In this document: positions 1-64,000 of the stretch, one piece after another | How the letters are laid out: each line of letters opens with the position of its first letter | Numbering within the stretch: position 1 is the first letter of the stretch | The notes under the pieces: generated by a model | Told to the model about the DNA's origin: nothing | What the model saw: the letters and a program-made list of their open reading frames with translations, nothing else | The model's database searches: none | DNA from: Micromonospora kangleipakensis | Lineage (GTDB): Bacteria > Actinomycetota > Actinomycetes > Mycobacteriales > Micromonosporaceae | Assembly (NCBI RefSeq): GCF_004217615.1 | Contig: NZ_SHLD01000001.1 | Location: 3,100,001-3,164,000 of the forward strand | Length of the DNA stretch: 64,000 nucleotides | Direction of reading: 5' to 3' | Made by a program: the position numbers and the translations under genes

Positions 1-1437
1 CGCCGCGAAGAACGGCCAGTCCCGGATCACCGGCACCGCGCCGCTCGCCGCCCCCTCCACCACCGCGCAGTGGAAGCTCTCCCGGACGGAGGTGCTCAGG
101 ATGACGCCGATCCCGGTGAGCGCCTCCGGCACGTCGGTGACCTGGCCGACCCGGACCACCGCGCCCGCCGGCTCCAGCTCGGCGAGGTCGGCGTCGAGCG
201 CCTCCTGGTACTGCCGGACCGCCTCGCCCGCCGCCGGGTTGGGGCCGTCGCCGACCAGCAGCAGCCGGTAGCGCTCGTCCTCCGCCCGGAGCAGCCGGAG
301 CACCTCGATCGCCCACCGCGGATCCTTGGCCACGGCACTGATCCCCACCAGCCCGAGGGTGAACCGGGCGGACGGCTCCTTCGGCCGCGGATAGGCGTGC
401 AGGTCCATCGCGTTGCTGATCACGTGCAGCCGGGGTGCGTGGTCGCCGACCAGGTCGGGCGAGACCGCCGTGGCCAGGTCCCGCAGGTGGTCGGAGACGA
501 AGACCACGTCGTCGACCCGGGTGAAGTCGATCAGGTGGGGCCAGAAGCTGAACGCCTCGAAGCTGTGCAGCCGCACCACGATCCGGGTGTCGCCGGGGTC
601 GACCAGGGTGACCATCGCCGCGGTCGCCACCGCCCAGTCCACGAAGAGCGTGTCCGCCCAGTCGAGGTGCGGCCGCAGCCACCGCTCCACCTGTTCGCCG
701 TACTCCGAGCCGCCGAGCACCGGGTCCGCCGCCATCGCGTCGGGCCGGCGGGTCAGCGGTGCGGCGACCGGGTCGTCGGCGAGGTGCAGGTAGCGGAACT
801 CCACGCCGGGGTGGTCGGCGTACCGGTCCCGGATCTCCCGGAGGAAGTGGTCGTTGCCGTTGGTCATCAGCAGCAGCCGCAGCGGCCGGTCGGTCGGGGC
901 CGGCGCGGCCGGAACGGACCGGCCCCGCGGCGCCAGCAGGCGCCGGCCGACCACGCTGTCCCGCAGCGGGGCGAGGAACGCGGCCGAATCGTCGGCCAGC
1001 GGCGAGGTGAGGTGGTCGAAGTGCAGGGCCCGGTGGAACAGCGTGCGCAGCGCGCGGTGCAGCCGCCGGGCCGCCGCCGGGCGGTCGCCCCGGGCGTACG
1101 CGGCGTCGGCCGCGTCCAGTTCGGCACGGACCGCCTCGGTCAGGTGCGGAGGCGTCCGGCCGGCCTTGAGCTCGCCGGTCGCCTCCTGCATGAGCAGGTC
1201 CGCCCGGGTGTCGGGATCGACCGTGCGGGCCACCGCGGCCAGCGCCGCCCGGGCCTCCGCCGGCGGCCAGCCGGCCCGGGTCATCCCGCTCCGCAGCCGC
1301 TTCGCCAGGGTGACCCGGGCCCGGGTCGGCAGCACCGGCGCGGCAGCGACCCCGCGCAGCAATCGGGCCGCGACGCGGTGGCGCACGACCGCGGGCGAGG
1401 TGACCCGGCGCAGCACCGGATCCAGCGGGCCCTTCAT
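1..1437 (-). CDS. GT4-type glycosyltransferase, C-terminus cut by window edge
   Basis: The frame stays open to base 1, so only the first 479 residues are visible. The C-terminal half reads as the donor-binding Rossmann domain of a GT-B enzyme: a strand FTLGLVGISAVAKDP, then LLLVGDGPNPAAG, then the Glu-x7-Glu donor motif ESFHCAVVE at about residues 453-461, close to the edge. The first 170 residues are Arg/Ala-rich and helical and resemble no domain I know. The ATG at 1437 is used here; an in-frame ATG at 1464 is possible, and neither has an ideal ribosome site. It is transcribed away from the GT4 gene at 1572, so about 130 bases carry both promoters. Acceptor and donor sugars cannot be read from sequence; cytoplasmic synthesis of a surface glycan is inferred from the neighbours. 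Confidence 0.8.
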   Translation of the reverse strand, partial: MKGPLDPVLRRVTSPAVVRHRVAARLLRGVAAAPVLPTRARVTLAKRLRSGMTRAGWPPAEARAALAAVARTVDPDTRADLLMQEATGELKAGRTPPHLTEAVRAELDAADAAYARGDRPAAARRLHRALRTLFHRALHFDHLTSPLADDSAAFLAPLRDSVVGRRLLAPRGRSVPAAPAPTDRPLRLLLMTNGNDHFLREIRDRYADHPGVEFRYLHLADDPVAAPLTRRPDAMAADPVLGGSEYGEQVERWLRPHLDWADTLFVDWAVATAAMVTLVDPGDTRIVVRLHSFEAFSFWPHLIDFTRVDDVVFVSDHLRDLATAVSPDLVGDHAPRLHVISNAMDLHAYPRPKEPSARFTLGLVGISAVAKDPRWAIEVLRLLRAEDERYRLLLVGDGPNPAAGEAVRQYQEALDADLAELEPAGAVVRVGQVTDVPEALTGIGVILSTSVRESFHCAVVEGAASGAVPVIRDWPFFAA

Positions 1438-1571
1438 GGCTGGCCGTCTCGGGTCACGGGGCATCTCCGGTCGCTTGGCGTAGGGCCCCGCCGGGCGCGG
1501 CCGGCTGAGCGTGATCGACAGCGTGCATGTTAACGTCAATCGGTCTGGACAAAACGGCAGGGAAGGTTCGG

Positions 1572-2786
1572 GTGCCTGCATCATCTGACCGGGACGTCGC
1601 TGTTCTCACCCCTTGGTACCCGACGCGGGAGCTCCCGTTCCGGGGTGCGTTCGTCCGAGCGATGGTCGACGCCACCGCCCCCGGCTGCGACCGGATGACC
1701 GTCTATCACTGCGACGCCTGGGTGGCCGCGCTCGACGAGCCCGCCGACCGGGCGGTCCTCGCCGCGCACCGCGCGCTGATGCCGCACGCGCTGCCCCGCA
1801 ACCCGACCGTGGGCGGGGCCGAGCTGGTCTTCGTGCCGGTCCCGGTACCGCGCGGCCAGGGGCACCCGGAGATCGCCGACCGGCACGACGTGGCGCTGCG
1901 CTCCGCCCTCGGCGGCCGCCCGATCGACGCCCCGGTGGTCCACGCGCACGTCGGGCTGCCCAGTGGCTGGGCGGCGATCCGCAACGCCCGTCCCGACGCG
2001 AAAATCTTCGTCACCGAGCACGCCAGCTTCCTCGACAAGGTGCTGGAGACACCGCGCGGCCGGGAGATGTACGACGAGGTGCTGCACCGCTGCACCGGCT
2101 TCCTGGCCGTCGGCGAGGGGGTGCGCCGGCCGCTGGTCGAGGCGTTCCCGCACCACGCCGAGCGGATCGGCGCGATCTCCAACCCGATCGCCTTCGACCA
2201 GCCGAGGCCCGAGCCCGTCACCGAGCTGCGCCGCTGGCTCTTCGTGGGCGCGCTCTCCGAGCTCAAGGGCGTACCCCTGCTGCTGGAGGCGTTCGCCCGG
2301 TGCCGGGCGGACGACCCCGCGCTCACCCTCACCCTGGTCGGTGAGGGGGTGCTCCAGGCCGGCCTGACCGCGCGGGCGGCCGAGCTGGGGGTGGCCGACG
2401 CGGTCACCTTCACCGGCGCGATCCCGCCGGACGAGGCGCTGCGCCTGATGCGCCAGCACGACCTGCTGGTGCATCCGAGCCGGAGGGAGACCTTCGGCGT
2501 CGCGGTGATCGAGGCGGTCGCCGCCGGGCTGCCGATCCTGGTCACCCGCTGCGGCGGCCCGGAGCGGACGCTGGCCGGCGTCGAGGATGCGGCCGGGGTC
2601 ATGATCGACGTGACGGACGATCCCGAGACCATCGTGGCCGGCTACCGGACGCTGCGTTCCCGGCTCCCGCACGCTCTCGACTCTGCACTCGCCCGCAAGG
2701 TGCTGGCCGACCGGTACGGGTACAGTGCGGTCGCCCGCACCCACCACCGTCTCTGGTTCTCCGACGAGGCGGCCCCGCCGGCCTGA
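1572..2786 (+). CDS. GT4 glycosyltransferase
   Basis: A retaining GT-B glycosyltransferase of 404 residues. The N-terminal acceptor domain opens VAVLTPWYPTRELPFRGAFV, and the donor domain starts near WLFVGALSELKGVPLLLEAF. The donor-site signature ETFGVAVIE is followed by AVAAGLPILVTRCGGPE, as in GT4 enzymes. The GTG at 1572 is chosen because GGAAGG sits five bases upstream; the in-frame ATG at 1527 has no ribosome site and would add 15 atypical residues. It heads a run of four genes ending at 5375. The next gene starts 29 bases after its stop. Sugar specificity is unknown. Confidence 0.88.
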   Translation: MPASSDRDVAVLTPWYPTRELPFRGAFVRAMVDATAPGCDRMTVYHCDAWVAALDEPADRAVLAAHRALMPHALPRNPTVGGAELVFVPVPVPRGQGHPEIADRHDVALRSALGGRPIDAPVVHAHVGLPSGWAAIRNARPDAKIFVTEHASFLDKVLETPRGREMYDEVLHRCTGFLAVGEGVRRPLVEAFPHHAERIGAISNPIAFDQPRPEPVTELRRWLFVGALSELKGVPLLLEAFARCRADDPALTLTLVGEGVLQAGLTARAAELGVADAVTFTGAIPPDEALRLMRQHDLLVHPSRRETFGVAVIEAVAAGLPILVTRCGGPERTLAGVEDAAGVMIDVTDDPETIVAGYRTLRSRLPHALDSALARKVLADRYGYSAVARTHHRLWFSDEAAPPA

Positions 2787-2815
2787 GCCGACGCGACCAC
2801 AGCTGATGGAGTGAG

Positions 2816-3382
2816 ATGCACGTTCTTTTCCTGTCCGTCGGGGGGACCCGACGGCGCGCGGTGGTGGAGGAGTCGGCGCAGGTCGTCGCCGACGGCGGCG
2901 CGGCGACGGTGGTCGTGGACCGGGCCGCGACCTGGACCAGGGAGACCTTCGCGTCGGGCGTGACGGTCGTCGAGCTGGCCCGGCTCGAGCAGCGCCAGCC
3001 GGCGCTGCGAGTCGAGCAGGCCGTGCTGTACAAGGCGCCCCGCAAGGTGCTGCGGACGGTCGGCCGTGGTCCACTGCGCCGCCTCGCCAAGCGGGCGGAG
3101 AAGTCGTACGAGCGACGGATCGCCGCACGGGCGCACCGGGCCTTCCTCCGGATGCGGGGTGACGCCCGTCCCAGGCTGGTGGACGCGCTGGTCCGGCGGG
3201 GTAGGCCGGTGGACGTGTTGGTTGTCACGGATCCGGTGGCGATGCCGTACGCCGCCCGCCTGGTGACCGGCGCTCCCGCCGCGTCGGCGCCGAGGGTCTG
3301 CTTCAGCTACGACTACTCTGGTGAGGGGCCGAAACGTCAGCACCGGTCAGTTCCGGATGCCGTCCAGGGGGACAACTCATGA
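2816..3382 (+). CDS. Half-length GT-B-like protein, paralogue A
   Basis: A 188-residue protein with only one Rossmann-like half: a starting strand MHVLFLSVGG, a helix, a strand TVVVDRAAT, and a second strand VDVLVVTDPVA near residue 135. There is no donor-binding half and no Glu-x7-Glu motif. It shares the pattern LRVE-x4-x3-APxKVL-x3-GR and a following His/Arg-rich helix with the protein at 4764, so the two are paralogues. A GGAG site precedes the ATG, and its stop overlaps the next start as ATGA, indicating translational coupling. I do not recognise a named family. It could be an acceptor-binding subunit working with the adjacent GT4, by analogy with split enzymes such as Alg13/Alg14, but that is inference. 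Confidence 0.75.
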   Translation: MHVLFLSVGGTRRRAVVEESAQVVADGGAATVVVDRAATWTRETFASGVTVVELARLEQRQPALRVEQAVLYKAPRKVLRTVGRGPLRRLAKRAEKSYERRIAARAHRAFLRMRGDARPRLVDALVRRGRPVDVLVVTDPVAMPYAARLVTGAPAASAPRVCFSYDYSGEGPKRQHRSVPDAVQGDNS

Positions 3383-4767
3383 ATCGGACGCGGGAACCGC
3401 GCCGACCACGCATTCTCTACCTGTCGTTCTACTTCCCGCCGTCGCGGGCCAGCGGGGTCTACCGCGCCCGCGCCACCGCCAACTACCTGGCGGCGCACGG
3501 GTGGGAGGTCACGGCGTTCGCCTCGCCGTTGAAGTTTCTGCACAAGGTCATCGGCTCGGTGGACGAGCAGCTCGCCGAGACGGTGGACCCGAGCATCCAG
3601 GTGGAGCGACCCAACCTGAGCCACTTCGCTTGGGAACGTGACCTGCGGCACTTCAGCCGGTTCCGGGGCATGTCCCCGATCCTGGCCCGCAACATCTACA
3701 ACTTCGGGCTCAAGAAGATCTTCCCCGAGCACTACCTCTCCTGGGCTGCCGCGGCGGTCCGCAAGGCGCTGAAGATGCACGCCCGGCGCCGGTTCGACGT
3801 GGTGCTGGCCACCGGCAACCCGTTCGCGTCGTTCGCCGCCGCCTGGGTGATCCACAAGATCACCGGCGTGCCGTTCGCGGTCGACTACCGGGACGCCTGG
3901 ACGCTGAACATGTTCACCGAGGAGGACGCGTACGAGCCGGACCACCCGGCCTGGAAGTGGGAGAAGCGCATCATGCGCGACGCCTCCGCGTCGATCTTCG
4001 TGAACCAGGCGCTGCGGACCTGGTACGCCGAGCGCTACCCGGACTCGGCGGACCGGATGATGGTCGTGCCGAACGGCTGGGACCCGGACCTGCTCACCCA
4101 GCTGGAGCCGGGCGGCGCCACGACGCCTCAGGACGACTCCCGCCCGCTGCGCTTCAGCTTCCTCGGCACCATGAACAACACCCAGCCGGTCGAGCAGCTG
4201 GCCGAGGCCTTCGAGCTGGCCCGCCGCCACCCTGACCTGGCCGACGCCGAGCTGAACATCTACGGTCACCTGGGCTATTTCAAGCAGAGCCAGGCCGAGC
4301 TGATGGGCCGGCTCGGACTGCCCGGCGGGGAGCATGGGCGCTCCGTGCCGGACACCGGCATCCACTACCGCGGCCCGGTCTCCAAGACCGAGGTCGGCGC
4401 GGTCTACCAGGACAGCGACGTCCTGGTCTTCCTCGCCGGCGGTGCCCGGTACGTCACCTCGGGCAAGATCTTCGAGTACATGGCCAGCGGCAGCCCGATC
4501 GTGTCGGTGCACGCCCCCGGCATCGCCGCCCAGGATGTGCTCGCCGGCTATCCACTCTGGTTCAACCCCAACAGCCTGGACGTGAACGACATCGCCGAGG
4601 CGATGATCGCCGCCGGCAAGGCCGCCCGGGACATGTCCCCGGAGCAGCGGGCCGTGGCCCGGGCGCACGCCGCCACCTTCACCCGGGAGGCGGTGACCAC
4701 CCCGCTGGAGGCGCGGCTGCGCGGCATGGTCAAGCGGAGCGTCGCGGGTGGAGGGACGGCATCGTGA
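3379..4767 (+). CDS. GT4 glycosyltransferase, WcaI/WbuB-like
   Basis: A 462-residue GT-B enzyme. It begins RILYLSFYFPPSRASGVYRA, the usual opening of WcaI/WbuB-like transferases. The inter-domain motif FAVDYRDAW lies near residue 168, the donor domain starts around LRFSFLGTMNNTQPVEQL, and the end of the donor site reads SGKIFEYMASGSPIVSV. The gene is coupled at both ends: ATGA overlap with the preceding half-length gene and GTGA overlap with the following one. Its tight packing between two paralogous half-length proteins suggests the three products act together on a lipid-linked glycan at the cytoplasmic face of the membrane. Confidence 0.87.
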   Translation: MNRTREPRRPRILYLSFYFPPSRASGVYRARATANYLAAHGWEVTAFASPLKFLHKVIGSVDEQLAETVDPSIQVERPNLSHFAWERDLRHFSRFRGMSPILARNIYNFGLKKIFPEHYLSWAAAAVRKALKMHARRRFDVVLATGNPFASFAAAWVIHKITGVPFAVDYRDAWTLNMFTEEDAYEPDHPAWKWEKRIMRDASASIFVNQALRTWYAERYPDSADRMMVVPNGWDPDLLTQLEPGGATTPQDDSRPLRFSFLGTMNNTQPVEQLAEAFELARRHPDLADAELNIYGHLGYFKQSQAELMGRLGLPGGEHGRSVPDTGIHYRGPVSKTEVGAVYQDSDVLVFLAGGARYVTSGKIFEYMASGSPIVSVHAPGIAAQDVLAGYPLWFNPNSLDVNDIAEAMIAAGKAARDMSPEQRAVARAHAATFTREAVTTPLEARLRGMVKRSVAGGGTAS

Positions 4768-5375
4768 CCACCGTCCAGGAACACGAGGAGAGGTCTGCAG
4801 AGGTGGCGGTCGATCGGCAACCGAGAGTGCTGCTGCTCTCGTTCAACATGCGTCCGCACGACCGGGTCGTGGCGCTGGCCGAGCGGCTGCTCGACGAGGG
4901 CGCCCGGGTCGACCTGCTGGTGCTCAGCGACAAGAACTGGGCCGACTTCGCCGACCGTCCCGGTCTGCGTGTTCTCGCCCTCAACGGCGCGGAGAAGCGG
5001 CACCCGGTGCTGCGGGTCGAGCGGATCCTGGTCACCCGGGCCCCGGAGAAGGTGCTCAACGGGCTCGGCCGGCTCACCGGGGACGGTGCCGCCGGCCGCC
5101 CGGTGCGCGTCCTGAGCCGCGGGCACACGCGGGTGAGCAGGGCGTTCCACCGCCGGGTCTTCATGAAGACCTACGCCAACTTCCGGCCGCTGGTGCTGTC
5201 CCGGATCTTCGACAAGCGCCTGCCGGCGTTCGGCCTCGACAACGTGGACATGATCGTGGCCTCCGACGCGCTCTCGGTGACGCTCGGTTGGAAGCTGGCC
5301 CGCCGCTTCCCCCACGCGATCGCCACCACCTCGCTCGACCCGCCCCCGGTCGCCGAGCTGGCGTCGCGGCCCTGA
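4764..5375 (+). CDS. Half-length GT-B-like protein, paralogue B
   Basis: A 203-residue relative of the protein at 2816. After about 20 poorly conserved residues it starts RVLLLSFNMRPHDRVVALA, followed by RVDLLVLSD, the shared block LRVERILVTRAPEKVLNGLG, and a second core strand VDMIVASDALSV near residue 165. As in its paralogue, the donor-binding half of a glycosyltransferase is missing and the protein ends soon after. GTG at 4764 overlaps the stop of the upstream GT4 (GTGA) and has GGAGGGACGG just upstream. It is the last gene before a strong hairpin. The function is unrecognised; a role beside the GT4 is inferred from coupling. Confidence 0.75.
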   Translation: MTTVQEHEERSAEVAVDRQPRVLLLSFNMRPHDRVVALAERLLDEGARVDLLVLSDKNWADFADRPGLRVLALNGAEKRHPVLRVERILVTRAPEKVLNGLGRLTGDGAAGRPVRVLSRGHTRVSRAFHRRVFMKTYANFRPLVLSRIFDKRLPAFGLDNVDMIVASDALSVTLGWKLARRFPHAIATTSLDPPPVAELASRP

Positions 5376-5390
5376 CGGCGCAGACGAATC

Positions 5391-5420
5391 GGGGGGTGGC
5401 CGCAGTCGCGACCACCCCCC
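5391..5420. terminator. Bidirectional hairpin terminator
   Basis: A perfect 9-bp stem (5391-5399 with 5412-5420) encloses a 12-base loop between the convergent ends of the glycosyltransferase operon and the UDP-GlcNAc 2-epimerase gene. There is no T-run, as is usual in actinobacteria. Confidence 0.75.
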
Positions 5421-5436
5421 GGACGTCGTCTCCGGC

Positions 5437-6525
5437 TCAGCGGGCGTGCTCGGCGAGGATCCGCACCACGTTCCGGGCCGCCCGGCCGTCGCCGTACGGG
5501 GTGCCCCGGGTGGCGCTCGGCGCAGGCCGGGTCACCGTCTCCAGCCAGCCCGACCGGCCCAGCGCGGTCGGGTCCGGGACGAGCCGGTTCCAGCCGTCGT
5601 GCAGGGTCTCCACCCACTCGGTCTCCGGCCGCAGCGTGGTGCACGGCCGGTCGAGCAGGTACGCCTCCTTCTGCAGGCCACCCGAGTCGGTCACGACGCC
5701 GACCGAGCCGAGCACCGCGGCGACCATGCCGGCGTACGGCAGCGGCCGCCCGACGTGCAGCGACCCGCCGGCCAGCTTGATGCCGTGCTCCTCGGCCCGG
5801 GCCAGCAGCCGGGGGTGGGCCAGCAGGGCGACCGGCACGGGCAGGTCGGCCAGGGCGGCGACCAGCATGGCGAGCCGCTGGGGGTCGTCGGTGTTCTCCG
5901 CCCGGTGCAGCGTGGCGAGCAGGTAGGGCGCGTCCGGGTCGATCCCCTCGGGCAGCTCGGGGCGGGGGTGCCCGGTGGCGAGCACGGTTTCGCGGACCCG
6001 CAGGCAGACGTCGACCATCACGTCACCGGCCAGCACCGCCCGCTTGGCCAGCCCTTCGGCGGCCAGGTGCCGCATCGCCTCCTCCGTGGGGGCGAGCAGC
6101 AGGTCCGCGCAGTGGTCGGTGAGCACCCGGTTGTGCTCCTCGGGCATCTGCCGGTTGAACGAGCGCAGTCCGGCCTCCAGGTGGGCGACGGGCAGGTGCA
6201 TCTTGACCGCGGAGAGCGCGCCCGCCAGCGTCGAGTTGGTGTCGCCGTAGACCAGCACCCAGTCGGGCTTCTCCTCGGCCAGCACCGGGTCGAGGGCGGC
6301 CAGGGTCCGGCCGGTCTGCACGCCGTGGCTGCCCGAGCCGATGCCCAGGTGCACGTCCGGGTCGGGAATGCCCAGACCGGAGAAGAAGACGTCGGAGAGG
6401 TCCGCGTCGTAATGCTGGCCGGTGTGCACGATGACGTGCTCATGGTCGGTGGCGGCGAACGCCGCTGCGATCGGCGCGAGTTTGACCAGCTGCGGCCGGG
6501 CCCCGACGATGCTGACGACCTTCAT
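5437..6525 (-). CDS. wecB: UDP-N-acetylglucosamine 2-epimerase (non-hydrolysing)
   Basis: It interconverts UDP-GlcNAc and UDP-ManNAc (EC 5.1.3.14) in the cytosol. The 362-residue protein has the family's normal length and landmarks: GARPQLVKLAP at the start, HTGQHYD, YGDTNSTLAGA, HLEAGLRSF with MPEEHNR, TLHRAEN, and the UDP-binding block TDSGGLQKEA near residue 285. The ATG at 6525 is preceded ten bases upstream by GGAGGA; longer in-frame starts would add an unrelated tail. It converges on the preceding operon. With the UDP-sugar dehydrogenase at 16404 it could supply UDP-ManNAc uronic acid; that pairing is inferred. A second, diverged copy lies at 53604. Confidence 0.93.
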   Translation of the reverse strand: MKVVSIVGARPQLVKLAPIAAAFAATDHEHVIVHTGQHYDADLSDVFFSGLGIPDPDVHLGIGSGSHGVQTGRTLAALDPVLAEEKPDWVLVYGDTNSTLAGALSAVKMHLPVAHLEAGLRSFNRQMPEEHNRVLTDHCADLLLAPTEEAMRHLAAEGLAKRAVLAGDVMVDVCLRVRETVLATGHPRPELPEGIDPDAPYLLATLHRAENTDDPQRLAMLVAALADLPVPVALLAHPRLLARAEEHGIKLAGGSLHVGRPLPYAGMVAAVLGSVGVVTDSGGLQKEAYLLDRPCTTLRPETEWVETLHDGWNRLVPDPTALGRSGWLETVTRPAPSATRGTPYGDGRAARNVVRILAEHAR

Positions 6526-6745
6526 CTGGATGGTTCCTCCGATTTTCCTGTCCGCGGTCGGCCGGTGCGGCCCCAGCGCCCCCAGTTCACCGCATCGGCC
6601 GTCGACGACCGTCGGCACCCCGCTGACCAGGAGTCAGATCGGGCGTGGTGTCCGTCTCGTCGGGTTGGAGGCGGCTTAGGCTAACACCGCGTCGTCCTGC
6701 CGCACGGCGGCAAGGCCGCTCTCCCCGAGAGCATGAGGACCGCCC

Positions 6746-7704
6746 GTGGCCACTGAGCGACAGGTTGTCGCCGAACCAGCTACGGGAGGCCGTCCTCCCG
6801 TAGCCGACAAGCTGCGGCTGAGGTTTCCCGGGCGGCCGCGGCAGCTCGTCCTCCCCGCGCTGGTGGTCGCGTACGTCGCCGCCCGGACGAGCATAGCGGC
6901 CCGGGCGGAGCCGTTCCGCACCTTCGACTCCCGGTCGTACGCCGGGATGCTGGATCGACCCGATCCCACCGCCACCCTCTCCTTCACCGGGCACGCCCCG
7001 CGACTGTGGGGGAATGGGCCTCCTCACGTTCGGACTGCTGGCGATCTGGGTGCGGACCCGCTCCGTGGTCGCCGCCGCCGCGATGCCGGTGACCGCCCTC
7101 TGGTGGATGTTCACGCGGCAGGACGTGCTGCTGTTCGTCGGGCTGGTCCTGCTGGTCCTCGCCGGGCTCGCCCGACGCAGCCGTCCGCATCGGCGGGCGG
7201 TGGTGGCCGGGCTGACGTTCCTCTACCGGACGCGGGGTGATGGACGACCGGCGGATGCGGCTACGAAGAGCTCGGCATGCCGGTCTGCCCGCCGCTGGAG
7301 CGGGTGACCGCCCAGACCTCCTGGAACGTCCGCCGGGTGGGGCACCCGTACCGCGGCTGGCGCTGGCGCTGGCGCTGCTCGCCGCCGTCGGCCTGCTGGC
7401 ACTGCTCGCCGGCTCGGCCGCCGGGGCGTGGCGGCACCGACGCCGGCTGATGATGGCCGGCGTGCTCGGTATGGCGGTCAGCCTCGCCAGCCTCGCCAGC
7501 GTCGTGGCCAGCCTGATGCTGTCGGCGGGGGAGTTCGGTCGGTTCGGCATCCAGGAATCGCTCTACCTGCGGATCAGCCTGCTGCTCCTGGTGTTCGGCG
7601 CGCTCGACGCGGCGCTCGACCGGGTGGCGGAGCGCCGCGTGGGACACCCGGCCGGACCGGGCCGGCGGGCCGAGCCGCCGTGGACATCGACGCAGAGTGG
7701 TTGA
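6746..7704 (+). pseudogene. Broken membrane-protein gene (three frames, internal losses)
   Basis: Coding-like pieces follow each other in three frames. The first, from GTG 6746, runs through LRLRFPGRPRQLVLPALVVA and AEPFRTFDSRSYAGML. A second, near 7014-7225, holds two hydrophobic segments (GLLTFGLLAIWVRT, QDVLLFVGLVLLVL). Around 7241-7330 the first frame again reads natively, with YEELGMPVCPPLE and TSWNVRR. A third, at about 7350-7700, holds further membrane segments and ends LRISLLLLVFGALDAALDRV. Joined up they look like a multi-pass GT-C-type or similar membrane protein, too short for an intact one, so deletions are likely as well as frameshifts. A TTAGGCTAAC -10-like element lies near 6675. 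Confidence 0.7.
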
Positions 7705-7731
7705 CGTTCCCCGCTGCCCAGCTCGGTCCCC

Positions 7732-7737
7732 TACAGT
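7732..7737 (+). promoter_or_regulatory. Possible -10 element (TACAGT)
   Basis: TACAGT lies 66 bases before the chosen GTG at 7804, in the short gap after the broken membrane gene. No convincing -35 box is seen. Confidence 0.35.
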
Positions 7738-7803
7738 GTTCAGCGCCGAGTGACCGGTGGTGCTGGTGGGTCGGCACCACCATTCGATGACAGGGGAGCT
7801 GAC

Positions 7804-9273
7804 GTGGACGAACGGCGCGCTGACGACGTGGCCGCAGGCGGCGACGGGCAGGGCGGGTCCGTCACCACCGTGCTGGCTGCGTCCCGCCCGGAGGTCAGGG
7901 AGGCGGCCGCGCCGCGCTGGCGCTGGTGGCCGGTGCTCGCAATGGCGGCCGTCGGCGCCGGCCTCTACGCCTTCTGGTGGTGGAGCCAGACCCTGCCGCC
8001 GCTCGGATGGGGCTATTTCGCTCGGCGGCCCATCTACGGAAAGTTCATTCCGATCTGGGACGAACTGGCGCTCTGGGTGATCCCCGCCGGTGTGTTGCTC
8101 GCCGGAGTCGCCTGGCTGATCACCTCGTGGCGCCGCCTGCCCACCTGGGCCGCCCTGCTCCTGGTGGTGCTGGCCGGGGCGGCAGCCGCCACCACGATCG
8201 CCCTGGTCCGGGGCGAGGTCGGCGACCTCACCCGGGGCATCTCGACCGGCCCGAAGTCGCCCTACTACACCTCGGATCTGCACTTCGTCTACGAGCTCGG
8301 GCTGCGCGACTTCGTCGAGCGGCACGCGGAGCTGAGCGAATTGTTCCACTCGTACAACTCCCGGACCCACCCGGCCGGCGTGCTGGTCTTCCTCTACCTG
8401 CTGTTCCGGATCTTCGGCGCCTCGCACGAGATGTGGATCGCTGTCGTCATCGCCGTTGTGGCGTCCAGCTCGGCGGTCGCTACCTGGCTGATCGGTCGCA
8501 CACTCGGCGGGGAGCGGGCGGGCCGGATCGGCGCGGTGCTGTTCGCTGCCGCCCCGGGGCCGCTGATGCTGGCCTACAGCAACCTCGACACCGTCTTCGC
8601 GGTGCCGATGACCATGAGCGTGGCGCTCTTCGTGCTCGCCGTGCACCGGCGATCGGTGCCGGTCGCGGCGGCCGCCGGTGCGGTGCTGGGCCTGGGCACC
8701 CTGATGACGTTCGCCACCTCCTTCATCGTCATCTCGGCGGCGGTGGCCGTGGTGATCCAGACCGGGGTCCGCACCGGGGCGCGGCTGCTCGGCGCCGCCG
8801 CGGCCGGCGGGGCCGCCGTGCTGGGCCTGGCCTGGCTGACGCTCGGCTTCGACGTCCTCGCCTCGTACCAGGCCTCACCCCGGGTCTCTGGCTACTCCAC
8901 CACGTACTGGATGGTGGCGAGCCCGGCCGCGTGGCTGATCTACGCCGGCCTGCCGCTGGCCGCCCTCGGGGTCGCCGGGCTGTTCCGCCGGGTGCCCGGC
9001 GCCCGCCGGCCGCTGCTCCTGGTGGTGCTGGTCCTCTTCATGGTCCTGTGGGCCGCGCTGCCATCCGAGCTGACCAAGCTGCGCCCCGGCGAGGTCGAGC
9101 GGACCTGGACGTTCCTGTACCCACTGGTCGCCGCCACGGCCGGGCTGGTCGTCGACCGGTGGACCGCCGGGTTCGGCCGGCGCTGGCTACGTGGGGCCGT
9201 GGTCGCCGGCCTGGTGCTGCTGTCGGTCGGACAGGCGGTGTTGATTCAGGGGCTCTACAACAACTTCTTCTGA
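7804..9273 (+). CDS. Multi-pass membrane protein, GT-C glycosyltransferase-like
   Basis: A 489-residue protein with about ten to twelve hydrophobic helices. After a charged 40-residue cytoplasmic start comes the first helix PVLAMAAVGAGLYAFWWW. A polar, probably extracytoplasmic loop follows with FHSYNSRTHPAG and alternating helices after it, the layout of GT-C enzymes that use lipid-phosphate sugar donors. GTG 7804 is chosen because AGGGGAG sits five bases upstream; longer in-frame starts lack this. No specific family signature such as an ArnT DEP motif was certain, so function is inferred from topology and the surrounding sugar genes. Confidence 0.65.
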   Translation: MDERRADDVAAGGDGQGGSVTTVLAASRPEVREAAAPRWRWWPVLAMAAVGAGLYAFWWWSQTLPPLGWGYFARRPIYGKFIPIWDELALWVIPAGVLLAGVAWLITSWRRLPTWAALLLVVLAGAAAATTIALVRGEVGDLTRGISTGPKSPYYTSDLHFVYELGLRDFVERHAELSELFHSYNSRTHPAGVLVFLYLLFRIFGASHEMWIAVVIAVVASSSAVATWLIGRTLGGERAGRIGAVLFAAAPGPLMLAYSNLDTVFAVPMTMSVALFVLAVHRRSVPVAAAAGAVLGLGTLMTFATSFIVISAAVAVVIQTGVRTGARLLGAAAAGGAAVLGLAWLTLGFDVLASYQASPRVSGYSTTYWMVASPAAWLIYAGLPLAALGVAGLFRRVPGARRPLLLVVLVLFMVLWAALPSELTKLRPGEVERTWTFLYPLVAATAGLVVDRWTAGFGRRWLRGAVVAGLVLLSVGQAVLIQGLYNNFF

Positions 9274-9406
9274 CCCCTCGCCGGGAACCTCGCCCGTCGA
9301 GTCGTGTCCGACGTCACTGAGCTGCAGAGACGCGGTGGCAGCGGACGGACGGCGACGGGGCGCCCGGCCGAGGGTGAGGCGGCGGTGGGTGGGCGCTGTC
9401 CTGTCG

Positions 9407-9412
9407 TAGACT
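9407..9412 (+). promoter_or_regulatory. -10 element in shared CTGTCGTAGACTCGC block
   Basis: TAGACT sits in a 15-base block (9401-9415) that recurs exactly at 14663-14677. Its core TCGTAGACTC is also found at 11255-11264. It is 106 bases before the ATG at 9519. No clear -35 hexamer. Confidence 0.55.
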
Positions 9413-9518
9413 CGCGGAGGCTCGTTGGGCGGGGCTCCGCGCCGAACCTGGCGGCCGCGCTCCGGTACGAACCACTCCGAAACGCACCAGAGCCCGCAGA
9501 GAGGCGGATACGGGCACG

Positions 9519-11114
9519 ATGGCATTTGACGGGGCTGCCGCCCGGCCACACGCGCGTGGTCGGGTCGTCATGTTGGTCGACAACGGGGTCAACGGTGACT
9601 CCCGGGTGCAGAAGGCCGCCCGCTCGGCGGCCGACGCCGGCTGGGAGGTCATCCTGCTCGGCCGCTCCCCGGTCGGTGAGGAACGGCACTGGCAGCTCGG
9701 CGAGGCCCAGGTCCGCCTCTTGAAGATGCCGAATCCGCTGGCCAAGCGGCGGCACGAGTTCCGCAGGGCCTGGCTGCGCTGGCCGCTGGCATACCCGCCC
9801 ACCGGGATCGCCGCCCACCGCGCGCAGGCGGTCAAGGCGTGGCAGGCCGACCTCGCCGTGCGGCGGGCGCAGCTCGCGGTCGCCGGCCGTGGCGGGCTGC
9901 GCGAAGCGGCGCTGACCGCCCAGGAGCTGGCCGCGAAGGCGACCGGCAGGTGGGTCTCCCTGCGGTACTGGTCGCTCACCAACGCGCGGACCCGGCGCAA
10001 GCTGCGCAGCCCGTGGGACCGCGCCTACACCAGGTTCTGGCAGACCGTGCAGGGCGACCGCGCCTGGCGCCGGCTGGAGCCGGGGCTGTGGGACTACGAG
10101 CTGGCGTACGGGCCGGTGATCGACGAGCTGGCGCCGGACCTGATCCACGCCAACGACTTCCGGATGCTGGGCGTGGCCGCCCGGGCGAAGATCCGCGCGG
10201 CCGCCGCCGGGCGGGAGATCAAGCTGGTCTGGGACGCTCACGAGTTCCTCCCCGGCATCAAGCCCTGGCAGGACAACGGCCGGTGGCTGCCGGCGCACCG
10301 GGCGCACGAACGGGAGTACGCCCCGTACGCCGACGCGGTGATGACCGTCTCGGACGGCTTGGCCGAGCTGCTGCAGCGTGAGCACGGGCTGACCCAGACG
10401 CCGGACGTGGTGCTCAACGCCCCGGCCGCGGACCACGGCGAGCTGGTGCCCGACGCGCCAGCGCCTGACCTGCGGGCGCTCTGCGGCGTCGGCCCCGACG
10501 TGCCGCTGCTGGTCTACAGCGGCGCCGCCGCCAAGCAGCGCGGCCTGGACATCATGGTCGACGCGCTCCGGGAGCTGCCCGGCGTGCACGTCGCGCTGGT
10601 GGTCAACAAGCCGGCCGGCCCGTACGTCTCGGGTGTGCTGGCCCGGGCGGCCAAGCTCGGCGTGGCCGACCGGGTGCACGCGCTGCCCTACGTCGCGCAC
10701 TGGCAGGTGGTGCCGTTCCTCTCCGCCGCCGACGCCGGCGTGATCCCGATCCACCACTGGCCCAACCACGAGATCGCCCTGATCACCAAGTTCTTCGAGT
10801 ACTCGCACGCCCGGCTGCCGCTGGTCGTCTCCGACGTGAAGACGATGGCGGGAACGGTGCGGTCGACGGGGCAGGGCGAAGTGTTCCGCGCCGAGGATGT
10901 GGCCGACTTCGTCCGCGCGGTCCGCGCGGTCCTGGCCGACCCCCAGCGCTACCGGGCGGTCTACGACCGGCCCGGGCTGCTCGAGGAGTGGACCTGGGAG
11001 GCGCAGGCGAGGGTGCTCGACGGGGTCTACTCCCGGCTGTTGCCGGGCCGCCCCGGCCCGGTGCCGGCCACCCGGCGGGCGCCCGAGTCGACCCCGGTCG
11101 GCGCGGAGGCCTGA
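9519..11114 (+). CDS. GT4 glycosyltransferase, long form
   Basis: A 531-residue GT-B enzyme. The N-terminal strand is RVVMLVDNGVNGDSRVQKAA, typical of GT4 proteins whose first loop reads GDxRVxK. A long, Arg-rich helical insert (about residues 60-175) precedes the core block DLIHANDFRMLGVAA, and the WDAHEF motif is near residue 245. The donor domain starts at PLLVYSGAAAKQRGLDIMV and ends with ALITKFFEYSHARLPLVVSD. The last 25 residues are Pro/Arg-rich and probably disordered. The ribosome site is weak. The first 35 codons have a decayed double at 14726. Confidence 0.85.
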   Translation: MAFDGAAARPHARGRVVMLVDNGVNGDSRVQKAARSAADAGWEVILLGRSPVGEERHWQLGEAQVRLLKMPNPLAKRRHEFRRAWLRWPLAYPPTGIAAHRAQAVKAWQADLAVRRAQLAVAGRGGLREAALTAQELAAKATGRWVSLRYWSLTNARTRRKLRSPWDRAYTRFWQTVQGDRAWRRLEPGLWDYELAYGPVIDELAPDLIHANDFRMLGVAARAKIRAAAAGREIKLVWDAHEFLPGIKPWQDNGRWLPAHRAHEREYAPYADAVMTVSDGLAELLQREHGLTQTPDVVLNAPAADHGELVPDAPAPDLRALCGVGPDVPLLVYSGAAAKQRGLDIMVDALRELPGVHVALVVNKPAGPYVSGVLARAAKLGVADRVHALPYVAHWQVVPFLSAADAGVIPIHHWPNHEIALITKFFEYSHARLPLVVSDVKTMAGTVRSTGQGEVFRAEDVADFVRAVRAVLADPQRYRAVYDRPGLLEEWTWEAQARVLDGVYSRLLPGRPGPVPATRRAPESTPVGAEA

Positions 11115-11257
11115 CCGCCCCTGGCATGTGGGTCTGGCACGGTCGCCGAGGTCGGGGTGCGTCCCTTGCCCGTGGATCCCGCCAGGTCACCGACATGGCG
11201 TCGATCGCGGGAGGTGGGCGGCGGAGAGGCCGTCAGGGCGCCCGCCGGTCGCTTTCG

Positions 11258-11263
11258 TAGACT
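11258..11263 (+). promoter_or_regulatory. -10 element of a probable leaderless transcript
   Basis: TAGACT ends eight bases before the ATG at 11272, so transcription should begin at or within a base or two of the start codon. It shares the TCGTAGACTC core with the elements at 9404 and 14666. Confidence 0.6.
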
Positions 11264-11271
11264 CTCGCCTC

Positions 11272-13242
11272 ATGACCGCCCCCGGCGCCCGCGCCCATGA
11301 CCCTGTCCCGTCCCACGGCGCCGCGTCGGCGCCCCAGGGCGATGCGGACGCGACCAACGCGACCGTCACGCGGACGGACGAACGCCCCGGTCCGGCGCCG
11401 GCCGGCACCAGCGACGCCGTTGCCGGGGGCACCGCCGCCGCGGGGCCGGCCTCGACGCGCGGGGACCGGACGGCCGACACCGGCAGGGACGCCGCCCTCG
11501 CCGAACCTGCCGCGCCGCCCCGCCTCCGGCGGGTGGATCTTCTGGTGGCTCTGGCCTACCTTGCCGGGGCGCTCTGGGTGACCGCCCGCGGCTGGCTCGA
11601 CGTGGACGGCCGGTTCCTCGGCGCCCGCCCCGACGACCAGGGCTTCAACGAGTGGATGCTGGCATACGCGGCGCACGCCGTCAGCCAGCTGGAGAACCCG
11701 TTCTTCACCACGCTGCAGAACGCCCCGTCCGGGGTCAACCTGATGACCAACGTCGGGCTGCAGCTCCCGGGCCTCGTGCTGGCGCCGTTCACCCTGCTCT
11801 TCGGCGCGCCGTTTTCCTACCTGCTGTTCATCACGCTGAACCTCGCCGGCACCGGCTACGCCTGGTACCACGTGCTCTCCCGGCACCTGGTGGCCTCCCG
11901 GGCGGCGGCCTTCGTCGGCGGGCTGTTCTGCGCCTTCGCCCCGGCCCTGGTGTCGCACAGCAACGGGCATCCGCACATCACCGCGCAGTGGCTGGTGCCG
12001 TTCATCCTCTGGCGGGTCGTCCGGCTGGCCCGCGGTGGGCACGTGGTCCGCGACGGCCTGGTCCTCGGCGCCTTCGTCACCGCCCAGTTCTTCGTCAGCC
12101 TGGAGATCCTCTTCCTCACCGCGCTGGGCTGCGCGATGGTGGTCGTAGGCTTCCTGGTCGCCCGCCCCCGGGAGGCGCTGCGCCGGGCCCGCCCGCTGCT
12201 CGCCGGCCTCGCCGTCACCGGGGTGCTGGTCGGGCTCGCCGCCGCGTACCCGCTCTGGATGCAGTTCGCCGGGCCGCAGCACCGCGTCGGCCACCCCGGC
12301 AACCCGGACGCGTACGCCCTCAAGCTCGGCTCCTACGTCCGCTACGCCACCGAGTCGATTGCGGGCAGCCCGACCAGCGCCTCGGGCTGGGCCCCCAACG
12401 CCACCGAGCAGGCCAGCTTCTACGGCTGGTCATTGCTCGTGCTGGCGCTGGCTGCCGGCTGGTGGCTGCGCCGGGAGGTGGTGGTCCGGGTGCTCGCCGT
12501 GGTCGCCGTGGTCTCGGCGGTCCTCTCTGTCGGCACCACCTGGACCTGGGACACCAGGCGCACGACCGTCCCCGCCCCGTTCGCGCTGGTGGACAACCTG
12601 CCGGTGTTCGACTCGATGGTGGCGGGCCGGTTCGCCCTGATCACCACCGCCGCCCTCGGCGTGCTGCTGGCCGTCGCCGGCGACCGGGTCGCCGCCCCCG
12701 CGCTGCGGGCGCAGCCGGCGGGCCGGCTGGCCGGCGGGCTCGCCGCAGTGGTGGCGCTGGCCGCCCTGCTGCCGATTCTGCCGACCCCGCTGCCGGCCAC
12801 CGGCCGGCCCCCGGTGCCGGATTTCGTGACCAGCGGCCATTGGCGGGAACACGTGGCCCCCGGGCGGACCCTGGTGCCGGTGCCGGTCGCCGACATGACC
12901 TCGCTGCACTGGAGCACGGCGGCGCTGGCCGACTTCGCCGTGCCGCAGGGATATTTCCTCGCGCCCGCCTCCGCCACCGACCCGACCGGGCGGTGGGGCG
13001 TCGACCCGCAGCCGACGGCGAAACTGCTCACCGCGGTCGCCCGCGGACAGCGGGACACCGCCGTCAACCCGGCCGACGTCGCGCAGGCCCGCGCCGACGT
13101 GCGGTACTGGAAGGCGGACGCCGTGGTGCTGCCCCGGACCCACCGCCGGGCCGCGCTGCGGACCGTGCTCGACGCCCTCTACGGGCCGGGCCGGCAGGTC
13201 GACGACGTGTGGCTCTGGGACGTCCGCCCGTACAGCCGCTGA
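11272..13242 (+). CDS. Large multi-pass membrane protein, GT-C-like
   Basis: A 656-residue protein. The first 85 residues are Ala/Thr/Pro-rich and likely cytoplasmic and disordered. Then about ten to eleven hydrophobic helices run to near residue 515, starting with VDLLVALAYLAGALWV. A polar loop with RPDDQGFNEWMLAY follows the first helix; such acidic first loops are typical of GT-C catalysts. The last 130 residues form a soluble domain probably outside the membrane, ending with VDDVWLWDV. The ATG at 11272 is chosen because a -10 box lies eight bases upstream and no ribosome site is present, which fits leaderless translation. The substrate is unknown. Confidence 0.68.
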   Translation: MTAPGARAHDPVPSHGAASAPQGDADATNATVTRTDERPGPAPAGTSDAVAGGTAAAGPASTRGDRTADTGRDAALAEPAAPPRLRRVDLLVALAYLAGALWVTARGWLDVDGRFLGARPDDQGFNEWMLAYAAHAVSQLENPFFTTLQNAPSGVNLMTNVGLQLPGLVLAPFTLLFGAPFSYLLFITLNLAGTGYAWYHVLSRHLVASRAAAFVGGLFCAFAPALVSHSNGHPHITAQWLVPFILWRVVRLARGGHVVRDGLVLGAFVTAQFFVSLEILFLTALGCAMVVVGFLVARPREALRRARPLLAGLAVTGVLVGLAAAYPLWMQFAGPQHRVGHPGNPDAYALKLGSYVRYATESIAGSPTSASGWAPNATEQASFYGWSLLVLALAAGWWLRREVVVRVLAVVAVVSAVLSVGTTWTWDTRRTTVPAPFALVDNLPVFDSMVAGRFALITTAALGVLLAVAGDRVAAPALRAQPAGRLAGGLAAVVALAALLPILPTPLPATGRPPVPDFVTSGHWREHVAPGRTLVPVPVADMTSLHWSTAALADFAVPQGYFLAPASATDPTGRWGVDPQPTAKLLTAVARGQRDTAVNPADVAQARADVRYWKADAVVLPRTHRRAALRTVLDALYGPGRQVDDVWLWDVRPYSR

Positions 13243-13251
13243 CCGCCCCGG

Positions 13252-13291
13252 CGGTCCGGCCCGGGGGCGACCCGGAGGCGCGCCGGGACCG
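13252..13291. terminator. Possible imperfect hairpin between convergent genes
   Basis: Arms 13252-13260 and 13282-13291 pair with one bulged G around a GC-rich loop. This is weaker than the other intergenic hairpins here. Confidence 0.35.
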
Positions 13292-14485
13292 TCACGGCGA
13301 GTAGGTCCAGATGATCAGCAGGTGTCCACCCAGGTAGGCCGAGACGACGGTGAGGGTCGCCAGGACGGTGACCGCCTTCGCCCGGCCCGCCCGGGCCAGG
13401 GCGACGGCCACCGGCAGCAGCAGCGGGAAAGCGGGCAGCAGGAATCGAGCCTTCGCATGGTAGTACCCGGCGGCGCCGAGGGTGGTGATCAGCAGCAGGC
13501 CGCTGTAGAGCAGCAACTGCCACGGTTGCCGGTCGAGCAGGCTCAGCACGAAGAGCGCGACCGCCAGCAGCACCACCAGGGTCACCACGTACAGCGTCAG
13601 CGCCGACGGGTGGGCGAGCACCTTTCGCGCCACCGTCACCGTGTCCGCCCCGAAGTCGAACGTGGTGCCCCAGCCAGCGTCCTGGATGTGGAACCAGCCG
13701 TCCGGGCGGCCCGTGCGCCAGCCGACCCAGGCCAGGTAGCCCACCCAGCCGGCGGGCGCGAGCACCAGCGCCGCCCACGGCCGCCAGCCGTTCCGACGCC
13801 GCACGACGGCGATCAGCGCGGCCAGGCACACCACCGCGAGCAGCGACGAGGCCGTGGGCCGGGTCAGCCCGGCGAGGAGGCAGAGCACCCCGGCGGTGAC
13901 CCAGCGGGCGCGCAGAAGGGCGTAGAGGCTCCAGGCGGCGAAGGCGGTGAAGATGCCCTCGCTGTAGCTCATCGACTGGACGATGCTGTGCGGCAGCACG
14001 CCCCAGAGCACGGCGAGCAGGAGGCCGACCCGGCGGTCGTACAGGTGGGTGCCGATGGCGAAGAGCGCCCAGGCGGCGGCGAGCGCCGCGACCCAGGCCA
14101 CCACCAGCGCGGTGGCCCGGGCGCCGAGCGGGGTGAGCGGCTCCAGCGCCCGGATCAGCCCCGGGTAGAGCGGGAAGAACGCCATGTTGCTCTGCACGCG
14201 CTCGTAGCTGTCGTACCCGTGCTGGGCGACGCCCAGGTACCAGGCGCCGTCCGACTTGGTGAGCAGGGCGGCGGTGCCCTTGCCGGCGCTCCGGGCCCAG
14301 AGGAACAGGGTCAGCAGGCCGATCAGCCGGACCGCGAGGTAACCCGCGAGGGCGGGCAGGGCATCCTGGGTCGCGGCGCGCAGCCGCTTCGGCCACCCGG
14401 TCGGGCGGGGCGACGGTGTTGCCCCGCCCAGGTCCGCTGCGGTGCGCTGCTCCGGGCCGCGCTCGTTGGTCATCACCACGTCCAT
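13292..14485 (-). CDS. PIG-V-like mannosyltransferase (membrane)
   Basis: A 397-residue membrane protein with the PIG-V layout. After a first helix (LAGYLAVRLIGLLTLFLWA) comes the loop SDGAWYLGVAQHGYDSYERV and then AFFPLYPGLIRALEPLTPLG, matching the D-x-WY-x-IA-x2-GY and AFFPLYP pattern of PIG-V and its actinobacterial relatives. These are integral membrane mannosyltransferases using polyprenyl-phosphate-mannose. Roughly ten helices follow. The start is uncertain: ATG 14485 has a weak AGGA site, ATG 14473 and GTG 14533 are in frame. It converges on the gene at 11272 and diverges from the GT2 unit. Sugar identity in this species is inferred. Confidence 0.78.
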   Translation of the reverse strand: MDVVMTNERGPEQRTAADLGGATPSPRPTGWPKRLRAATQDALPALAGYLAVRLIGLLTLFLWARSAGKGTAALLTKSDGAWYLGVAQHGYDSYERVQSNMAFFPLYPGLIRALEPLTPLGARATALVVAWVAALAAAWALFAIGTHLYDRRVGLLLAVLWGVLPHSIVQSMSYSEGIFTAFAAWSLYALLRARWVTAGVLCLLAGLTRPTASSLLAVVCLAALIAVVRRRNGWRPWAALVLAPAGWVGYLAWVGWRTGRPDGWFHIQDAGWGTTFDFGADTVTVARKVLAHPSALTLYVVTLVVLLAVALFVLSLLDRQPWQLLLYSGLLLITTLGAAGYYHAKARFLLPAFPLLLPVAVALARAGRAKAVTVLATLTVVSAYLGGHLLIIWTYSP

Positions 14486-14668
14486 GTGTCTGTGTCCTGT
14501 CCGCGCCGCGGTGGGGTGGGGTGGGTGGTCCACCGCAGGGCGTCGGCACCGCCCCTGGCCAGCGGTGCCGGCGTAATCACCTGACCGGGAACCGGATGCA
14601 GGGTAGCAACCGGCGCGCCGGGGCGGGGAACACCGACGGCGCTCCCGCTCCCGCCCACGCGCCTGTCG

Positions 14669-14674
14669 TAGACT
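14669..14674 (+). promoter_or_regulatory. -10 element in shared CTGTCGTAGACTCGC block
   Basis: TAGACT is inside the second exact copy (14663-14677) of the 15-base block at 9401. It lies 51 bases before the ATG at 14726 and should drive the small ORF, the GT2 gene and probably the dehydrogenase. Confidence 0.55.
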
Positions 14675-14725
14675 CGCTCGGGTCCGCTGGTGACGACGCC
14701 GGGCTTGGGACGGAGACGGGCGGTA

Positions 14726-14833
14726 ATGGGATCTGACGGCACGACCGCAGGGGTGGACACCCGGGGATGGGTCGCCATCGGGGTCGACAACCGGACCGAC
14801 GGGGACTCCCGGGCGCGGAAGGCAGAGGCGTGA
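14726..14833 (+). CDS. 35-codon leader ORF, remnant of a GT4 N-terminus
   Basis: ATG 14726 opens a 35-residue frame whose stop overlaps the GT2 start as GTGA. Its sequence matches the beginning of the GT4 at 9519 position by position: M-x2-DG at the start, then RGxV, VDN, GDSR and KA in the same order with almost the same spacing. The promoter block upstream is also duplicated. The simplest reading is a duplicated GT4 start whose body was lost, leaving a translated stump coupled to the GT2 gene. Whether the peptide has a role is unknown. Confidence 0.55.
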   Translation: MGSDGTTAGVDTRGWVAIGVDNRTDGDSRARKAEA

Positions 14834-16398
14834 CCCAGCCGGACGTGACGGTCGTCGTCGCGGTCTACAACACGATGCCGGACCTGACCACCTGCCTCAC
14901 CTCGCTGGTGGAGCAGACGATCGGTCTGGACCGGCTGGAGGTCGTCGCGGTGGACGACGGTTCCACCGACGGCGGCGGCGCGGAGCTGGACCGCTTCGCC
15001 GAGGCGTACCCGGGCACCGTCAAGGTGCTGCACCAGGCCAACTCCGGCGGCCCGGCCGCCCCGAGCAACCGGGCGCTGGACCATGCCACCGGTCGGTACG
15101 TCTTTTTCATCGGCGCCGACGACCACCTCGGACCGGAGGCACTGCAGCGGATGGTGGACGCCGCCGACCGGTGGGGCTCCGACGTGCTGCTCGGGCGCAC
15201 CGTCGGGGTCAACAAGCGCTACATCCACCAGGAGATCTTCGACCAGACCTGCCCCGAGGTGGACCTCTTCACCTCGGCGCTGCCCTTCTCGCTCTCCAAC
15301 ACCAAGCTGTTCCGGCGGGAGTTGGTCGAGAAGTACGGCCTGCGCTTCCCGGAGGACATGCCGGTCGGTAGCGACCAGCCGTTCACGCTGGAGGCCTGCC
15401 TGCGGGCCGGGCGGATCTCCGTCCTCGCCGACTACGACTACTACTACGCGGTCAAGCGGCTCAACGCCGGCAACATCACCTACCGCAGCGACCACCTGGC
15501 CCGGCTGGACTGCGTCGAGCGGATCGTGCACTTCGCCGCCGAGCAGATCGAGCCGGGTGACCGCCGCGACGCGGTGCTGCGGCGGCACTTCGCCTGGGAG
15601 ATCGCCAAGCTGCTGCGGGCCGACTTCCTCAAGCTGGGCCGGGACAGCCAGGAGCGGGTCCGCAACGGCGTCGGCAAGCTGGCCCGGCAGTACCTCACCG
15701 ACCAGATCCGCGACCAGCTCGATGTCACCTCTCGGATCCGGATCGGCACCGCCGCCCACGGCTCGCTGGGGGACCTGCTCGCCGTCATCCGACAGGACGT
15801 CGATGACGGCCTCCCGCCGATGGTGCTCCAGGGCGACCGCTGGTTCGCGGTCTACCCCGGCTTCGGCGACCCGCGTTCCGGCCTCTCAGACGAGTGGTTC
15901 GAGCTGACCAACCCGTCCGCCCGGTGGCTGGCCCGACTGGACACCGTCTCGGTACGGATGACCGTCGACGCCGACGGGGAACGGGTGTTGGCGGTGACCG
16001 CCCGCAGCCCCCGACCGGACCTGTCGGAGCTGGTCGGCGGCGTCCTGGCCGTGCGCGCCGGCGGGGCCGAGGCCACCGTGCGACCGTTGGGGCAGGACCC
16101 GATGGGCACCACCGTGCACGCCACGTTCCGGGTGCGTGACCTGCTCGCCGAGCTCGCGCCGGAGGGTGGTCACCGGGTGGTCCGGGCCTGGGCGGCGGGG
16201 GCCACCGGCGACGGCACGCCGCTGCGCGGCCCCCGGCCCCCGGTGGTGCAGCGGGTACTGCACCGCGACGGCGGTCAGCTTCACCTCATCACCGCCACCA
16301 CCAACCACAAAGGTCAGCTGGTGTTCGCCGCGTCTCCGGTGACACTCCGTCGAATGATGGCCCGCCTGCGGCGCCGGCTTCCGCTAGGAGGAAAGTAG
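14830..16398 (+). CDS. GT2 glycosyltransferase with C-terminal accessory region
   Basis: A 522-residue protein. Residues 6-230 are an inverting GT-A domain: TVVVAVYNTMPDLTTCL at the start, DDGSTD at 42-47 for nucleotide binding, GADD at 95-98 as the metal-binding DxD equivalent, and GSDQPFTLEAC carrying the likely catalytic acid. The remaining 290 residues include a helical segment and a beta-rich end (WFAVYPGFGD, LHLITATTNHKGQLVF). This layout resembles TarS/TarP-type wall teichoic acid glycosyltransferases, which fits the CDP-glycerol enzyme at 17885, but family placement is inferred. GTG 14830 has GGAAGGCAGAGG upstream and overlaps the leader ORF stop. The dehydrogenase follows after five bases. 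Confidence 0.83.
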   Translation: MTQPDVTVVVAVYNTMPDLTTCLTSLVEQTIGLDRLEVVAVDDGSTDGGGAELDRFAEAYPGTVKVLHQANSGGPAAPSNRALDHATGRYVFFIGADDHLGPEALQRMVDAADRWGSDVLLGRTVGVNKRYIHQEIFDQTCPEVDLFTSALPFSLSNTKLFRRELVEKYGLRFPEDMPVGSDQPFTLEACLRAGRISVLADYDYYYAVKRLNAGNITYRSDHLARLDCVERIVHFAAEQIEPGDRRDAVLRRHFAWEIAKLLRADFLKLGRDSQERVRNGVGKLARQYLTDQIRDQLDVTSRIRIGTAAHGSLGDLLAVIRQDVDDGLPPMVLQGDRWFAVYPGFGDPRSGLSDEWFELTNPSARWLARLDTVSVRMTVDADGERVLAVTARSPRPDLSELVGGVLAVRAGGAEATVRPLGQDPMGTTVHATFRVRDLLAELAPEGGHRVVRAWAAGATGDGTPLRGPRPPVVQRVLHRDGGQLHLITATTNHKGQLVFAASPVTLRRMMARLRRRLPLGGK

Positions 16399-16403
16399 TA
16401 GTC

Positions 16404-17687
16404 ATGAACATCTGCGTCGTCGCGCTGGGAAAGATCGGTCTGCCGCTCGCCGTGCAGTTCGCCTCGAAGGGGCACCGGGTGATCGGTGCCGACGTCTCCG
16501 AGCGGGTCGTGCGGCTGGTCAACGACGGGGCCGTGCCGTTCCCGGGTGAGACCGACCTGGACGTCAAGCTGAAGGAGGCGGTGGCCGCCGGGCTCCTGTC
16601 GGCCACCACCGACACCGCCGCGGCGGTCGCCGAGTCCGAGGCGGTCGTCGTGGTCGTCCCCCTCTTCGTGGACGCCGACGGGGTGCCGGACTTCGGCTGG
16701 ATGGACGACGCCACCCGGGCCATCGCCGCGGGCCTCAAGCCGGGCACCCTGGTCAGCTACGAGACCACCCTGCCGGTCGGCACCACCCGCAGCCGCTGGG
16801 CGCCGATGCTCGAGGAACGCTCCGGGCTCACCGCGGGCAAGGACTTCCACCTGGTCTTCAGCCCGGAGCGGGTGCTCACCGGCCGGGTCTTCGCCGACCT
16901 GCGCCGCTACCCGAAGCTGGTCGGCGGCATCGACGAGGCGTCGGCCGAGCACGGCGTGCGCTTCTACGAGGCGGTGCTGGACTTCGACGAGCGCGCCGAC
17001 CTGAACCGCCCGAACGGCGTCTGGGACCTTGGCTCGGCGGAGGCGTCCGAGCTGGCCAAGCTCGCGGAGACCACCTACCGGGACGTCAACATCGGCCTGG
17101 CGAACCAGTTCGCCCGGTTCGCCGACACGGTGGGCGTCGACGTCACCAAGGTGATCGAGGCCTGCAACACCCAGCCGTACAGCCACATCCACTCGCCGGG
17201 CATCGCGGTCGGCGGGCACTGCATCCCGATCTACCCGCGGATGTACCTGTGGAACGACCCGGCCGCCACGGTCGTGCGCTCGGCCCGCGAGGCGAACGCC
17301 GCCATGCCGGAGTACGCGGTCGACCTGCTCGCCGCCGCCTACGGCGACCTCACCGACGTGGGCGTGCTGGTGCTCGGCGCCGCCTACCGGGGTGGCGTCA
17401 AGGAGACCGCGTTCTCCGGCGTCTTCCCGACCGTCGAGGCGCTGCGCGCCCGGGGCGCCAAGCCGTACGTCTCCGACCCGATGTACACCAATGAGGAGCT
17501 GGTCGCGCACGGCCTGCCGGGCTACGACGGCGAGCCGCTCGGCGCGGCCGTGATCCAGGCCGACCACGCCGAGTACCGCACCCTCGCCCCGGCCGACCTG
17601 CCGGGCGTGACGGTGCTGGTCGACGGCCGCCGGGTCACCGACCCGGCCCGCTGGACCGGCGTCCGCCGGGTGGTCATCGGCGGCTGA
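16404..17687 (+). CDS. UDP-sugar 6-dehydrogenase, WecC-like
   Basis: An NAD-dependent four-electron oxidation of a UDP-hexose to a uronic acid in the cytosol. The 427-residue protein has the N-terminal NAD domain (CVVALGKIGLPLAVQFA), the central helix domain, and the active-site block GIAVGGHCIPIYP with the catalytic Cys near residue 273. The C-terminal UDP-binding domain has VLVLGAAYRGGVKETAFS. The GGHCIP form is typical of UDP-ManNAc/UDP-GalNAc dehydrogenases rather than UDP-glucose ones (which read GGxCLPKD, as at 48489). A strong AGGAGGAAAG precedes the ATG. With the 2-epimerase at 5437 it could give UDP-ManNAcA; the substrate is inferred. Confidence 0.88.
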   Translation: MNICVVALGKIGLPLAVQFASKGHRVIGADVSERVVRLVNDGAVPFPGETDLDVKLKEAVAAGLLSATTDTAAAVAESEAVVVVVPLFVDADGVPDFGWMDDATRAIAAGLKPGTLVSYETTLPVGTTRSRWAPMLEERSGLTAGKDFHLVFSPERVLTGRVFADLRRYPKLVGGIDEASAEHGVRFYEAVLDFDERADLNRPNGVWDLGSAEASELAKLAETTYRDVNIGLANQFARFADTVGVDVTKVIEACNTQPYSHIHSPGIAVGGHCIPIYPRMYLWNDPAATVVRSAREANAAMPEYAVDLLAAAYGDLTDVGVLVLGAAYRGGVKETAFSGVFPTVEALRARGAKPYVSDPMYTNEELVAHGLPGYDGEPLGAAVIQADHAEYRTLAPADLPGVTVLVDGRRVTDPARWTGVRRVVIGG

Positions 17688-17700
17688 CCCGCCCGCCCGC

Positions 17701-17734
17701 CAGTGGGCCCCGGCCGGTCGGCCGGGGCCCACTG
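17701..17734 (+). terminator. Strong hairpin terminator
   Basis: A perfect 16-bp inverted repeat (17701-17716 with 17719-17734) begins 13 bases after the dehydrogenase stop. It should end the GT2-dehydrogenase transcript. Confidence 0.8.
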
Positions 17735-17800
17735 CGTTGCGCGGCCCGCCCGACACCGACTGTGACCAGCGCCATGACCCGTTGGTCCACCGGACACCCC

Positions 17801-17822
17801 GGCAATACTTGAAGTACTTGCC
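17801..17822. promoter_or_regulatory. Dyad GGCAA...TTGCC, possible operator
   Basis: GGCAATACTTGAAGTACTTGCC has 5-bp perfect outer arms, and an inner TACTT-G-AAGTA inverted repeat offset by half a base. It lies in an A/T-richer patch 63 bases before the glycerophosphotransferase start, so it may be a regulator site. Confidence 0.4.
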
Positions 17823-17884
17823 AGGTTGAGGCCGCAGCTGCCCGGGTATCGGACGAGATCGTTACCGGTGGGCAGACAGGGAGC

Positions 17885-19639
17885 GTGTCGTTGTTCAGCA
17901 GAGCACGGAGCCAGCAGGGCATCGCCACGGTCGGCGCGGTGCTGCTGGCCTACGGGGTCATGGTCCTGGCCGGCGTCCTCGGCTGGGTGATCCCGTTCGC
18001 GGTCGCCGGGCTGGTCGCCATCGCCGGTGAGTTCGCCCTCGCCACCCGGTTCGCCGCGACCGGCGAGCTGTTGGAGAAGGGCGGGCTCGGGCTGGTCTGG
18101 CGGCAGCTCACCCGGGACCTGTCGGTCGTCCTGCTGACCGTCAGCGCGGTCCGCCCCGGCGTGGGCGCCACCGTCGCGGTCATGCTGCTGCCCGCCGTGC
18201 TCTGGGCCCTCGCGGTCGGCACCGGCGCCCTCGCGGTGCTGGGCGAGCGGCGGGCCGCCGCCCCGGCCCTCACCCGCAACATCGACCTCGACGGGTCGCG
18301 CCGGGTGCCGGCCCCGCCGGCCTGGGCGCGCCGGATCGAGGGCGACCAGCTGCCGCTGCTCAACGTGCTGCTCGTGCCGGCGGCCGTGCTGGCCGCGCTG
18401 ACCGACCGGGTGACCCCGGTGGTGGTCACCGGGCTGGTCACCCTCGCCGTGGGCGCCGCCACTGCGGCGGTGCTGGCGCTGAGCTGGCTGCGCGGCCGGG
18501 GCCGGACGCCGGGAGTGCTGCCGGCGCTGCACGCCTGGCTGGCCCGGGAGCGGCCCGAGGTGGCGCTCTACTTCGCCGGCCCGGCGAAGGACGTCTACCA
18601 GGCCAACATGTGGCTCGCCCCGATCGAGGCGGCCGGGCACCGCGCGGTCGTGCTGCTGCGCAGCGAGGACGCGTTCCGCGAGCTGGCCGACACCCGGCTG
18701 CCGGTGGTCTGCGTACCGTCCGGCGTCGACTTCATGAACCTCGACCTGAGCAGCATCCGGACCGCCCTGTACGCGGCGAACGTCGGCGCCAACATCCACA
18801 TGCTCCGCGAGCCGGGCATGAAGCACGTCTTCGTCGGGCACGGCGACAGCGACAAGCAGGCCAGCGTCAACCCGTACAGCAAGGTGTACGACGAGGTCTG
18901 GGTGGCCGGACCGGCCGGCCGGGAGCGGTACGCCCGGGCCGGGGTGGGCGTGCAGGACCGCGACATCGTGGAGATCGGCCGGCCGCAGCTCGCCGGGGTG
19001 CACACCTTCGGCTCGGCCGAGGCCGACCCCACCTTCACCGTCCTCTACGCCCCCACCTGGGAGGGCTGGCTGGACGACGACCCGTACCACACCTCGCTGG
19101 TGCTGATGGGGGAGCGGATCGTCACCGGGCTGCTCGCCGCCGGCGGCGTGCGGGTGATCTACAAGCCGCACCCGCTGACCGGCACCCGGTCGAAGAAGGC
19201 CGGCGCGGTCCACGACCGGATCGTCGCCCGGATCCGGGCCGCCGGCGGGGACACCGACGCCATCTCGCTGGACGGCACCGCCCACCTGGTGGTCACCGGC
19301 CGCACCCCGGCCCTGTTCGACTGCTTCAACGCCACCGACCTGCTGATCAGCGACGTCTCGAGCGTGGTCTCCGACTTCGTGCAGAGCGAGCGGCCGTACG
19401 TGGTGGCCAACCCGGCCGACCTGCCCGAGGACGAGTTCCGCCGAACGTTCCCCACCGCCCGGGCGGCGTACCTGCTCTCGTCGGACTGCGGCGAGCTGGA
19501 GAAGATCCTCGCCGTCACCCCGGCCGGGGACGACCCGATGACCGAGGCGCGGCGGGAGCTGAAGGAGTACCTGCTCGGACCCGCCGGGGTGAGCCCGATG
19601 GACCGGTTCCGGGCGGAGATCGACCGCCTCTGCGGCTGA
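17885..19639 (+). CDS. Membrane-anchored CDP-glycerol glycerophosphotransferase, TagF/TagB-like
   Basis: It transfers glycerol-phosphate from CDP-glycerol to a lipid-linked acceptor or growing polymer at the inner membrane. Residues 15-205 contain about five hydrophobic segments. Residues 215-580 form the glycerophosphotransferase domain, with KHVFVGHGDSDKQASVNPYS (the catalytic-His loop), VLYAPTWEGW, IYKPHPLTG and the CDP-binding block LISDVSSVVSDFVQSERPYV. Typical TagF and TagB lack this N-terminal membrane bundle, so it is a fused form. GTG 17885 has AGGGAG upstream. It is transcribed alone between two hairpins. Its presence implies glycerol-phosphate units in the local surface glycan. Confidence 0.87.
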   Translation: MSLFSRARSQQGIATVGAVLLAYGVMVLAGVLGWVIPFAVAGLVAIAGEFALATRFAATGELLEKGGLGLVWRQLTRDLSVVLLTVSAVRPGVGATVAVMLLPAVLWALAVGTGALAVLGERRAAAPALTRNIDLDGSRRVPAPPAWARRIEGDQLPLLNVLLVPAAVLAALTDRVTPVVVTGLVTLAVGAATAAVLALSWLRGRGRTPGVLPALHAWLARERPEVALYFAGPAKDVYQANMWLAPIEAAGHRAVVLLRSEDAFRELADTRLPVVCVPSGVDFMNLDLSSIRTALYAANVGANIHMLREPGMKHVFVGHGDSDKQASVNPYSKVYDEVWVAGPAGRERYARAGVGVQDRDIVEIGRPQLAGVHTFGSAEADPTFTVLYAPTWEGWLDDDPYHTSLVLMGERIVTGLLAAGGVRVIYKPHPLTGTRSKKAGAVHDRIVARIRAAGGDTDAISLDGTAHLVVTGRTPALFDCFNATDLLISDVSSVVSDFVQSERPYVVANPADLPEDEFRRTFPTARAAYLLSSDCGELEKILAVTPAGDDPMTEARRELKEYLLGPAGVSPMDRFRAEIDRLCG

Positions 19640-19655
19640 CCCCGCGTACGCGGAA

Positions 19656-19689
19656 ACAGGGGGCGACGGCGGCGGCCGTCGCCCCCTGT
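19656..19689. terminator. Bidirectional hairpin terminator
   Basis: A perfect 15-bp stem (19656-19670 with 19675-19689) and GGCG loop sit between the convergent glycerophosphotransferase and acetyltransferase genes. Confidence 0.8.
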
Positions 19690-19696
19690 CGCGTGC

Positions 19697-20236
19697 TCAG
19701 CCCCGCTGCGGCGGGTTGTCGACGTCCCGGGAGATGACCTCGCCCCGCTCGTCGACCCAGCCCTTCGGCCGCGCCGGGTTGCCGGCCACCAGCTGGTACG
19801 GCTGGACGTCCTTCGTCACCACCGAGCCGGCGGCGATCATCGCGAACTCGCCGACCTCGATCCCGCAGACCAGGGTGGCGTTGGCGCCGATCGAGGCGCC
19901 CCGCCGGACCAGCGTCGGGGTGATCTTCCAGTCCGGGTTCTGGGCGCGCGGGCGGAAGTCGTTGGTGAAGACCGCGCACGGGCCGACGAAGACCTCGTCC
20001 TCGATGGTGACGCCCTGGTAGACGGAGACGTTGTTCTGGATCTTCACCAGGTCGCCGACCGTGACGCCGGCGTCGACGTACACGTTGCGCCCGATGACGC
20101 AGCCGGCGCCGACCTGCGCGGTCGAGCGGATGTGGGCCAGGTGCCAGACCTTGGTGCCGTCGCCGACCTTGGCGCCCACCTCCACGTCGGCCGTCGGGTG
20201 GACGAAGACAGGGGACCGGTCGTTGGTGTCAGTCAT
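19697..20236 (-). CDS. WbpD/WlbB-like UDP-amino-sugar N-acetyltransferase
   Basis: A 179-residue left-handed beta-helix acetyltransferase. Hexapeptide repeats run from FVHPTADVEVGAKVGDGTKV through VGAGCVIGRNVYVDAGVTVG and VKIQNNVSVYQGVTIEDEVF, with the catalytic loop FTNDFRPRA and end motif AAGSVVTKDV. The block GTKVWHLAHI is characteristic of WbpD/WlbB/FdtC enzymes, which acetylate a UDP-3-amino sugar using acetyl-CoA. No aminotransferase partner is in view. It probably supplies an N-acetylated sugar to the neighbouring glycan. An isolated TATGCT -10-like element at 20384-20389 is possible, but no -35 is convincing. Confidence 0.87.
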   Translation of the reverse strand: MTDTNDRSPVFVHPTADVEVGAKVGDGTKVWHLAHIRSTAQVGAGCVIGRNVYVDAGVTVGDLVKIQNNVSVYQGVTIEDEVFVGPCAVFTNDFRPRAQNPDWKITPTLVRRGASIGANATLVCGIEVGEFAMIAAGSVVTKDVQPYQLVAGNPARPKGWVDERGEVISRDVDNPPQRG

Positions 20237-20398
20237 CCTTCAACTCGCATCGTCGCAGGGCGCGTCGTCGCGCCGTCGGTGCCGTGTCGGGACCGCGCCG
20301 GCTGACCGCCGCGGCCCGCGCGGGCCAGGACCGCCCGGCCGCCCCGGGCTCTCGGTGCCGAGGCCGGGGCACGGGCTCGGCGTAGCATAACGAGCCCG

Positions 20399-20737
20399 TC
20401 AGCCAAGCAGCGCCGCCACCGCGTCGGCGGCCGGCGTGTCCGCCGGCAACGCCTCCGCCGCCACCACCGCGTCCACCGGCAGCACGCCGTAGAGGTGCGG
20501 GAAGAGCGCTCCGCCCCGGGACGGCTCCCAGCGCAGCGCGCCGCCCAGCCGGTCCGGGTCGACGGTGAGCAGCGTCAGCCCGGTGACCCCGCCGAACACC
20601 CGGCGGGCGGTCTCCACCACCTGGTCCGCCCCGGAGAGGTGGATGTACCCGTCCTGGTGGTCCATCGCGGTGCCGCTGAAGTGCCCCGCGCCGCGGGCCT
20701 GGTCCCACTCGTCGGTCGACAGAATCTTGTAGATCAT
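20399..20737 (-). CDS. DUF952 family protein
   Basis: A 112-residue protein with the DUF952 pattern: IYKILSTDEWDQARGAGHF at the start, AMDHQDGYIHLSGADQV near residue 28, then LLTVDPDRLGGALRWE and FPHLYGVLPVDAVV. The biochemical function of the family is unknown. The start is probably ATG 20737 because a TAGGCT box ends six bases upstream and there is no ribosome site, which suggests a leaderless message; GTG 20740 is adjacent and in frame. Confidence 0.87.
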   Translation of the reverse strand: MIYKILSTDEWDQARGAGHFSGTAMDHQDGYIHLSGADQVVETARRVFGGVTGLTLLTVDPDRLGGALRWEPSRGGALFPHLYGVLPVDAVVAAEALPADTPAADAVAALLG

Positions 20738-20743
20738 CACTGC

Positions 20744-20749
20744 AGCCTA
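20744..20749 (-). promoter_or_regulatory. -10 element of a probable leaderless transcript
   Basis: On the minus strand TAGGCT is followed by six bases and then ATG at 20737. Confidence 0.5.
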
Positions 20750-20839
20750 GGGCGGGCGCGACGGTGCGTTCACCGGTACCGCCCCGACCGGGCCCGCCCA
20801 GCCGGCATGCTCGGATGCGACAGGTGCGGAGGGATGGCG

Positions 20840-21151
20840 ATGACGAGCTACGACGAGGACTGGACCGACGGCCAGCGGGCCGTCTACGACGAGTGCCACC
20901 AGGCCGGCACCGAGTGGGCCGGCGACCCGGCCACCCCCAGTGAGGACGTGCAGCACGTGATCAACCTGGCGGAGGCGGACGACGACACCTTCGGCGACGC
21001 GGAGACCGACTTTCCGCCGCTGGTCGACGCCGTGACCCAGGCCACCGGGGTGAATGTGACCAGCGTGCCCGCCAGCCACCACGATCCCGGCTTCCGGGGC
21101 TTCGTCGACGGGGTCCGGGACGCCACCGCCGACGAGGTCTTCGGGCTCTGA
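20840..21151 (+). CDS. Small acidic hypothetical protein
   Basis: A 103-residue, strongly acidic, soluble protein. It starts TSYDEDWTDGQRAVYDECHQ and contains AEADDDTFGDAETDFPPLVD, with no signal peptide or membrane segment. Codon use fits a real gene. ATG 20840 is preferred because GGAGGG lies six bases upstream; ATG 20834 is also in frame. I do not recognise a family. Confidence 0.7.
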   Translation: MTSYDEDWTDGQRAVYDECHQAGTEWAGDPATPSEDVQHVINLAEADDDTFGDAETDFPPLVDAVTQATGVNVTSVPASHHDPGFRGFVDGVRDATADEVFGL

Positions 21152-21259
21152 CCCGGGGGGTGCTCCCCGGGCCGTCGCCGGCCAGGGTGCCCAGACTCCC
21201 GCCGCGCGGGCCCGTCTGCCACCATTCGTGGGCAGCACGTCGAGGGGTTGGGGGCACGG

Positions 21260-21916
21260 GTGCGGATCCTCCTGGTCGAGGACGACCGTCGGGTGGCCGC
21301 CGCCCTGTCGTCCGCGCTCACCCGACGCGGGTACGAGGTGGAACACGCGGCCACCGTCGCCGCCGCGCTCTCCGCCGCCCCCTGCGACCTGGTGCTGCTC
21401 GACCTGACCCTGCCCGACGGCGACGGCACCGACCTGTGCCGGGAGCTGCGCCGGCGCAGCAGCACGCTCGGCATCATCGCGGTGACCGCCCGCGGCGAGG
21501 AACGCGACCGGGTGCTCGGCCTGCGGCTCGGCGCGGACGACTACGTGGTCAAGCCGTTCTCGATGGTGGAGCTGCAGGCCCGGATCGAGGCGGTGCTGCG
21601 CCGGGCGGCCCACACCGCCCCGGAGCGGAACCTGATCGAGGTTGGCGTGATCCGCATCGACGTGGGCGGGCGGACGGTGAGCGTGGCCGGTCGACCGGTC
21701 GCCCTCACCCGCAAGGAGTTCGACATCCTGGTCTCCCTCGCCCGGCAGCCCGGGGTGGCCGTCCCCCGGGACCGGATCCTGCTCGACGTCTGGGGCACCA
21801 CCTGGGCCGACCGGCACACCGTGGAGGTGCACGTCGGCTCGCTGCGCGGCAAGCTCGGCGACCCGACCCTGGTGGAGACGGTCCGTGGGGTCGGCTACCG
21901 GCTCCGCGGCGAGTGA
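21260..21916 (+). CDS. OmpR/PhoB-family response regulator
   Basis: A 218-residue DNA-binding response regulator. The receiver domain (about 1-115) shows the acidic pair at residues 8-9 (LLVEDDRRV), the phosphorylation site Asp48 in LVLLDLTLPD, and DDYVVKPF with the conserved Lys. The winged-helix domain follows with LTRKEFDILVSLARQPG and HTVEVHVGSLRGKLG. GTG 21260 has a GGGGG stretch upstream; TTG 21248 is a less likely start. The cognate kinase begins nine bases after its stop, so the two form one operon. Confidence 0.92.
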   Translation: MRILLVEDDRRVAAALSSALTRRGYEVEHAATVAAALSAAPCDLVLLDLTLPDGDGTDLCRELRRRSSTLGIIAVTARGEERDRVLGLRLGADDYVVKPFSMVELQARIEAVLRRAAHTAPERNLIEVGVIRIDVGGRTVSVAGRPVALTRKEFDILVSLARQPGVAVPRDRILLDVWGTTWADRHTVEVHVGSLRGKLGDPTLVETVRGVGYRLRGE

Positions 21917-21925
21917 GGAGGCCGG

Positions 21926-23365
21926 GTGCGTCGTCGGCTGGTGATCAGCTACCTGCTGCTGATGGTGCTGGTGCTCCTGGCGCTGGAGACGCCGCTGGCG
22001 GCCACCCTGGCCAGCCGCGAGACCGACCGGGTCCGCGCGGACCGGCTCGCCGACGCCACCCGCTTCGCCTCGCTGGCCGGTCCGGCGCTGCGCGGCGGGG
22101 GACCCGGCCCGCTCGACGGTGAGCTGGGCGCCTATGACGAGCTGTACGGCATCGGCGCGGCGGTGGTCGACCGGGACGGCCGCACGGTGGTCGCCTCCAC
22201 GAGCTGGCGACCCGGCCACGGCACCGCGTCGGCGCTGGACACCGCGCTCTCCGGGCAGCAGTTCAGCGGGCCCGAGTCGGTGTGGCCCTGGGCGGACGGG
22301 CCGGTGGTGGTGGCGGTCCCGATCAACGACGGCGGCGAGGTGCTGGGGGCGGTGGTGACCGCCACCCCGGTCGACCGGGTCCGGCGTACCGTCACCTCCT
22401 GGTGGCTGCTGCTCGCCGGGATGGGCCTGCTCGCGGTGCTGGCCTGCGTCTCCACCGCGTTCGGGCTGGCCGGCTGGGTGCTGCGCCCGGTCACCGAGCT
22501 GGACGCGGTGACCCACGAGATCGCCGAGGGCGACCGGGGCGCCCGGGTGCGCCCGCGGCTGGGCCCGCCGGAGCTGCGCCGGCTCGCGGCCAGCTTCAAC
22601 AACATGGCCGACGCGGTCTCCGACGTGATGGACCGGCAGCGCGCCTTCGTCGCGCACGCCAGCCACCAGCTGCGCAACCCGCTGACCGCGCTGCGGCTGC
22701 GGGTGGAGGAGCTCGGGCCGAGCCTCACCGACCCGGACGGCCGCGCCGAGCACCGCCTGGCGCTGGAGGAGACCGACCGGCTGGCCCGGGTGCTCGACGC
22801 GCTGCTCACCCTGGCCCGGGCGGAACGCGAGGAGAACCAGCGGGTCACCGTGGACGCCGCCGAGCTGGCCGCCTCCCGGGTGACCGCCTGGCAGCCGCTG
22901 GCCCGGCACCGGTCGGTCGCCCTCCGGCTGGTCACCGTCGACGCCCCCGCGTACGCCCGGACCGTCCCCACCGCCATCGACCAGGCGCTCGACGCGTTGA
23001 TCGACAACGCGGTGAAGTTCAGCGGCGCCGGGGGAGAGGTGACGGTGAGCGTCCGCCCGGCCGACGGGGGCACCGCCCTGGAGGTGCGGGACACCGGCCC
23101 GGGCATGACCGCGAGCCAGCTCGACCAGGCCACCGAGCGGTTCTGGCGGGCCCCGGACGTGCAGAACGTCGACGGCGCCGGGCTGGGGCTCACCATCGTC
23201 GCGGTGCTGGTGGACGCCTCGGACGGCCGGCTCACCATGCGCCAGGGGGAGCCCCGGGGGCTGGTCGCGGAGCTGTGGTTCCCGGCCCCGGAGGAGGTCG
23301 GCGTCGACGAGGTGGGCGCGGCCGGGGCCGGGTCCGCCGAGCCGGTCGGCTCCGACGCCGGTTAA
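21926..23365 (+). CDS. Membrane sensor histidine kinase
   Basis: A 479-residue sensor kinase. A first helix (LVISYLLLMVLVLLALETPL) and a second (WWLLLAGMGLLAVLACVSTAF, about 155-180) bracket a 130-residue extracytoplasmic sensor region. A HAMP segment follows (LRPVTELDAVTHEIAEGDRG), then the phospho-acceptor His247 in HASHQLRNPL, the N box (ALIDNAVKFS), G1 (DTGPGM) and G2 (GAGLGLTI). The end is Glu/Gly/Ala-rich. It phosphorylates the regulator encoded just upstream. Its stop shares bases TTAA (23362-23365) with the stop of the convergent TAXI lipoprotein gene. Confidence 0.92.
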   Translation: MRRRLVISYLLLMVLVLLALETPLAATLASRETDRVRADRLADATRFASLAGPALRGGGPGPLDGELGAYDELYGIGAAVVDRDGRTVVASTSWRPGHGTASALDTALSGQQFSGPESVWPWADGPVVVAVPINDGGEVLGAVVTATPVDRVRRTVTSWWLLLAGMGLLAVLACVSTAFGLAGWVLRPVTELDAVTHEIAEGDRGARVRPRLGPPELRRLAASFNNMADAVSDVMDRQRAFVAHASHQLRNPLTALRLRVEELGPSLTDPDGRAEHRLALEETDRLARVLDALLTLARAEREENQRVTVDAAELAASRVTAWQPLARHRSVALRLVTVDAPAYARTVPTAIDQALDALIDNAVKFSGAGGEVTVSVRPADGGTALEVRDTGPGMTASQLDQATERFWRAPDVQNVDGAGLGLTIVAVLVDASDGRLTMRQGEPRGLVAELWFPAPEEVGVDEVGAAGAGSAEPVGSDAG

Positions 23366-24330
23366 GGCTTGCTCGACCGGTACCAGGCGGCGGCGCCGGG
23401 ATGCAGCGGCAGCGGGGTGGTGGCGATCGCCGAGCGGGGGCTCATCCGGCCGGCCGCCGGGTGGGCGGCGGCCAGCTCCGCCCGGCGCTCCATCAGCAGC
23501 CGGGTCACCTCGCGGACCAGCGCCTCGGGCAGGTCGGCGCGGACGATCAGGTAGTTCGGGTTCGCCACCGTGCTGACCGGCGGCACCCCGTACACCGACC
23601 GGGGGACGTCCCGGGTCACGTAGACCTGCCCGTACCCGCGGCGCAGCGGCTCGGTCCACTCCCCTAGGTCGACGATCCGGACGGCGGTGGCCGCGGCCAG
23701 CTCCTCGACGGCGCGTACCGGCAGGCCGCCGGAGAAGAAGAAGGCGTCGATCCGGCCGGCGCGCAGCGCGGCGACCGAGTCGTCCAGGCCCAGGTGCTCC
23801 TGCCGGACCTCGTCGCCGCCGAGCCGGGCCACGTCCAGCAGCCGGGTGGCGGTGACCTCGGTGCCGGAGCCCTCCGCGCCCACCGAGACCCGCCGCCCGC
23901 GCAGGTCGGCCAGCGTCCGCACCGGCGCCCCGGCGGTGGTGACCAGGTGCAGCAGGTCGTCGTAGACCCGGGCCACGGCGAGCACGCCGGGCTGCTCCGG
24001 CGGCGCGGTCGGCAGCACGTCGGCCTGGCTGAAGCCCAGTTCGGCCTGGCCGGACCCGACCAGCCGGACGTTCTGCGCGGAGGCGGCGGTGACCACCACG
24101 CTGGCCCGCACCCCGGGCAGCTCCCGGTTGAGCACAGCCGCCAGCGACTGCCCGAAGGCGTGGTAGACCGCGGTCGGGCTGCCCGTCGCGATCCGGATCC
24201 GCACCGGCTCGGCGCGCTCGTCCCGGCACCCGCCGACCCCGGCCAGCGCGGTCACCAACATCAGCACCATCAGCGGCGCGGCGGCCCGGCGCGGACCGCG
24301 GACAGACCAGCTACGGCTCACGGGCTGCAC
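23362..24330 (-). CDS. TAXI-type TRAP solute-binding lipoprotein
   Basis: A 322-residue extracytoplasmic binding protein. A signal segment (APLMVLMLVTALAGVGGC) ends in the lipobox LAGVGGC, so it is probably lipid-anchored. The mature part matches the TAXI family: IRIATGSPTAVYHAFGQSLA, VTAASAQNVRLVGSGQAELG, a second-lobe block RVSVGAEGSGTEVTATRLL, and AFFFSGGLP. TAXI proteins normally feed a fused TRAP permease, but none is nearby. Its tail-to-tail contact with a sensor kinase suggests it could present a ligand to that kinase; this is inference. The start is GTG 24330. Confidence 0.85.
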   Translation of the reverse strand: MQPVSRSWSVRGPRRAAAPLMVLMLVTALAGVGGCRDERAEPVRIRIATGSPTAVYHAFGQSLAAVLNRELPGVRASVVVTAASAQNVRLVGSGQAELGFSQADVLPTAPPEQPGVLAVARVYDDLLHLVTTAGAPVRTLADLRGRRVSVGAEGSGTEVTATRLLDVARLGGDEVRQEHLGLDDSVAALRAGRIDAFFFSGGLPVRAVEELAAATAVRIVDLGEWTEPLRRGYGQVYVTRDVPRSVYGVPPVSTVANPNYLIVRADLPEALVREVTRLLMERRAELAAAHPAAGRMSPRSAIATTPLPLHPGAAAWYRSSKP

Positions 24331-24369
24331 TGTGCGCCGTGCACGCCGCCGCGCGCAAGCCCGGCCGGG

Positions 24370-25032
24370 TCAGCAGGCGGGGCCGAGGGTGACGCTGTCC
24401 AGGATCCGGTCCCGGTGCGGGCCGTGCGCGACGCTCACCACGAAGCAGCCGGCGCCCGGCCGGAGCAGCGCCGGGACGTCCAGCAGGGCGGCGCCGCGGA
24501 CCAGCACCGCCGCCAGCTCCCGGTCGGTCAGCCGGACACCGAGGATGTGCCGGCGGACGTGCCGGCCGCCGGCCAGCAGCGCCGAGCGCCAGGCCGCGGC
24601 GGCCAGCCGGGGACGCCACACCCGCCGGGCGGTGGACGCGCCGGGCACCGGCCCGCCGAGCAGTTCCCGGCGGCCCTGCCGCCAGCCGGCCTCCAGCAGC
24701 GTCGCGTACGCCGACCGGTGCTCCCGGGGCACGTACAGCCGGTGCAGCTCGTACCGGCGGCGCAGGCCGCCGGTGGTCAGCTCGTGCTCCACCGGCACGT
24801 CGAGCCGGCCGAGCAGCTGCCGCATCCGGTGCGCCGCGTCCTCCCGGTTGAACTCGGCGACCCCGCCCCGGTACGTCACGACGGTCGGGCGGCGGCCGTC
24901 GGTGGCCGGCGGCGGGGTGCAACGGACCAGGCAGGCGACCTCGAACGCGTCGGTCAGGGTCAGCCAGTCCAGTGGTGGCGGTGTCGACGGCAGGCGGGGC
25001 CGGTCGAGCAGGGTGGTGGGTTCGAGGGCCAT
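24370..25032 (-). CDS. Hypothetical protein
   Basis: A 220-residue soluble protein with no signal peptide or membrane helix. It begins LEPTTLLDRPRLPSTPPPLD and contains EFNREDAAHRMRQLLGRLDV, LHRLYVPREHRSAYATLLEA and, near the end, CFVVSVAHGPHRDRIL. The strong ribosome site AAGGAGCGG before the ATG and GC-rich third positions support a real gene. I do not recognise a family. It lies 94 bases downstream of yaaA on the same strand. Confidence 0.68.
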   Translation of the reverse strand: MALEPTTLLDRPRLPSTPPPLDWLTLTDAFEVACLVRCTPPPATDGRRPTVVTYRGGVAEFNREDAAHRMRQLLGRLDVPVEHELTTGGLRRRYELHRLYVPREHRSAYATLLEAGWRQGRRELLGGPVPGASTARRVWRPRLAAAAWRSALLAGGRHVRRHILGVRLTDRELAAVLVRGAALLDVPALLRPGAGCFVVSVAHGPHRDRILDSVTLGPAC

Positions 25033-25126
25033 CGGACCGCTCCTTGTCGGCGTCGGGTCCCCTAACCGTGGCCCGGTCGCGGGTGCGGCGAAACCGGTCC
25101 GCGCCAGCCTTGAGCAAAACTTGCGG

Positions 25127-25924
25127 CTACAGCTCCGTCACCACCACGTCGAGCTGGCGCGGTCGGCCGGCCGCGACGGGCTGCTCCTCGACCGTGTACT
25201 TGAGGTCCCGTAGCGCGCCGACCAGGCTGTCGGCGGTCCGCGGCCGGACCCCGGCGGTGAGCAGGTCCCGGACCAGGCGACCCTTCGTCGCCTTGTTGAA
25301 GTGGCTGACCACCGCGCGGGTCGGCACCCCGTCGACCGTCCGCTCGTGCAGCACCCGGACGGTCACCGTCCGGTCGGCCAGCTCGCCCCGCGGGGCCCAG
25401 GTCGCCGCGTACGCCCCGGAACGCAGGTCCAGCACCGGACCCGCCCCGGCGGCCGCCGACATCGCCGGGCCCAGCGCCCGCCGCCAGTACGCCGACAACG
25501 CGCCGACCCCGGGCAGCCGCGCCCCGACCGGGCACCGGTACGGCGGGATCCGGTCGGTGAGCCGGACGGCGCCCCACAGGCCGGAGCTGATCAGCACCGA
25601 CCGGCGGGCGGCCCGCTCCGCCGCGGGCGGCAGCGTGGCCAGGTCGAGCGCCTCGTAGAGCACCCCGGTGTAGATCCGGCCGGCCGGCGCGGTGGCCGCC
25701 TCCCGCAGCCGGGCGTTGCGGCGCAGCTCGCCGCGCTGCCCCTCGCTGAGGCCGAGCGCCGCCCGGGCCGCCGCCTCGTCCGGGCCGGCGCAGAGCGCCA
25801 CCAGGGCGGTCAGCACCTCCTCCCGGGCTTCGGTGAGCTCCGGCAGGGAGAGCCGGGACGGGTCGAGCCGCCGGCCGGTGCCGGCGTCGGCCTTCCCCTC
25901 CGAGGGCGGCAGCAGGATCAGCAC
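25127..25924 (-). CDS. yaaA: YaaA family (peroxide stress) protein
   Basis: A 265-residue YaaA/DUF328 protein. It has the N-terminal LILLPPSEGKADAGTGRRLD, the central GRIYTGVLYEALDLATL and VLISSGLWGAVRLTDRIPPY, and near the end AVVSHFNKATKGRLVRDLL, all diagnostic of the family. In E. coli YaaA limits iron-driven damage under peroxide stress; the role here is inferred. The GTG start at 25924 lies six bases after a TACGCT box in the 22-base gap to the upstream gene, so it may have its own leaderless promoter. Confidence 0.88.
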   Translation of the reverse strand: MLILLPPSEGKADAGTGRRLDPSRLSLPELTEAREEVLTALVALCAGPDEAAARAALGLSEGQRGELRRNARLREAATAPAGRIYTGVLYEALDLATLPPAAERAARRSVLISSGLWGAVRLTDRIPPYRCPVGARLPGVGALSAYWRRALGPAMSAAAGAGPVLDLRSGAYAATWAPRGELADRTVTVRVLHERTVDGVPTRAVVSHFNKATKGRLVRDLLTAGVRPRTADSLVGALRDLKYTVEEQPVAAGRPRQLDVVVTEL

Positions 25925-25930
25925 CGGGTC

Positions 25931-25936
25931 AGCGTA
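25931..25936 (-). promoter_or_regulatory. -10 element of a probable leaderless transcript
   Basis: On the minus strand TACGCT is followed by six bases and the GTG of yaaA, the same spacing as at glgC. Confidence 0.45.
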
Positions 25937-25946
25937 CGGCCCGGGC

Positions 25947-27629
25947 TCAGCGCCAGGGCCGCACGGCCGCCTCCGGGTGGTACACGCGATACCCGCCGAC
26001 CTCGCTGACGACGGCGGCGTCGGCCCGGTCGCCGAGCAGCCGGCGCAGCCCCCGCTCCGCCGACGACCCCACCGCTAGCACGTACCCCGGCCGGTCCGCC
26101 CGGCCCACCCGCTTCCAGTACGCCGGGTAGCGGTTCTGCCCCGGGGTCAGGTTGCCGTCGAGGACCCCGCAGACCACCGCCTCGCCGGTGTTGAAGATCA
26201 GTCGATTGCAGGTCCAGTAGTCGCCGTACACCTCGCGCAGGCCGGCCCCGCGCACCGCGTCGGCCAGCTCGCGGGCCTGCCGCTCCTCCGCGCGCAGCGA
26301 GCCGGCGTCGGCGACGAAACGCCCGGTGGCCGCCACGGCGGTGCCGGTGAGTACGAGCAGCGCCACCGTTGCCACCGCGCCGCCGAGCCGGCGGGCCGCC
26401 GCCGCCCCGTCCCGCCCGGGCCGGCCCGCCGCCCCGGCCGCGCCCCGCCGGACCCGGGTCGCCGCCAGCCAGAGCGGCCAGAGCACCGCCGGCAGGGAGA
26501 TCTGCAGCACCGACAGGTAGCGGGAGTTGGCCAGCGGGTCGGTCGCGGCGAGCGGGCTGCGGACGTACGCGAGCAGGGTCAACCCGGCGCCGGCGACCAG
26601 GGCGAGCTGCGCGACCGCCCGGACCCGGTCGGCCCGGTGGCCGGCCCGCCGGTACGCGACCACGGCGAGCAGCGCGGCGGCCACCAGCAGCACCGGGTAG
26701 AGCAGCCCGAACCACTGCTGCCAGCGGGCGCAGCCGTCCATCGGGCAGAGCCCGGAGGCCAGCGGCACCCCCTCCAGCAGCCCGCCGCGCAGCCGCTCCG
26801 ACCAGGGTGGCACCGGCCCGGCCTTGGTGCTGATCTCCCGGAACACCGACAGCGAGTCCTGCCCGTCCGGGGCCACCAGGTTGTCCTTGACCATCGGCGA
26901 CACCCCGAGCAGGAACCCGGCCACCAGCAGCACCCCCGGCCAGCCCACCAGGTCGCGGGGCGCGGCCCAGACCAGCAGCAGCCCGGCCGCCACCAGGTAC
27001 GGCACGATAAGCCAGTCCGACCAGAGCGCCGCCCCGGCGAGCAGCCCGAACAGGCCGGTGGCCAGCCAGCGGTGCCGGACCCGGCGCTCGGCGAGGGCCA
27101 CCGCGATCAGCAGCATCGCCACCACCGCCGGCTTCACCTCGGGCCGGCCGCCGACCACGGTCAGCTGGTCCCGGACCACCCGCTCCGAGCCGAGCGCCAG
27201 CACGCCGACGACCAGGACGGCGAACCACGGGGAGCAGAGCCGGCGGGTGAGGCGGTACATCAGCCAGAGGAAGAGCGCGTAGAGCACGAGCAGCGGCAGC
27301 CGCAGCACCGGCCAGCTCGGCCCGGCCAGCCCGATCAGGGGCGCCGCCAGGTAGGACTCCAGCACCCCCATGTAGCGCTGGCCGTAGAGGAAGACCGGCC
27401 GGTCCCGGCCGGCGGCGATGTGCATCGCGGCCAGGCCGAACGTCGCCTCGTCGCTGTTGGAGGCGGGCAGGGTGAGCAGGGTCAGCACCAGCCGGTAGCC
27501 GACCCCGGCCAGCCCGAGCAGCAGCGCGACGAGCGCCGGCCGGTCGAACGCCGGGCGCCACCGCCCCGGGTCCTGCACTGGTGTCGACACGACCACGCCC
27601 CCGTCGTCGTCCCGACCGCAGTTTGTCAC
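25947..27629 (-). CDS. Multi-pass membrane protein, ArnT/GT39-like
   Basis: A protein of up to 560 residues with about eleven hydrophobic helices. After the first helix, the loop ASNSDEATFGLAAMHIAAGR followed by YGQRYMGVLESYLAAPLIGL matches the acidic first loop of GT-C enzymes that use polyprenyl-phosphate sugars. The last 120 residues form a soluble extracytoplasmic domain with WTCNRLIFNTGEAVVCGVLD and paired Cys. The start is uncertain: GTG 27629 is the longest choice, and GTG codons near 27590 would give a more usual N-terminus. The donor and acceptor are unknown. Confidence 0.72.
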   Translation of the reverse strand: MTNCGRDDDGGVVVSTPVQDPGRWRPAFDRPALVALLLGLAGVGYRLVLTLLTLPASNSDEATFGLAAMHIAAGRDRPVFLYGQRYMGVLESYLAAPLIGLAGPSWPVLRLPLLVLYALFLWLMYRLTRRLCSPWFAVLVVGVLALGSERVVRDQLTVVGGRPEVKPAVVAMLLIAVALAERRVRHRWLATGLFGLLAGAALWSDWLIVPYLVAAGLLLVWAAPRDLVGWPGVLLVAGFLLGVSPMVKDNLVAPDGQDSLSVFREISTKAGPVPPWSERLRGGLLEGVPLASGLCPMDGCARWQQWFGLLYPVLLVAAALLAVVAYRRAGHRADRVRAVAQLALVAGAGLTLLAYVRSPLAATDPLANSRYLSVLQISLPAVLWPLWLAATRVRRGAAGAAGRPGRDGAAAARRLGGAVATVALLVLTGTAVAATGRFVADAGSLRAEERQARELADAVRGAGLREVYGDYWTCNRLIFNTGEAVVCGVLDGNLTPGQNRYPAYWKRVGRADRPGYVLAVGSSAERGLRRLLGDRADAAVVSEVGGYRVYHPEAAVRPWR

Positions 27630-27717
27630 GGTGACGACCGGCGGCGAGGTGGATCGGCGGAGTTCACCCGGGCCGCCTCGCGTGGCCGCTCTCGCTCAGG
27701 TGTGGCAGGGTTGCAGC

Positions 27718-28758
27718 GTGCCACCCACACCCGCTGGCCAACTGGCCGTACCGAACCTGCACCGGGCCGCGCGGATCGAGGACGCCGTGCACAACCTGGT
27801 GGAACGCCGGCTGCGGCGCACCGGGTGGAAGGTCAACATCATCGCGTACGCCGGTTACGGCGGCCCGGGCTGGGCGCGAGTGCTCTGCCGGGTGCTGCTC
27901 GGCCGGCCGGACACCCGCCAGCAAGGCCGGCTGGAGAAGGTACGCGGCTGGCGCAGCTTCGCCACCCTGCCCGCCAAGCACGCCACCATCACCATCGAGG
28001 CCGGCGGCGTACGGCACGAGGCGACCGCCGACCGCAGCGGATTCGTCGACACCGTCATCGAGGCCGACTTCGCCCCCGGCTGGGCCTGCGTACGCCTCAG
28101 CGTGGCCGACGCCGAGCCGGTCGAGGCGCTGGTCCGCATCCTCGACCCGGACGTCCGGTTCGGCATCCTCTCCGACATTGACGACACGGTCATGGTCACC
28201 GCGCTGCCCCGGCCGTTTCTCGCCGCGTGGAACACCTTCGTCCTCGACGAGCACGCCCGGGCCGCGGTGCCCGGCATGGCGGTGCTCTACGAGCGGCTGG
28301 TCACCGCGCACCCCGGTGCACCGGTCTTCTACCTCTCCACCGGCGCCTGGAACGTCGCCCCGACGCTGACGAGGTTCCTCTCCCGGCACCTGTACCCGGC
28401 CGGACCGCTGCTGCTCACCGACTGGGGTCCGACGGCCGACCGCTGGTTCCGCAGCGGCCGGGAGCACAAACGGGCCACCCTGGCCCGGCTGGCCCGGGAG
28501 TTCCCGGACGTGCGCTGGCTGCTCATCGGCGACGACGGCCAGCACGACCAGGAGATCTACCGCGAGTTCGCCGCCGCCCACCCGGACAACGTCGCCGGGG
28601 TGGCGATCCGCCGGCTCTCACCCACCCAGTCGGTGCTCGCTGGCAGCCTGCCCGCGCCCGCGGGGCGCCCGTCCTCCGGACCGGTCGGGCAGAAGTGGCT
28701 CTCCGCGCCGGACGGCGCCGGGCTGTGGAAGCTGCTGCGGGAGGCGGGCCTGGTCTGA
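27718..28758 (+). CDS. App1-like DUF2183 phosphatase
   Basis: A 346-residue protein of the DUF2183 (App1 phosphatidate phosphatase catalytic) family. An N-terminal beta-rich domain (about 1-145) contains VNIIAYAGYGGPGWARVLCR and HATITIEAGG. The HAD-like catalytic domain starts at GILSDIDDTV (Asp153/Asp155, the DxDxT nucleophile motif), with VFYLSTGAWNV next and WLLIGDDGQHDQEIY carrying the metal-binding acids. App1 in yeast acts on phosphatidate; the bacterial substrate is not established. GTG 27718 has GGCAGGG upstream. It diverges from the membrane protein at 27629. Confidence 0.87.
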   Translation: MPPTPAGQLAVPNLHRAARIEDAVHNLVERRLRRTGWKVNIIAYAGYGGPGWARVLCRVLLGRPDTRQQGRLEKVRGWRSFATLPAKHATITIEAGGVRHEATADRSGFVDTVIEADFAPGWACVRLSVADAEPVEALVRILDPDVRFGILSDIDDTVMVTALPRPFLAAWNTFVLDEHARAAVPGMAVLYERLVTAHPGAPVFYLSTGAWNVAPTLTRFLSRHLYPAGPLLLTDWGPTADRWFRSGREHKRATLARLAREFPDVRWLLIGDDGQHDQEIYREFAAAHPDNVAGVAIRRLSPTQSVLAGSLPAPAGRPSSGPVGQKWLSAPDGAGLWKLLREAGLV

Positions 28759-28791
28759 CGCGGGCCGGTCCGACGCTCGACCCGGCCCGCG
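28759..28791. terminator. Bidirectional hairpin terminator
   Basis: A perfect 10-bp stem (28759-28768 with 28782-28791) starts right after the DUF2183 stop and serves the convergent hydrolase gene as well. Confidence 0.7.
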
Positions 28792-28809
28792 CCCACGTCG
28801 TGTGCGGCG

Positions 28810-29370
28810 TCAGGACGTGGCGCCGAAGTCGGCCGTCTTGGTCTCGACCGTCCCGGCCGTCCGCCCCGGCGCCGTCTGGTAGGTCCAGTACAGGTTCGTG
28901 TGCGCGATGACCTGGTCCGGCGGCGGCGCCCCCCACGACGTCTTGTCCCCGGTCGTGTGGGCGTCACCGACCAGGGTCGCGTCGTATCCCCTGGCGAACG
29001 CGCCGTGGAGCGTCGAGCGGATGCACGCGTCGGTCTCCGCGCCGACGACGACGAGCCGTCCGACGCCGAGGCCCGACAGCACCGTCTCAAGGGTGGTGTC
29101 CTCGAAGGAGTCGCCGTAGTTCTTCTCGACCAGCGGCTCGGCGTCGCCCGGAGTCAGCTCGGGGACGATCCGCCAGCCGTCGCTGCCCCTGGCGAGATGC
29201 TCGTCGGAGTGCTGGACCCAGACGACGGGGACCCGCTCCTGCCGCGCCTTCTCGACCAGGCTGGCGATGTTCGCGACGACGGCGTCGCGCTCGTGAGCCC
29301 CGTTGACGACGTCGTTCTGCACGTCGACCACGAGGAGTGCGGTGTTCGGCCGGTTCTCGAGTGTGGCCAT
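28810..29370 (-). CDS. Isochorismatase-like cysteine hydrolase
   Basis: A 186-residue cytosolic hydrolase. The catalytic triad of the family is visible: Asp16 in LLVVDVQND, Lys83 in EKNYGDSF, and Cys116 in GAETDACIRSTL. The family covers isochorismatases, nicotinamidases and other amidases; nothing here fixes the substrate. A GGGGGAG site precedes the ATG. It is a monocistronic gene facing the DUF2183 gene. Confidence 0.9.
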   Translation of the reverse strand: MATLENRPNTALLVVDVQNDVVNGAHERDAVVANIASLVEKARQERVPVVWVQHSDEHLARGSDGWRIVPELTPGDAEPLVEKNYGDSFEDTTLETVLSGLGVGRLVVVGAETDACIRSTLHGAFARGYDATLVGDAHTTGDKTSWGAPPPDQVIAHTNLYWTYQTAPGRTAGTVETKTADFGATS

Positions 29371-29685
29371 GATCTCCCCCTACGCACGCTGAGTTCCTGC
29401 GACCACCGACGCTAGTCCCACCCACCGACAGTGGACAGGAACGAGCTGAACCAGCCGGCGGGGCGCGTGCTGCCACGAGACGTCGATCGCCCTCGCAGCG
29501 GGTGCCACCGCCCGGTCCTGGCGGCGGAGCCGGTCGACCGGCGGGGCAGCGCCGTGAACATGCGGGCCAGCGTCAGTGTCGGACCGGGGAACCTCCGGGT
29601 GGTCTGCGCCTTCGACGAGCGCATCCCGCCCGGAGGTTCTCCTGGGTCGACCGCCCACCGTCACCAGCGTCCCCGCCGCATACAC
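29371..29685. other. Intergenic stretch without a recognisable gene
   Basis: 315 bases. Open frames exist on both strands, but none has a ribosome site or a family match. It must hold the promoter of the isochorismatase-like gene. Confidence 0.5.
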
Positions 29686-31166
29686 CTAGTTCGCGCCGGC
29701 GCCGACCAGACCGCCGTCGGCGTTCATGCCGGCACCGGCGTCCATGCCACCGTTCTGCGCGCCGTCACCTGCCATGTCGCCGTGGCCGGCCATGCCGGTG
29801 CCGGCCTGCTGGTCGTCGCCGGCGTTGCCCGCGCCGGGTTGCTGGCCGGCACCGCCCTGCTGGTCCGCGGCGTCGCCGGCGGAGCCGGCCGCCTGCCCCG
29901 GGCCGGCGGGGATGTTCGCGCAGCCCGGCACGCTCGGGTCGGCCACCAGGTAGCCCGACTCGCCGCCGCCCCGAGCCGCCTTGCCGCGCGACGTGTCCTG
30001 TGCGTTGCCCTGGCCCTGTGCGTTGCCCTGTCCTTGCGCATTGCCCTGGCCCTGTGCGTTGCCCTGTCCTTGCGCGTTGCCCTGGCCCTGTGCGTTGCCC
30101 TGGCCCTGTGCGTTGCCGTGGCCCTGCGCGCCGGGCTGCGCCTGCGCCGCATCCTGGCCCTGTGCGGCGCGCTGGTCCCGGGCGGCCTGGCGTGCCGCGC
30201 GGACCTGCTGCGCGATCGCCCGCAACTGCTGGATGCGGACGCGGATCTGCTGGAGCCGGTTCGCGATCCGCTGACCGGCGTTGCCCACCTGCTGCCCGCC
30301 GGCATCCTGCTGCCCGTTCGCGCCGCCCCCGGCCTGCTGGCCGTCCGCGCCGCCACCCTCCTGGTCGGCAGCCTGCTGGCGGTCCGCGTCGGCCTGCTGC
30401 CCACCAGCCTGCTGGCCGTCCGCACCCTGCTCTCCGCCGGCCTGCTGGCCCTCCGCACCCTGCTCTCCGCCGGCCTGCTGATCGGCCTGCTGATCGCCGG
30501 CCTGCTGGGCGGCGCCCGCCTGCTGGTCCGCGGCTGCCTGCCGGGCCGCGCGGGCCGCCTGGACGATGCCGGCGATCTGCCCGATCAGCCCGCCGACCGC
30601 GTTGATGATGCCGGCCGCCTTCCCCGCGCCGCCGGCGGCGCCGCCGCCCTGCGCCGCGCCGCCCTGGGCAGCGCCCCGTGCGATGTCCCGGATGCCGCCG
30701 AAGAGCCCGCCGAGCCGCTTCACCCGGGCCTCGGTGGCCGCCGGATCGACCAGCTGACCGGACCGCTCACCGGTCATCTCCTCCGTGACCGCCCACGCCT
30801 GGTCCAACTGCGTCGACATGGCCACCTCCCAGGGGACGCTCGGGCAGGCCGCACCGGCCACGTCCACCGTCCCGTCGCAGCCGGCCGCCGCCCGGCGCTG
30901 CTGGATGAGGTCGACCACCGCCTGCCGGTTGGCGATCCGGGCCGCGAGTTCGCGTCCGGGTTCCGCCGCTGGTCCGCGATGAAGGTCAGGTTGTTGCGCA
31001 GCGCGCCGTCCAGGCCCTGGCAGTTCTCGGCGGCCTGCCCGGTCCCGGTCGCCACCGCGAAGGCCGCGCCGGCGGTCACCGCCAGCGCGACCCCGCCAGC
31101 GATCTTCCGGTTCCGGGACGACGTCGCCGTCCCCCGCCTCCTGGTTGTGCCTCTGCTCCACGCCAT
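29686..31166 (-). pseudogene. Frameshifted secreted Gln/Gly-rich repeat protein
   Basis: ATG 31166 has a strong GGAGGAGC site and starts a signal peptide: Arg-rich, then IAGGVALAVTAGAAFAVATG, then a likely cleavage after GQAAE. The frame reads natively through LDGALRNNLTFIADQRRNPD and then turns to Arg/Ser-rich noise. The neighbouring frame takes over with LAARIANRQAVVDLIQQRRA and runs to the stop at 29686. One missing base near 30950 explains it. The rest is Ala/Gln/Gly-rich, with QQAGGEQG-type repeats, about seven GNAQGQ repeats, and four cysteines spread along the whole. The family is unrecognised. It is either a recent pseudogene or a sequencing error. Confidence 0.7.
29998..30132 (-). 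repeat. 18-bp tandem repeats encoding GNAQGQ
   Basis: About seven copies of an 18-base unit occur in register, with a few synonymous differences (for example GCGTTGCCC versus GCATTGCCC on the + strand). They code for the hexapeptide GNAQGQ in the secreted protein. Confidence 0.85.
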
Positions 31167-31488
31167 CGAAGCTCCTCCGCCTCGTCGTCCACGGGTGTCC
31201 GGCATCCGTGCAGCGGTACGGGCGGACGGCCGGCACCGTTCATGAGGGACGGTGATCGGGGCGGCATGTTCGACGCAGGGTGTTCCTCACCCGCCGGATT
31301 GGTCACTCTCCGCACAGGCATGCGGGATCGTGGCGGCCAGCTCCGCGAGCTGGCGGTATCCAACAGGCCGCCATGCCGCTGGATCGGCGACCTGGAGTGG
31401 ATCAAGAGATGGCAGGCCGGGTCGCCGGGTCGACCGGCCCGTTGCGCCGGTCAGGCAAGCGACGGGGGTGGATCGGGGACAAGACCCG
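31167..31488. other. Intergenic stretch without a recognisable gene
   Basis: 322 bases between glgB and the repeat-protein gene. It presumably holds the repeat-protein promoter and the end of the glg transcript. No strong hairpin or gene was seen. Confidence 0.45.
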
Positions 31489-33587
31489 TTACGGCCGCTC
31501 GTCGCGGCGCAGCCAGAGCACGCCGAGCGGGGGCACCCGCAGCGGCGCCGAGGCGACCATCCCGTGCCAGGGGACGTCCTGGGCGTGCACCGTGCCGAGG
31601 TTGCCCACCCCGGAGCCGCCGTAGTGGTGCGCGTCGGTGTTGATCACCTCGGTCCAGGTGCCGCCGGCGGGCAGGCCGACCCGGTACTCCTCGAGCGGCA
31701 GGGCGGAGAAGTTCGCCACGCAGACCAGGGTCGCGCCGTCGGGGGCGATCCGGATGAACGAGACGGCGTTGTTGGCGACATCGTCCCCGGCGATCCAGCG
31801 GAACCCGGCCGGCTCGGTGTCCTGCGCCCAGAGCGCCGGGGTGGCCCGGTACGCGGCGTTGAGGTCGGCCACGAGGCGCTGCACGCCGGCCCGGGCCGGG
31901 TCGTGGGTGAGGTACCAGTCGAGGCCGCGCTCCTCGCTCCACTCCCGGTCGTCGGCCAGCTCGCAGCCCATGAAGAGCAGCTGCTTGCCCGGGTGCGCCC
32001 ACATGTACGCGAGGAGCGCCCGGACGTTGGCCAGCTTCTGCCAGGTGTCGCCGGGCATCTTGCCGACCAGCGAGCCCTTGCCGTGCACCACCTCGTCGTG
32101 GCTGATCGGCAGCACGTAGTTCTCGCTCCAGGCGTACGCCAGGGAGAAGGTGAGCTGGTGGTGGTGATGCTGCCGGTAGATCGGGTCCTTCGAGGTGTAG
32201 AGCAGGGTGTCGTGCATCCAGCCCATGTTCCACTTGAAGCCGAAGCCCAGGCCGCCCTCGGCGGTGGGCCGGGTGACGCCCGGCCAGGCGGTGGACTCCT
32301 CGGCGACCATCACCACCCCGGCGTGGTGCTTGTAGACGGTGGCGTTGACCTCCTGGAGGAAGGCGATCGCCTCCAGGTTCTCCCGGCCGCCGTACCGGTT
32401 GGGCAGCCACTGCCCCTCCTGCCGGGAGTAGTCCAGGTAGAGCATCGAGGCGACCGCGTCGACCCGCAGCCCGTCGACGTGGAACTCGTCCAGCCAGTAG
32501 AGGGCGTTGGCGACGAGGAAGTTGCGCACCTCGCGGCGGCCGAAGTCGAACACGTACGTGCCCCAGTCGGGGTGCTCGCCGCGGCGCGGGTCGGGGTGCT
32601 CGTAGAGGGGGGTGCCGTCGAACCGCGCCAGGGCCCACTCGTCCTTCGGGAAGTGCGCGGGCACCCAGTCCAGGATGACGCCGATGCCGGCCTGGTGCAG
32701 CCGGTCCACCAGGTGGCGGAAGTCGTCCGGGTCGCCGAAGCGGGAGGTGGGGGAGTAGTAGCCGGTGACCTGGTAGCCCCACGAGCCGCCGAACGGGTGC
32801 TCCATCACCGGCAGGAACTCGACGTGGGTGAAGCCCAGCTCGGTGACGTACGCGGTGAGCTGCTCGGCCAGCTCCCGGTAGTCGAGGCCGGGGCGCCAGG
32901 AGCCGAGGTGCACCTCGTACACGCTCATCGGCTCCTGGTGCGGCTGCCGCTTCGCCCGCCGCTCCAGCCAGGCCGCGTCGTGCCACTGGTACGTCGAGTG
33001 GTGCACCACCGAGGCGGTGGCCGGTGGCACCTCCGCGTACGCCGCCAGGGGGTCGGCCTTGTCCCGCCAGTGCCCGTCGGCGCCGAGGATCCGGTACTTG
33101 TACCGGGCGCCCACGTGCGCGCCGGGCACGAAGATCTCCCAGACGCCGCTGGCGCCGAGGGAACGCATCGGCCAGCCGTCGTCCGGCCCCCAGCCGGTGA
33201 AGTCGCCGACCACCCGCACCCCGCGCGCGTTCGGCGCCCAGACGGTGAACGCGACGCCCTCGTCGAAGACCCGCGCGCCGAGCGCCTCCCAGAGCCGCTC
33301 GTGCCGCCCCTCGCCGATCAGGTGCAGGTCCAGGTCGCCCAGCGTGGGCGGGTAGCGGTACGGGTCGTCGTGGGTGGCACCGTCCACCTCGACCCGGTAG
33401 TCGAGCACCTCGCCCGGCACCACGGTCTCGAAGACGCCGACGTCGTGCACCCGCTTCGTCGGGTGCCGCTCGTCGCCGACGAGGATCGCCACGTCGGCGG
33501 CGCCCCGGCGCATGGTGCGGATGGTGGTGCGCCCGTCGGCGGGGTGCGCGCCGAGGACGGCGTGCGGGTCGTGCGTCTCGCCGGCGA

Positions 33588-33600
<13 letters not shown>
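31489..33600 (-). CDS. glgB: 1,4-alpha-glucan branching enzyme
   Basis: It makes alpha-1,6 branches in glucan (EC 2.4.1.18). The 703 residues comprise an N1 domain ([20 protein letters not shown]), a CBM48 domain ([20 protein letters not shown]), the GH13 barrel and a C-terminal beta domain. Active-site residues are visible: nucleophile Asp in [20 protein letters not shown], acid Glu in VMVAEEST, and the transition-state Asp in [15 protein letters not shown] 33600 lies inside the end of glgE, an overlap of 13 bases, so the two are coupled. It is the last gene of the glgA-glgE-glgB operon and branches the linear chains made by GlgE. Confidence 0.96.
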
Positions 33601-35681
<2,081 letters not shown>

Positions 35682-35719
35682 CCCGTCAACCTACTGCGCG
35701 AGATCGCTTCGCGCTCGGG

Positions 35720-36928
35720 TCAACCTGCCGCTCCCACCGACCGGTACACCTCCATCGTGCGGGCGGCGATCGCGTCCCAGGAGAAGTGCTCGACGGCCCG
35801 CCGGCGGCCGGCCCGGCCGAACTCGACGGTCCGCGCCGGGTCGGCCAGCAGCTCGTTGATCGCCGCGCCTAGGTCGGCCACGAAGCGCTCCGGGTCCAGC
35901 GGCCGGCCGCTGCCGTCGGTCGCCTGCTCGATGGGGACCAGCAGGCCCGTCTCGCCGTCGGCGACCACCTCGGGAATGCCGCCGGTGGCGGTCGCCACCA
36001 CCGCCGTCTCGCAGGCCATCGCCTCCAGGTTGACGATGCCCATCGGCTCGTAGACCGACGGGCAGACGAAGATCGTGGCGTGGGTGAGCACCTGGATCAC
36101 CTCGTGCTTGGGCAGCATCTCGGCCACCCAGACCACCCCGGACCGGTTGGCCCGCAGCTCGGCCACCAGCCCCTCCACCTCGGCGGCGATCTCCGGGGTG
36201 TCGGGCGCGCCGGCGAGCAGCACCAGCTGGGTGTCGGGGGGCAGGTCGCGGGCCGCCCGCAGCAGGTACGGCAGGCCCTTCTGCCGGGTGATCCGCCCCA
36301 CGTACACCACGCTCGGGCGGGCCGGGTCGATGCCGAGCCGGTCCACCACGTCGGTGTTGTGGTCCGGGGCGTACTGCCTGGTGTCGATGCCGTTGTAGAC
36401 CACCCGGACCCGGTCCGGGTTCACGGCCGGGTACGCGGTCAGCACGTCCCGCTTCATCCCCTCGCTCACCGCGATCACCGCGTCGGCGCTCTCCACGGCG
36501 GTCCGCTCGCACCAGGAGGAGAGCGCGTAACCGCCGCCGAGCTGCTCGGCCTTCCACGGCCGCAGCGGCTCCAGGCTGTGCGCGGTGACCACGTGCGGCA
36601 CCCCGTGCAGCAGCTTCGCGGTGTGCCCGGCCAGGTTGGCGTACCAGGTGTGGCTGTGCACCACGTCCGTGCCGGCGCAGCCGGCCGCCATCTCCAGGTC
36701 CACACCCATGGTGCGCAGCGCGGCGTTCGCGCCGGTCAGGCCGGGCGGTTCGGCGTACGCGGTGACGCCCGGCTCGGCGCGCGGCACGCCGAAGCAGTGC
36801 ACCCGGACGTCGGCGAGCCGGCGCAGCTCGCGGGCCAGGTACTCGACGTGCACCCCGGCGCCGCCGTACACCTCCGGCGGGTACTCCCGGGTGAGCAGGT
36901 CAACGCGCAGGCGAGCGGATTCCGTCAT
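35720..36928 (-). CDS. glgA: Actinobacterial glycogen synthase / maltose-1-P synthase (GlgA/GlgM type)
   Basis: A 402-residue GT4 enzyme of the short actinobacterial type. It has REYPPEVYGGAGVHVEYLAR at the start, VHSHTWYANLAGHTAKLLHG, YVGRITRQKGLPYLLRAA, and the donor-site run SVYEPMGIVNLEAMACETAV. In mycobacteria the orthologue (GlgM) joins ADP-glucose and glucose-1-phosphate to give maltose-1-phosphate, the GlgE substrate; the adjacency to glgE supports the same role here. ATG 36928 lies eight bases after a TAGGGT box, suggesting a leaderless message. It diverges from glgC, which makes its ADP-glucose. Confidence 0.93.
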   Translation of the reverse strand: MTESARLRVDLLTREYPPEVYGGAGVHVEYLARELRRLADVRVHCFGVPRAEPGVTAYAEPPGLTGANAALRTMGVDLEMAAGCAGTDVVHSHTWYANLAGHTAKLLHGVPHVVTAHSLEPLRPWKAEQLGGGYALSSWCERTAVESADAVIAVSEGMKRDVLTAYPAVNPDRVRVVYNGIDTRQYAPDHNTDVVDRLGIDPARPSVVYVGRITRQKGLPYLLRAARDLPPDTQLVLLAGAPDTPEIAAEVEGLVAELRANRSGVVWVAEMLPKHEVIQVLTHATIFVCPSVYEPMGIVNLEAMACETAVVATATGGIPEVVADGETGLLVPIEQATDGSGRPLDPERFVADLGAAINELLADPARTVEFGRAGRRRAVEHFSWDAIAARTMEVYRSVGAAG

Positions 36929-36936
36929 GCCCCCGC

Positions 36937-36942
36937 ACCCTA
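36937..36942 (-). promoter_or_regulatory. -10 element of the glgA-glgE-glgB operon
   Basis: On the minus strand TAGGGT is followed by eight bases and the glgA ATG, giving a likely leaderless transcript. It shares the 72-base divergent region with the glgC promoter. Confidence 0.55.
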
Positions 36943-36988
36943 GTGCAGAAGTCCGCCCGTACGAGTGGTGAAGTCGCAGCCGGGTGGA

Positions 36989-36994
36989 TAGCGT
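36989..36994 (+). promoter_or_regulatory. -10 element of glgC
   Basis: TAGCGT is followed by six bases and ATG 37001, so the message should start at or next to the start codon. There is no ribosome site. Confidence 0.55.
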
Positions 36995-37000
36995 CTGAGC

Positions 37001-38233
37001 ATGGCTGCCAAGGTGCTCGCGATCGTCCTGGCCGGCGGGGAGGGCAAGCGCCTGATGCCCCTGACCACCGACCGGGCGAAGCCGGCCGTCCCGTTCGGCG
37101 GGATGTACCGCATGGTCGACTTCGTCCTCTCCAACCTGGCCAACGCCGGCTTTCTGAAGATCGTCGTGCTGACCCAGTACAAGTCCCACTCGCTGGACCG
37201 GCACGTCACCCAGACCTGGCGGATGTCGACGATGCTGGGCAACTACGTCACCCCGGTGCCGGCGCAGCAGCGCCGCGGCCCGTGGTGGTTCGCCGGCTCG
37301 GCCGACGCCATCTACCAGAGCTTCAACCTGATCAACGACGAGCAGCCGGACCACGTGATCGTCTTCGGCGCCGACCACATCTACCGGATGGACCCGCGGC
37401 AGATGGTGGAGGACCACATCGCCTCCGGGGCCGGAGTGACGGTCGCCGGCATCCGCCAGCCGCTGTCGATGGCCGACCAGTTCGGCGTGATCGAGGTCGG
37501 CGAGGACGGCCGGCGGATCCGGGCGTTCCGCGAGAAGCCCACCGACGCCGTCGGGCTGCCCGACGCGCCGGACCAGATCTACGCCTCGATGGGCAACTAC
37601 GTCTTCAGCACCGGCGCGCTCTGCGAGGCCGTCGAGCGCGACGCGGAGGACAAGACCAGCAAGCACGACATGGGCGGCAGCATCATCCCGATGCTGGTCG
37701 AGCGCGGCGAGGCCAACGTCTACGACTTCAAGGACAACGAGGTGCCGGGCAGCACCGACCGGGACCGCGGCTACTGGCGCGACGTGGGGACCCTCGACTC
37801 CTTCTACGACGCCCACATGGACCTGATCAACGTCCACCCGGTGTTCAACCTCTACAACTTCGACTGGCCGATCTACAGCAACCAGCCGCCGTACCCGCCG
37901 GCGAAGTTCGTCCACCAGTGGGGCGAGCGGGTCGGCCGGGCGGTCGGCTCGATGGTCTCGCCGGGCGCGGTGATCTCCGGCTCGCTGGTCGAGAACTCGA
38001 TCGTCTCGCCCAAGGTGAAGGTGCACTCCTGGGCGCACGTGGACGGCGCGGTCCTCATGGAGGGTGTGGAGATCGGCCGGCACGCGGTGGTCCGCCGGGC
38101 CATCCTGGACAAGAACGTGTACGTCCCCGAGGGCGCCGAGATCGGCGTCGACCTGGAGAAGGACCGCCAGCGCTACACCGTCTCCGACAACGGCATCGTC
38201 GTCATCGGCAAGGGCCAGCGCGTCGAGCCCTGA
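37001..38233 (+). CDS. glgC: Glucose-1-phosphate adenylyltransferase
   Basis: It makes ADP-glucose from glucose-1-phosphate and ATP (EC 2.7.7.27), the committed step of glycogen synthesis. The 410 residues show the nucleotidyltransferase start [20 protein letters not shown], then [30 protein letters not shown] with the metal-binding Asp, [22 protein letters not shown], and a C-terminal left-handed beta-helix. It is divergent from glgA over 72 bases and is followed by pgm after 49 bases. Together they supply donor for the glgA-glgE-glgB operon. Confidence 0.97.
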
Positions 38234-38282
38234 GCCCGCCCCGTCCCCGCAGAACGCAGCAACCCGTCAGGAGGTCCCCGCA

Positions 38283-39926
38283 GTGGCCCATCCCCGTGCC
38301 GGCCAGCCCGCCGAGCCCGCCGACCTGGTCGACGTGCCCCGGCTGGTGACCGCCTACTACGCCGAGCACCCGGATCCGGCGGACCCGGCACAGCAGGTCT
38401 CCTTCGGCACCTCGGGGCACCGCGGGTCCAGCCTGAAGAACGCCTTCAACGAGGACCACATCCTCGCGGTCACCCAGGCGCTCTGCGACTACCGGCGCGA
38501 GCAGGGCCTCGACGGGCCGCTCTTCCTGGCCCGGGACACCCACGCGCTCTCCGCCCCGGCCGAGGTCAGCGCGCTGGAGGTGCTCGCCGCCAACGACGTC
38601 ACCGTGCTGGTGGACAGTCGGGACGGCTACACCCCGACCCCGGCCGCGTCGCACGCGATCCTCACCCACAACCGGGGCCGCACCAGCGGGCTCGCCGACG
38701 GCATCGTGATCACCCCGTCGCACAACCCGCCCGACGACGGCGGGTTCAAGTACAACCCGACCAACGGCGGCCCCGCCGACACCGACGTCACCAAGTGGAT
38801 CCAGGACCGGGCCAACGCCATCCTCGCCGCCGGTCTCAAGGAGGTGAAGCGCGTCCCGTACGCCCGGGCGCGCGCCGCCGACACCACCGGGACGTACGAC
38901 TTCCTCGCCCGCTACGTCGACGACCTGCCCGCCGCGATCGACATCGACGCCATCCGGGACGCGGGGGTGCGCATCGGCGCGGACCCGCTCGGTGGGGCCA
39001 GCGTCGCCTATTGGGGGGAGATCGCCGAGCGGCACCGCCTGGACCTCACGGTGATCAACCCGCTGGTCGATCCGACCTGGCGGTTCATGACCCTGGACGG
39101 CGACGGCAAGATCCGGATGGACTGCTCCTCGCCGAACGCGATGGCCTCGCTGATCGCCGCCCGCGGGACCTACCAGGTCTCCACCGGCAACGACGCCGAC
39201 GCCGACCGGCACGGCATCGTCACCCCGGACGGCGGCCTGATGAACCCGAACCACTACCTGGCGGTGGCGATCGGCCACCTGTTCCGGACCCGGTCGGCCT
39301 GGGGACCGGCGGCGGCGGTCGGCAAGACCCTGGTCTCCTCCTCGATGATCGACCGGGTGGCCGCCGACCTGGGCCGCCCGCTGCTGGAGGTGCCGGTCGG
39401 CTTCAAGTGGTTCGTGCCCGGGCTGCTCGACGGGGCGGTCGGCTTCGGCGGCGAGGAGAGCGCCGGCGCGTCGTTCCTGCGCCGCGACGGCAGCACCTGG
39501 ACCACCGACAAGGATGGCATTTTGCTCTGTCTGCTCGCCTCGGAGATCATCGCGACCACCGGGAAGACGCCCAGCCAGCACTACGCCGAGCTGACCGAGC
39601 GCTTCGGCGCCCCCGCGTACGCCCGGATCGACGCCCCGGCGACCCGCGAGCAGAAGGCGGTGCTCGGCAAGCTCTCCCCGGAGCAGGTCACCGCCACCGA
39701 ACTGGCCGGCGAGCCGATCACCGCCACGCTCACCACGGCCCCGGGCAACGGCGCGCCGATCGGCGGGCTGAAGGTGACCACCGAGTCCGGCTGGTTCGCC
39801 GCCCGCCCGTCCGGCACCGAGGACGTCTACAAGATTTACGCCGAGTCGTTCCGCGGGGCCGACCACCTCGCCCAGATCCAGGAGGAGGCGAAGGCACTGG
39901 TGGACGGGGTGCTGGCCAAGGCCTGA
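38283..39926 (+). CDS. pgm: Alpha-phosphoglucomutase
   Basis: It interconverts glucose-6-phosphate and glucose-1-phosphate (EC 5.4.2.2). The 547 residues are of the PgcA/Pgm alpha-D-phosphohexomutase type: [20 protein letters not shown] at the start, the phosphoserine loop in [13 protein letters not shown], the metal-binding loop [11 protein letters not shown], the sugar loop [17 protein letters not shown], and the phosphate-binding [16 protein letters not shown] 38283 has AGGAGG eight bases upstream. It follows glgC in the same direction and likely shares its transcript, linking central metabolism to glucan synthesis. Confidence 0.95.
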
Positions 39927-39935
39927 GCAGACCCG

Positions 39936-39964
39936 CCGCCCGTCCACCCCGGGTGGGCGGGCGG
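39936..39964. terminator. Bidirectional hairpin terminator
   Basis: Arms 39936-39949 and 39951-39964 pair over 14 bp with one G-T pair, between the convergent pgm and NAD kinase genes. Confidence 0.72.
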
Positions 39965-39970
39965 CTCCGG

Positions 39971-40894
39971 TCAGCAGGGCGGCGGCAGCTCCCGCTCGTG
40001 GCGCTGCCGCCGTATTTCGTCGGGAAGCAGCTCGCGGAGCTGGTCGGGCAGGAACGGCAGGTCGAGCAGGCTCAACTTGAGCTGGTTGCGCTCCTGGTGA
40101 CGGAGCGGGTCGAAGCGGACCACCCGGCCGGCGTCCCGGCGGTAGCTGATGTCCACCCACCCCTCGGTCGCCGCGTCCTTGAAAATCACCCCGTCCATCT
40201 CGACGGCGACCGCCGCCGAGTTCGGCTCCAGCTCCAGCCGGATGCGCTCCTGCGGCGAGAGCACCACCGACCGGGAGATGCCCGCCATCGGCGCCGACGG
40301 GGTCACCACCACCGCGTCCGCCGCCGGGGAGACCAGCGGACCGCCCGCGGCGTAGCTGTACGCCGTCGAGCCGGTCGGCGTGCTCACCACCAGGGCGTCG
40401 CAGCGGTAGTAGCCATATCGCTGGCCGTCCACGGCAAGGGTGGCGGTGACGAAGCCGGAGCCGGGCTGGCGGACCATCGCGATGTCGTTGAAGGCCACCA
40501 CGTCGTCGCCGCACACGTCGCAGGCCAGGCAGGCGTGCGACTCGACGGTGAAGTCGTGCGCGCTGATCCGGTCCAGCGCCGCCGGCAGGTCCGGCGGCTC
40601 GACCTCGATCAGGAAACCCAGCCGCCCCAGGTGCACCCCGAGCACGGGCTTCGGATCCCGTACCGCCAAGCGCAGTGCGCCGAGCATGGTGCCGTCCCCG
40701 CCTATGCTGATCAGGGCGTCCGCGCGGGCGGCCACCTCGCCGGCGGGGACCGGCTCGACGGTGCGCGGCACCCGGTGCGCGTCCTCCGCGCGCACCATCA
40801 GCGTCTTGCGGTGGCGCGACGCCCACCGTTCGATGATCTCGACCACCTCGGAGACGTCCCGGGTGGGGTGCAGTACCAGACCCAGCCCCGCCAC
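39971..40894 (-). CDS. nadK: NAD kinase
   Basis: It phosphorylates NAD to NADP (EC 2.7.1.23). The 307 residues carry the diagnostic ISIGGDGTMLGALRLA, the FNDIAMVRQPGSGF substrate motif, the glycine-rich block STPTGSTAYSYAAGGPLVSP, and a C-terminal beta-sandwich. The N-terminus begins AGLGLVLHPTRDVSEVVEII. GTG 40894 has GGTGAG upstream. It is not obviously tied to the glucan genes that it faces. Confidence 0.94.
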   Translation of the reverse strand: MAGLGLVLHPTRDVSEVVEIIERWASRHRKTLMVRAEDAHRVPRTVEPVPAGEVAARADALISIGGDGTMLGALRLAVRDPKPVLGVHLGRLGFLIEVEPPDLPAALDRISAHDFTVESHACLACDVCGDDVVAFNDIAMVRQPGSGFVTATLAVDGQRYGYYRCDALVVSTPTGSTAYSYAAGGPLVSPAADAVVVTPSAPMAGISRSVVLSPQERIRLELEPNSAAVAVEMDGVIFKDAATEGWVDISYRRDAGRVVRFDPLRHQERNQLKLSLLDLPFLPDQLRELLPDEIRRQRHERELPPPC

Positions 40895-41059
40895 CCGTAC
40901 AGCTCACCACATCGGCGTCGGACTCGCCCGGCGTACCGGAAGGTGCGCCGGCGGTGGCGTCCACCGCCGGCGGCGGTCCGCCGTACGGGTCCACCTTCCG
41001 CGCCGTTCGGCCATCGCCGCCCTCACCCGGGCGGACCGTCGACCATGCAAAGCGTGACC

Positions 41060-41089
41060 TTGCTGCACTTTGGGCTGAACTGCTAACTT
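41060..41089 (+). promoter_or_regulatory. Promoter: TTGCTG, 18 bp, TAACTT
   Basis: TTGCTG (41060-41065) and TAACTT (41084-41089) with an 18-bp spacer lie in an A/T-richer patch 95 bases before the acyltransferase start. This is the most conventional promoter seen in the window. Confidence 0.55.
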
Positions 41090-41184
41090 TCCGGCTGGTC
41101 TGAGCCGGCGGGGGCGGCGGACCAGTCATGAGAGCTCTAGTCGCACAACGGCGGCGGGGCCGAGCACCGTCACCGGGAGATCAT

Positions 41185-42411
41185 GTGAGAGCGCCCTCCC
41201 AGGCCCCCTCATCGCGCCTGTACGTCCTCGACGGCTTGCGGCTCGTCGCCGCACTCCTCGTCGTGGGTTTCCATTTCACGATCTTCGCCAAGCCCTGGGG
41301 CGTCCCGAACGGCTCGGCGCTGCCCGAGCTGGCCGTGGCCACCCAGTTCGGCTGGCTGGGCGTCTACCTCTTCTTTCTGATCAGCGGTTTCGTGATCTGC
41401 ATGAGCGCCGAGGGGCGGAGCGTGGCACAGTTCGCCACCGCCCGGATCACCCGGCTCTACCCCGCGTACTGGTTTGCGGTGCTCGCGACGACGGCGGTGC
41501 TCACCCTGTGGCCGGTGGTCGCCAAGCCGCTGTCGCCCGGTGACGTGCTGACCAACCTGACCATGTTCCAGGACCTGATCGGGGTGAAGCGGGTCGACGT
41601 CGTCTACTGGACCCTCTCCGTCGAGCTGCGCTTCTACCTGCTGTTCGGGGTGTTCGTGCTGGTCCGCGGTTACACCCCGCGCCGGGTGCTGCTCTTCGCC
41701 GCGGGCTGGCTGGTCGCCAGCCTCTTCGCCACCAGCCACTTCCCGCTGCTCACCAAGCTGCTGGTCCCCAGGGACTCCGCCTGCTTCGTTGCGGGCATGG
41801 CGCTGTACCTCATCTACCGGCACGGTTCCAACATCTACCTCTGGGGCCTGGTCGGGGCGTCCTGGCTCGTCGCGCTGGAAATGATCGGCTCGATGACGCC
41901 AACCGGACCGGTCCGCAACGTGTTCTCCCCGACGCAGGTCGCCGTCGTCGAGGCGGCGGTGATGACGGTGTTCTTCCTGATCATGGCCGCCGTAGCGACC
42001 CGCCGTCTCGCGGTGGGCTGGCGCTGGCTCACCACCGCCGGGGCGCTGACCTACCCGCTCTACCTCCTGCACGAGTTCATCGGCTGGACGATGATCCACC
42101 ACCTCCGCCGGGTGCTGCCACCGTGGGCGACCCTGCTCGTCGTGGTGCTGACGTTCCTGGTGATCTCGTGGCTGGTGTACCGGCTCGTCGAGAAGCCGGT
42201 TGCCGGCTGGCTGCGGCGCCGGTTCGCCGAGGCCCGTCTCTCCTCGGACTTCCTCCGGCAGTCGCCGCCCGCCCAGTCGTCCGCCGCGCGGACCGACCTC
42301 GACCGGAAGGCGGCTTCGCCGGTGGCCGCCGACCCGGTGGCCGGGCAGCAGGAACACTGGCCCCCCGCGCCGCTGCCCCTAGCCCCGGCGACGGCGGGCA
42401 CCTCCCGCTGA
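41185..42411 (+). CDS. Acyltransferase-3 family membrane protein
   Basis: A 408-residue membrane acyltransferase of the OafA/YrhL type that O-acylates surface sugars using cytoplasmic acyl donors. After a short start it reads RLYVLDGLRLVAALLVVGFH with the His of the family's catalytic region, then GWLGVYLFFLISGFVICMSA and ARITRLYPAYWFAVLATTAV. About ten helices end at VYRLVEKPVAGWLRRRF, the usual family terminus. A 70-residue Pro/Ala-rich tail follows. GTG 41185 has GGGAGA just upstream. The acceptor glycan is unknown. Confidence 0.9.
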   Translation: MRAPSQAPSSRLYVLDGLRLVAALLVVGFHFTIFAKPWGVPNGSALPELAVATQFGWLGVYLFFLISGFVICMSAEGRSVAQFATARITRLYPAYWFAVLATTAVLTLWPVVAKPLSPGDVLTNLTMFQDLIGVKRVDVVYWTLSVELRFYLLFGVFVLVRGYTPRRVLLFAAGWLVASLFATSHFPLLTKLLVPRDSACFVAGMALYLIYRHGSNIYLWGLVGASWLVALEMIGSMTPTGPVRNVFSPTQVAVVEAAVMTVFFLIMAAVATRRLAVGWRWLTTAGALTYPLYLLHEFIGWTMIHHLRRVLPPWATLLVVVLTFLVISWLVYRLVEKPVAGWLRRRFAEARLSSDFLRQSPPAQSSAARTDLDRKAASPVAADPVAGQQEHWPPAPLPLAPATAGTSR

Positions 42412-42505
42412 GCCGACCGGGGCAGGGCCCTCGCCGCGGCTGACCGGGGCCGTTCCCGCGCTGGTTCCGCCTTCGAGGCCCGTGCCACCGGTCCACAACC
42501 TGGGA

Positions 42506-42546
42506 GCGGGCAGGTGCCCCGGGACGTCCCCGGGCCACCTGCCCGC
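42506..42546. terminator. Hairpin terminator between convergent genes
   Basis: Outer arms 42506-42516 and 42536-42546 form 11 bp, with a further GC-rich inner stem around ACGT, between the acyltransferase and carboxypeptidase genes. Confidence 0.65.
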
Positions 42547-42554
42547 CATCAGCG

Positions 42555-45500
42555 TCACGACCGGCTGCGGTTGCCCCCGCTCAGGTGGGTCAGCGACCGG
42601 GCGACCAGGTCGTCCCGGGCCGCCGGGGTCAGCCCTTCGAGGCCGAAGCCGAGGTACACCGAGTCGTCGGTGACCACCGCCGAGCCCTCCTCGAACGCCT
42701 GCTGGCTGCGCGCCCAGTCGTTCGGCGCGCCGGCCGAGCCGGCCGGCGGGCCGGCGACCGTCCAGCCGCCCAGGTCGGCCGTCTCGAACGAGGTCTCCGA
42801 GACCACCGCCCCGTCGGCGACCACCCGGGCGTCGTCGAGGAACACCCCGAGACCCTGGGTGCCCCAGTCGGAGACGTACGAGATGGAGACCTCGACCTTC
42901 TTGCCGGCGTACGCCGACAGGTCGACGGCGAACTCCTGCCACCCGCCGGACGCCCCGGTGGCCGCGTTCCAGGTGCCGGTGCTGCCCGTCGGGGAGCAGT
43001 CGGCGCCCTGGTAGTGACCGAGGAACGGGTGCAGCTGCGCCACCCAGCCGGACTGGCAGCTCTCCCCGGTCGCCGTGCCGGTGTGCCCGTTGAGGTCGGG
43101 CAGCGTGGTCCAGGAGTCGCTGCCCACCTCGTGCGCCTCGACCAGCAGGTAGTCCCAGTCCCGCTCGATGTCGTACGAGGTGAAGAAGCGCAGCTGGCCG
43201 GCGGCGGCCGCGGTCAGGTCGACGGTCCGGGTGAGCCGCTTGTACGACTCGTCGGCGCGGCCGCTGTACAGGTACCAGTCGCCGGTCCGAGGGTCGAACG
43301 GCGCCGCCCCCGGCCGCGCCCAGTCCACGGTCGCGGAGCTGGCGAACTGCGGGAACTGCTCCGGCGGCAGGAAGCTCGACGTGGTGAGGAACGACGCCGT
43401 GTGGTCCTGGTTGCCCGCCGACCCGGCCGCGTTGAGCTGCCCGTCGAAGCCGGCGAACGCCCCGTCCGAGCCGCGCACCGGGTACGGGTCGCCGTTCGGG
43501 TCGGTGCCGCCGTCGCTGACGTAGTTGTACGCCCCGAGGTAGTACTGCTGGAAGTCGTTGAGCACCGGCAGGCAGGTCACGTCGTCCGGGTCGGTGCACT
43601 CCGGCGGGGCGTCCGGCCGGTAGACGTAGCTGCCGTTGGCGCCCTGGGCGAAGAGCGCGTACTTGCCGCTGACCAGCACCTTGCCGCCCTCGTTGAGGTA
43701 GTCGCGGACGGCCAGCTCGGTGGTGAGCGCGGCCTCGGCGGTGGTACCGCCGACCTGGCCGGGCGAGCGGAGGATGATGTCGTCCCCGGTCTCCCAGACC
43801 ACCGCCCGGTAGTGCGACAGCACGCCGAGCGGGTGCGGCGCCTTGCGACCCATCGCGTCGAAGTCGTACACGTCGGCGTGGTGGCCGGCGGCCTCGACGG
43901 AGGCGGCGATCTGGCCGGCGTACCTGGCGGTGGTGGCGTTCTGCGTCGGGCTCAGCCCGGTCACGTCCTCCGCCGCGAGCACCAGCACGTCACCGCCGAC
44001 GTCGGTGTGCACCCGGTAGGTGAAGTGCTCGCTGGCCACCGGGCCCGTGCGCGGCTTGACCCCGGTGAACCAGACCTCCACCCGGTCGCCCGGCTTCGTG
44101 CCGGTCACCGTGCCGCGCAGCTCGGCGTAGTAGTCGTCGTTCGTGTCGCCGTACCGCTCACCGCCCTGCCACTCGCGGACCTGGACGCTCTTCGGCCGGC
44201 CGCCGTTGACCGCGTAGTGCATCCGGACGTCCTTGAGCGCCCGCCGGGCGGTCGTGGCGACCTGCTGGGTCCGCCCGTACGAGGTGTCGAAGGCGTCCAC
44301 GTCGAAGTCCGGGGTGCTCCGCCCGACCACCGAGACCGGGTCGTCCGGGTCGGCCGCCGACTTCGCCACCGCGAGGGCGAACGGCAGGTTCTTCGCCACC
44401 TCCGCCGAGATCAGCTTCTCGTCGTCGGGGAAGATGAAGCCGCTGACGCAGTCCTCCGGCCGCCACTGGTCGTCCGGGTCGGACGCGGCGGCGGTCTGGC
44501 AGGTGGACATCTCGGGGGTGAAGCCGAGGGTGCCGTACCGGACCTGGGCGTGCGAGTCGGTGTCGCCGTTGGTGGTGTACAGCTCGGCCGAGATGTCCGG
44601 GTCGTAGCCGGGCACCGCCGGGTGGGCGTCGTCGCCGGCCATCGCCTGGTAGATGAGGTCGTCCGGGGTCGGCGTGCTCACCTGCCAGCCCACGCCGTAG
44701 AGCAGCAGCTGCGCGGCCGAGTGGTAGTTGACGAAGAACTCGAAGCCGACCCGCTTGAAGAGCTGGTCCAGGGCCTTGGTCTCCGGCTCCGAGTTGGGGC
44801 CGGCGCCGCGGTAGGTGTCGCTGTTCGGCTCGGGCGAGGAGCCCTCGTCGTCGTACGCCCACTTGTAGCTGAAGTTGCGGTTCAGGTCGACGCCGTCGGC
44901 GCTGGTGATCCGGCCGTCGCCGTCGTTGTCCCGCAGGTTCTTGCGCCACAGCCGGTTGCCCGGGGTGAAGGTGTGGTCGTAGCCGTCGGGGTTGGCCACC
45001 GGCAGGAACCACAGCTCGGTGGTGTTCACCAGCCGGGTGATCTCCGCGTCGGTGCCGTAGTTGTCCAGCACGTGGTGCAGCAGCCGGCGGGTCATCTCCG
45101 GGGTGATCCACTCCCGGGCGTGCTGGGTGCTGGCGTAGAGCACCGCGGGACGCTTCCCGTCCGCGACCGTCCGGGCGTTCTTGGTGACCTTGACGGCGAG
45201 GATGGGCTGCCCCTGCACGGTACGGCCGAGGGTTTCCACCTTGGCCAGCCCGGGGAACCGGGCGGCGGTGGCGGTGATCTCGTCCCGGATGCCGCCGGGC
45301 TCGCTGTACGAGCGGAACGCCTGCCAGCCGGCGGCGGCCTGCTCGCGCAGCGCCTGCGAGGCGTCCTTGCCGTGCACCTTCTTGACGGTCAGCGGGACGC
45401 CCTGGCCGGTGAGCCGGGCCGCCTCCCGCCGGGTGAGCACGGTCTCGATCGTCGTGCTGCCGTTCGCGCCGGCGGACCGGTGGTCCTCGTCGAGGTCGAC

Positions 45501-45671
45501 CCCGGCGGCCCGCAGCCGGTCGAGCTGCTCGGCGTTGACCGTGCCGACGTACACCTCCAAGCTGTCGCGGCCGCCCGGGTCGGACGGTGGCCGCGCGCTC
45601 GCCGGTGCGGTCAGCGCCATCGCGCCGACCAGAGTGAACACGCCGGCGATCGCCAGCCGTGTGCGCCTCAT
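42555..45671 (-). CDS. Secreted M14 zinc carboxypeptidase, multidomain
   Basis: A 1038-residue exported peptidase. The signal peptide (RRTRLAIAGVFTLVGAMALT, cleavage after ASA near 27) is followed by a propeptide-like region (30-110). The M14 domain holds zinc ligands His184 and Glu187 in STQHAREWIT, the third ligand His in FFVNYHSAAQLLLYG, and the catalytic Glu in LGFTPEMSTCQ. A central region includes DVLVLAAEDVTGLSPTQNAT and an immune-inhibitor-A-like beta domain follows (RLTRTVDLTAAAAGQLRFFT). The C-terminus has two more jelly-roll-like stretches. AAGGAGG precedes the ATG. It likely degrades peptides outside the cell. Confidence 0.92.
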   Translation of the reverse strand: MRRTRLAIAGVFTLVGAMALTAPASARPPSDPGGRDSLEVYVGTVNAEQLDRLRAAGVDLDEDHRSAGANGSTTIETVLTRREAARLTGQGVPLTVKKVHGKDASQALREQAAAGWQAFRSYSEPGGIRDEITATAARFPGLAKVETLGRTVQGQPILAVKVTKNARTVADGKRPAVLYASTQHAREWITPEMTRRLLHHVLDNYGTDAEITRLVNTTELWFLPVANPDGYDHTFTPGNRLWRKNLRDNDGDGRITSADGVDLNRNFSYKWAYDDEGSSPEPNSDTYRGAGPNSEPETKALDQLFKRVGFEFFVNYHSAAQLLLYGVGWQVSTPTPDDLIYQAMAGDDAHPAVPGYDPDISAELYTTNGDTDSHAQVRYGTLGFTPEMSTCQTAAASDPDDQWRPEDCVSGFIFPDDEKLISAEVAKNLPFALAVAKSAADPDDPVSVVGRSTPDFDVDAFDTSYGRTQQVATTARRALKDVRMHYAVNGGRPKSVQVREWQGGERYGDTNDDYYAELRGTVTGTKPGDRVEVWFTGVKPRTGPVASEHFTYRVHTDVGGDVLVLAAEDVTGLSPTQNATTARYAGQIAASVEAAGHHADVYDFDAMGRKAPHPLGVLSHYRAVVWETGDDIILRSPGQVGGTTAEAALTTELAVRDYLNEGGKVLVSGKYALFAQGANGSYVYRPDAPPECTDPDDVTCLPVLNDFQQYYLGAYNYVSDGGTDPNGDPYPVRGSDGAFAGFDGQLNAAGSAGNQDHTASFLTTSSFLPPEQFPQFASSATVDWARPGAAPFDPRTGDWYLYSGRADESYKRLTRTVDLTAAAAGQLRFFTSYDIERDWDYLLVEAHEVGSDSWTTLPDLNGHTGTATGESCQSGWVAQLHPFLGHYQGADCSPTGSTGTWNAATGASGGWQEFAVDLSAYAGKKVEVSISYVSDWGTQGLGVFLDDARVVADGAVVSETSFETADLGGWTVAGPPAGSAGAPNDWARSQQAFEEGSAVVTDDSVYLGFGLEGLTPAARDDLVARSLTHLSGGNRSRS

Positions 45672-46033
45672 TGCGCCTCCTTCGGTGGAAGGACCTGTAG
45701 GCGCGAGCCTTTCGCCGCAGAGCAGGCATGTCAATGGCTCGATCGGTCCAGCCCTGCGACTTCCGCGGCATCGCCCGGACCAGCTGTCACGCCGCGGCGC
45801 CCTACCGGCCAGCGCCGACGGGTGCGGTCACCGGCGCCTCAACTGTGGATGCGGACGCCTTCCACCGTCGCACCGCGCGGCGGTGACCGGCATCCGGTCG
45901 TGTGGGCCGCCGACCCGGCGGGCCAGCAGCGCCATCCGCCGTCGAGCAGCGCCCGGGCGGCCACCCGGTACGGGGCGAGGCAGATCTCCGTGACGAGCAG
46001 CGGGAAGAGGCGAGTCCCGCCTGCTACCAAGGG
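45672..46033. other. Intergenic stretch, possibly with gene debris
   Basis: About 360 bases upstream of the carboxypeptidase. It should hold that gene's promoter. A short minus-strand frame at 45839-46030 (LFPLLVTEICLAPYRVAARA) looks protein-like but matches nothing I recognise. Confidence 0.4.
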
Positions 46034-46197
46034 CCGAACGTGTCCGTGCTGCAGCGGTGGGACCGGCTCAAGGTCGTGCCGTACACGGTGGACGAACCGG
46101 CGATCATGCAGCGGGTGATCGACCTCGGCGTCAACGGGATCATCACCGACAACCGGATCTGCTGGTCAGCGTCGCGATCCGCAACGGTCTGCGCTGA
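46034..46197 (+). pseudogene. 3' fragment of a glycerophosphodiester phosphodiesterase gene
   Basis: The reading frame VVPYTVDEPAIMQRVIDLGV followed by NGIITDN is the hallmark C-terminal end of GDPD-family phosphodiesterases (Thr-Val-Asp-x-P, then GVxGIITD). The rest of the enzyme is absent upstream. After ITDN one base of a C-run appears lost. In the next frame the sequence continues LLVSVAIRNGLR and then a stop, which is how such proteins end. So this is a truncated, frameshifted relic. Confidence 0.65.
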
Positions 46198-46228
46198 CAG
46201 CAATCCCACCCGGCCGCCGCGCTGCCGC

Positions 46229-48127
46229 TCACAGCGGCGGCGCGGCGGGGGTGTCGGCCGACCGGCTGTTCGGCACCAGCGCGGCCGGAGGTAGCTGGCC
46301 CGGCTGGTCACAGAGCGCGGCCAACCGTGCGATCAGCTTCTCCGGTTCGTCGGCGGGGTCGAGGGAATTGACCTCGATGGGGTCGAGCGCGGGCACGGTG
46401 ACGTGCGAGATCAGTGGATGCAGCGGCCGGACGTCGGCCTCGCCGGGGCCGAAGAGTTCCTCGTGGAGTTTCTCCCCGGGCCGCAGCCCGGTGTAGACGA
46501 TCTGTGAGGGGCCGGGGGCCTGGGCCGCGAGTTGCCGGGCAACATCGTCGATGCGAACGGGCGTGCCCATGTCGAGTACGAGCGCCTCGCCGTCCCGGCC
46601 GATCGCGGCGGCCTGGAGCACCAGGTGCACCGCCTCCTGGATCGTCATCAAGTAGCGGGTCACCTCGGGGTGGGTGACCGTGATCGGCAGCCCGGCCTCG
46701 ATCTGCGCCCGGAACGCGGTGACCACGGACCCGCGGCTGCCCAGCACGTTGCCAAAGCGGACGCTGAGGAAGGTCCCGGGGAAGTTGGCCGCTGCGTACG
46801 CGGTGAGCCGTTCCGTGATCCGCTTTGAGTAGCCGAGCACGCTGATCGGGTTCGCCGCCTTGTCGGTGGAGATGTTGACGAACTTCGCCACCCCACGACA
46901 CGCCTCGAGGACCGCGAGGGTGCCCCACACGTTGGTCTGCACGGCCTCACCGGGGTGTTGTTGCAGCAGAGGCAGATGCTTGAGCGCGGCGGCGTGGAAG
47001 ACGATGTCCGGGCGGCGTTCCGTCATGATGCGAGCGAGCCGTTCGGCGTCACGCACGTCGGCGAGGATCAGCTCGGACGTATCCAGGAGCGCCCGGCCGG
47101 ACAGCGACAGCTGCAGGCTGTGCAGTGCGGACTCGTCGCGGTCGAGCATCAACAGCTCGCTGGGGTTTGCGCGGGCGATCTGCCGGCAGAGCTCCGATCC
47201 GATCGAGCCGCCGGCGCCGGTCACCAGGATCCGGCGGCCGGCGAGTCCCGTGTCGGCGCACTTGATGTCTGCAACGACGTGCCGGCGGCCGAGCAGGTCG
47301 TTGATGTCCACGTCGCGTACGTCGGCCACGCTGATCCGGTGATCGACCAGTTCGCGTACGGGGGGAAGAACCTTGAAGGCGGCCCCGGCCGCCAGGGTGG
47401 CGGTACGGACCTCGCAGATCAGTCCGGCGTCGGCGTTGGCCACCGAGAAGATGAGGGTGGCCGCCCCGGTCCGGGCGACCGCGGTGGCGATGTCCCGGCG
47501 CCCGCCGAGCATCGGTACGCCGTCGATGCGCATCTGTTGCTTCTCCGGGTCGTCGTCCAGCAGCCCGACCGGCAGGTACCGGCCGCGGGGGTCGCTCACC
47601 ATCGCGCGCAGCAGGGCTTGCCCGGCCGAGCCCAACCCGAAGAGCACTACCGGAGTCGCGGAACGGCTACTCGGCCGCAGGGCGCGGTCGCGGCGACGAC
47701 GGTACGCCGTCCGGATCGACAGCATGATGAGCAGGGCCACCGCGGCGCCCATCGGCGGGGTGCTGGCAGGTACCGGCCGCTCCGCCACGGAGAGAACGGC
47801 GGCCAGCAGCATGATCGCCGCAGTGCAGGCGGCCGTGCCGGCCAACGCTCGGACCTCGTGCAGGCTGCCGATCGGGTGTCGCCCCCAGTACCGGCGCCGG
47901 AGCAAGGCCATGGTGGAATGCAGCGCGGCGGCGATCAGCCCGGCGCCGAGGGTCCGGGTGATCTGGCCGGTGGTGAGGTCGAATTCGTATCTGGTCCAGG
48001 CTGCTGCGGTGAATCCGCCGATCCACGCCGCGGTATCGCTGGCGAGCAGTGCCGCGGTGCGGCGCTGGACCTCCTTCCGCCGGTCAGTTGCGTGGGTGTG
48101 GGTCGGCGCGGCTGCGCTGGGCTGCAT
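46229..48127 (-). CDS. CapD/PglF-type membrane nucleotide-sugar dehydratase
   Basis: A 632-residue enzyme of the WbpM/CapD/PglF type, which converts UDP-GlcNAc to a 4-keto-6-deoxy sugar. Residues 20-145 contain about four hydrophobic segments. A CoA-binding-like Rossmann domain follows (VVLFGLGSAGQALLRAMVSD). The catalytic SDR domain starts at RILVTGAGGSIGSELCRQIA, with FHAAALKHLPLLQQHP, NISTDKAANPISVLGYSKR and FGNVLGSRGSVVTAFRAQI, and RPGEKLHEELF near the end. GGGAG precedes the ATG. It probably starts synthesis of the repeat unit, and a 10-bp inverted repeat overlaps its promoter area. Confidence 0.9.
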   Translation of the reverse strand: MQPSAAAPTHTHATDRRKEVQRRTAALLASDTAAWIGGFTAAAWTRYEFDLTTGQITRTLGAGLIAAALHSTMALLRRRYWGRHPIGSLHEVRALAGTAACTAAIMLLAAVLSVAERPVPASTPPMGAAVALLIMLSIRTAYRRRRDRALRPSSRSATPVVLFGLGSAGQALLRAMVSDPRGRYLPVGLLDDDPEKQQMRIDGVPMLGGRRDIATAVARTGAATLIFSVANADAGLICEVRTATLAAGAAFKVLPPVRELVDHRISVADVRDVDINDLLGRRHVVADIKCADTGLAGRRILVTGAGGSIGSELCRQIARANPSELLMLDRDESALHSLQLSLSGRALLDTSELILADVRDAERLARIMTERRPDIVFHAAALKHLPLLQQHPGEAVQTNVWGTLAVLEACRGVAKFVNISTDKAANPISVLGYSKRITERLTAYAAANFPGTFLSVRFGNVLGSRGSVVTAFRAQIEAGLPITVTHPEVTRYLMTIQEAVHLVLQAAAIGRDGEALVLDMGTPVRIDDVARQLAAQAPGPSQIVYTGLRPGEKLHEELFGPGEADVRPLHPLISHVTVPALDPIEVNSLDPADEPEKLIARLAALCDQPGQLPPAALVPNSRSADTPAAPPL

Positions 48128-48153
48128 CGATGGCTCCCTGGTGCTGGTTTGCT

Positions 48154-48188
48154 TTACCTGGCGGGTACTAGGCCTCTTCGCCAGGTAA
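48154..48188. promoter_or_regulatory. 10-bp inverted repeat around a possible -10 box
   Basis: TTACCTGGCG (48154-48163) and CGCCAGGTAA (48179-48188) are perfect inverted copies with a 15-base spacer. The spacer holds TAGTAC on the minus strand, a possible -10 for the dehydratase gene 27 bases further on. It is a candidate operator. The next 60 bases are unusually A/T-rich. Confidence 0.45.
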
Positions 48189-48329
48189 GAACTATTTAGC
48201 CCGCTTTCAGGGCTAGTTGTGGTGCATTCGCTGTCTTTAGCTCTTTAGATCCATTTTGCGCCGTTTGCCGCGCAGAGGCCGTAGCCCGGGGCACGGGGAT
48301 GCGGTACCGGGTCAGCGCCCAACTCCCGG

Positions 48330-48449
48330 TCACGTGCGCGCGGCGTAGAGTTCCGCGCCGCGAGGCATGGCCCGGTCGAGGATGGTTCGGACCACCTCGG
48401 CGACTTCCCGGCTGGCGCGGAACATCAGCCCGAGCCGGATGCGGCTCAT
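48330..48449 (-). CDS. Small ORF of 39 codons
   Basis: ATG 48449 opens a 39-residue frame, SRIRLGLMFRASREVAEVVR then TILDRAMPRGAELYAART. About 90% of third codon positions are G or C, as in real genes here, and the sequence is plausibly helical. The ribosome site is weak. It lies 40 bases downstream of ugd. It could be a small protein or the surviving end of a lost gene. No family is recognised. Confidence 0.35.
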   Translation of the reverse strand: MSRIRLGLMFRASREVAEVVRTILDRAMPRGAELYAART

Positions 48450-48488
48450 GCGACGAGATCACCCAACCGGCCCCCGGGTCGGGTGGGG

Positions 48489-49916
48489 TCAGGGTCGGCC
48501 CATGCCGCGGTACTCCCAGCCGGCCTGGATCCATAGTGCCGGGTCGAGGCAGTTGCGGCCGTCGATGATGCGGCGGTGGGTGACGAGTGTGCCGAGGGCG
48601 TGGGGGTCGGCGTTGCGGAAGTCGGCCCATTCGGTTAGGACGCAGACGAGGTCGGCGTCGCGGACGGCGTCGGTCATGGTGGGTGCGTAGGTGAGGTCGG
48701 GTTGTGCGCGGCGGGCGTTGTGCATGCCTTGGGGGTCGTAGACGTGCACGTATGCGCCGGCTTTGGCCAGCAGGGCGGCGACGGCCAGGGAGGGGGCGTC
48801 ACGCACGTCGTCGGAGTTGGGTTTGAATGTGGCGCCGAGTACGGCGATGCGGGTACCGGACAGATCGGGGCCAGCGGGGCCGCAGCGGCAGGCGAGCAGG
48901 TCGGCGGCGAGTTGCAGGACGCGGGTGCGCCGGCGTTGGTTGATCAGGTCGACTTCGTGGAGGAAGCGGAGGGCTTCGCCGGCGCCGAGTTCCTGGGCGC
49001 GGGCTTGGAAGGCACGGATGTCCTTGGGGAGGCAGCCTCCGCCGAAGCCGACGCCAGCTTGCAGGAAACGGTTGCCGATGCGGGGGTCGTAGCCGATGGC
49101 GCGGGCGAGTTGGGTGACGTCGCCACCGGCGACTTCACAGACCTCGGCCATGGCGTTGATGAACGAGACTTTGGTGGCGAGGAAGGCGTTGGCGGCGACT
49201 TTGACCAGCTCCGCGGTGGCGAAGTCGGTGACCACGACGGGGAGGTCGCGGTCTTCGGTGGCGGCCAGGTCGAGCACGCCCTTGTGGGCGGCGTAGAGCA
49301 TGCTGCTGGCCCACTCGCTGTTGACGCCGGCGACTATGCGATTGGGTCGCAGGACGTCTTCGACGGCGAAGCCTTCCTGGAGGAATTCAGGGCTCCAGGC
49401 CACCTCGACGCCCAGTTCGGCGGGGGCGTGTTTCCCGACGAGTTGTTCGACCCATTCGGCGGTGCCGACCGGCACGGTGGATTTCCCGACGATGAGCGCC
49501 TTGCGGGTCAGGTGCCGTGCCAGGCCGCTGACCACGGCTTCGATATAGGACAGGTCGGCGCCCATGCCGTCGACGCGTTGTGGGGTGCCCACGCAGATGA
49601 AGTGCACGTCGCCGAACTCGGCGGTCTGTGCCAGGTTGGTGCAGAACTTTAGCCGGCCGGCGGCAAGGTTGCGTTTGAGTAGTTCCTCCAGGCCGGGCTC
49701 ATGGAACGGCACCTCGCCATCGGTCAGTCTGGCGATCTTGTCGATGTCGACGTCGAAGCCGAGCACCTCGTAGCCCATCTCAGCGAAGCAGATCGCGTAC
49801 GTCGTGCCGAGGTATCCGGTGCCGAGGAAGGCCAACCGGGGACGCGGGGCACCCGACGGCGGGGTGACTGCCGCCCTATCGGGGTCGGCCAGCGGCGTGG
49901 GGCGCTGGTTGGTCAC
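48489..49916 (-). CDS. ugd: UDP-glucose 6-dehydrogenase
   Basis: It oxidises UDP-glucose to UDP-glucuronate (EC 1.1.1.22). The 475 residues show the NAD-binding start RLAFLGTGYLGTTYAICFAE, STVPVGTAEWV, SPEFLQEGFAVEDVLRPNRI, the catalytic Cys in GVGFGGGCLPKDIRAF, and VLGATFKPNSDDVRDAPSL in the UDP-binding domain. The first 25 residues are an extra polar tail. GTG 49916 has GGAGG upstream. It provides a uronic-acid donor for the exopolysaccharide made by this locus, and differs in its active-site form from the dehydrogenase at 16404. Confidence 0.94.
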   Translation of the reverse strand: MTNQRPTPLADPDRAAVTPPSGAPRPRLAFLGTGYLGTTYAICFAEMGYEVLGFDVDIDKIARLTDGEVPFHEPGLEELLKRNLAAGRLKFCTNLAQTAEFGDVHFICVGTPQRVDGMGADLSYIEAVVSGLARHLTRKALIVGKSTVPVGTAEWVEQLVGKHAPAELGVEVAWSPEFLQEGFAVEDVLRPNRIVAGVNSEWASSMLYAAHKGVLDLAATEDRDLPVVVTDFATAELVKVAANAFLATKVSFINAMAEVCEVAGGDVTQLARAIGYDPRIGNRFLQAGVGFGGGCLPKDIRAFQARAQELGAGEALRFLHEVDLINQRRRTRVLQLAADLLACRCGPAGPDLSGTRIAVLGATFKPNSDDVRDAPSLAVAALLAKAGAYVHVYDPQGMHNARRAQPDLTYAPTMTDAVRDADLVCVLTEWADFRNADPHALGTLVTHRRIIDGRNCLDPALWIQAGWEYRGMGRP

Positions 49917-50731
49917 GGTCAGGCCTCCGTGGCAGGCGTTGTTGGGTCCGCGCCCCAGTGATGTGCTGGGCGTACGGCTGTGGTGGTTGATATCTGAGGC
50001 TCCAATGAGGTGCGCTTCGGCTGATCTGGTAGCGACAGAACTGCACTTCCGTCCTGGGCAGAGGTCCTAGCGCAGGGCCTTCGATGAGTCGGCCGCTGTC
50101 GGGTACGACGCTCAGCGGGCCGCGATGCTGTTCCGCACCGCTCTGCGCGCCGGTCGCCGGTCGCCGTCAACCGCATCGAGCAGCACCCGTTCGAGGCGGC
50201 GGAACTGGAAGTCGGTCAGCTGCATCTGCGCTCCCTGTGAGCTCTCTCGTGGCTACGTTCACCCGGCGGTGCGCCACGTTGGGCCTTCCGAACCGCGGGG
50301 GCCTGGCCGAACGTGGGCAATACATGCTTAGCCACCGCGATCAGGATAAGACGCTTGTTTCACGTTTTTCGGTTGAAAGTCCACCACGGAGACCGGCCGT
50401 GACGGTGGCTCCCGCGGTGCGAGCGGACCCCCGGCCGCCGGAACGCAATGGGCTGCACGTCTTCGCCGCGGCATCGCGTGGGATCCCGGGCTCCGATGCG
50501 TTGCGGCTCTTGCGCGCCGATTTCAAATTTCCTATGGGCAGGGCGGCCGCGTGTCCCAGTGCTGATTCGGTCGTTGACCGAGGTGCAGCCGTGGGGGGAG
50601 CCCGGCCCGGCTGCCTTTACGTCCGTAGACGCCGCGAGTCCTGTGCGACTCCCGGCCGCCGATGTCGCTGGCGGCCGAACCCCGCCCCGTCGCCACCGCG
50701 ATGGGGCGTCTGTCGAGAGAGTGGTAGTTAC
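49917..50731. other. 815-base stretch without a large gene
   Basis: It separates the divergent ugd and GT4 genes. It contains a 37-codon minus-strand ORF (50112-50225) and an A/T-richer patch near 50310-50380 that may hold promoters. The remaining open frames lack ribosome sites and natural codon use. It may be eroded sequence. Confidence 0.5.
50112..50225 (-). CDS. Small ORF of 37 codons
   Basis: ATG 50225 with AGGGAG nine bases upstream opens a 37-residue frame: QLTDFQFRRLERVLLDAVDG followed by an Arg/Ala-rich end. The good ribosome site is the main support. It may be a small protein or the start of a lost gene. Confidence 0.35.
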   Translation of the reverse strand: MQLTDFQFRRLERVLLDAVDGDRRPARRAVRNSIAAR

Positions 50732-52024
50732 GTGATTCTGGACCGCACACTGGGGGCGTCCCAGGGACGGGGGACGGCGCCGCAGCGGCGACGTGTGGCC
50801 CTCGTCACATCTGGTTTCCGTACTGGGGGCGGGGTACCCGCCGTCGCCCGGTGGCTGGCCGCCAACCTCGCGGCGACCGGTGCGTACGTGGTCGACATCC
50901 ACGACCTGGCGACCTCCAGCCGTGATCCGTCGAGTCGCCGCCTGCTGGCCCCGACGTCCTGGACGCGGTCGAGCCTGTTGAGGCTGGACGTCGAGGACCC
51001 CGCGGTGCGCCACTGGGGCGCGAACGCCGTCGAGGTGGAGGCCATGCGCTACCGGCCCCGACGTGAGCTGACCGGCGCGCTGCGCGGCTACGACCTGGTC
51101 CAGGTGGTCTCCGGCTCACCGGCCTTGGCGGCCGCCGCGTTGCCCGCCGGAGTTCCGGTCGCGATGCAAGTGGCGAGTCCAGTCGGTTGGGAGCGCGCAT
51201 CCCGCCTGGCCGCCTGGCCCATGCCGGTGCGCCGCTGGCGTCAGCTCATGACCAGCGTCACCACCCGGATCGAGCGAGTGGCGTTGCGTGCTGCCGACGC
51301 CGTGCTCGTCGAGAACGCCGCGATGCTGGATTACGTGATGTCACTTGGGCAGCGGCACGTGGTCAAGGCACCGCCGGGGGTGGACACCGACAGGTTCTCG
51401 CCGGCGCCGTCCGGCTGGCGTGGCGACGGCCACCTGCTGTCTGTGTGCCGGTTGGGCGAGCCACGCAAGGGCCTCGACCTGATGATCCGCGCCTACGCGC
51501 GCATGGTGGCGGCGGACGCCGCTGTCCCACCCCTGGTGCTCGCCGGCCGGGGCACTCCGGCGCCGATCATCCACGCCCTGGTGCGGCAACTCGGGCTGGA
51601 GTCCCGGGTCACCGTCCGTTCCGACGTCGCCCTCACCGAACTGGTCGAGTTGTACCGGACCGCCTCGGTCTTTCTCCAGACGTCCCATGAGGAGGGCCTG
51701 GGCATATCGGTGTTGGAGGCGATGGCGTGCGGCCTCCCGGTGGTATCGACCGACACCCACGGTGCCCGGGAGACGATCGTCGACGGGGTCACCGGCTGGC
51801 TCGTGCCGCTGGCCAAGCTCGACGACGTGCCGGATCTGTTCGCTGAGCGGGTCCTGGCCGTGCTGGCCGGGCAGGGGCGGGAGTTGGGCATCAACGGCCG
51901 GAGCCGGTGCGTGGCGCAGTTCTCCTCCCGGGCCGCCATCGATCGGTTCATCGCCGTCTACGACGGGCTGCTCGGGCCGTCGTCAACCACGCCGCTTCCG
52001 GCCGGGCACGGACGGCAGGACTGA
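50732..52024 (+). CDS. GT4 glycosyltransferase
   Basis: A 430-residue GT-B enzyme. The N-terminal domain has RVALVTSGFRTGGGVPAVAR and YDLVQVVSGSPALAAAALPA. The donor domain starts LLSVCRLGEPRKGLDLMIRA and carries the motif EEGLGISVLEAMACGLPVVS. GTG 50732 is a moderate choice with GAGAGAG upstream; a later start near 50795 would still keep the fold. Its stop is one base before the start of the polymerase-like gene, so the two are probably co-translated. Confidence 0.85.
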   Translation: MILDRTLGASQGRGTAPQRRRVALVTSGFRTGGGVPAVARWLAANLAATGAYVVDIHDLATSSRDPSSRRLLAPTSWTRSSLLRLDVEDPAVRHWGANAVEVEAMRYRPRRELTGALRGYDLVQVVSGSPALAAAALPAGVPVAMQVASPVGWERASRLAAWPMPVRRWRQLMTSVTTRIERVALRAADAVLVENAAMLDYVMSLGQRHVVKAPPGVDTDRFSPAPSGWRGDGHLLSVCRLGEPRKGLDLMIRAYARMVAADAAVPPLVLAGRGTPAPIIHALVRQLGLESRVTVRSDVALTELVELYRTASVFLQTSHEEGLGISVLEAMACGLPVVSTDTHGARETIVDGVTGWLVPLAKLDDVPDLFAERVLAVLAGQGRELGINGRSRCVAQFSSRAAIDRFIAVYDGLLGPSSTTPLPAGHGRQD

Positions 52025-52025
52025 G

Positions 52026-53276
52026 ATGACCGAACCGGCCACGACGGCCACGGTGACCAAGTCCCAGTCAATGCTGCTCGCGCTGCTGCAGCGCTATCCA
52101 GTCACCACGCTGCTCCTGGCGCCCTATGCCGTTCTGATCGTTCCGATGGCAGTGATCAACCACAACCCCGAGACCGGGTTCATCCTGGGGCTGCTGGCGC
52201 TGGCGATGGCGGGTGCGACACTGGTGGAGACCGCGGCGCTGCTGATCTGGCGCCGGAAGACCTGGCGTCAGGAAACAATCTCCACCCGGACGGACCATCC
52301 GAAAATCTTTCTGATCGCCCGGCTGGTCGCGATCGGCAGCATGATCGCCGATGTCGCCGGGACGATGGCTGGGCGGGGCACCATCTTCACTCAGGTGTCC
52401 GGCACGGTCGCGGCGTCCCCCGTGGCCAGCGCCAGCGCGCTCGTGGCGGGCTGGAAGTACGTCGCGTTCGCGCTGCTCCTATCCAGTGTCCTGACCGGAC
52501 GCGCCCGTCGCGGAGCCTTCTACCGCTGGACGCTGGCGCTCATCGGAGTGCAGGTCTGCCTGGTGTTCGTCACCGCGATATCGGCGCCGCTCATCGGCTA
52601 CCTGACGTTCGTCTTCGCCGCGGGGTTGATACTTGGTGCCATCAGGTTTCGCTACGTCGTCGTGGCCGTGGCGGTGCTCTTCCTCGTTTGGCCGACGATC
52701 TTCAACGCTCGGAACGAGGTCCGGGTCGCGAACGGCATCGTTGTTTCCAACAACTCCGCCACCGACCGGCTGCGGTTCGATACCCAGCTCACCCGGGCCA
52801 GCGGCTTCGAGGTTCCCGTTGACGTCGGTCAGCCAGGAATTGCAGACTTTCCCCGGTACGGCTTCGTGCCGAGGATCGTGGACCGGGAGCGGCCACTCAT
52901 CTCCACCGGAGCGAAGATCAATCAATATCTCGGTGGCAGCGCCACGTCCTCATTCAACTTCCTCACGCTGGGGACCGTGTATTTCCTCGACGGACCGGTC
53001 GGGGTCGTCATTTACTATGGGTTATGGGCACTTGTGGTCGCCAGCCTGCTTTGGGTGGGACGAGGACCGGGACCCGTCCGGCTCTGTCTATTGTGCCTGG
53101 TCATCGCCGGTCCCATGGTCTGGGTAAGTACCTACCCCGACACGGTGATCGGGCTGCTGCAGCACACCGTATCGGCATTCCCCGTGTTCTTGGCGATCAT
53201 GCTGTCCAAACGCGAGAAGAAAACAGGGCGACATCCAGCACCCGCACTCGATCCGCACCTGGCACTTCGCGTCTGA
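52026..53276 (+). CDS. Wzy-like oligosaccharide repeat-unit polymerase
   Basis: A 416-residue integral membrane protein with about nine or ten helices, beginning TTLLLAPYAVLIVPMAVINH. A large polar loop lies between helices in the second half (about 225-320) and contains RERPLISTGAKINQYLGGSA. This topology is typical of Wzy/EpsG-type polymerases, which join lipid-linked repeat units outside the membrane; sequence identity in the family is low, so the call rests on topology and context. Its ATG is one base after the GT4 stop. Third positions are slightly less GC-rich than in housekeeping genes. Confidence 0.7.
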   Translation: MTEPATTATVTKSQSMLLALLQRYPVTTLLLAPYAVLIVPMAVINHNPETGFILGLLALAMAGATLVETAALLIWRRKTWRQETISTRTDHPKIFLIARLVAIGSMIADVAGTMAGRGTIFTQVSGTVAASPVASASALVAGWKYVAFALLLSSVLTGRARRGAFYRWTLALIGVQVCLVFVTAISAPLIGYLTFVFAAGLILGAIRFRYVVVAVAVLFLVWPTIFNARNEVRVANGIVVSNNSATDRLRFDTQLTRASGFEVPVDVGQPGIADFPRYGFVPRIVDRERPLISTGAKINQYLGGSATSSFNFLTLGTVYFLDGPVGVVIYYGLWALVVASLLWVGRGPGPVRLCLLCLVIAGPMVWVSTYPDTVIGLLQHTVSAFPVFLAIMLSKREKKTGRHPAPALDPHLALRV

Positions 53277-53500
53277 CATCGCCGACCGGATCCGAGATGC
53301 CAGTGGTGCCGGATCGCCAATCGCGATTGAGATTGATGATCGGCATGCCGTACGCCCGGGCCTCAGCGAGCGGATAGCCGAACGCCTCGACGGCCGAGGG
53401 GTAGAAGATCGCCGATGCGGTCAGCCATTCGTCGATGTCGAGTACGTCGACCGCCGCAGCCTCGGCCTGGACCTGCCAATTCTCGTTGAGACGGTGTTCG
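53262..53500 (-). pseudogene. C-terminal fragment of a GT4 glycosyltransferase
   Basis: The minus strand reads DVLDIDEWLTASAIFYPSAV, then EAFGYPLAEARAYGMPIINL, the Glu-x7-Glu donor motif and following helix of GT4 enzymes. No upstream domain or start is present, and the frame runs past the expected end into the antisense of the polymerase gene. It is a relic lying between the polymerase and the downstream epimerase. Confidence 0.6.
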
Positions 53501-53603
53501 TCGTGCTGCGGCGCGAAGGAATCAGCGCGCCGGGCAGCGCACCGAGTTCCAGGGCACCTACCGTCGGTGCAGGTCGGGCCGCCGGACCGTGGGGATGGGC
53601 TGG

Positions 53604-54686
53604 CTACCTGAGTACACCCGCGATGATCTCCGCGATGCGCTCGCCGGCCTTGCCGTCCCACAACGGCGGGGTACGCCACGTAGCGGGCCGCCCCGCATCC
53701 AGCGTGGTTGCCACGGCCTCGGCAAGCGCCGCCCGGGTGACGAGGCGGTTGGTGCCGTGGGTGATCGTGACCGGGCGCTCGGTGTTGGGCCGCAGCGTCA
53801 GGCACGGCACCCCGAGCATTGTCGCCTCCTCCTGTACGCCGCCGGAGTCGGTGACGACGACCGCCGCGCCGCGTACCAGGCTGACGAACTCGATGTAGCC
53901 CAGCGGCTCGACCACGCGCAGCGCGCGATGCGAGTGCAGGCCCGCGTTCTCGAGGTGGTGCCGGCCGCGCGGGTGCAGCGGCAGGACGACCGGGAGCTGG
54001 TCGGCCACCGCGTGCATCGCCTTGACCAGGTCGATCACGCCGGCGGGATCGTCGACGTTGGCCGGCCGGTGCAGCGTCGCCACGATGTAGCGGTCGGGCA
54101 GCGAGAGCGCGGCGCGGATACCGGCGACGTCGAAGCGGTCGAGGTTGTCCAGGAGCGTGTCGATCATCGGGTTGCCGACGAAGTGGATCTTGTCTGCCGC
54201 GATCCCCTCGTTGCCGAGATGTGCCACGGCGTCGGCACTTGTCGCGAGCAGCAGGTCGGACAGGTGGTCGACGACGATGCGGTTGATCTCTTCGGGCATC
54301 GACCGGTCGAAGCTGCGCAGGCCGGCCTCGACGTGCGCGACGGGGATCCCCAGCTTTGTCGCGACGAGGGCGGCGGCGAGCGCGGAGTTGACGTCGCCAT
54401 AGACGACCGTGAGCGCCGGGCGGGTCGCGGTCATCAGTTCGTCCAGGCCGGCCATGATGCCCGCGGTCTGGCACGCGTGGCTTCCCGATCCCACGCCGAG
54501 GTTGATGTCGGGCTCGGGCAGGCGCAGCTGGCGGAAGAAGACCGCCGACATCCGCTCGTCGTAGTGCTGTCCGGTGTGGACGAGCAGCTGCCGGAGACCG
54601 GGACGGTCGAGCGCCCGGATCACCGGCGCTGCCTTGGGGAAGTTCGGGCGCGCGCCCGCGACGTGCAGGACAACGGCGGCTGACAT
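53604..54686 (-). CDS. wecB: UDP-N-acetylglucosamine 2-epimerase, second copy
   Basis: A 360-residue non-hydrolysing epimerase giving UDP-ManNAc (EC 5.1.3.14). Landmarks: AGARPNFPKAAPVIRAL, HTGQHYDERM, VYGDVNSALAAALVATKLGI, HVEAGLRSFDRSMPEEINR, ATLHRPANVDDP, and TDSGGVQEEATMLGVPCLTL. It differs clearly from the copy at 5437 (for example ARPNFPK versus ARPQLVK), so it is a separate lineage rather than a recent duplicate. ATG 54686 has GAGGAG upstream. It diverges from the fused oxidoreductase over a region with a strong palindrome. Confidence 0.93.
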   Translation of the reverse strand: MSAAVVLHVAGARPNFPKAAPVIRALDRPGLRQLLVHTGQHYDERMSAVFFRQLRLPEPDINLGVGSGSHACQTAGIMAGLDELMTATRPALTVVYGDVNSALAAALVATKLGIPVAHVEAGLRSFDRSMPEEINRIVVDHLSDLLLATSADAVAHLGNEGIAADKIHFVGNPMIDTLLDNLDRFDVAGIRAALSLPDRYIVATLHRPANVDDPAGVIDLVKAMHAVADQLPVVLPLHPRGRHHLENAGLHSHRALRVVEPLGYIEFVSLVRGAAVVVTDSGGVQEEATMLGVPCLTLRPNTERPVTITHGTNRLVTRAALAEAVATTLDAGRPATWRTPPLWDGKAGERIAEIIAGVLR

Positions 54687-54725
54687 GTGTCTCCTCGTGG
54701 CACTCTGGGTTGACCAGCTGGGCAA

Positions 54726-54740
54726 TGTACTAATAGTACA
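54726..54740. promoter_or_regulatory. 15-bp palindrome, possible operator
   Basis: TGTACTAATAGTACA is a perfect inverted repeat (7-bp arms, one central base), 40 bases upstream of the epimerase start in the divergent, A/T-rich control region. Confidence 0.5.
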
Positions 54741-54742
54741 AG

Positions 54743-54769
54743 TTAATCCCTCCGATCCTTTTAATCCCT
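54743..54769. repeat. Direct repeat TTAATCCCT, two copies
   Basis: TTAATCCCT occurs at 54743-54751 and 54761-54769, 18 bases apart start to start, beside the palindrome in the same divergent control region. Such spacing could place two protein sites on nearly the same DNA face. Confidence 0.4.
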
Positions 54770-54866
54770 TACAATCGTGATTGACCGGTACGCCGGCGGC
54801 GCAGCGACCGCCCTGCTGCGCCGCCAGCCGCATACCCGACGTTCTCCACGAAGGCAGGCACGCCCA

Positions 54867-57035
54867 GTGAAGCAAGTTGTCCAGTCGGTATCCGGCGGCG
54901 AGTTGAAGGTCGCCGAGGTACCGCAGCCCGAGCCCGGCGCCACCGAGGTGCTCGTCGCCACGCGCAGGTCCCTGCTGTCAGCGGGCACCGAGCGCGCCGT
55001 GCGTGAGCTTGCCTCGGCGAGCCTGCTGCGCAAGGCCCGAGCGCGGCCGGATCTGGTCCGCCAGGTCGTGAGCAAGGCGCGGACCGAGGGCGTCCGCTCG
55101 ACGCTCGCCGCCGTGCGCAACCGGCTCGACGAGGACATGCCGCTCGGGTACAGCGCCTCGGGTGTCGTCGTCGCCGCCGGTGCCGCGACCGATGGCATTC
55201 GGCCGGGGATGCGCGTGGCCACGGCATCGGCGGGGCACGCCGAATATCAGGCAGTGCCCGGTCTGCTCGCGGTGCCAGTCCCCGAGGCGGTATCGGACCA
55301 GGCTGCCGCCTTCGGCGCGGTCGCGGCCATCGCGCTGCAAGGACTGCGGCAGGCCGAGGTGGGTGTGGGCGGCTCCGTCGCGGTCCTTGGCCTCGGCCTC
55401 GTCGGGCAACTGACGGTACGCCTGGCGCTCGCCTCGGGTCTCAACGTCATCGGCATCGACCTACGTGACTGGACGGCGGAACTGGCCCGAAGGGCCGGCG
55501 CGGTCGGTCTGGTCGAGGCCGGCGCGCCGACCACGGAAGAGATTCTTGAGATCACCCGTGGCCGCGGCGTCGACGCGATCCTGATCGCGGCGGCAACGCG
55601 GTCGTCGGAGCCGGTCGCGCGGGCTACCGAGATCGCCCGCGATCGCGGCCGGCTGGTCGTCGTCGGTGACGTAGGGCTGGAGCTCGACCGCAGGAAGTTC
55701 TACGAGCGGGAACTGGATCTTCGGTTCGCGCGCAGCTACGGCCCCGGCCGCTACGACCGCACCTACGAGGAATGGGGCGTCGACTATCCGATCGGCCACG
55801 TGCGTTGGACGGCACGGCGCAACATCGAGGCGTACCTCGACCTGGTGGCCAGTGGCAGGGTCACGGTCGATGACCTGGTCACGCATGTCTTTCCGGTGGA
55901 GCAGGCCACGGCGGCATACGACGTGCTGGACTCCGACCCACGCTCGCTCGCGGTGCAGCTCAGCTATGCGGCCCCGGCGCAGCCGTCCCGCAACGCGATC
56001 ACGATCCGGCCGCGCCGCAGCTCGCCGCGGCTGCGGGCGGGGCTGATCGGCGCCGGGAACTACGCCAAGGCGACGTTCCTGCCCGCGCTCAAAGCGGCCG
56101 GCTGGGCGGACGATCTCGTCGCCGTCACCTCCGCCAAGGGCCTGTCAGCGCAACACCTCGCGCAGCGCAACGACATCGCCGTCGTGGTACCGACCGTCGA
56201 GGACCTGCTTGCCCGCGATGACATCGACGTGGTGTTCATCCTCAGCCGCCACGACTCTCACGCCCGCCTGGCGGTGCAGGCGCTCGACGCCGGCAAGCAC
56301 GTGTTCGTCGAGAAGCCACTCGCGTTGAGCCAGGGCGAGCTCGACGAGCTCACGGCCGCCTATGACCGCAACTCGGGCCACCTGTTCGCCGGCTTCAACC
56401 GCCGGCACGCGCCCATGGTGGTACGCGCGAGGGAGGCCCTGGCGACCGGATCCGGGCCGCTGACCGTCGCCTACCGGATCAACGCCGGGTCGCTACCCCA
56501 CTCGCACTGGTACTACGACCGGCGCCAGGGCGGCCGCGTCTGCGGCGAGGTGTGCCACTTCATCGATCTCGCGTCATGGCTGGTTGGCGAGCAGCCGAGC
56601 GTCGTTCACGCACACGGCAGCGGGCGCGGCGAAACGGCGCTGGAAGAGGACGTGAGCGTGCTGCTCGGGTACGCCGACGGGTCCACGGCGACGATCACGT
56701 ATTGCACGCGCGGGCACCGGCGTACCCCCAAGGAACGCGTGGAGGTCCTCGGCCGCGGACACACGGTGGTGATCGACGACTTCCGGCGCCTGGAGATCGA
56801 CGGCTCGGAGGTGAAGCGGGTACCCGCGGGCAAGGGACACCATGACCTGCTCGCCCACCTGCGCTCGGCGATCTCAGGGGGCGCGCCCGATAGACCGGGC
56901 CTCGAAGCATCGTTCGGTACGACGAAGGCCGCGCTGTCGGTGGTCGCCGCCTTGGCCGGCATCCAGGTGAACCCGTCGCGCCTGCTGACGCAGGTGGACC
57001 CGGCGACCGCCGTGGACGCCGGGTTCAGCTCATGA
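54867..57035 (+). CDS. Bi-domain oxidoreductase: MDR dehydrogenase fused to Gfo/Idh/MocA
   Basis: A 722-residue fusion. Residues 1-370 are a medium-chain (alcohol dehydrogenase-like) NAD(P) domain with MPLGYSASGVVVAAGAATDG and SVAVLGLGLVGQLTVRLALA. It lacks an obvious structural-zinc cysteine cluster. Residues 385-722 are a Gfo/Idh/MocA domain with RAGLIGAGNYAKATFLPALK, the catalytic-Lys motif VFVEKPLAL and GEVCHFIDLASWLVGEQP. Such fusions occur in polysaccharide loci, often beside heparinase-like proteins, and probably act on a nucleotide-linked or free sugar acid; no heparinase gene is here. GTG 54867 has AAGGCAGG upstream. Confidence 0.87.
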   Translation: MKQVVQSVSGGELKVAEVPQPEPGATEVLVATRRSLLSAGTERAVRELASASLLRKARARPDLVRQVVSKARTEGVRSTLAAVRNRLDEDMPLGYSASGVVVAAGAATDGIRPGMRVATASAGHAEYQAVPGLLAVPVPEAVSDQAAAFGAVAAIALQGLRQAEVGVGGSVAVLGLGLVGQLTVRLALASGLNVIGIDLRDWTAELARRAGAVGLVEAGAPTTEEILEITRGRGVDAILIAAATRSSEPVARATEIARDRGRLVVVGDVGLELDRRKFYERELDLRFARSYGPGRYDRTYEEWGVDYPIGHVRWTARRNIEAYLDLVASGRVTVDDLVTHVFPVEQATAAYDVLDSDPRSLAVQLSYAAPAQPSRNAITIRPRRSSPRLRAGLIGAGNYAKATFLPALKAAGWADDLVAVTSAKGLSAQHLAQRNDIAVVVPTVEDLLARDDIDVVFILSRHDSHARLAVQALDAGKHVFVEKPLALSQGELDELTAAYDRNSGHLFAGFNRRHAPMVVRAREALATGSGPLTVAYRINAGSLPHSHWYYDRRQGGRVCGEVCHFIDLASWLVGEQPSVVHAHGSGRGETALEEDVSVLLGYADGSTATITYCTRGHRRTPKERVEVLGRGHTVVIDDFRRLEIDGSEVKRVPAGKGHHDLLAHLRSAISGGAPDRPGLEASFGTTKAALSVVAALAGIQVNPSRLLTQVDPATAVDAGFSS

Positions 57036-57205
57036 ACGCGCAAGCGCGGCTGACTCAAGCTGCGCGAGGACAGGCGGGTTCGGCGGAAGTGGATGACCGC
57101 CAAGCCTGCACACGAATGCAACTGTTTGCGTGGCACAAAGGCGAGCTGTGCAGGAGTGGATCTCAGCTCACCTGCACGACTTAGTCGAACCAACAAGGAT
57201 GTGTT

Positions 57206-58627
57206 GTGATTAATCGGGAGGACGTCTACTTCCGGCTTCCGGCAATGGCCCAGAACATGCTGATGTCAGTTGCTGGCGTGGGAGTGAATAGAAAGAGGTA
57301 CGGAGCGCTCTTCCATCGGCGCCTTGCCGAGTACGAGGATCGAGATATGTGGGATCCGGAGCGGATATCAATATTCCGCAAAACGAGGCGAGCTGCTGTC
57401 CTGGAATATGCATCCCGTACTCCATACTATAAAAGTGTTTTCGAAAGGATGGGCGCAACATGGCGCGACCTGGTCGACGACAGCGCCTTCATTGAAATAC
57501 CCTTGACGCACAAAAGCGATGTGCGTGACCGTCCGAACGATTTCCTTGCTCGACCGCGGGCGAAGGGCGATAGCATCGTCCGGACTTCCGGCACAACAGG
57601 AACATCTCTGGCTATATGTAAGGATGTCAACGCGATCGCGGAGATGTGGGCCGTTTGGTGGCGCTACAGGCATCGGCATGGGATCACGAGAGGCACGTGG
57701 TGCGCCTTCTTTAGTGGAAAGCGCGTTATCGGAGCGAGCCAGGGCGTGCCGTACTGGAGAACGAATTACCCAGGCCGTGAAGTGCGTTTCAGTGGGCACC
57801 ATATATCGCCAGCCACCGTGAAATGTTACGTTGACAAGCTCAATCGCTCGCGTTTGCCGTGGATTCACGGGTTTCCGTCAGTTATTGCGAATTTGGCAAG
57901 ATGCATGCTTGAGAGAGGCGTAGGTCTTGACTACCAGCCTCTCGTCCTCACCCTTGGCGGCGAGAATCTAACGCCTTGGCAGTTGAAGAGCATCCAAGGT
58001 GCATTCGGTGTGACGCCAGTCCAACATTACGGTCTCGCCGAACAGGTCGCGAATATCTCTGAATGTGTCGAAGGTCGGCTGCATGTCGATGAAGACTTCG
58101 CCGAGGTTGAGCTGATCAATCAGGGTGGTGGGTTGTCTCAGATTGTTGGGACGCCGTACGGCAACGGGGCTACTGTGTTGCTGCGATACGCTACTGGCGA
58201 TCTTGCGGTCGCTGCCAAGGATCACTGCACTTGCGGGCGTGCGGGACGGGTTGTCGCGTCTATAGACGGCCGAGAGGCTGACCTCATTGTCCTTCCCGAT
58301 GGTCGGTTTACCGCGCCAGGTGCCGCGTTCTCACCTGCCCTCGGGCTGGCGGAGGCGCAGGTTATTCAGCACGAGAACGGAAGCCTGACCGTGAGATACG
58401 TACCGTCTGTTGGATGGTCGGCAAGCTCTCTGGAAGCGATGGACCATTCATTACGTAAGTATGTCGGGCAGGCGCTGGAGGTCAACTACGTCCGAGTTGA
58501 CGAAGTGCAACGGACACCGACTGGGAAGGTCCGCTTTGCGATTTCAGAGATGCGCGGCAACGATCGGACCAATCAGGTGAGCCTATCCCTGGAGGAACGG
58601 GGCCGTGTTGTCTCCTCACAGTTGTGA
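57206..58627 (+). CDS. CapK/PaaK-like AMP-forming ligase family protein
   Basis: A 473-residue member of the phenylacetate-CoA ligase-like (CapK) branch of the adenylating enzymes. It has SIVRTSGTTGTSLAICKDVN (the ATP-binding loop), LGGENLTPWQLKSI, VQHYGLAEQVANISECVEG, LLRYATGDLAV and, at the end, RTPTGKVRFAISE with the catalytic-Lys region. CapK proteins are frequent in capsule loci, where they are thought to activate an acyl group for transfer; the substrate is unknown. GTG 57206 has AAGGA upstream. Its base composition is visibly poorer in G+C, with many A/T third positions, so it was probably acquired recently. Confidence 0.88.
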   Translation: MINREDVYFRLPAMAQNMLMSVAGVGVNRKRYGALFHRRLAEYEDRDMWDPERISIFRKTRRAAVLEYASRTPYYKSVFERMGATWRDLVDDSAFIEIPLTHKSDVRDRPNDFLARPRAKGDSIVRTSGTTGTSLAICKDVNAIAEMWAVWWRYRHRHGITRGTWCAFFSGKRVIGASQGVPYWRTNYPGREVRFSGHHISPATVKCYVDKLNRSRLPWIHGFPSVIANLARCMLERGVGLDYQPLVLTLGGENLTPWQLKSIQGAFGVTPVQHYGLAEQVANISECVEGRLHVDEDFAEVELINQGGGLSQIVGTPYGNGATVLLRYATGDLAVAAKDHCTCGRAGRVVASIDGREADLIVLPDGRFTAPGAAFSPALGLAEAQVIQHENGSLTVRYVPSVGWSASSLEAMDHSLRKYVGQALEVNYVRVDEVQRTPTGKVRFAISEMRGNDRTNQVSLSLEERGRVVSSQL

Positions 58628-58695
58628 CCGTTTTTCCAGGCTCCGGGCACGGACCTGGACCGCCCAAGCCCGTCGTGATCTGAGCGGAGGCCCGG

Positions 58696-59943
58696 ATGCC
58701 AGAGCCTGACCGGACTGGGGCGTTTCGCGTAGGCGTGTTCGTGGGCTACTTCGTGCCCGCGTACCGCGCCGGCGGACCCATCCGCAGCGTTTCGGCGATC
58801 ACTGCCGCTCGTGACTCGGATATCACGTATGCGGTCTTCACGCGCGACAGGGACGCCGGTGACGCAGAACCGTTCCCCGTCGCGCGACCGGGGGAGGTCG
58901 TCGAGTTCCGGCACCGGCACGTGATGTATGTCGATACCAGCAGACGCTTGGCGTATCTTCGCGCGATGCGCCGTTTCGTACGGCTGGACCATGACGTGTA
59001 CTACTTCAACAGTCTGTGGAACCGGGAGTTCACCCTGGTTCCGCTAACGCTCATGTGCCTTGGCCTGATCGCGCGCCGGCCGGTGCTGCTCGCGCCAAGG
59101 GGCGAATTGCTGTCCGGCGCGCTCGCGCTCAAGACGCGGCGCAAACGGGTGGGGCTCCTCGCCTTGCGGTTCCTGCTGGCCAGGCTCGGGGCGACCATCC
59201 ATTGCACCTCGACCGATGAGATGGACAGCATCAGAAGGTGGCTGCCCGGCCGGCCGGTCGAGCTGGTTTCCGTCGCGTTCGAACCCGAGGAGTGCGTCGA
59301 CGCCAAACAGCCCGGCGAAACTGCGGCGCCATCCGGTGCGCTGCGTGTCTGCTTTTTCTCGCGCATTGGTCCAAAGAAGAACCTCGCGGGCGCGATAGCC
59401 GCCGTGGGTAGGGTGGCCGAGCCCGTACACCTGCGCGTGATCGGCCCTGTATCGGATCAGGCGTACTACCACCACTGCCAGGAGTTGGTCGCGCGGCTGC
59501 CACGGCACGTCCGCGTGGAGTTCGTGGGTCCGGTACGGCATGAGGACGTGGCCGAGGCGCTCTCCTGGGCGCAGGTGTTCTTCCTTCCGACCGGCGGGGA
59601 GAATTTCGGCCACGCGATCCGGGAGGCCATGGCCGTGGGGTTGTGTCCGGTGATCTCCGACGCGACGCCGTGGACCGATCTCGCGCGCCAGGCCGGCGGC
59701 GTCGCCCTGTCCTGGTCCGACACGGACGGGTTCGCAGAGTACCTGTCGCTTCTCGCGCGCATGTCGCCGCAAGAGCTGCGCGCGTTGCGGACCAGGGTGC
59801 TCGATGCGTACCAAGCCTGGCTGGGCAGCCAGGTTTCCAGCGTGGCGCTCATGGATGAGCTGTTCGCGCGCCTTGCGGGTAGGGCGGTCGGGCCGGTGGT
59901 GGCGGAGGGCGGTATTGGCGATCGGCAGGCGGAGCACGCATGA
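58696..59943 (+). CDS. GT4 glycosyltransferase
   Basis: A 415-residue GT-B enzyme. It has RVGVFVGYFVPAYRAGGPIR at the start, YYFNSLWNREFTLVPLTLMC, LLAPRGELLSGALALKTRRK in the hinge, then CFFSRIGPKKNLAGAIAAVG and the donor motif GENFGHAIREAMAVGLCPVI. RGELLSGALxLKxxRK is typical of GT4 enzymes of capsule and exopolysaccharide clusters. CGGAGG lies five bases before the ATG. It follows the CapK-like gene in the same direction. Confidence 0.87.
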   Translation: MPEPDRTGAFRVGVFVGYFVPAYRAGGPIRSVSAITAARDSDITYAVFTRDRDAGDAEPFPVARPGEVVEFRHRHVMYVDTSRRLAYLRAMRRFVRLDHDVYYFNSLWNREFTLVPLTLMCLGLIARRPVLLAPRGELLSGALALKTRRKRVGLLALRFLLARLGATIHCTSTDEMDSIRRWLPGRPVELVSVAFEPEECVDAKQPGETAAPSGALRVCFFSRIGPKKNLAGAIAAVGRVAEPVHLRVIGPVSDQAYYHHCQELVARLPRHVRVEFVGPVRHEDVAEALSWAQVFFLPTGGENFGHAIREAMAVGLCPVISDATPWTDLARQAGGVALSWSDTDGFAEYLSLLARMSPQELRALRTRVLDAYQAWLGSQVSSVALMDELFARLAGRAVGPVVAEGGIGDRQAEHA

Positions 59944-60103
59944 CAGACCCGCGGCCGAGACCCGCAGCGGTCCGCTGGTTGACGGCCAGCCAGGCGGGCG
60001 CCTGTCGCTGGTGGACGCCTCGTCGTCGGTGCCGTGATGACCGCCGGCTGCGCGCGAGCTGGCCCTTCCCCTGTTGGCGCGCGGGGCCATCCCGTTCGAG
60101 TTT

Positions 60104-60310
60104 TGCGGGCAGCGCGGCGACAGCCCGCAGTTCATCCCGGTCCTGGCCGCCATCCGCCCCCGCTTGACCACCGGCCGCCCGAGGACCCGACCGGACCGGG
60201 GTCCTCGCCGACAAGCCGTACACCTCGAAGGACAACAGGGCCTACCTGCGCCGACGCGGCATCGCCGCGACGATCCCGAGAAACCGACCATCGCGGAAGT
60301 TCGCCCGGTC
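60104..60310 (+). pseudogene. IS5-family transposase fragment (left part)
   Basis: The frame from 60104 reads CGQRGDSPQFIPVLAAIRP, a standard core of IS5-type DDE transposases. After a frameshift near 60195 the next frame continues with VLADKPYTSKDNRAYLRRRG, then IAATIP, the block that carries the second catalytic region. The N-terminal part and the end are missing. It lies on the + strand, like the second piece at 62384. Confidence 0.7.
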
Positions 60311-60372
60311 CAGGGTCCCTACAGAGGGTCTTCGGCCCAGCAGCGGCGTACTTGCCGTCCACCGCCGTTCAT

Positions 60373-60975
60373 CTAATGGTCCACTGTGAAATCTATAGGC
60401 TTCAGGGTTCCGTTGTTGGAGTTCTCGGCCGAGCATGCCGTCAGTGCCACAATGAGATCGGACTCGGCGCGCAGAAGGATGTGATCCCCCGGTCGACTCA
60501 TCGGGGGCCCGAGCAGCATTTTCCCAGTACTGCAGTCGTAGACCACATTCATGAAGATGTTGAAGCTTACGCCGATGTGGTCAACGGCCACCTCGTACGG
60601 AGCCAAGGCATCAGCGATGTTCTGTTCGCAGCTCGGGTGATAGCCCTCATGGTCGGGGTAGAGGAGGTCGAAGGTCTGCTGAGAGCAGGGAGTGAGGGTG
60701 AAGTCGTGCCTGCCCACAGTGTCTTCGATGATCCGTAGCATTGGTTGGCTGCGATTGCTGTAGAGCATGTCACCGGTGGTCAGCCATAGCTTCCCGGCGT
60801 AGTCCAGGCTGCGGCCGGACGAGAGATGCTCCGCTCGATCATCGGCCGATACGGCGTACAGGTCGCTGACCTGTTCTCCGTTCGGATCGATGACACGGAG
60901 ATATGCCCCGGCCGGTAGCTCAAACGCTGTGCCGGTCTGGGGGGCGAGACGCTGGGTGGTGGTGGTATCCGTCAT
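60373..60975 (-). CDS. DUF1989 (urea carboxylase-associated) family protein
   Basis: A 200-residue soluble protein of the DUF1989 family: FELPAGAYLRVIDPNGEQVS at the start, KLWLTTGDMLYSNRSQPMLR, LTPCSQQTFDLLYPDHEGYH with conserved Cys/His, and VSFNIFMNVVYDCSTGKM near the end. DUF1989 proteins accompany urea/guanidine breakdown; two of them form carboxyguanidine deiminase in guanidine users, so guanidino chemistry is plausible. ATG 60975 overlaps the upstream stop as TGATG and has TGGAGCAG, so the two genes are coupled. Base composition is lower in G+C than the surroundings. Confidence 0.85.
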   Translation of the reverse strand: MTDTTTTQRLAPQTGTAFELPAGAYLRVIDPNGEQVSDLYAVSADDRAEHLSSGRSLDYAGKLWLTTGDMLYSNRSQPMLRIIEDTVGRHDFTLTPCSQQTFDLLYPDHEGYHPSCEQNIADALAPYEVAVDHIGVSFNIFMNVVYDCSTGKMLLGPPMSRPGDHILLRAESDLIVALTACSAENSNNGTLKPIDFTVDH

Positions 60976-61901
60976 CAGTCTGCTCCATTGGGATAAGAGG
61001 CGCCGACGGTGCTCGTGGCGGGCGCAGCGAAGGGACATTGCCAGTCGGCTTCGACCTCACGCCCCGCGTACTGTCGCGCTTCAGAAGCCTCGCCGAACTG
61101 CATGAGCATGGGATTGGGGCGGCCCTGCAGACGTCCGTCCTTGGCACGAATAGTCCGGCTGACCCGATCCATCTGCCCCCGTTGTCGCAGGGCGTCGAAC
61201 TGTGCGTGTAGGTTGAAGACCAGCGTGAGGACTGGAGCGGTCCGCGCGATGCGGGATGCCTTTGGATGCATGCCGACCACAAAGAATGCCTGACCGGAGA
61301 CGCTGAAGGAAAACCGCGGGTCGTCCGGATCCATCGACACGGCTGGATCCCAGGGCCACTTCCGCGTGTCCTCCTCGTGAACGAAACTCAAGTGACGCCA
61401 CAGCAAGCGTTCGAAGTCGCCCTCATCGTCGACCATCGGATGTTCATACATCGAGATGAACGTTGCAAAAGGTTCCTGAGGCGTGCGACGGATCGCGTAG
61501 CTCTGCACGAACCACTCGAGATCCCTGGTAAGGCAACGGGCCGATTCTTTTGCCCCCAGCTCGTCGTAGACAGCAAAGGCGTAGTTGTCGGCGCGCATCA
61601 CTGATGCCCCCATCAGGCAAGGGTACGCACTGCTCAGGACCGCGGCTCGAAACTTGTCATGGAGCAGTCGGGTGCGTGGGTGGGCGGGGCGGCCGTCGAT
61701 GACCCTGCACAACCGGCGCCCTTGGACGGTGAACACGCCGTGAGCCGCAGGTACCGCATCCGTAGGTGGAATCTCTGCCTCCACCCACCCGGCGCGCGGC
61801 CCCGCTATCGCCGTGCGCTGCGTCGGCGCCTCCACGCTGACCTCCGTCCCAGCCGCGCCGGAACCCCCAGCAGCCTGCCCTGTCAGCTCGGGGCGGGTCA
61901 C
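60975..61901 (-). CDS. YqcI/YcgG family protein, GntA-like putative heme N-oxygenase
   Basis: A 308-residue soluble protein. After an Ala/Gly/Thr-rich start (1-45), the family core reads AVLSSAYPCLMGASVMRADN, FATFISMYEHPMVDDEGDFE, LLWRHLSFVHEEDTRKWPWD, FSVSGQAFFVVGMHPKASRI and PNPMLMQFGEASEARQY, all matching the YqcI/YcgG (PF08892) pattern. The family includes GntA, a heme-dependent N-hydroxylase of a guanidino precursor in guanitoxin synthesis. By homology this protein may hydroxylate a guanidino or amino nitrogen. It is coupled to the DUF1989 gene. The GTG start at 61901 is moderate. The position inside a split transposase suggests transfer. Confidence 0.82.
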   Translation of the reverse strand: MTRPELTGQAAGGSGAAGTEVSVEAPTQRTAIAGPRAGWVEAEIPPTDAVPAAHGVFTVQGRRLCRVIDGRPAHPRTRLLHDKFRAAVLSSAYPCLMGASVMRADNYAFAVYDELGAKESARCLTRDLEWFVQSYAIRRTPQEPFATFISMYEHPMVDDEGDFERLLWRHLSFVHEEDTRKWPWDPAVSMDPDDPRFSFSVSGQAFFVVGMHPKASRIARTAPVLTLVFNLHAQFDALRQRGQMDRVSRTIRAKDGRLQGRPNPMLMQFGEASEARQYAGREVEADWQCPFAAPATSTVGASYPNGAD

Positions 61902-62383
61902 CGTCCCATCACCCCGGCGCCCGACAATCCGGTTGCCACCTTGGCCTCGCCGATCGCCAAAAGATTGGCCAGGGGGAGGAACTTGTCGCGCGCCGTCACG
62001 ACCTACCGTTCCAGGTGGCCGTCAGTGTGCCGCTTGGCGAGCCTGTCTCGGAAAGGTCGGTCGCCAACGCATTCGGGAGGGCGCTGTCTGACCAAAGATC
62101 ACCGCCGCCATTGATATTCCCAACTGCTCCGAACCAGTCCATCTTGCACACAGGCGCTCCCGTTGAATCTGATCATGAACGTTTCTGGGATTCATAGCTA
62201 TGAGAACTCGGCCAGGCCCATCCTAGAGAGTGCCGGCGGGCCGCAAGGCTGACTGACAGAAATTGCGCGGACGGATATTGCTGCGGCAAGCGAAGGCGTT
62301 GGCCGGCCGCCAGGACGATCGCCGCGAACGCGGTTCCGGGACGATTCGGCAGTCAACCCCCGGGCGGGCGTGACGCCCAGCGC
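61902..62383. other. Intergenic stretch upstream of the N-oxygenase gene
   Basis: About 480 bases with mixed, lower G+C composition around 62090-62220. It should hold the promoter of the two-gene unit. A short frame at 62015-62197 has no recognisable product. No inverted terminal repeat was found by eye. Confidence 0.4.
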
Positions 62384-62468
62384 ACAGTGGCGTGACCTGG
62401 CCATCCGCTACGCCAAACGCGCACCCCGCTGCCGGGTCAGCCTCGTCCTGATCGCCGCCGTCATCTGG
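62384..62468 (+). pseudogene. IS5-family transposase fragment (C-terminal end)
   Basis: The + strand reads QWRDLAIRYAKRAPRCRVSL then VLIAAVIW, the usual ending of IS5-type transposases (WRxLAxRYxKxA followed by a hydrophobic helix). It is in the same orientation as the fragment at 60104 and would be its continuation after a short gap in the protein. It overlaps the last codons of the ABC transporter on the other strand. Confidence 0.55.
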
Positions 62469-64000
62469 CCGGTTGGCCCACCGGTTGCGCGTCGGGGCCT
62501 CGGCGGTTGGTGACGTGTCCCCGGTCGAGGACCACGCGGGTGTCGCACCGCTGGACCGTGCTCAACCGGTGCGCGATGACCAATACGGTGATCTTGCCGT
62601 ACAGCTTCTCGATGGTCTCGACGATCTGCTTCTCCGTCTCGGTGTCGAGCGCGGCCGTGGCCTCATCGAGGACCAGCACGTCCGGGTGCAGGTACAAGGC
62701 CCGCGCGATCCCGATGCGTTGCCGCTGCCCGCCCGAGAGCCGGACACCGTGCTCGCCGAGCATGCTGTCGAAGCCGTCGGGCATCGCGAGTACGGTGTCG
62801 AGCAGTTGCGCCTGCGCGATGGCGCGCTCGACGGCAACGTCGTCGATCTCGTCGTCGTCGAGCCCGAGCGCGACGTTGCGGCGTACCGTGTCATCGATGA
62901 TCACCGTGTCCTGCGGGACGTACCCGATCCGGGCGCGCCAGCCGTGCACCAGCTCGGGGGTGATTCTCACGCCGTCGATGTAGATGCCGCCACAGGTGGG
63001 TTGGAGCAGTCCCAGCAGGACATCCACCAGGGTCGTCTTCCCCGATCCGGACGGGCCGACGATGCCGACGGACTCGCCGATCCCGACGGTGAGATTGATC
63101 GAGTCGAGCGCAGGGGTGGGTGCGGCCGGGTACCGGTAGGTCAGGTCGCGAAACTCGATGCACCGCTCGAAGGTGACCGGCTGCGGGTCGTCGTGCTCCG
63201 CCGATCTCTTGATGTCGTTGCCCGCCGCGGCGAGATCCTTCTCCACCTGTTCGAGGCTTCCCACGCCCACGCGAACCAGGTTGGCCATCGCGAGGACGCG
63301 TTGCACCGACGGCAGGAGCCGCATCGACCCGGCGAGGATGACCCCGACCGACGCGAGTACGTCGGCGTCGCCCAGGATCGCCGTGCCGGCGGCCGCCGCC
63401 ATGACGAGCAGCACCACGGACTCCAGGTAATACCGCGACAGGTTGGAGATGAAGAACAGCCCGCGAAGCGCATAGGTGTGCTCGCTGCGTGCCGTCTCGA
63501 ACCGCCGCACCACGGCGCCGCGCCGGCCCAGGGTGGTCAGCACCTTCACCGCCCGCAGGCCCTCCTGGATGATGCGCTGATCACGCGACATCAGCCGCTC
63601 GTCGTCGACCCCCATGCGCCGCGCCCACCTGCGGACCAGGAACAGGTACGTCCCCATCGCGCCGCCGAGCGCGCCGATCGACACGAGCGCCGTCACCGGT
63701 TCCATGACCAGCAGCGCCATGGCCAGGCCGAGGATCAGGGACGCGTCGATGATGATCGTGGTGCCGGGAAGCAGGACGCGCGATGTCAGGTAGCGGACCG
63801 ACATGATGACGGTGCGCATCAGGTCGGCCGAGTGGCGTTGCAGGTGGAACTCGTAGCTGGTGCCCATGAACGTGCGGAAGAGCCTGGCCGACAGGGTCGC
63901 CTCGGCGCGGGCCAGCAGCCCGGCCTGCCACCACGCGAGCGCGCAAGCCGCGATACCGCGCGAGACGAGCAGCGTGACGGCGACGCCGCCCACCGTCGCC
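62461..64000 (-). CDS. ABC exporter (fused membrane and ATPase domains), N-terminus cut by window edge
   Basis: The frame is open to the window end; 510 or more residues are visible of a usual 580-600. The membrane domain shows helices such as TTIIIDASLILGLAMALLVM and VTALVSIGALGGAMGTYLFL. The ATPase domain has Walker A GPSGSGKTT, Q-loop YVPQD, signature LSGGQRQR, Walker B VLVLDEATAALD and H-loop VIAHRLST. This is the half-transporter type that includes PglK, a flippase for lipid-linked oligosaccharides. Here it probably exports or flips the polysaccharide intermediate made by the neighbouring genes; that role is inferred. Confidence 0.88.
   Translation of the reverse strand, partial: ATVGGVAVTLLVSRGIAACALAWWQAGLLARAEATLSARLFRTFMGTSYEFHLQRHSADLMRTVIMSVRYLTSRVLLPGTTIIIDASLILGLAMALLVMEPVTALVSIGALGGAMGTYLFLVRRWARRMGVDDERLMSRDQRIIQEGLRAVKVLTTLGRRGAVVRRFETARSEHTYALRGLFFISNLSRYYLESVVLLVMAAAAGTAILGDADVLASVGVILAGSMRLLPSVQRVLAMANLVRVGVGSLEQVEKDLAAAGNDIKRSAEHDDPQPVTFERCIEFRDLTYRYPAAPTPALDSINLTVGIGESVGIVGPSGSGKTTLVDVLLGLLQPTCGGIYIDGVRITPELVHGWRARIGYVPQDTVIIDDTVRRNVALGLDDDEIDDVAVERAIAQAQLLDTVLAMPDGFDSMLGEHGVRLSGGQRQRIGIARALYLHPDVLVLDEATAALDTETEKQIVETIEKLYGKITVLVIAHRLSTVQRCDTRVVLDRGHVTNRRGPDAQPVGQPAR

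Follow-up and report, generated by a model that had tools for sequence, protein, structure and literature searches.

A gene for a GntA-type (YqcI/YcgG) heme protein and a gene for a DUF1989 protein form a recurrent, conserved unit; it occurs in several phyla, on both chromosomes and plasmids, and retains the expected catalytic residues. The copy described here lies in a 64,000-nucleotide stretch of the Micromonospora kangleipakensis genome (NCBI RefSeq assembly GCF_004217615.1, contig NZ_SHLD01000001.1, positions 3,100,001 to 3,164,000), hereafter the window. By analogy with characterised relatives, we lean, with some reserve, towards a reading in which the pair is a self-contained metabolic module; the heme protein would hydroxylate a guanidino compound on nitrogen, and the DUF1989 protein would then cleave the product.

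Both family assignments made in an earlier note on this DNA were borne out: the first protein scored 186.3 bits against PF08892 (YqcI/YcgG) and the second 172.8 bits against PF09347 (DUF1989), the gathering cut-off being 27 in each case. DUF1989 was the only Pfam family matched by the second protein, which consists of that single domain. The TGATG overlap of the two genes was likewise confirmed; the TGA of the GntA-like gene (60977-60975) and the ATG of the DUF1989 gene (60975-60973) have one base in common, an arrangement that suggests translational coupling. The DUF1989 reading frame called mechanically is longer (221 aa, from an ATG at 61038), and the reading from 60975 was preferred, in agreement with a Micromonospora relative (P0121, 200 aa). 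Each family has one match in the 7.27-Mb genome of the host (at E 0.001 for DUF1989). Neither a sigma-70-like site nor a known riboswitch was found in the gap upstream of the pair.

Table 1. Features of the gene pair, in window coordinates.
Feature	Position	Strand	Remarks
GntA-type YqcI/YcgG gene, predicted thiolate-heme N-oxygenase	60975..61901	minus	308 aa, GTG start
DUF1989 gene, pair-specific clade	60373..60975	minus	200 aa
TGATG stop/start overlap of the pair	60973..60977	minus	read directly from sequence
Gap between the pair and the upstream ABC exporter gene	61902..62460	minus	559 bp; presumed promoter site

Neighbours of the pair on the plus strand encode a GT4 glycosyltransferase, a Gfo/Idh/MocA-ADH fusion and a protein whose PaaK-type matches fall short of the cut-off, and the ABC exporter gene lies upstream on the same strand as the pair. 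The glycosyltransferase, the Gfo/Idh/MocA protein and the exporter make the exopolysaccharide setting claimed in the earlier note plausible for the window copy, but no shared neighbourhood was found around the other copies. A short plus-strand frame just downstream of the pair (60201-60371) gave a weak, sub-cut-off match to a DDE transposase (PF13586, 19.2 bits) and is possibly the remnant of an insertion element. GC content is 0.56-0.57 at 57000-58199, under the PaaK-like gene, and 0.69-0.72 in the preceding 3 kb; a foreign origin of that gene is possible.

Recurrent adjacency of PF08892 and PF09347 was the main test of the proposal, and the pairing is far beyond chance. Among 398 Pseudomonadota genomes, one per species, PF08892 occurred in 22 (23 genes), and in all 22 a DUF1989 gene followed directly on the same strand; the sole unpaired gene was a second copy in one genome (G499). 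When these 398 genomes were searched with the window DUF1989 protein, matches at E 1e-10 or better were obtained in 106; 22 matches had 48-62% identity, all of them in the 22 PF08892-bearing genomes, and the next best reached 39% (G679). This gap in identity indicates that the 84 genomes without PF08892 carry other DUF1989 proteins and not the paired subtype. In a check with the Pfam profile, any DUF1989 protein was found in 3 of 20 genomes lacking PF08892. The G679 protein (contig C13, 514030-514590), encoded in a genome with no PF08892 match, is the closest unpaired relative in the 398 genomes and could be a sister subtype of the paired clade.

The PF08892 cut-off was exceeded in nine of 346 Actinomycetota genomes, two sub-cut-off hits (G204, G042) being excluded, and six of the nine, the window's own included, have the pair; these represent three genera, since G130, G173, G237 and G327 belong to one genus. 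The exceptions are G195 and G235, which are without DUF1989, and G050, which has two tandem DUF1989 genes on another contig. Loci from Oxalicibacterium (also among the 22), Alteromonas and Thioalkalivibrio were all three paired. Junctions, measured from the end of the first gene to where the DUF1989 match begins, ranged from an 11-base overlap to a 62-base gap in 29 of 30 chromosomal loci; in the thirtieth (L075) the ORF call is truncated, and a full DUF1989 domain lies 56 bases away. Neighbours were called heuristically, and the independence of lineages was judged from genome handles and trees. Around the copies of the pair, neither a recurring third gene nor a shared regulator, transporter or redox partner was found. 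In Oxalicibacterium flavum, a SECIS_3 element (RF01989, 70 bits) was observed about 1.3 kb beyond the pair (L003, 8451-8509). Both families are also present in the genome of Bacillus subtilis, in which we take ycgG, ycgH and ycgI to be neighbours.

On plasmids, the GntA-like protein was matched in 23 records, and when all 23 were examined DUF1989 was found to adjoin it in 14. These 14 were among the 17 records that strongly matched a profile built from relatives of the window protein (for L108, the match score is the sum of two pieces); none of the six weak matches was paired. In the reverse search with DUF1989, the best 40 of 435 plasmid records were headed by the 14 pair-bearing ones (49-59% identity), below which identity was 39% or less. 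Hosts of the pair-bearing plasmids include Deinococcus ficus, Chryseobacterium, Hymenobacter, sphingomonads, Comamonas and Skermanella. Six of the 14 plasmids were typed as conjugative or mobilizable, which, together with the lack of a recurring third gene, fits the earlier description of the pair as minimal and portable. Two copies are broken across frames, namely the DUF1989 gene of Hymenobacter volaticus (L103, 4698-5272) and the GntA-type gene on pSA1 of Novosphingobium resinovorum (L108, 2998-3655); the same strain carries an intact copy on pSA2 (L098). The GntA tree and all residue counts below exclude both loci, L103 and L108.

NCBI names this family after guanitoxin, and the window protein exceeds the cut-off of the guanitoxin GntA equivalog model (NF041366, 260.3 bits against 145). 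A role in the biosynthesis of guanitoxin, or of a guanitoxin-like natural product, is nevertheless very unlikely; no other Gnt model appeared among the matches listed for the four flanking proteins scanned, and a recurrent cluster around the pair was not found. The name 'guanitoxin biosynthesis GntA' also stands on 14 of the 23 matching plasmid records, and we read it as a family name and not as evidence of guanitoxin.

The GntA-like protein comprises a domain at about residues 52-292, preceded by some 50 residues mostly of low confidence, and the sandwich fold of AglA was recognised in it. In a profile alignment, the candidate heme ligand C95 aligns to Cys44 of AglA, which is the axial heme cysteine (Cys47 in ChmN); cysteine occupies this position in 42/42 paired and 13/13 unpaired rows, and the loss of heme-ligand residues that would have spoken against the earlier proposal was not observed. 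The predicted pocket consists of F207, N230, H232 and F235. The aromatic sandwich residues are common to AglA and the window protein, whereas N230 and H232 stand where AglA has the substrate-contact residues Gln177 and Arg179; for AglA Lys196, Arg200, Lys225 and Gln228, no counterpart could be assigned in the window protein. R220, a candidate for the heme propionate site, pairs with AglA Arg166 in the profile alignment, but the multiple alignment gives serine at this column in all seven distant PF08892 rows; since the two alignments disagree, this match is less sure than those of C95, F207 and F235. The invariance of the pocket residues across phyla argues for one common, conserved substrate; that no third gene was seen to recur points to an everyday metabolite as this substrate and to general ferredoxins as the source of electrons.

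The PF08892 tree is divided into two deep groups (support 100/100). One contains all 42 paired rows and six unpaired rows; the other contains seven unpaired rows (haloarchaea, Thioclava and G195), which have Gln or Asn at position 230 and Arg at 232, as in AglA Gln177 and Arg179. These groups indicate that the DUF1989 partner is a trait of one PF08892 branch, which a few members of that branch have either lost or not acquired. That it is absent from 6 of the 48 rows of this branch (two Streptomyces plasmids, Rahnella, two Actinomycetota genomes and one extra copy) implies that the heme enzyme can work alone. The paired label requires three changes on the tree, not one, which counts against a single origin of the pairing.

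Other neighbours accompany several of the unpaired genes. On three haloarchaeal plasmids (L106, 1555-4657; L113, 561-3660; L115, 550-3660), a distant YqcI/YcgG gene lies behind genes for a sulfotransferase and an adenylyl-sulfate kinase, a set that is a candidate route to O-sulfated N-hydroxy compounds. In Halomontanus rarus (L112, 2905-4364), such a gene overlaps by 4 bases a gene for an isochorismatase-family hydrolase (PF00857, 110.9 bits), which possibly stands in for DUF1989 in another case of an N-oxygenase plus a hydrolase. The GntA-type gene of a conjugative Rahnella plasmid (L104, 3824-8492) is without DUF1989 and heads a same-strand run encoding an SDR, a 2Fe-2S protein, a LysE-type exporter, and B3/4-domain and MOSC proteins; this run resembles a biosynthetic cluster that brings its own redox partner. 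LysE-family exporters also lie near unpaired genes in Thioclava and on a Streptomyces plasmid (L105, 2857-5310; L100, 3223-5612), hinting at an exported, amino-acid-like product.

The DUF1989 fold was found in the second protein together with three zinc cysteines, C97, C116 and C181, which with H90-D91 make up the predicted zinc site. These residues are kept in 40-41 of 41 paired rows; the cysteines occur in 10, 10 and 13 of the 16 other DUF1989 rows, which consist of six tandem pairs, two long proteins and two singles (the tandem pairs being CgdAB-like by arrangement and the long proteins Tdm-like by length, classes drawn from those traits alone). In a tree built without plasmid rows, and with L075 (a partial ORF) and a duplicate of the window copy left out, 29 paired rows split from the 16 others by a branch of length 1.63 and support 100/100. 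G54, R55, D58, Y59, S186, N187, K192 and I194 show little or no variation across the 41 paired rows and occur in none of the 16; S52 and P193 are not pair-specific, being common to 8 and 10 of the 16. Paired DUF1989 proteins are a clade of their own within the family.

The earlier note had connected the protein with the DUF1989 proteins of guanidine and urea degradation, a link that found no support. In an assimilatory role of this kind, it would work with a guanidine or urea carboxylase, as do CgdAB and UAAP1-UAAP2, which belong to the same Pfam family; the zinc cysteines, too, are present in part of the rows compared. The window protein does match the UAAP2 equivalog model at 100.2 bits, yet the cut-off is 284.7, and that of UAAP1 is missed as widely (60.8 against 205.95). 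The tandem pairs fall in the other clade and are without the GR..DY motif and the K192/I194 tail, and the host has no second DUF1989 match. The guanidine riboswitch expected upstream was found, at Rfam gathering scores, neither in the whole window nor at 35 PF08892 loci, some of which overlap or lack the pair, and no carboxylase was present in the 25 commonest of 100 families (66 near neighbours). As far as tested, the known guanidine carboxylase pathway was rejected, and a part for the pair in guanidine or urea assimilation is highly improbable.

The distance matrices of the two proteins correlate (r = 0.80, 41 pairs, uncorrected for species history). This correlation, the tight coupling and the fixed gene order would also be expected if the DUF1989 protein were a partner subunit that maintains the activity of the heme enzyme or confines its product, whether as a scaffold, as a metal or redox helper, or as a protector; an excerpt of PMC11271267 mentions inactive DUF1989 cognates in the CgdAB system. 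We consider such a role somewhat unlikely, as the zinc cysteines and H90/D91 are retained beyond a scaffold's needs and relatives of the heme enzyme exist without DUF1989.

Excerpts of the respective papers describe hydroxylation of a guanidine nitrogen by two YqcI/YcgG proteins, AglA (PMC12866846) and ChmN (PMC10849742), and the former counts six characterised bacterial members of PF08892. The window heme protein has the same profile, fold and heme cysteine as AglA/AlpD, ChmN and GntA; unlike theirs, its gene is coupled to DUF1989 and has no recurrent biosynthetic cluster. D-cycloserine biosynthesis likewise employs a YqcI/YcgG heme protein, DcsA (PMC8976061, in excerpt), and a second enzyme, DcsB, the two converting arginine to hydroxyurea (PMC10214352, in excerpt). 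DcsB is called a hydroxyarginase, and the second gene of the window pair is DUF1989 instead. No cycloserine cluster was seen near the window pair. The fold of DcsB is presumably arginase-like.

As for the second family, DUF1989 is described as acting on carboxyguanidine (an excerpt of PMC11271267, citing another paper). In the TMAO demethylase Tdm, DUF1989 is the metal domain of an enzyme acting on an N-oxide, and zinc and iron are bound at sites in or beside it (PMC12560246, in excerpt). Tdm also has three zinc cysteines in its DUF1989 domain and an oxidised nitrogen as substrate; it is about 760-800 aa long with a GCV_T domain, whereas the window protein is a single domain of 200 aa. Identity with Tdm was rejected (97.4 bits against an equivalog cut-off of 1100, and no GCV_T domain). 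Because this DUF1989 sits in a demethylase, the chemistry of the family is not fixed. Among the literature matches listed, none had DUF1989 with YcgG or YqcI in one paper, or 'urea carboxylase-associated' alongside GntA, guanitoxin, YcgG or N-hydroxylase; subscription papers were thinly covered, so this lends weak support to the pair being undescribed.

In the metabolic module that we favour, modelled on characterised family members, the GntA-type protein would bind heme via Cys95, receive electrons from the general ferredoxin and reductase of the host, and hydroxylate a guanidino nitrogen of a small substrate. The DUF1989 protein, a putative zinc enzyme with three cysteines that may also bind iron and whose production the gene overlap would match to that of the first protein, would take the labile N-hydroxyguanidine and break a C-N bond, giving ammonia, hydroxylamine or hydroxyurea plus the remainder. 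The logic is copied from DcsA/DcsB, in which a heme N-hydroxylase and a hydrolase yield hydroxyurea, with a different second enzyme. Several points speak against this module: two substrate contacts of AglA are replaced and four further AglA residues have no assigned counterpart, some members of the same PF08892 branch have no DUF1989 partner, the chemistry of DUF1989 proteins is not fixed, and a regulator, transporter or redox partner common to the copies was not found. The first step of nitric oxide synthase (NOS) is a thiolate-heme N-hydroxylation, which the predicted first step would parallel. It is unlikely, in our estimation, that the pair is NOS-like in full, with an iron/zinc centre in DUF1989 oxidatively breaking the N-hydroxyguanidine to give NO or HNO, which would act in signalling or stress; the zinc- and iron-binding DUF1989 domain of Tdm, which handles an N-oxide (PMC12560246, in excerpt), is consistent with such a centre.

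PF08892 enzymes have been studied in antibiotic and toxin clusters, whereas in the genomes and plasmids surveyed they most often stood with DUF1989 in a bare unit of two genes, spread across very different bacteria yet named after a cyanobacterial toxin pathway. As this unit is easily cloned and has invariant active-site residues, a role for PF08892 outside natural-product clusters becomes directly testable, and a new clade, predicted to act on an N-oxidised substrate, is added to DUF1989. A further-reaching view, which we hold to be doubtful, sees in the two proteins a widespread and mobile route from a common guanidino metabolite to a reactive nitrogen product (hydroxylamine, hydroxyurea, NO/HNO). 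If so, a DUF1989 metalloenzyme and a thiolate-heme enzyme unrelated to NOS would together make up an analogue of that synthase, serving as a signal, weapon or stress response and not in nutrition.
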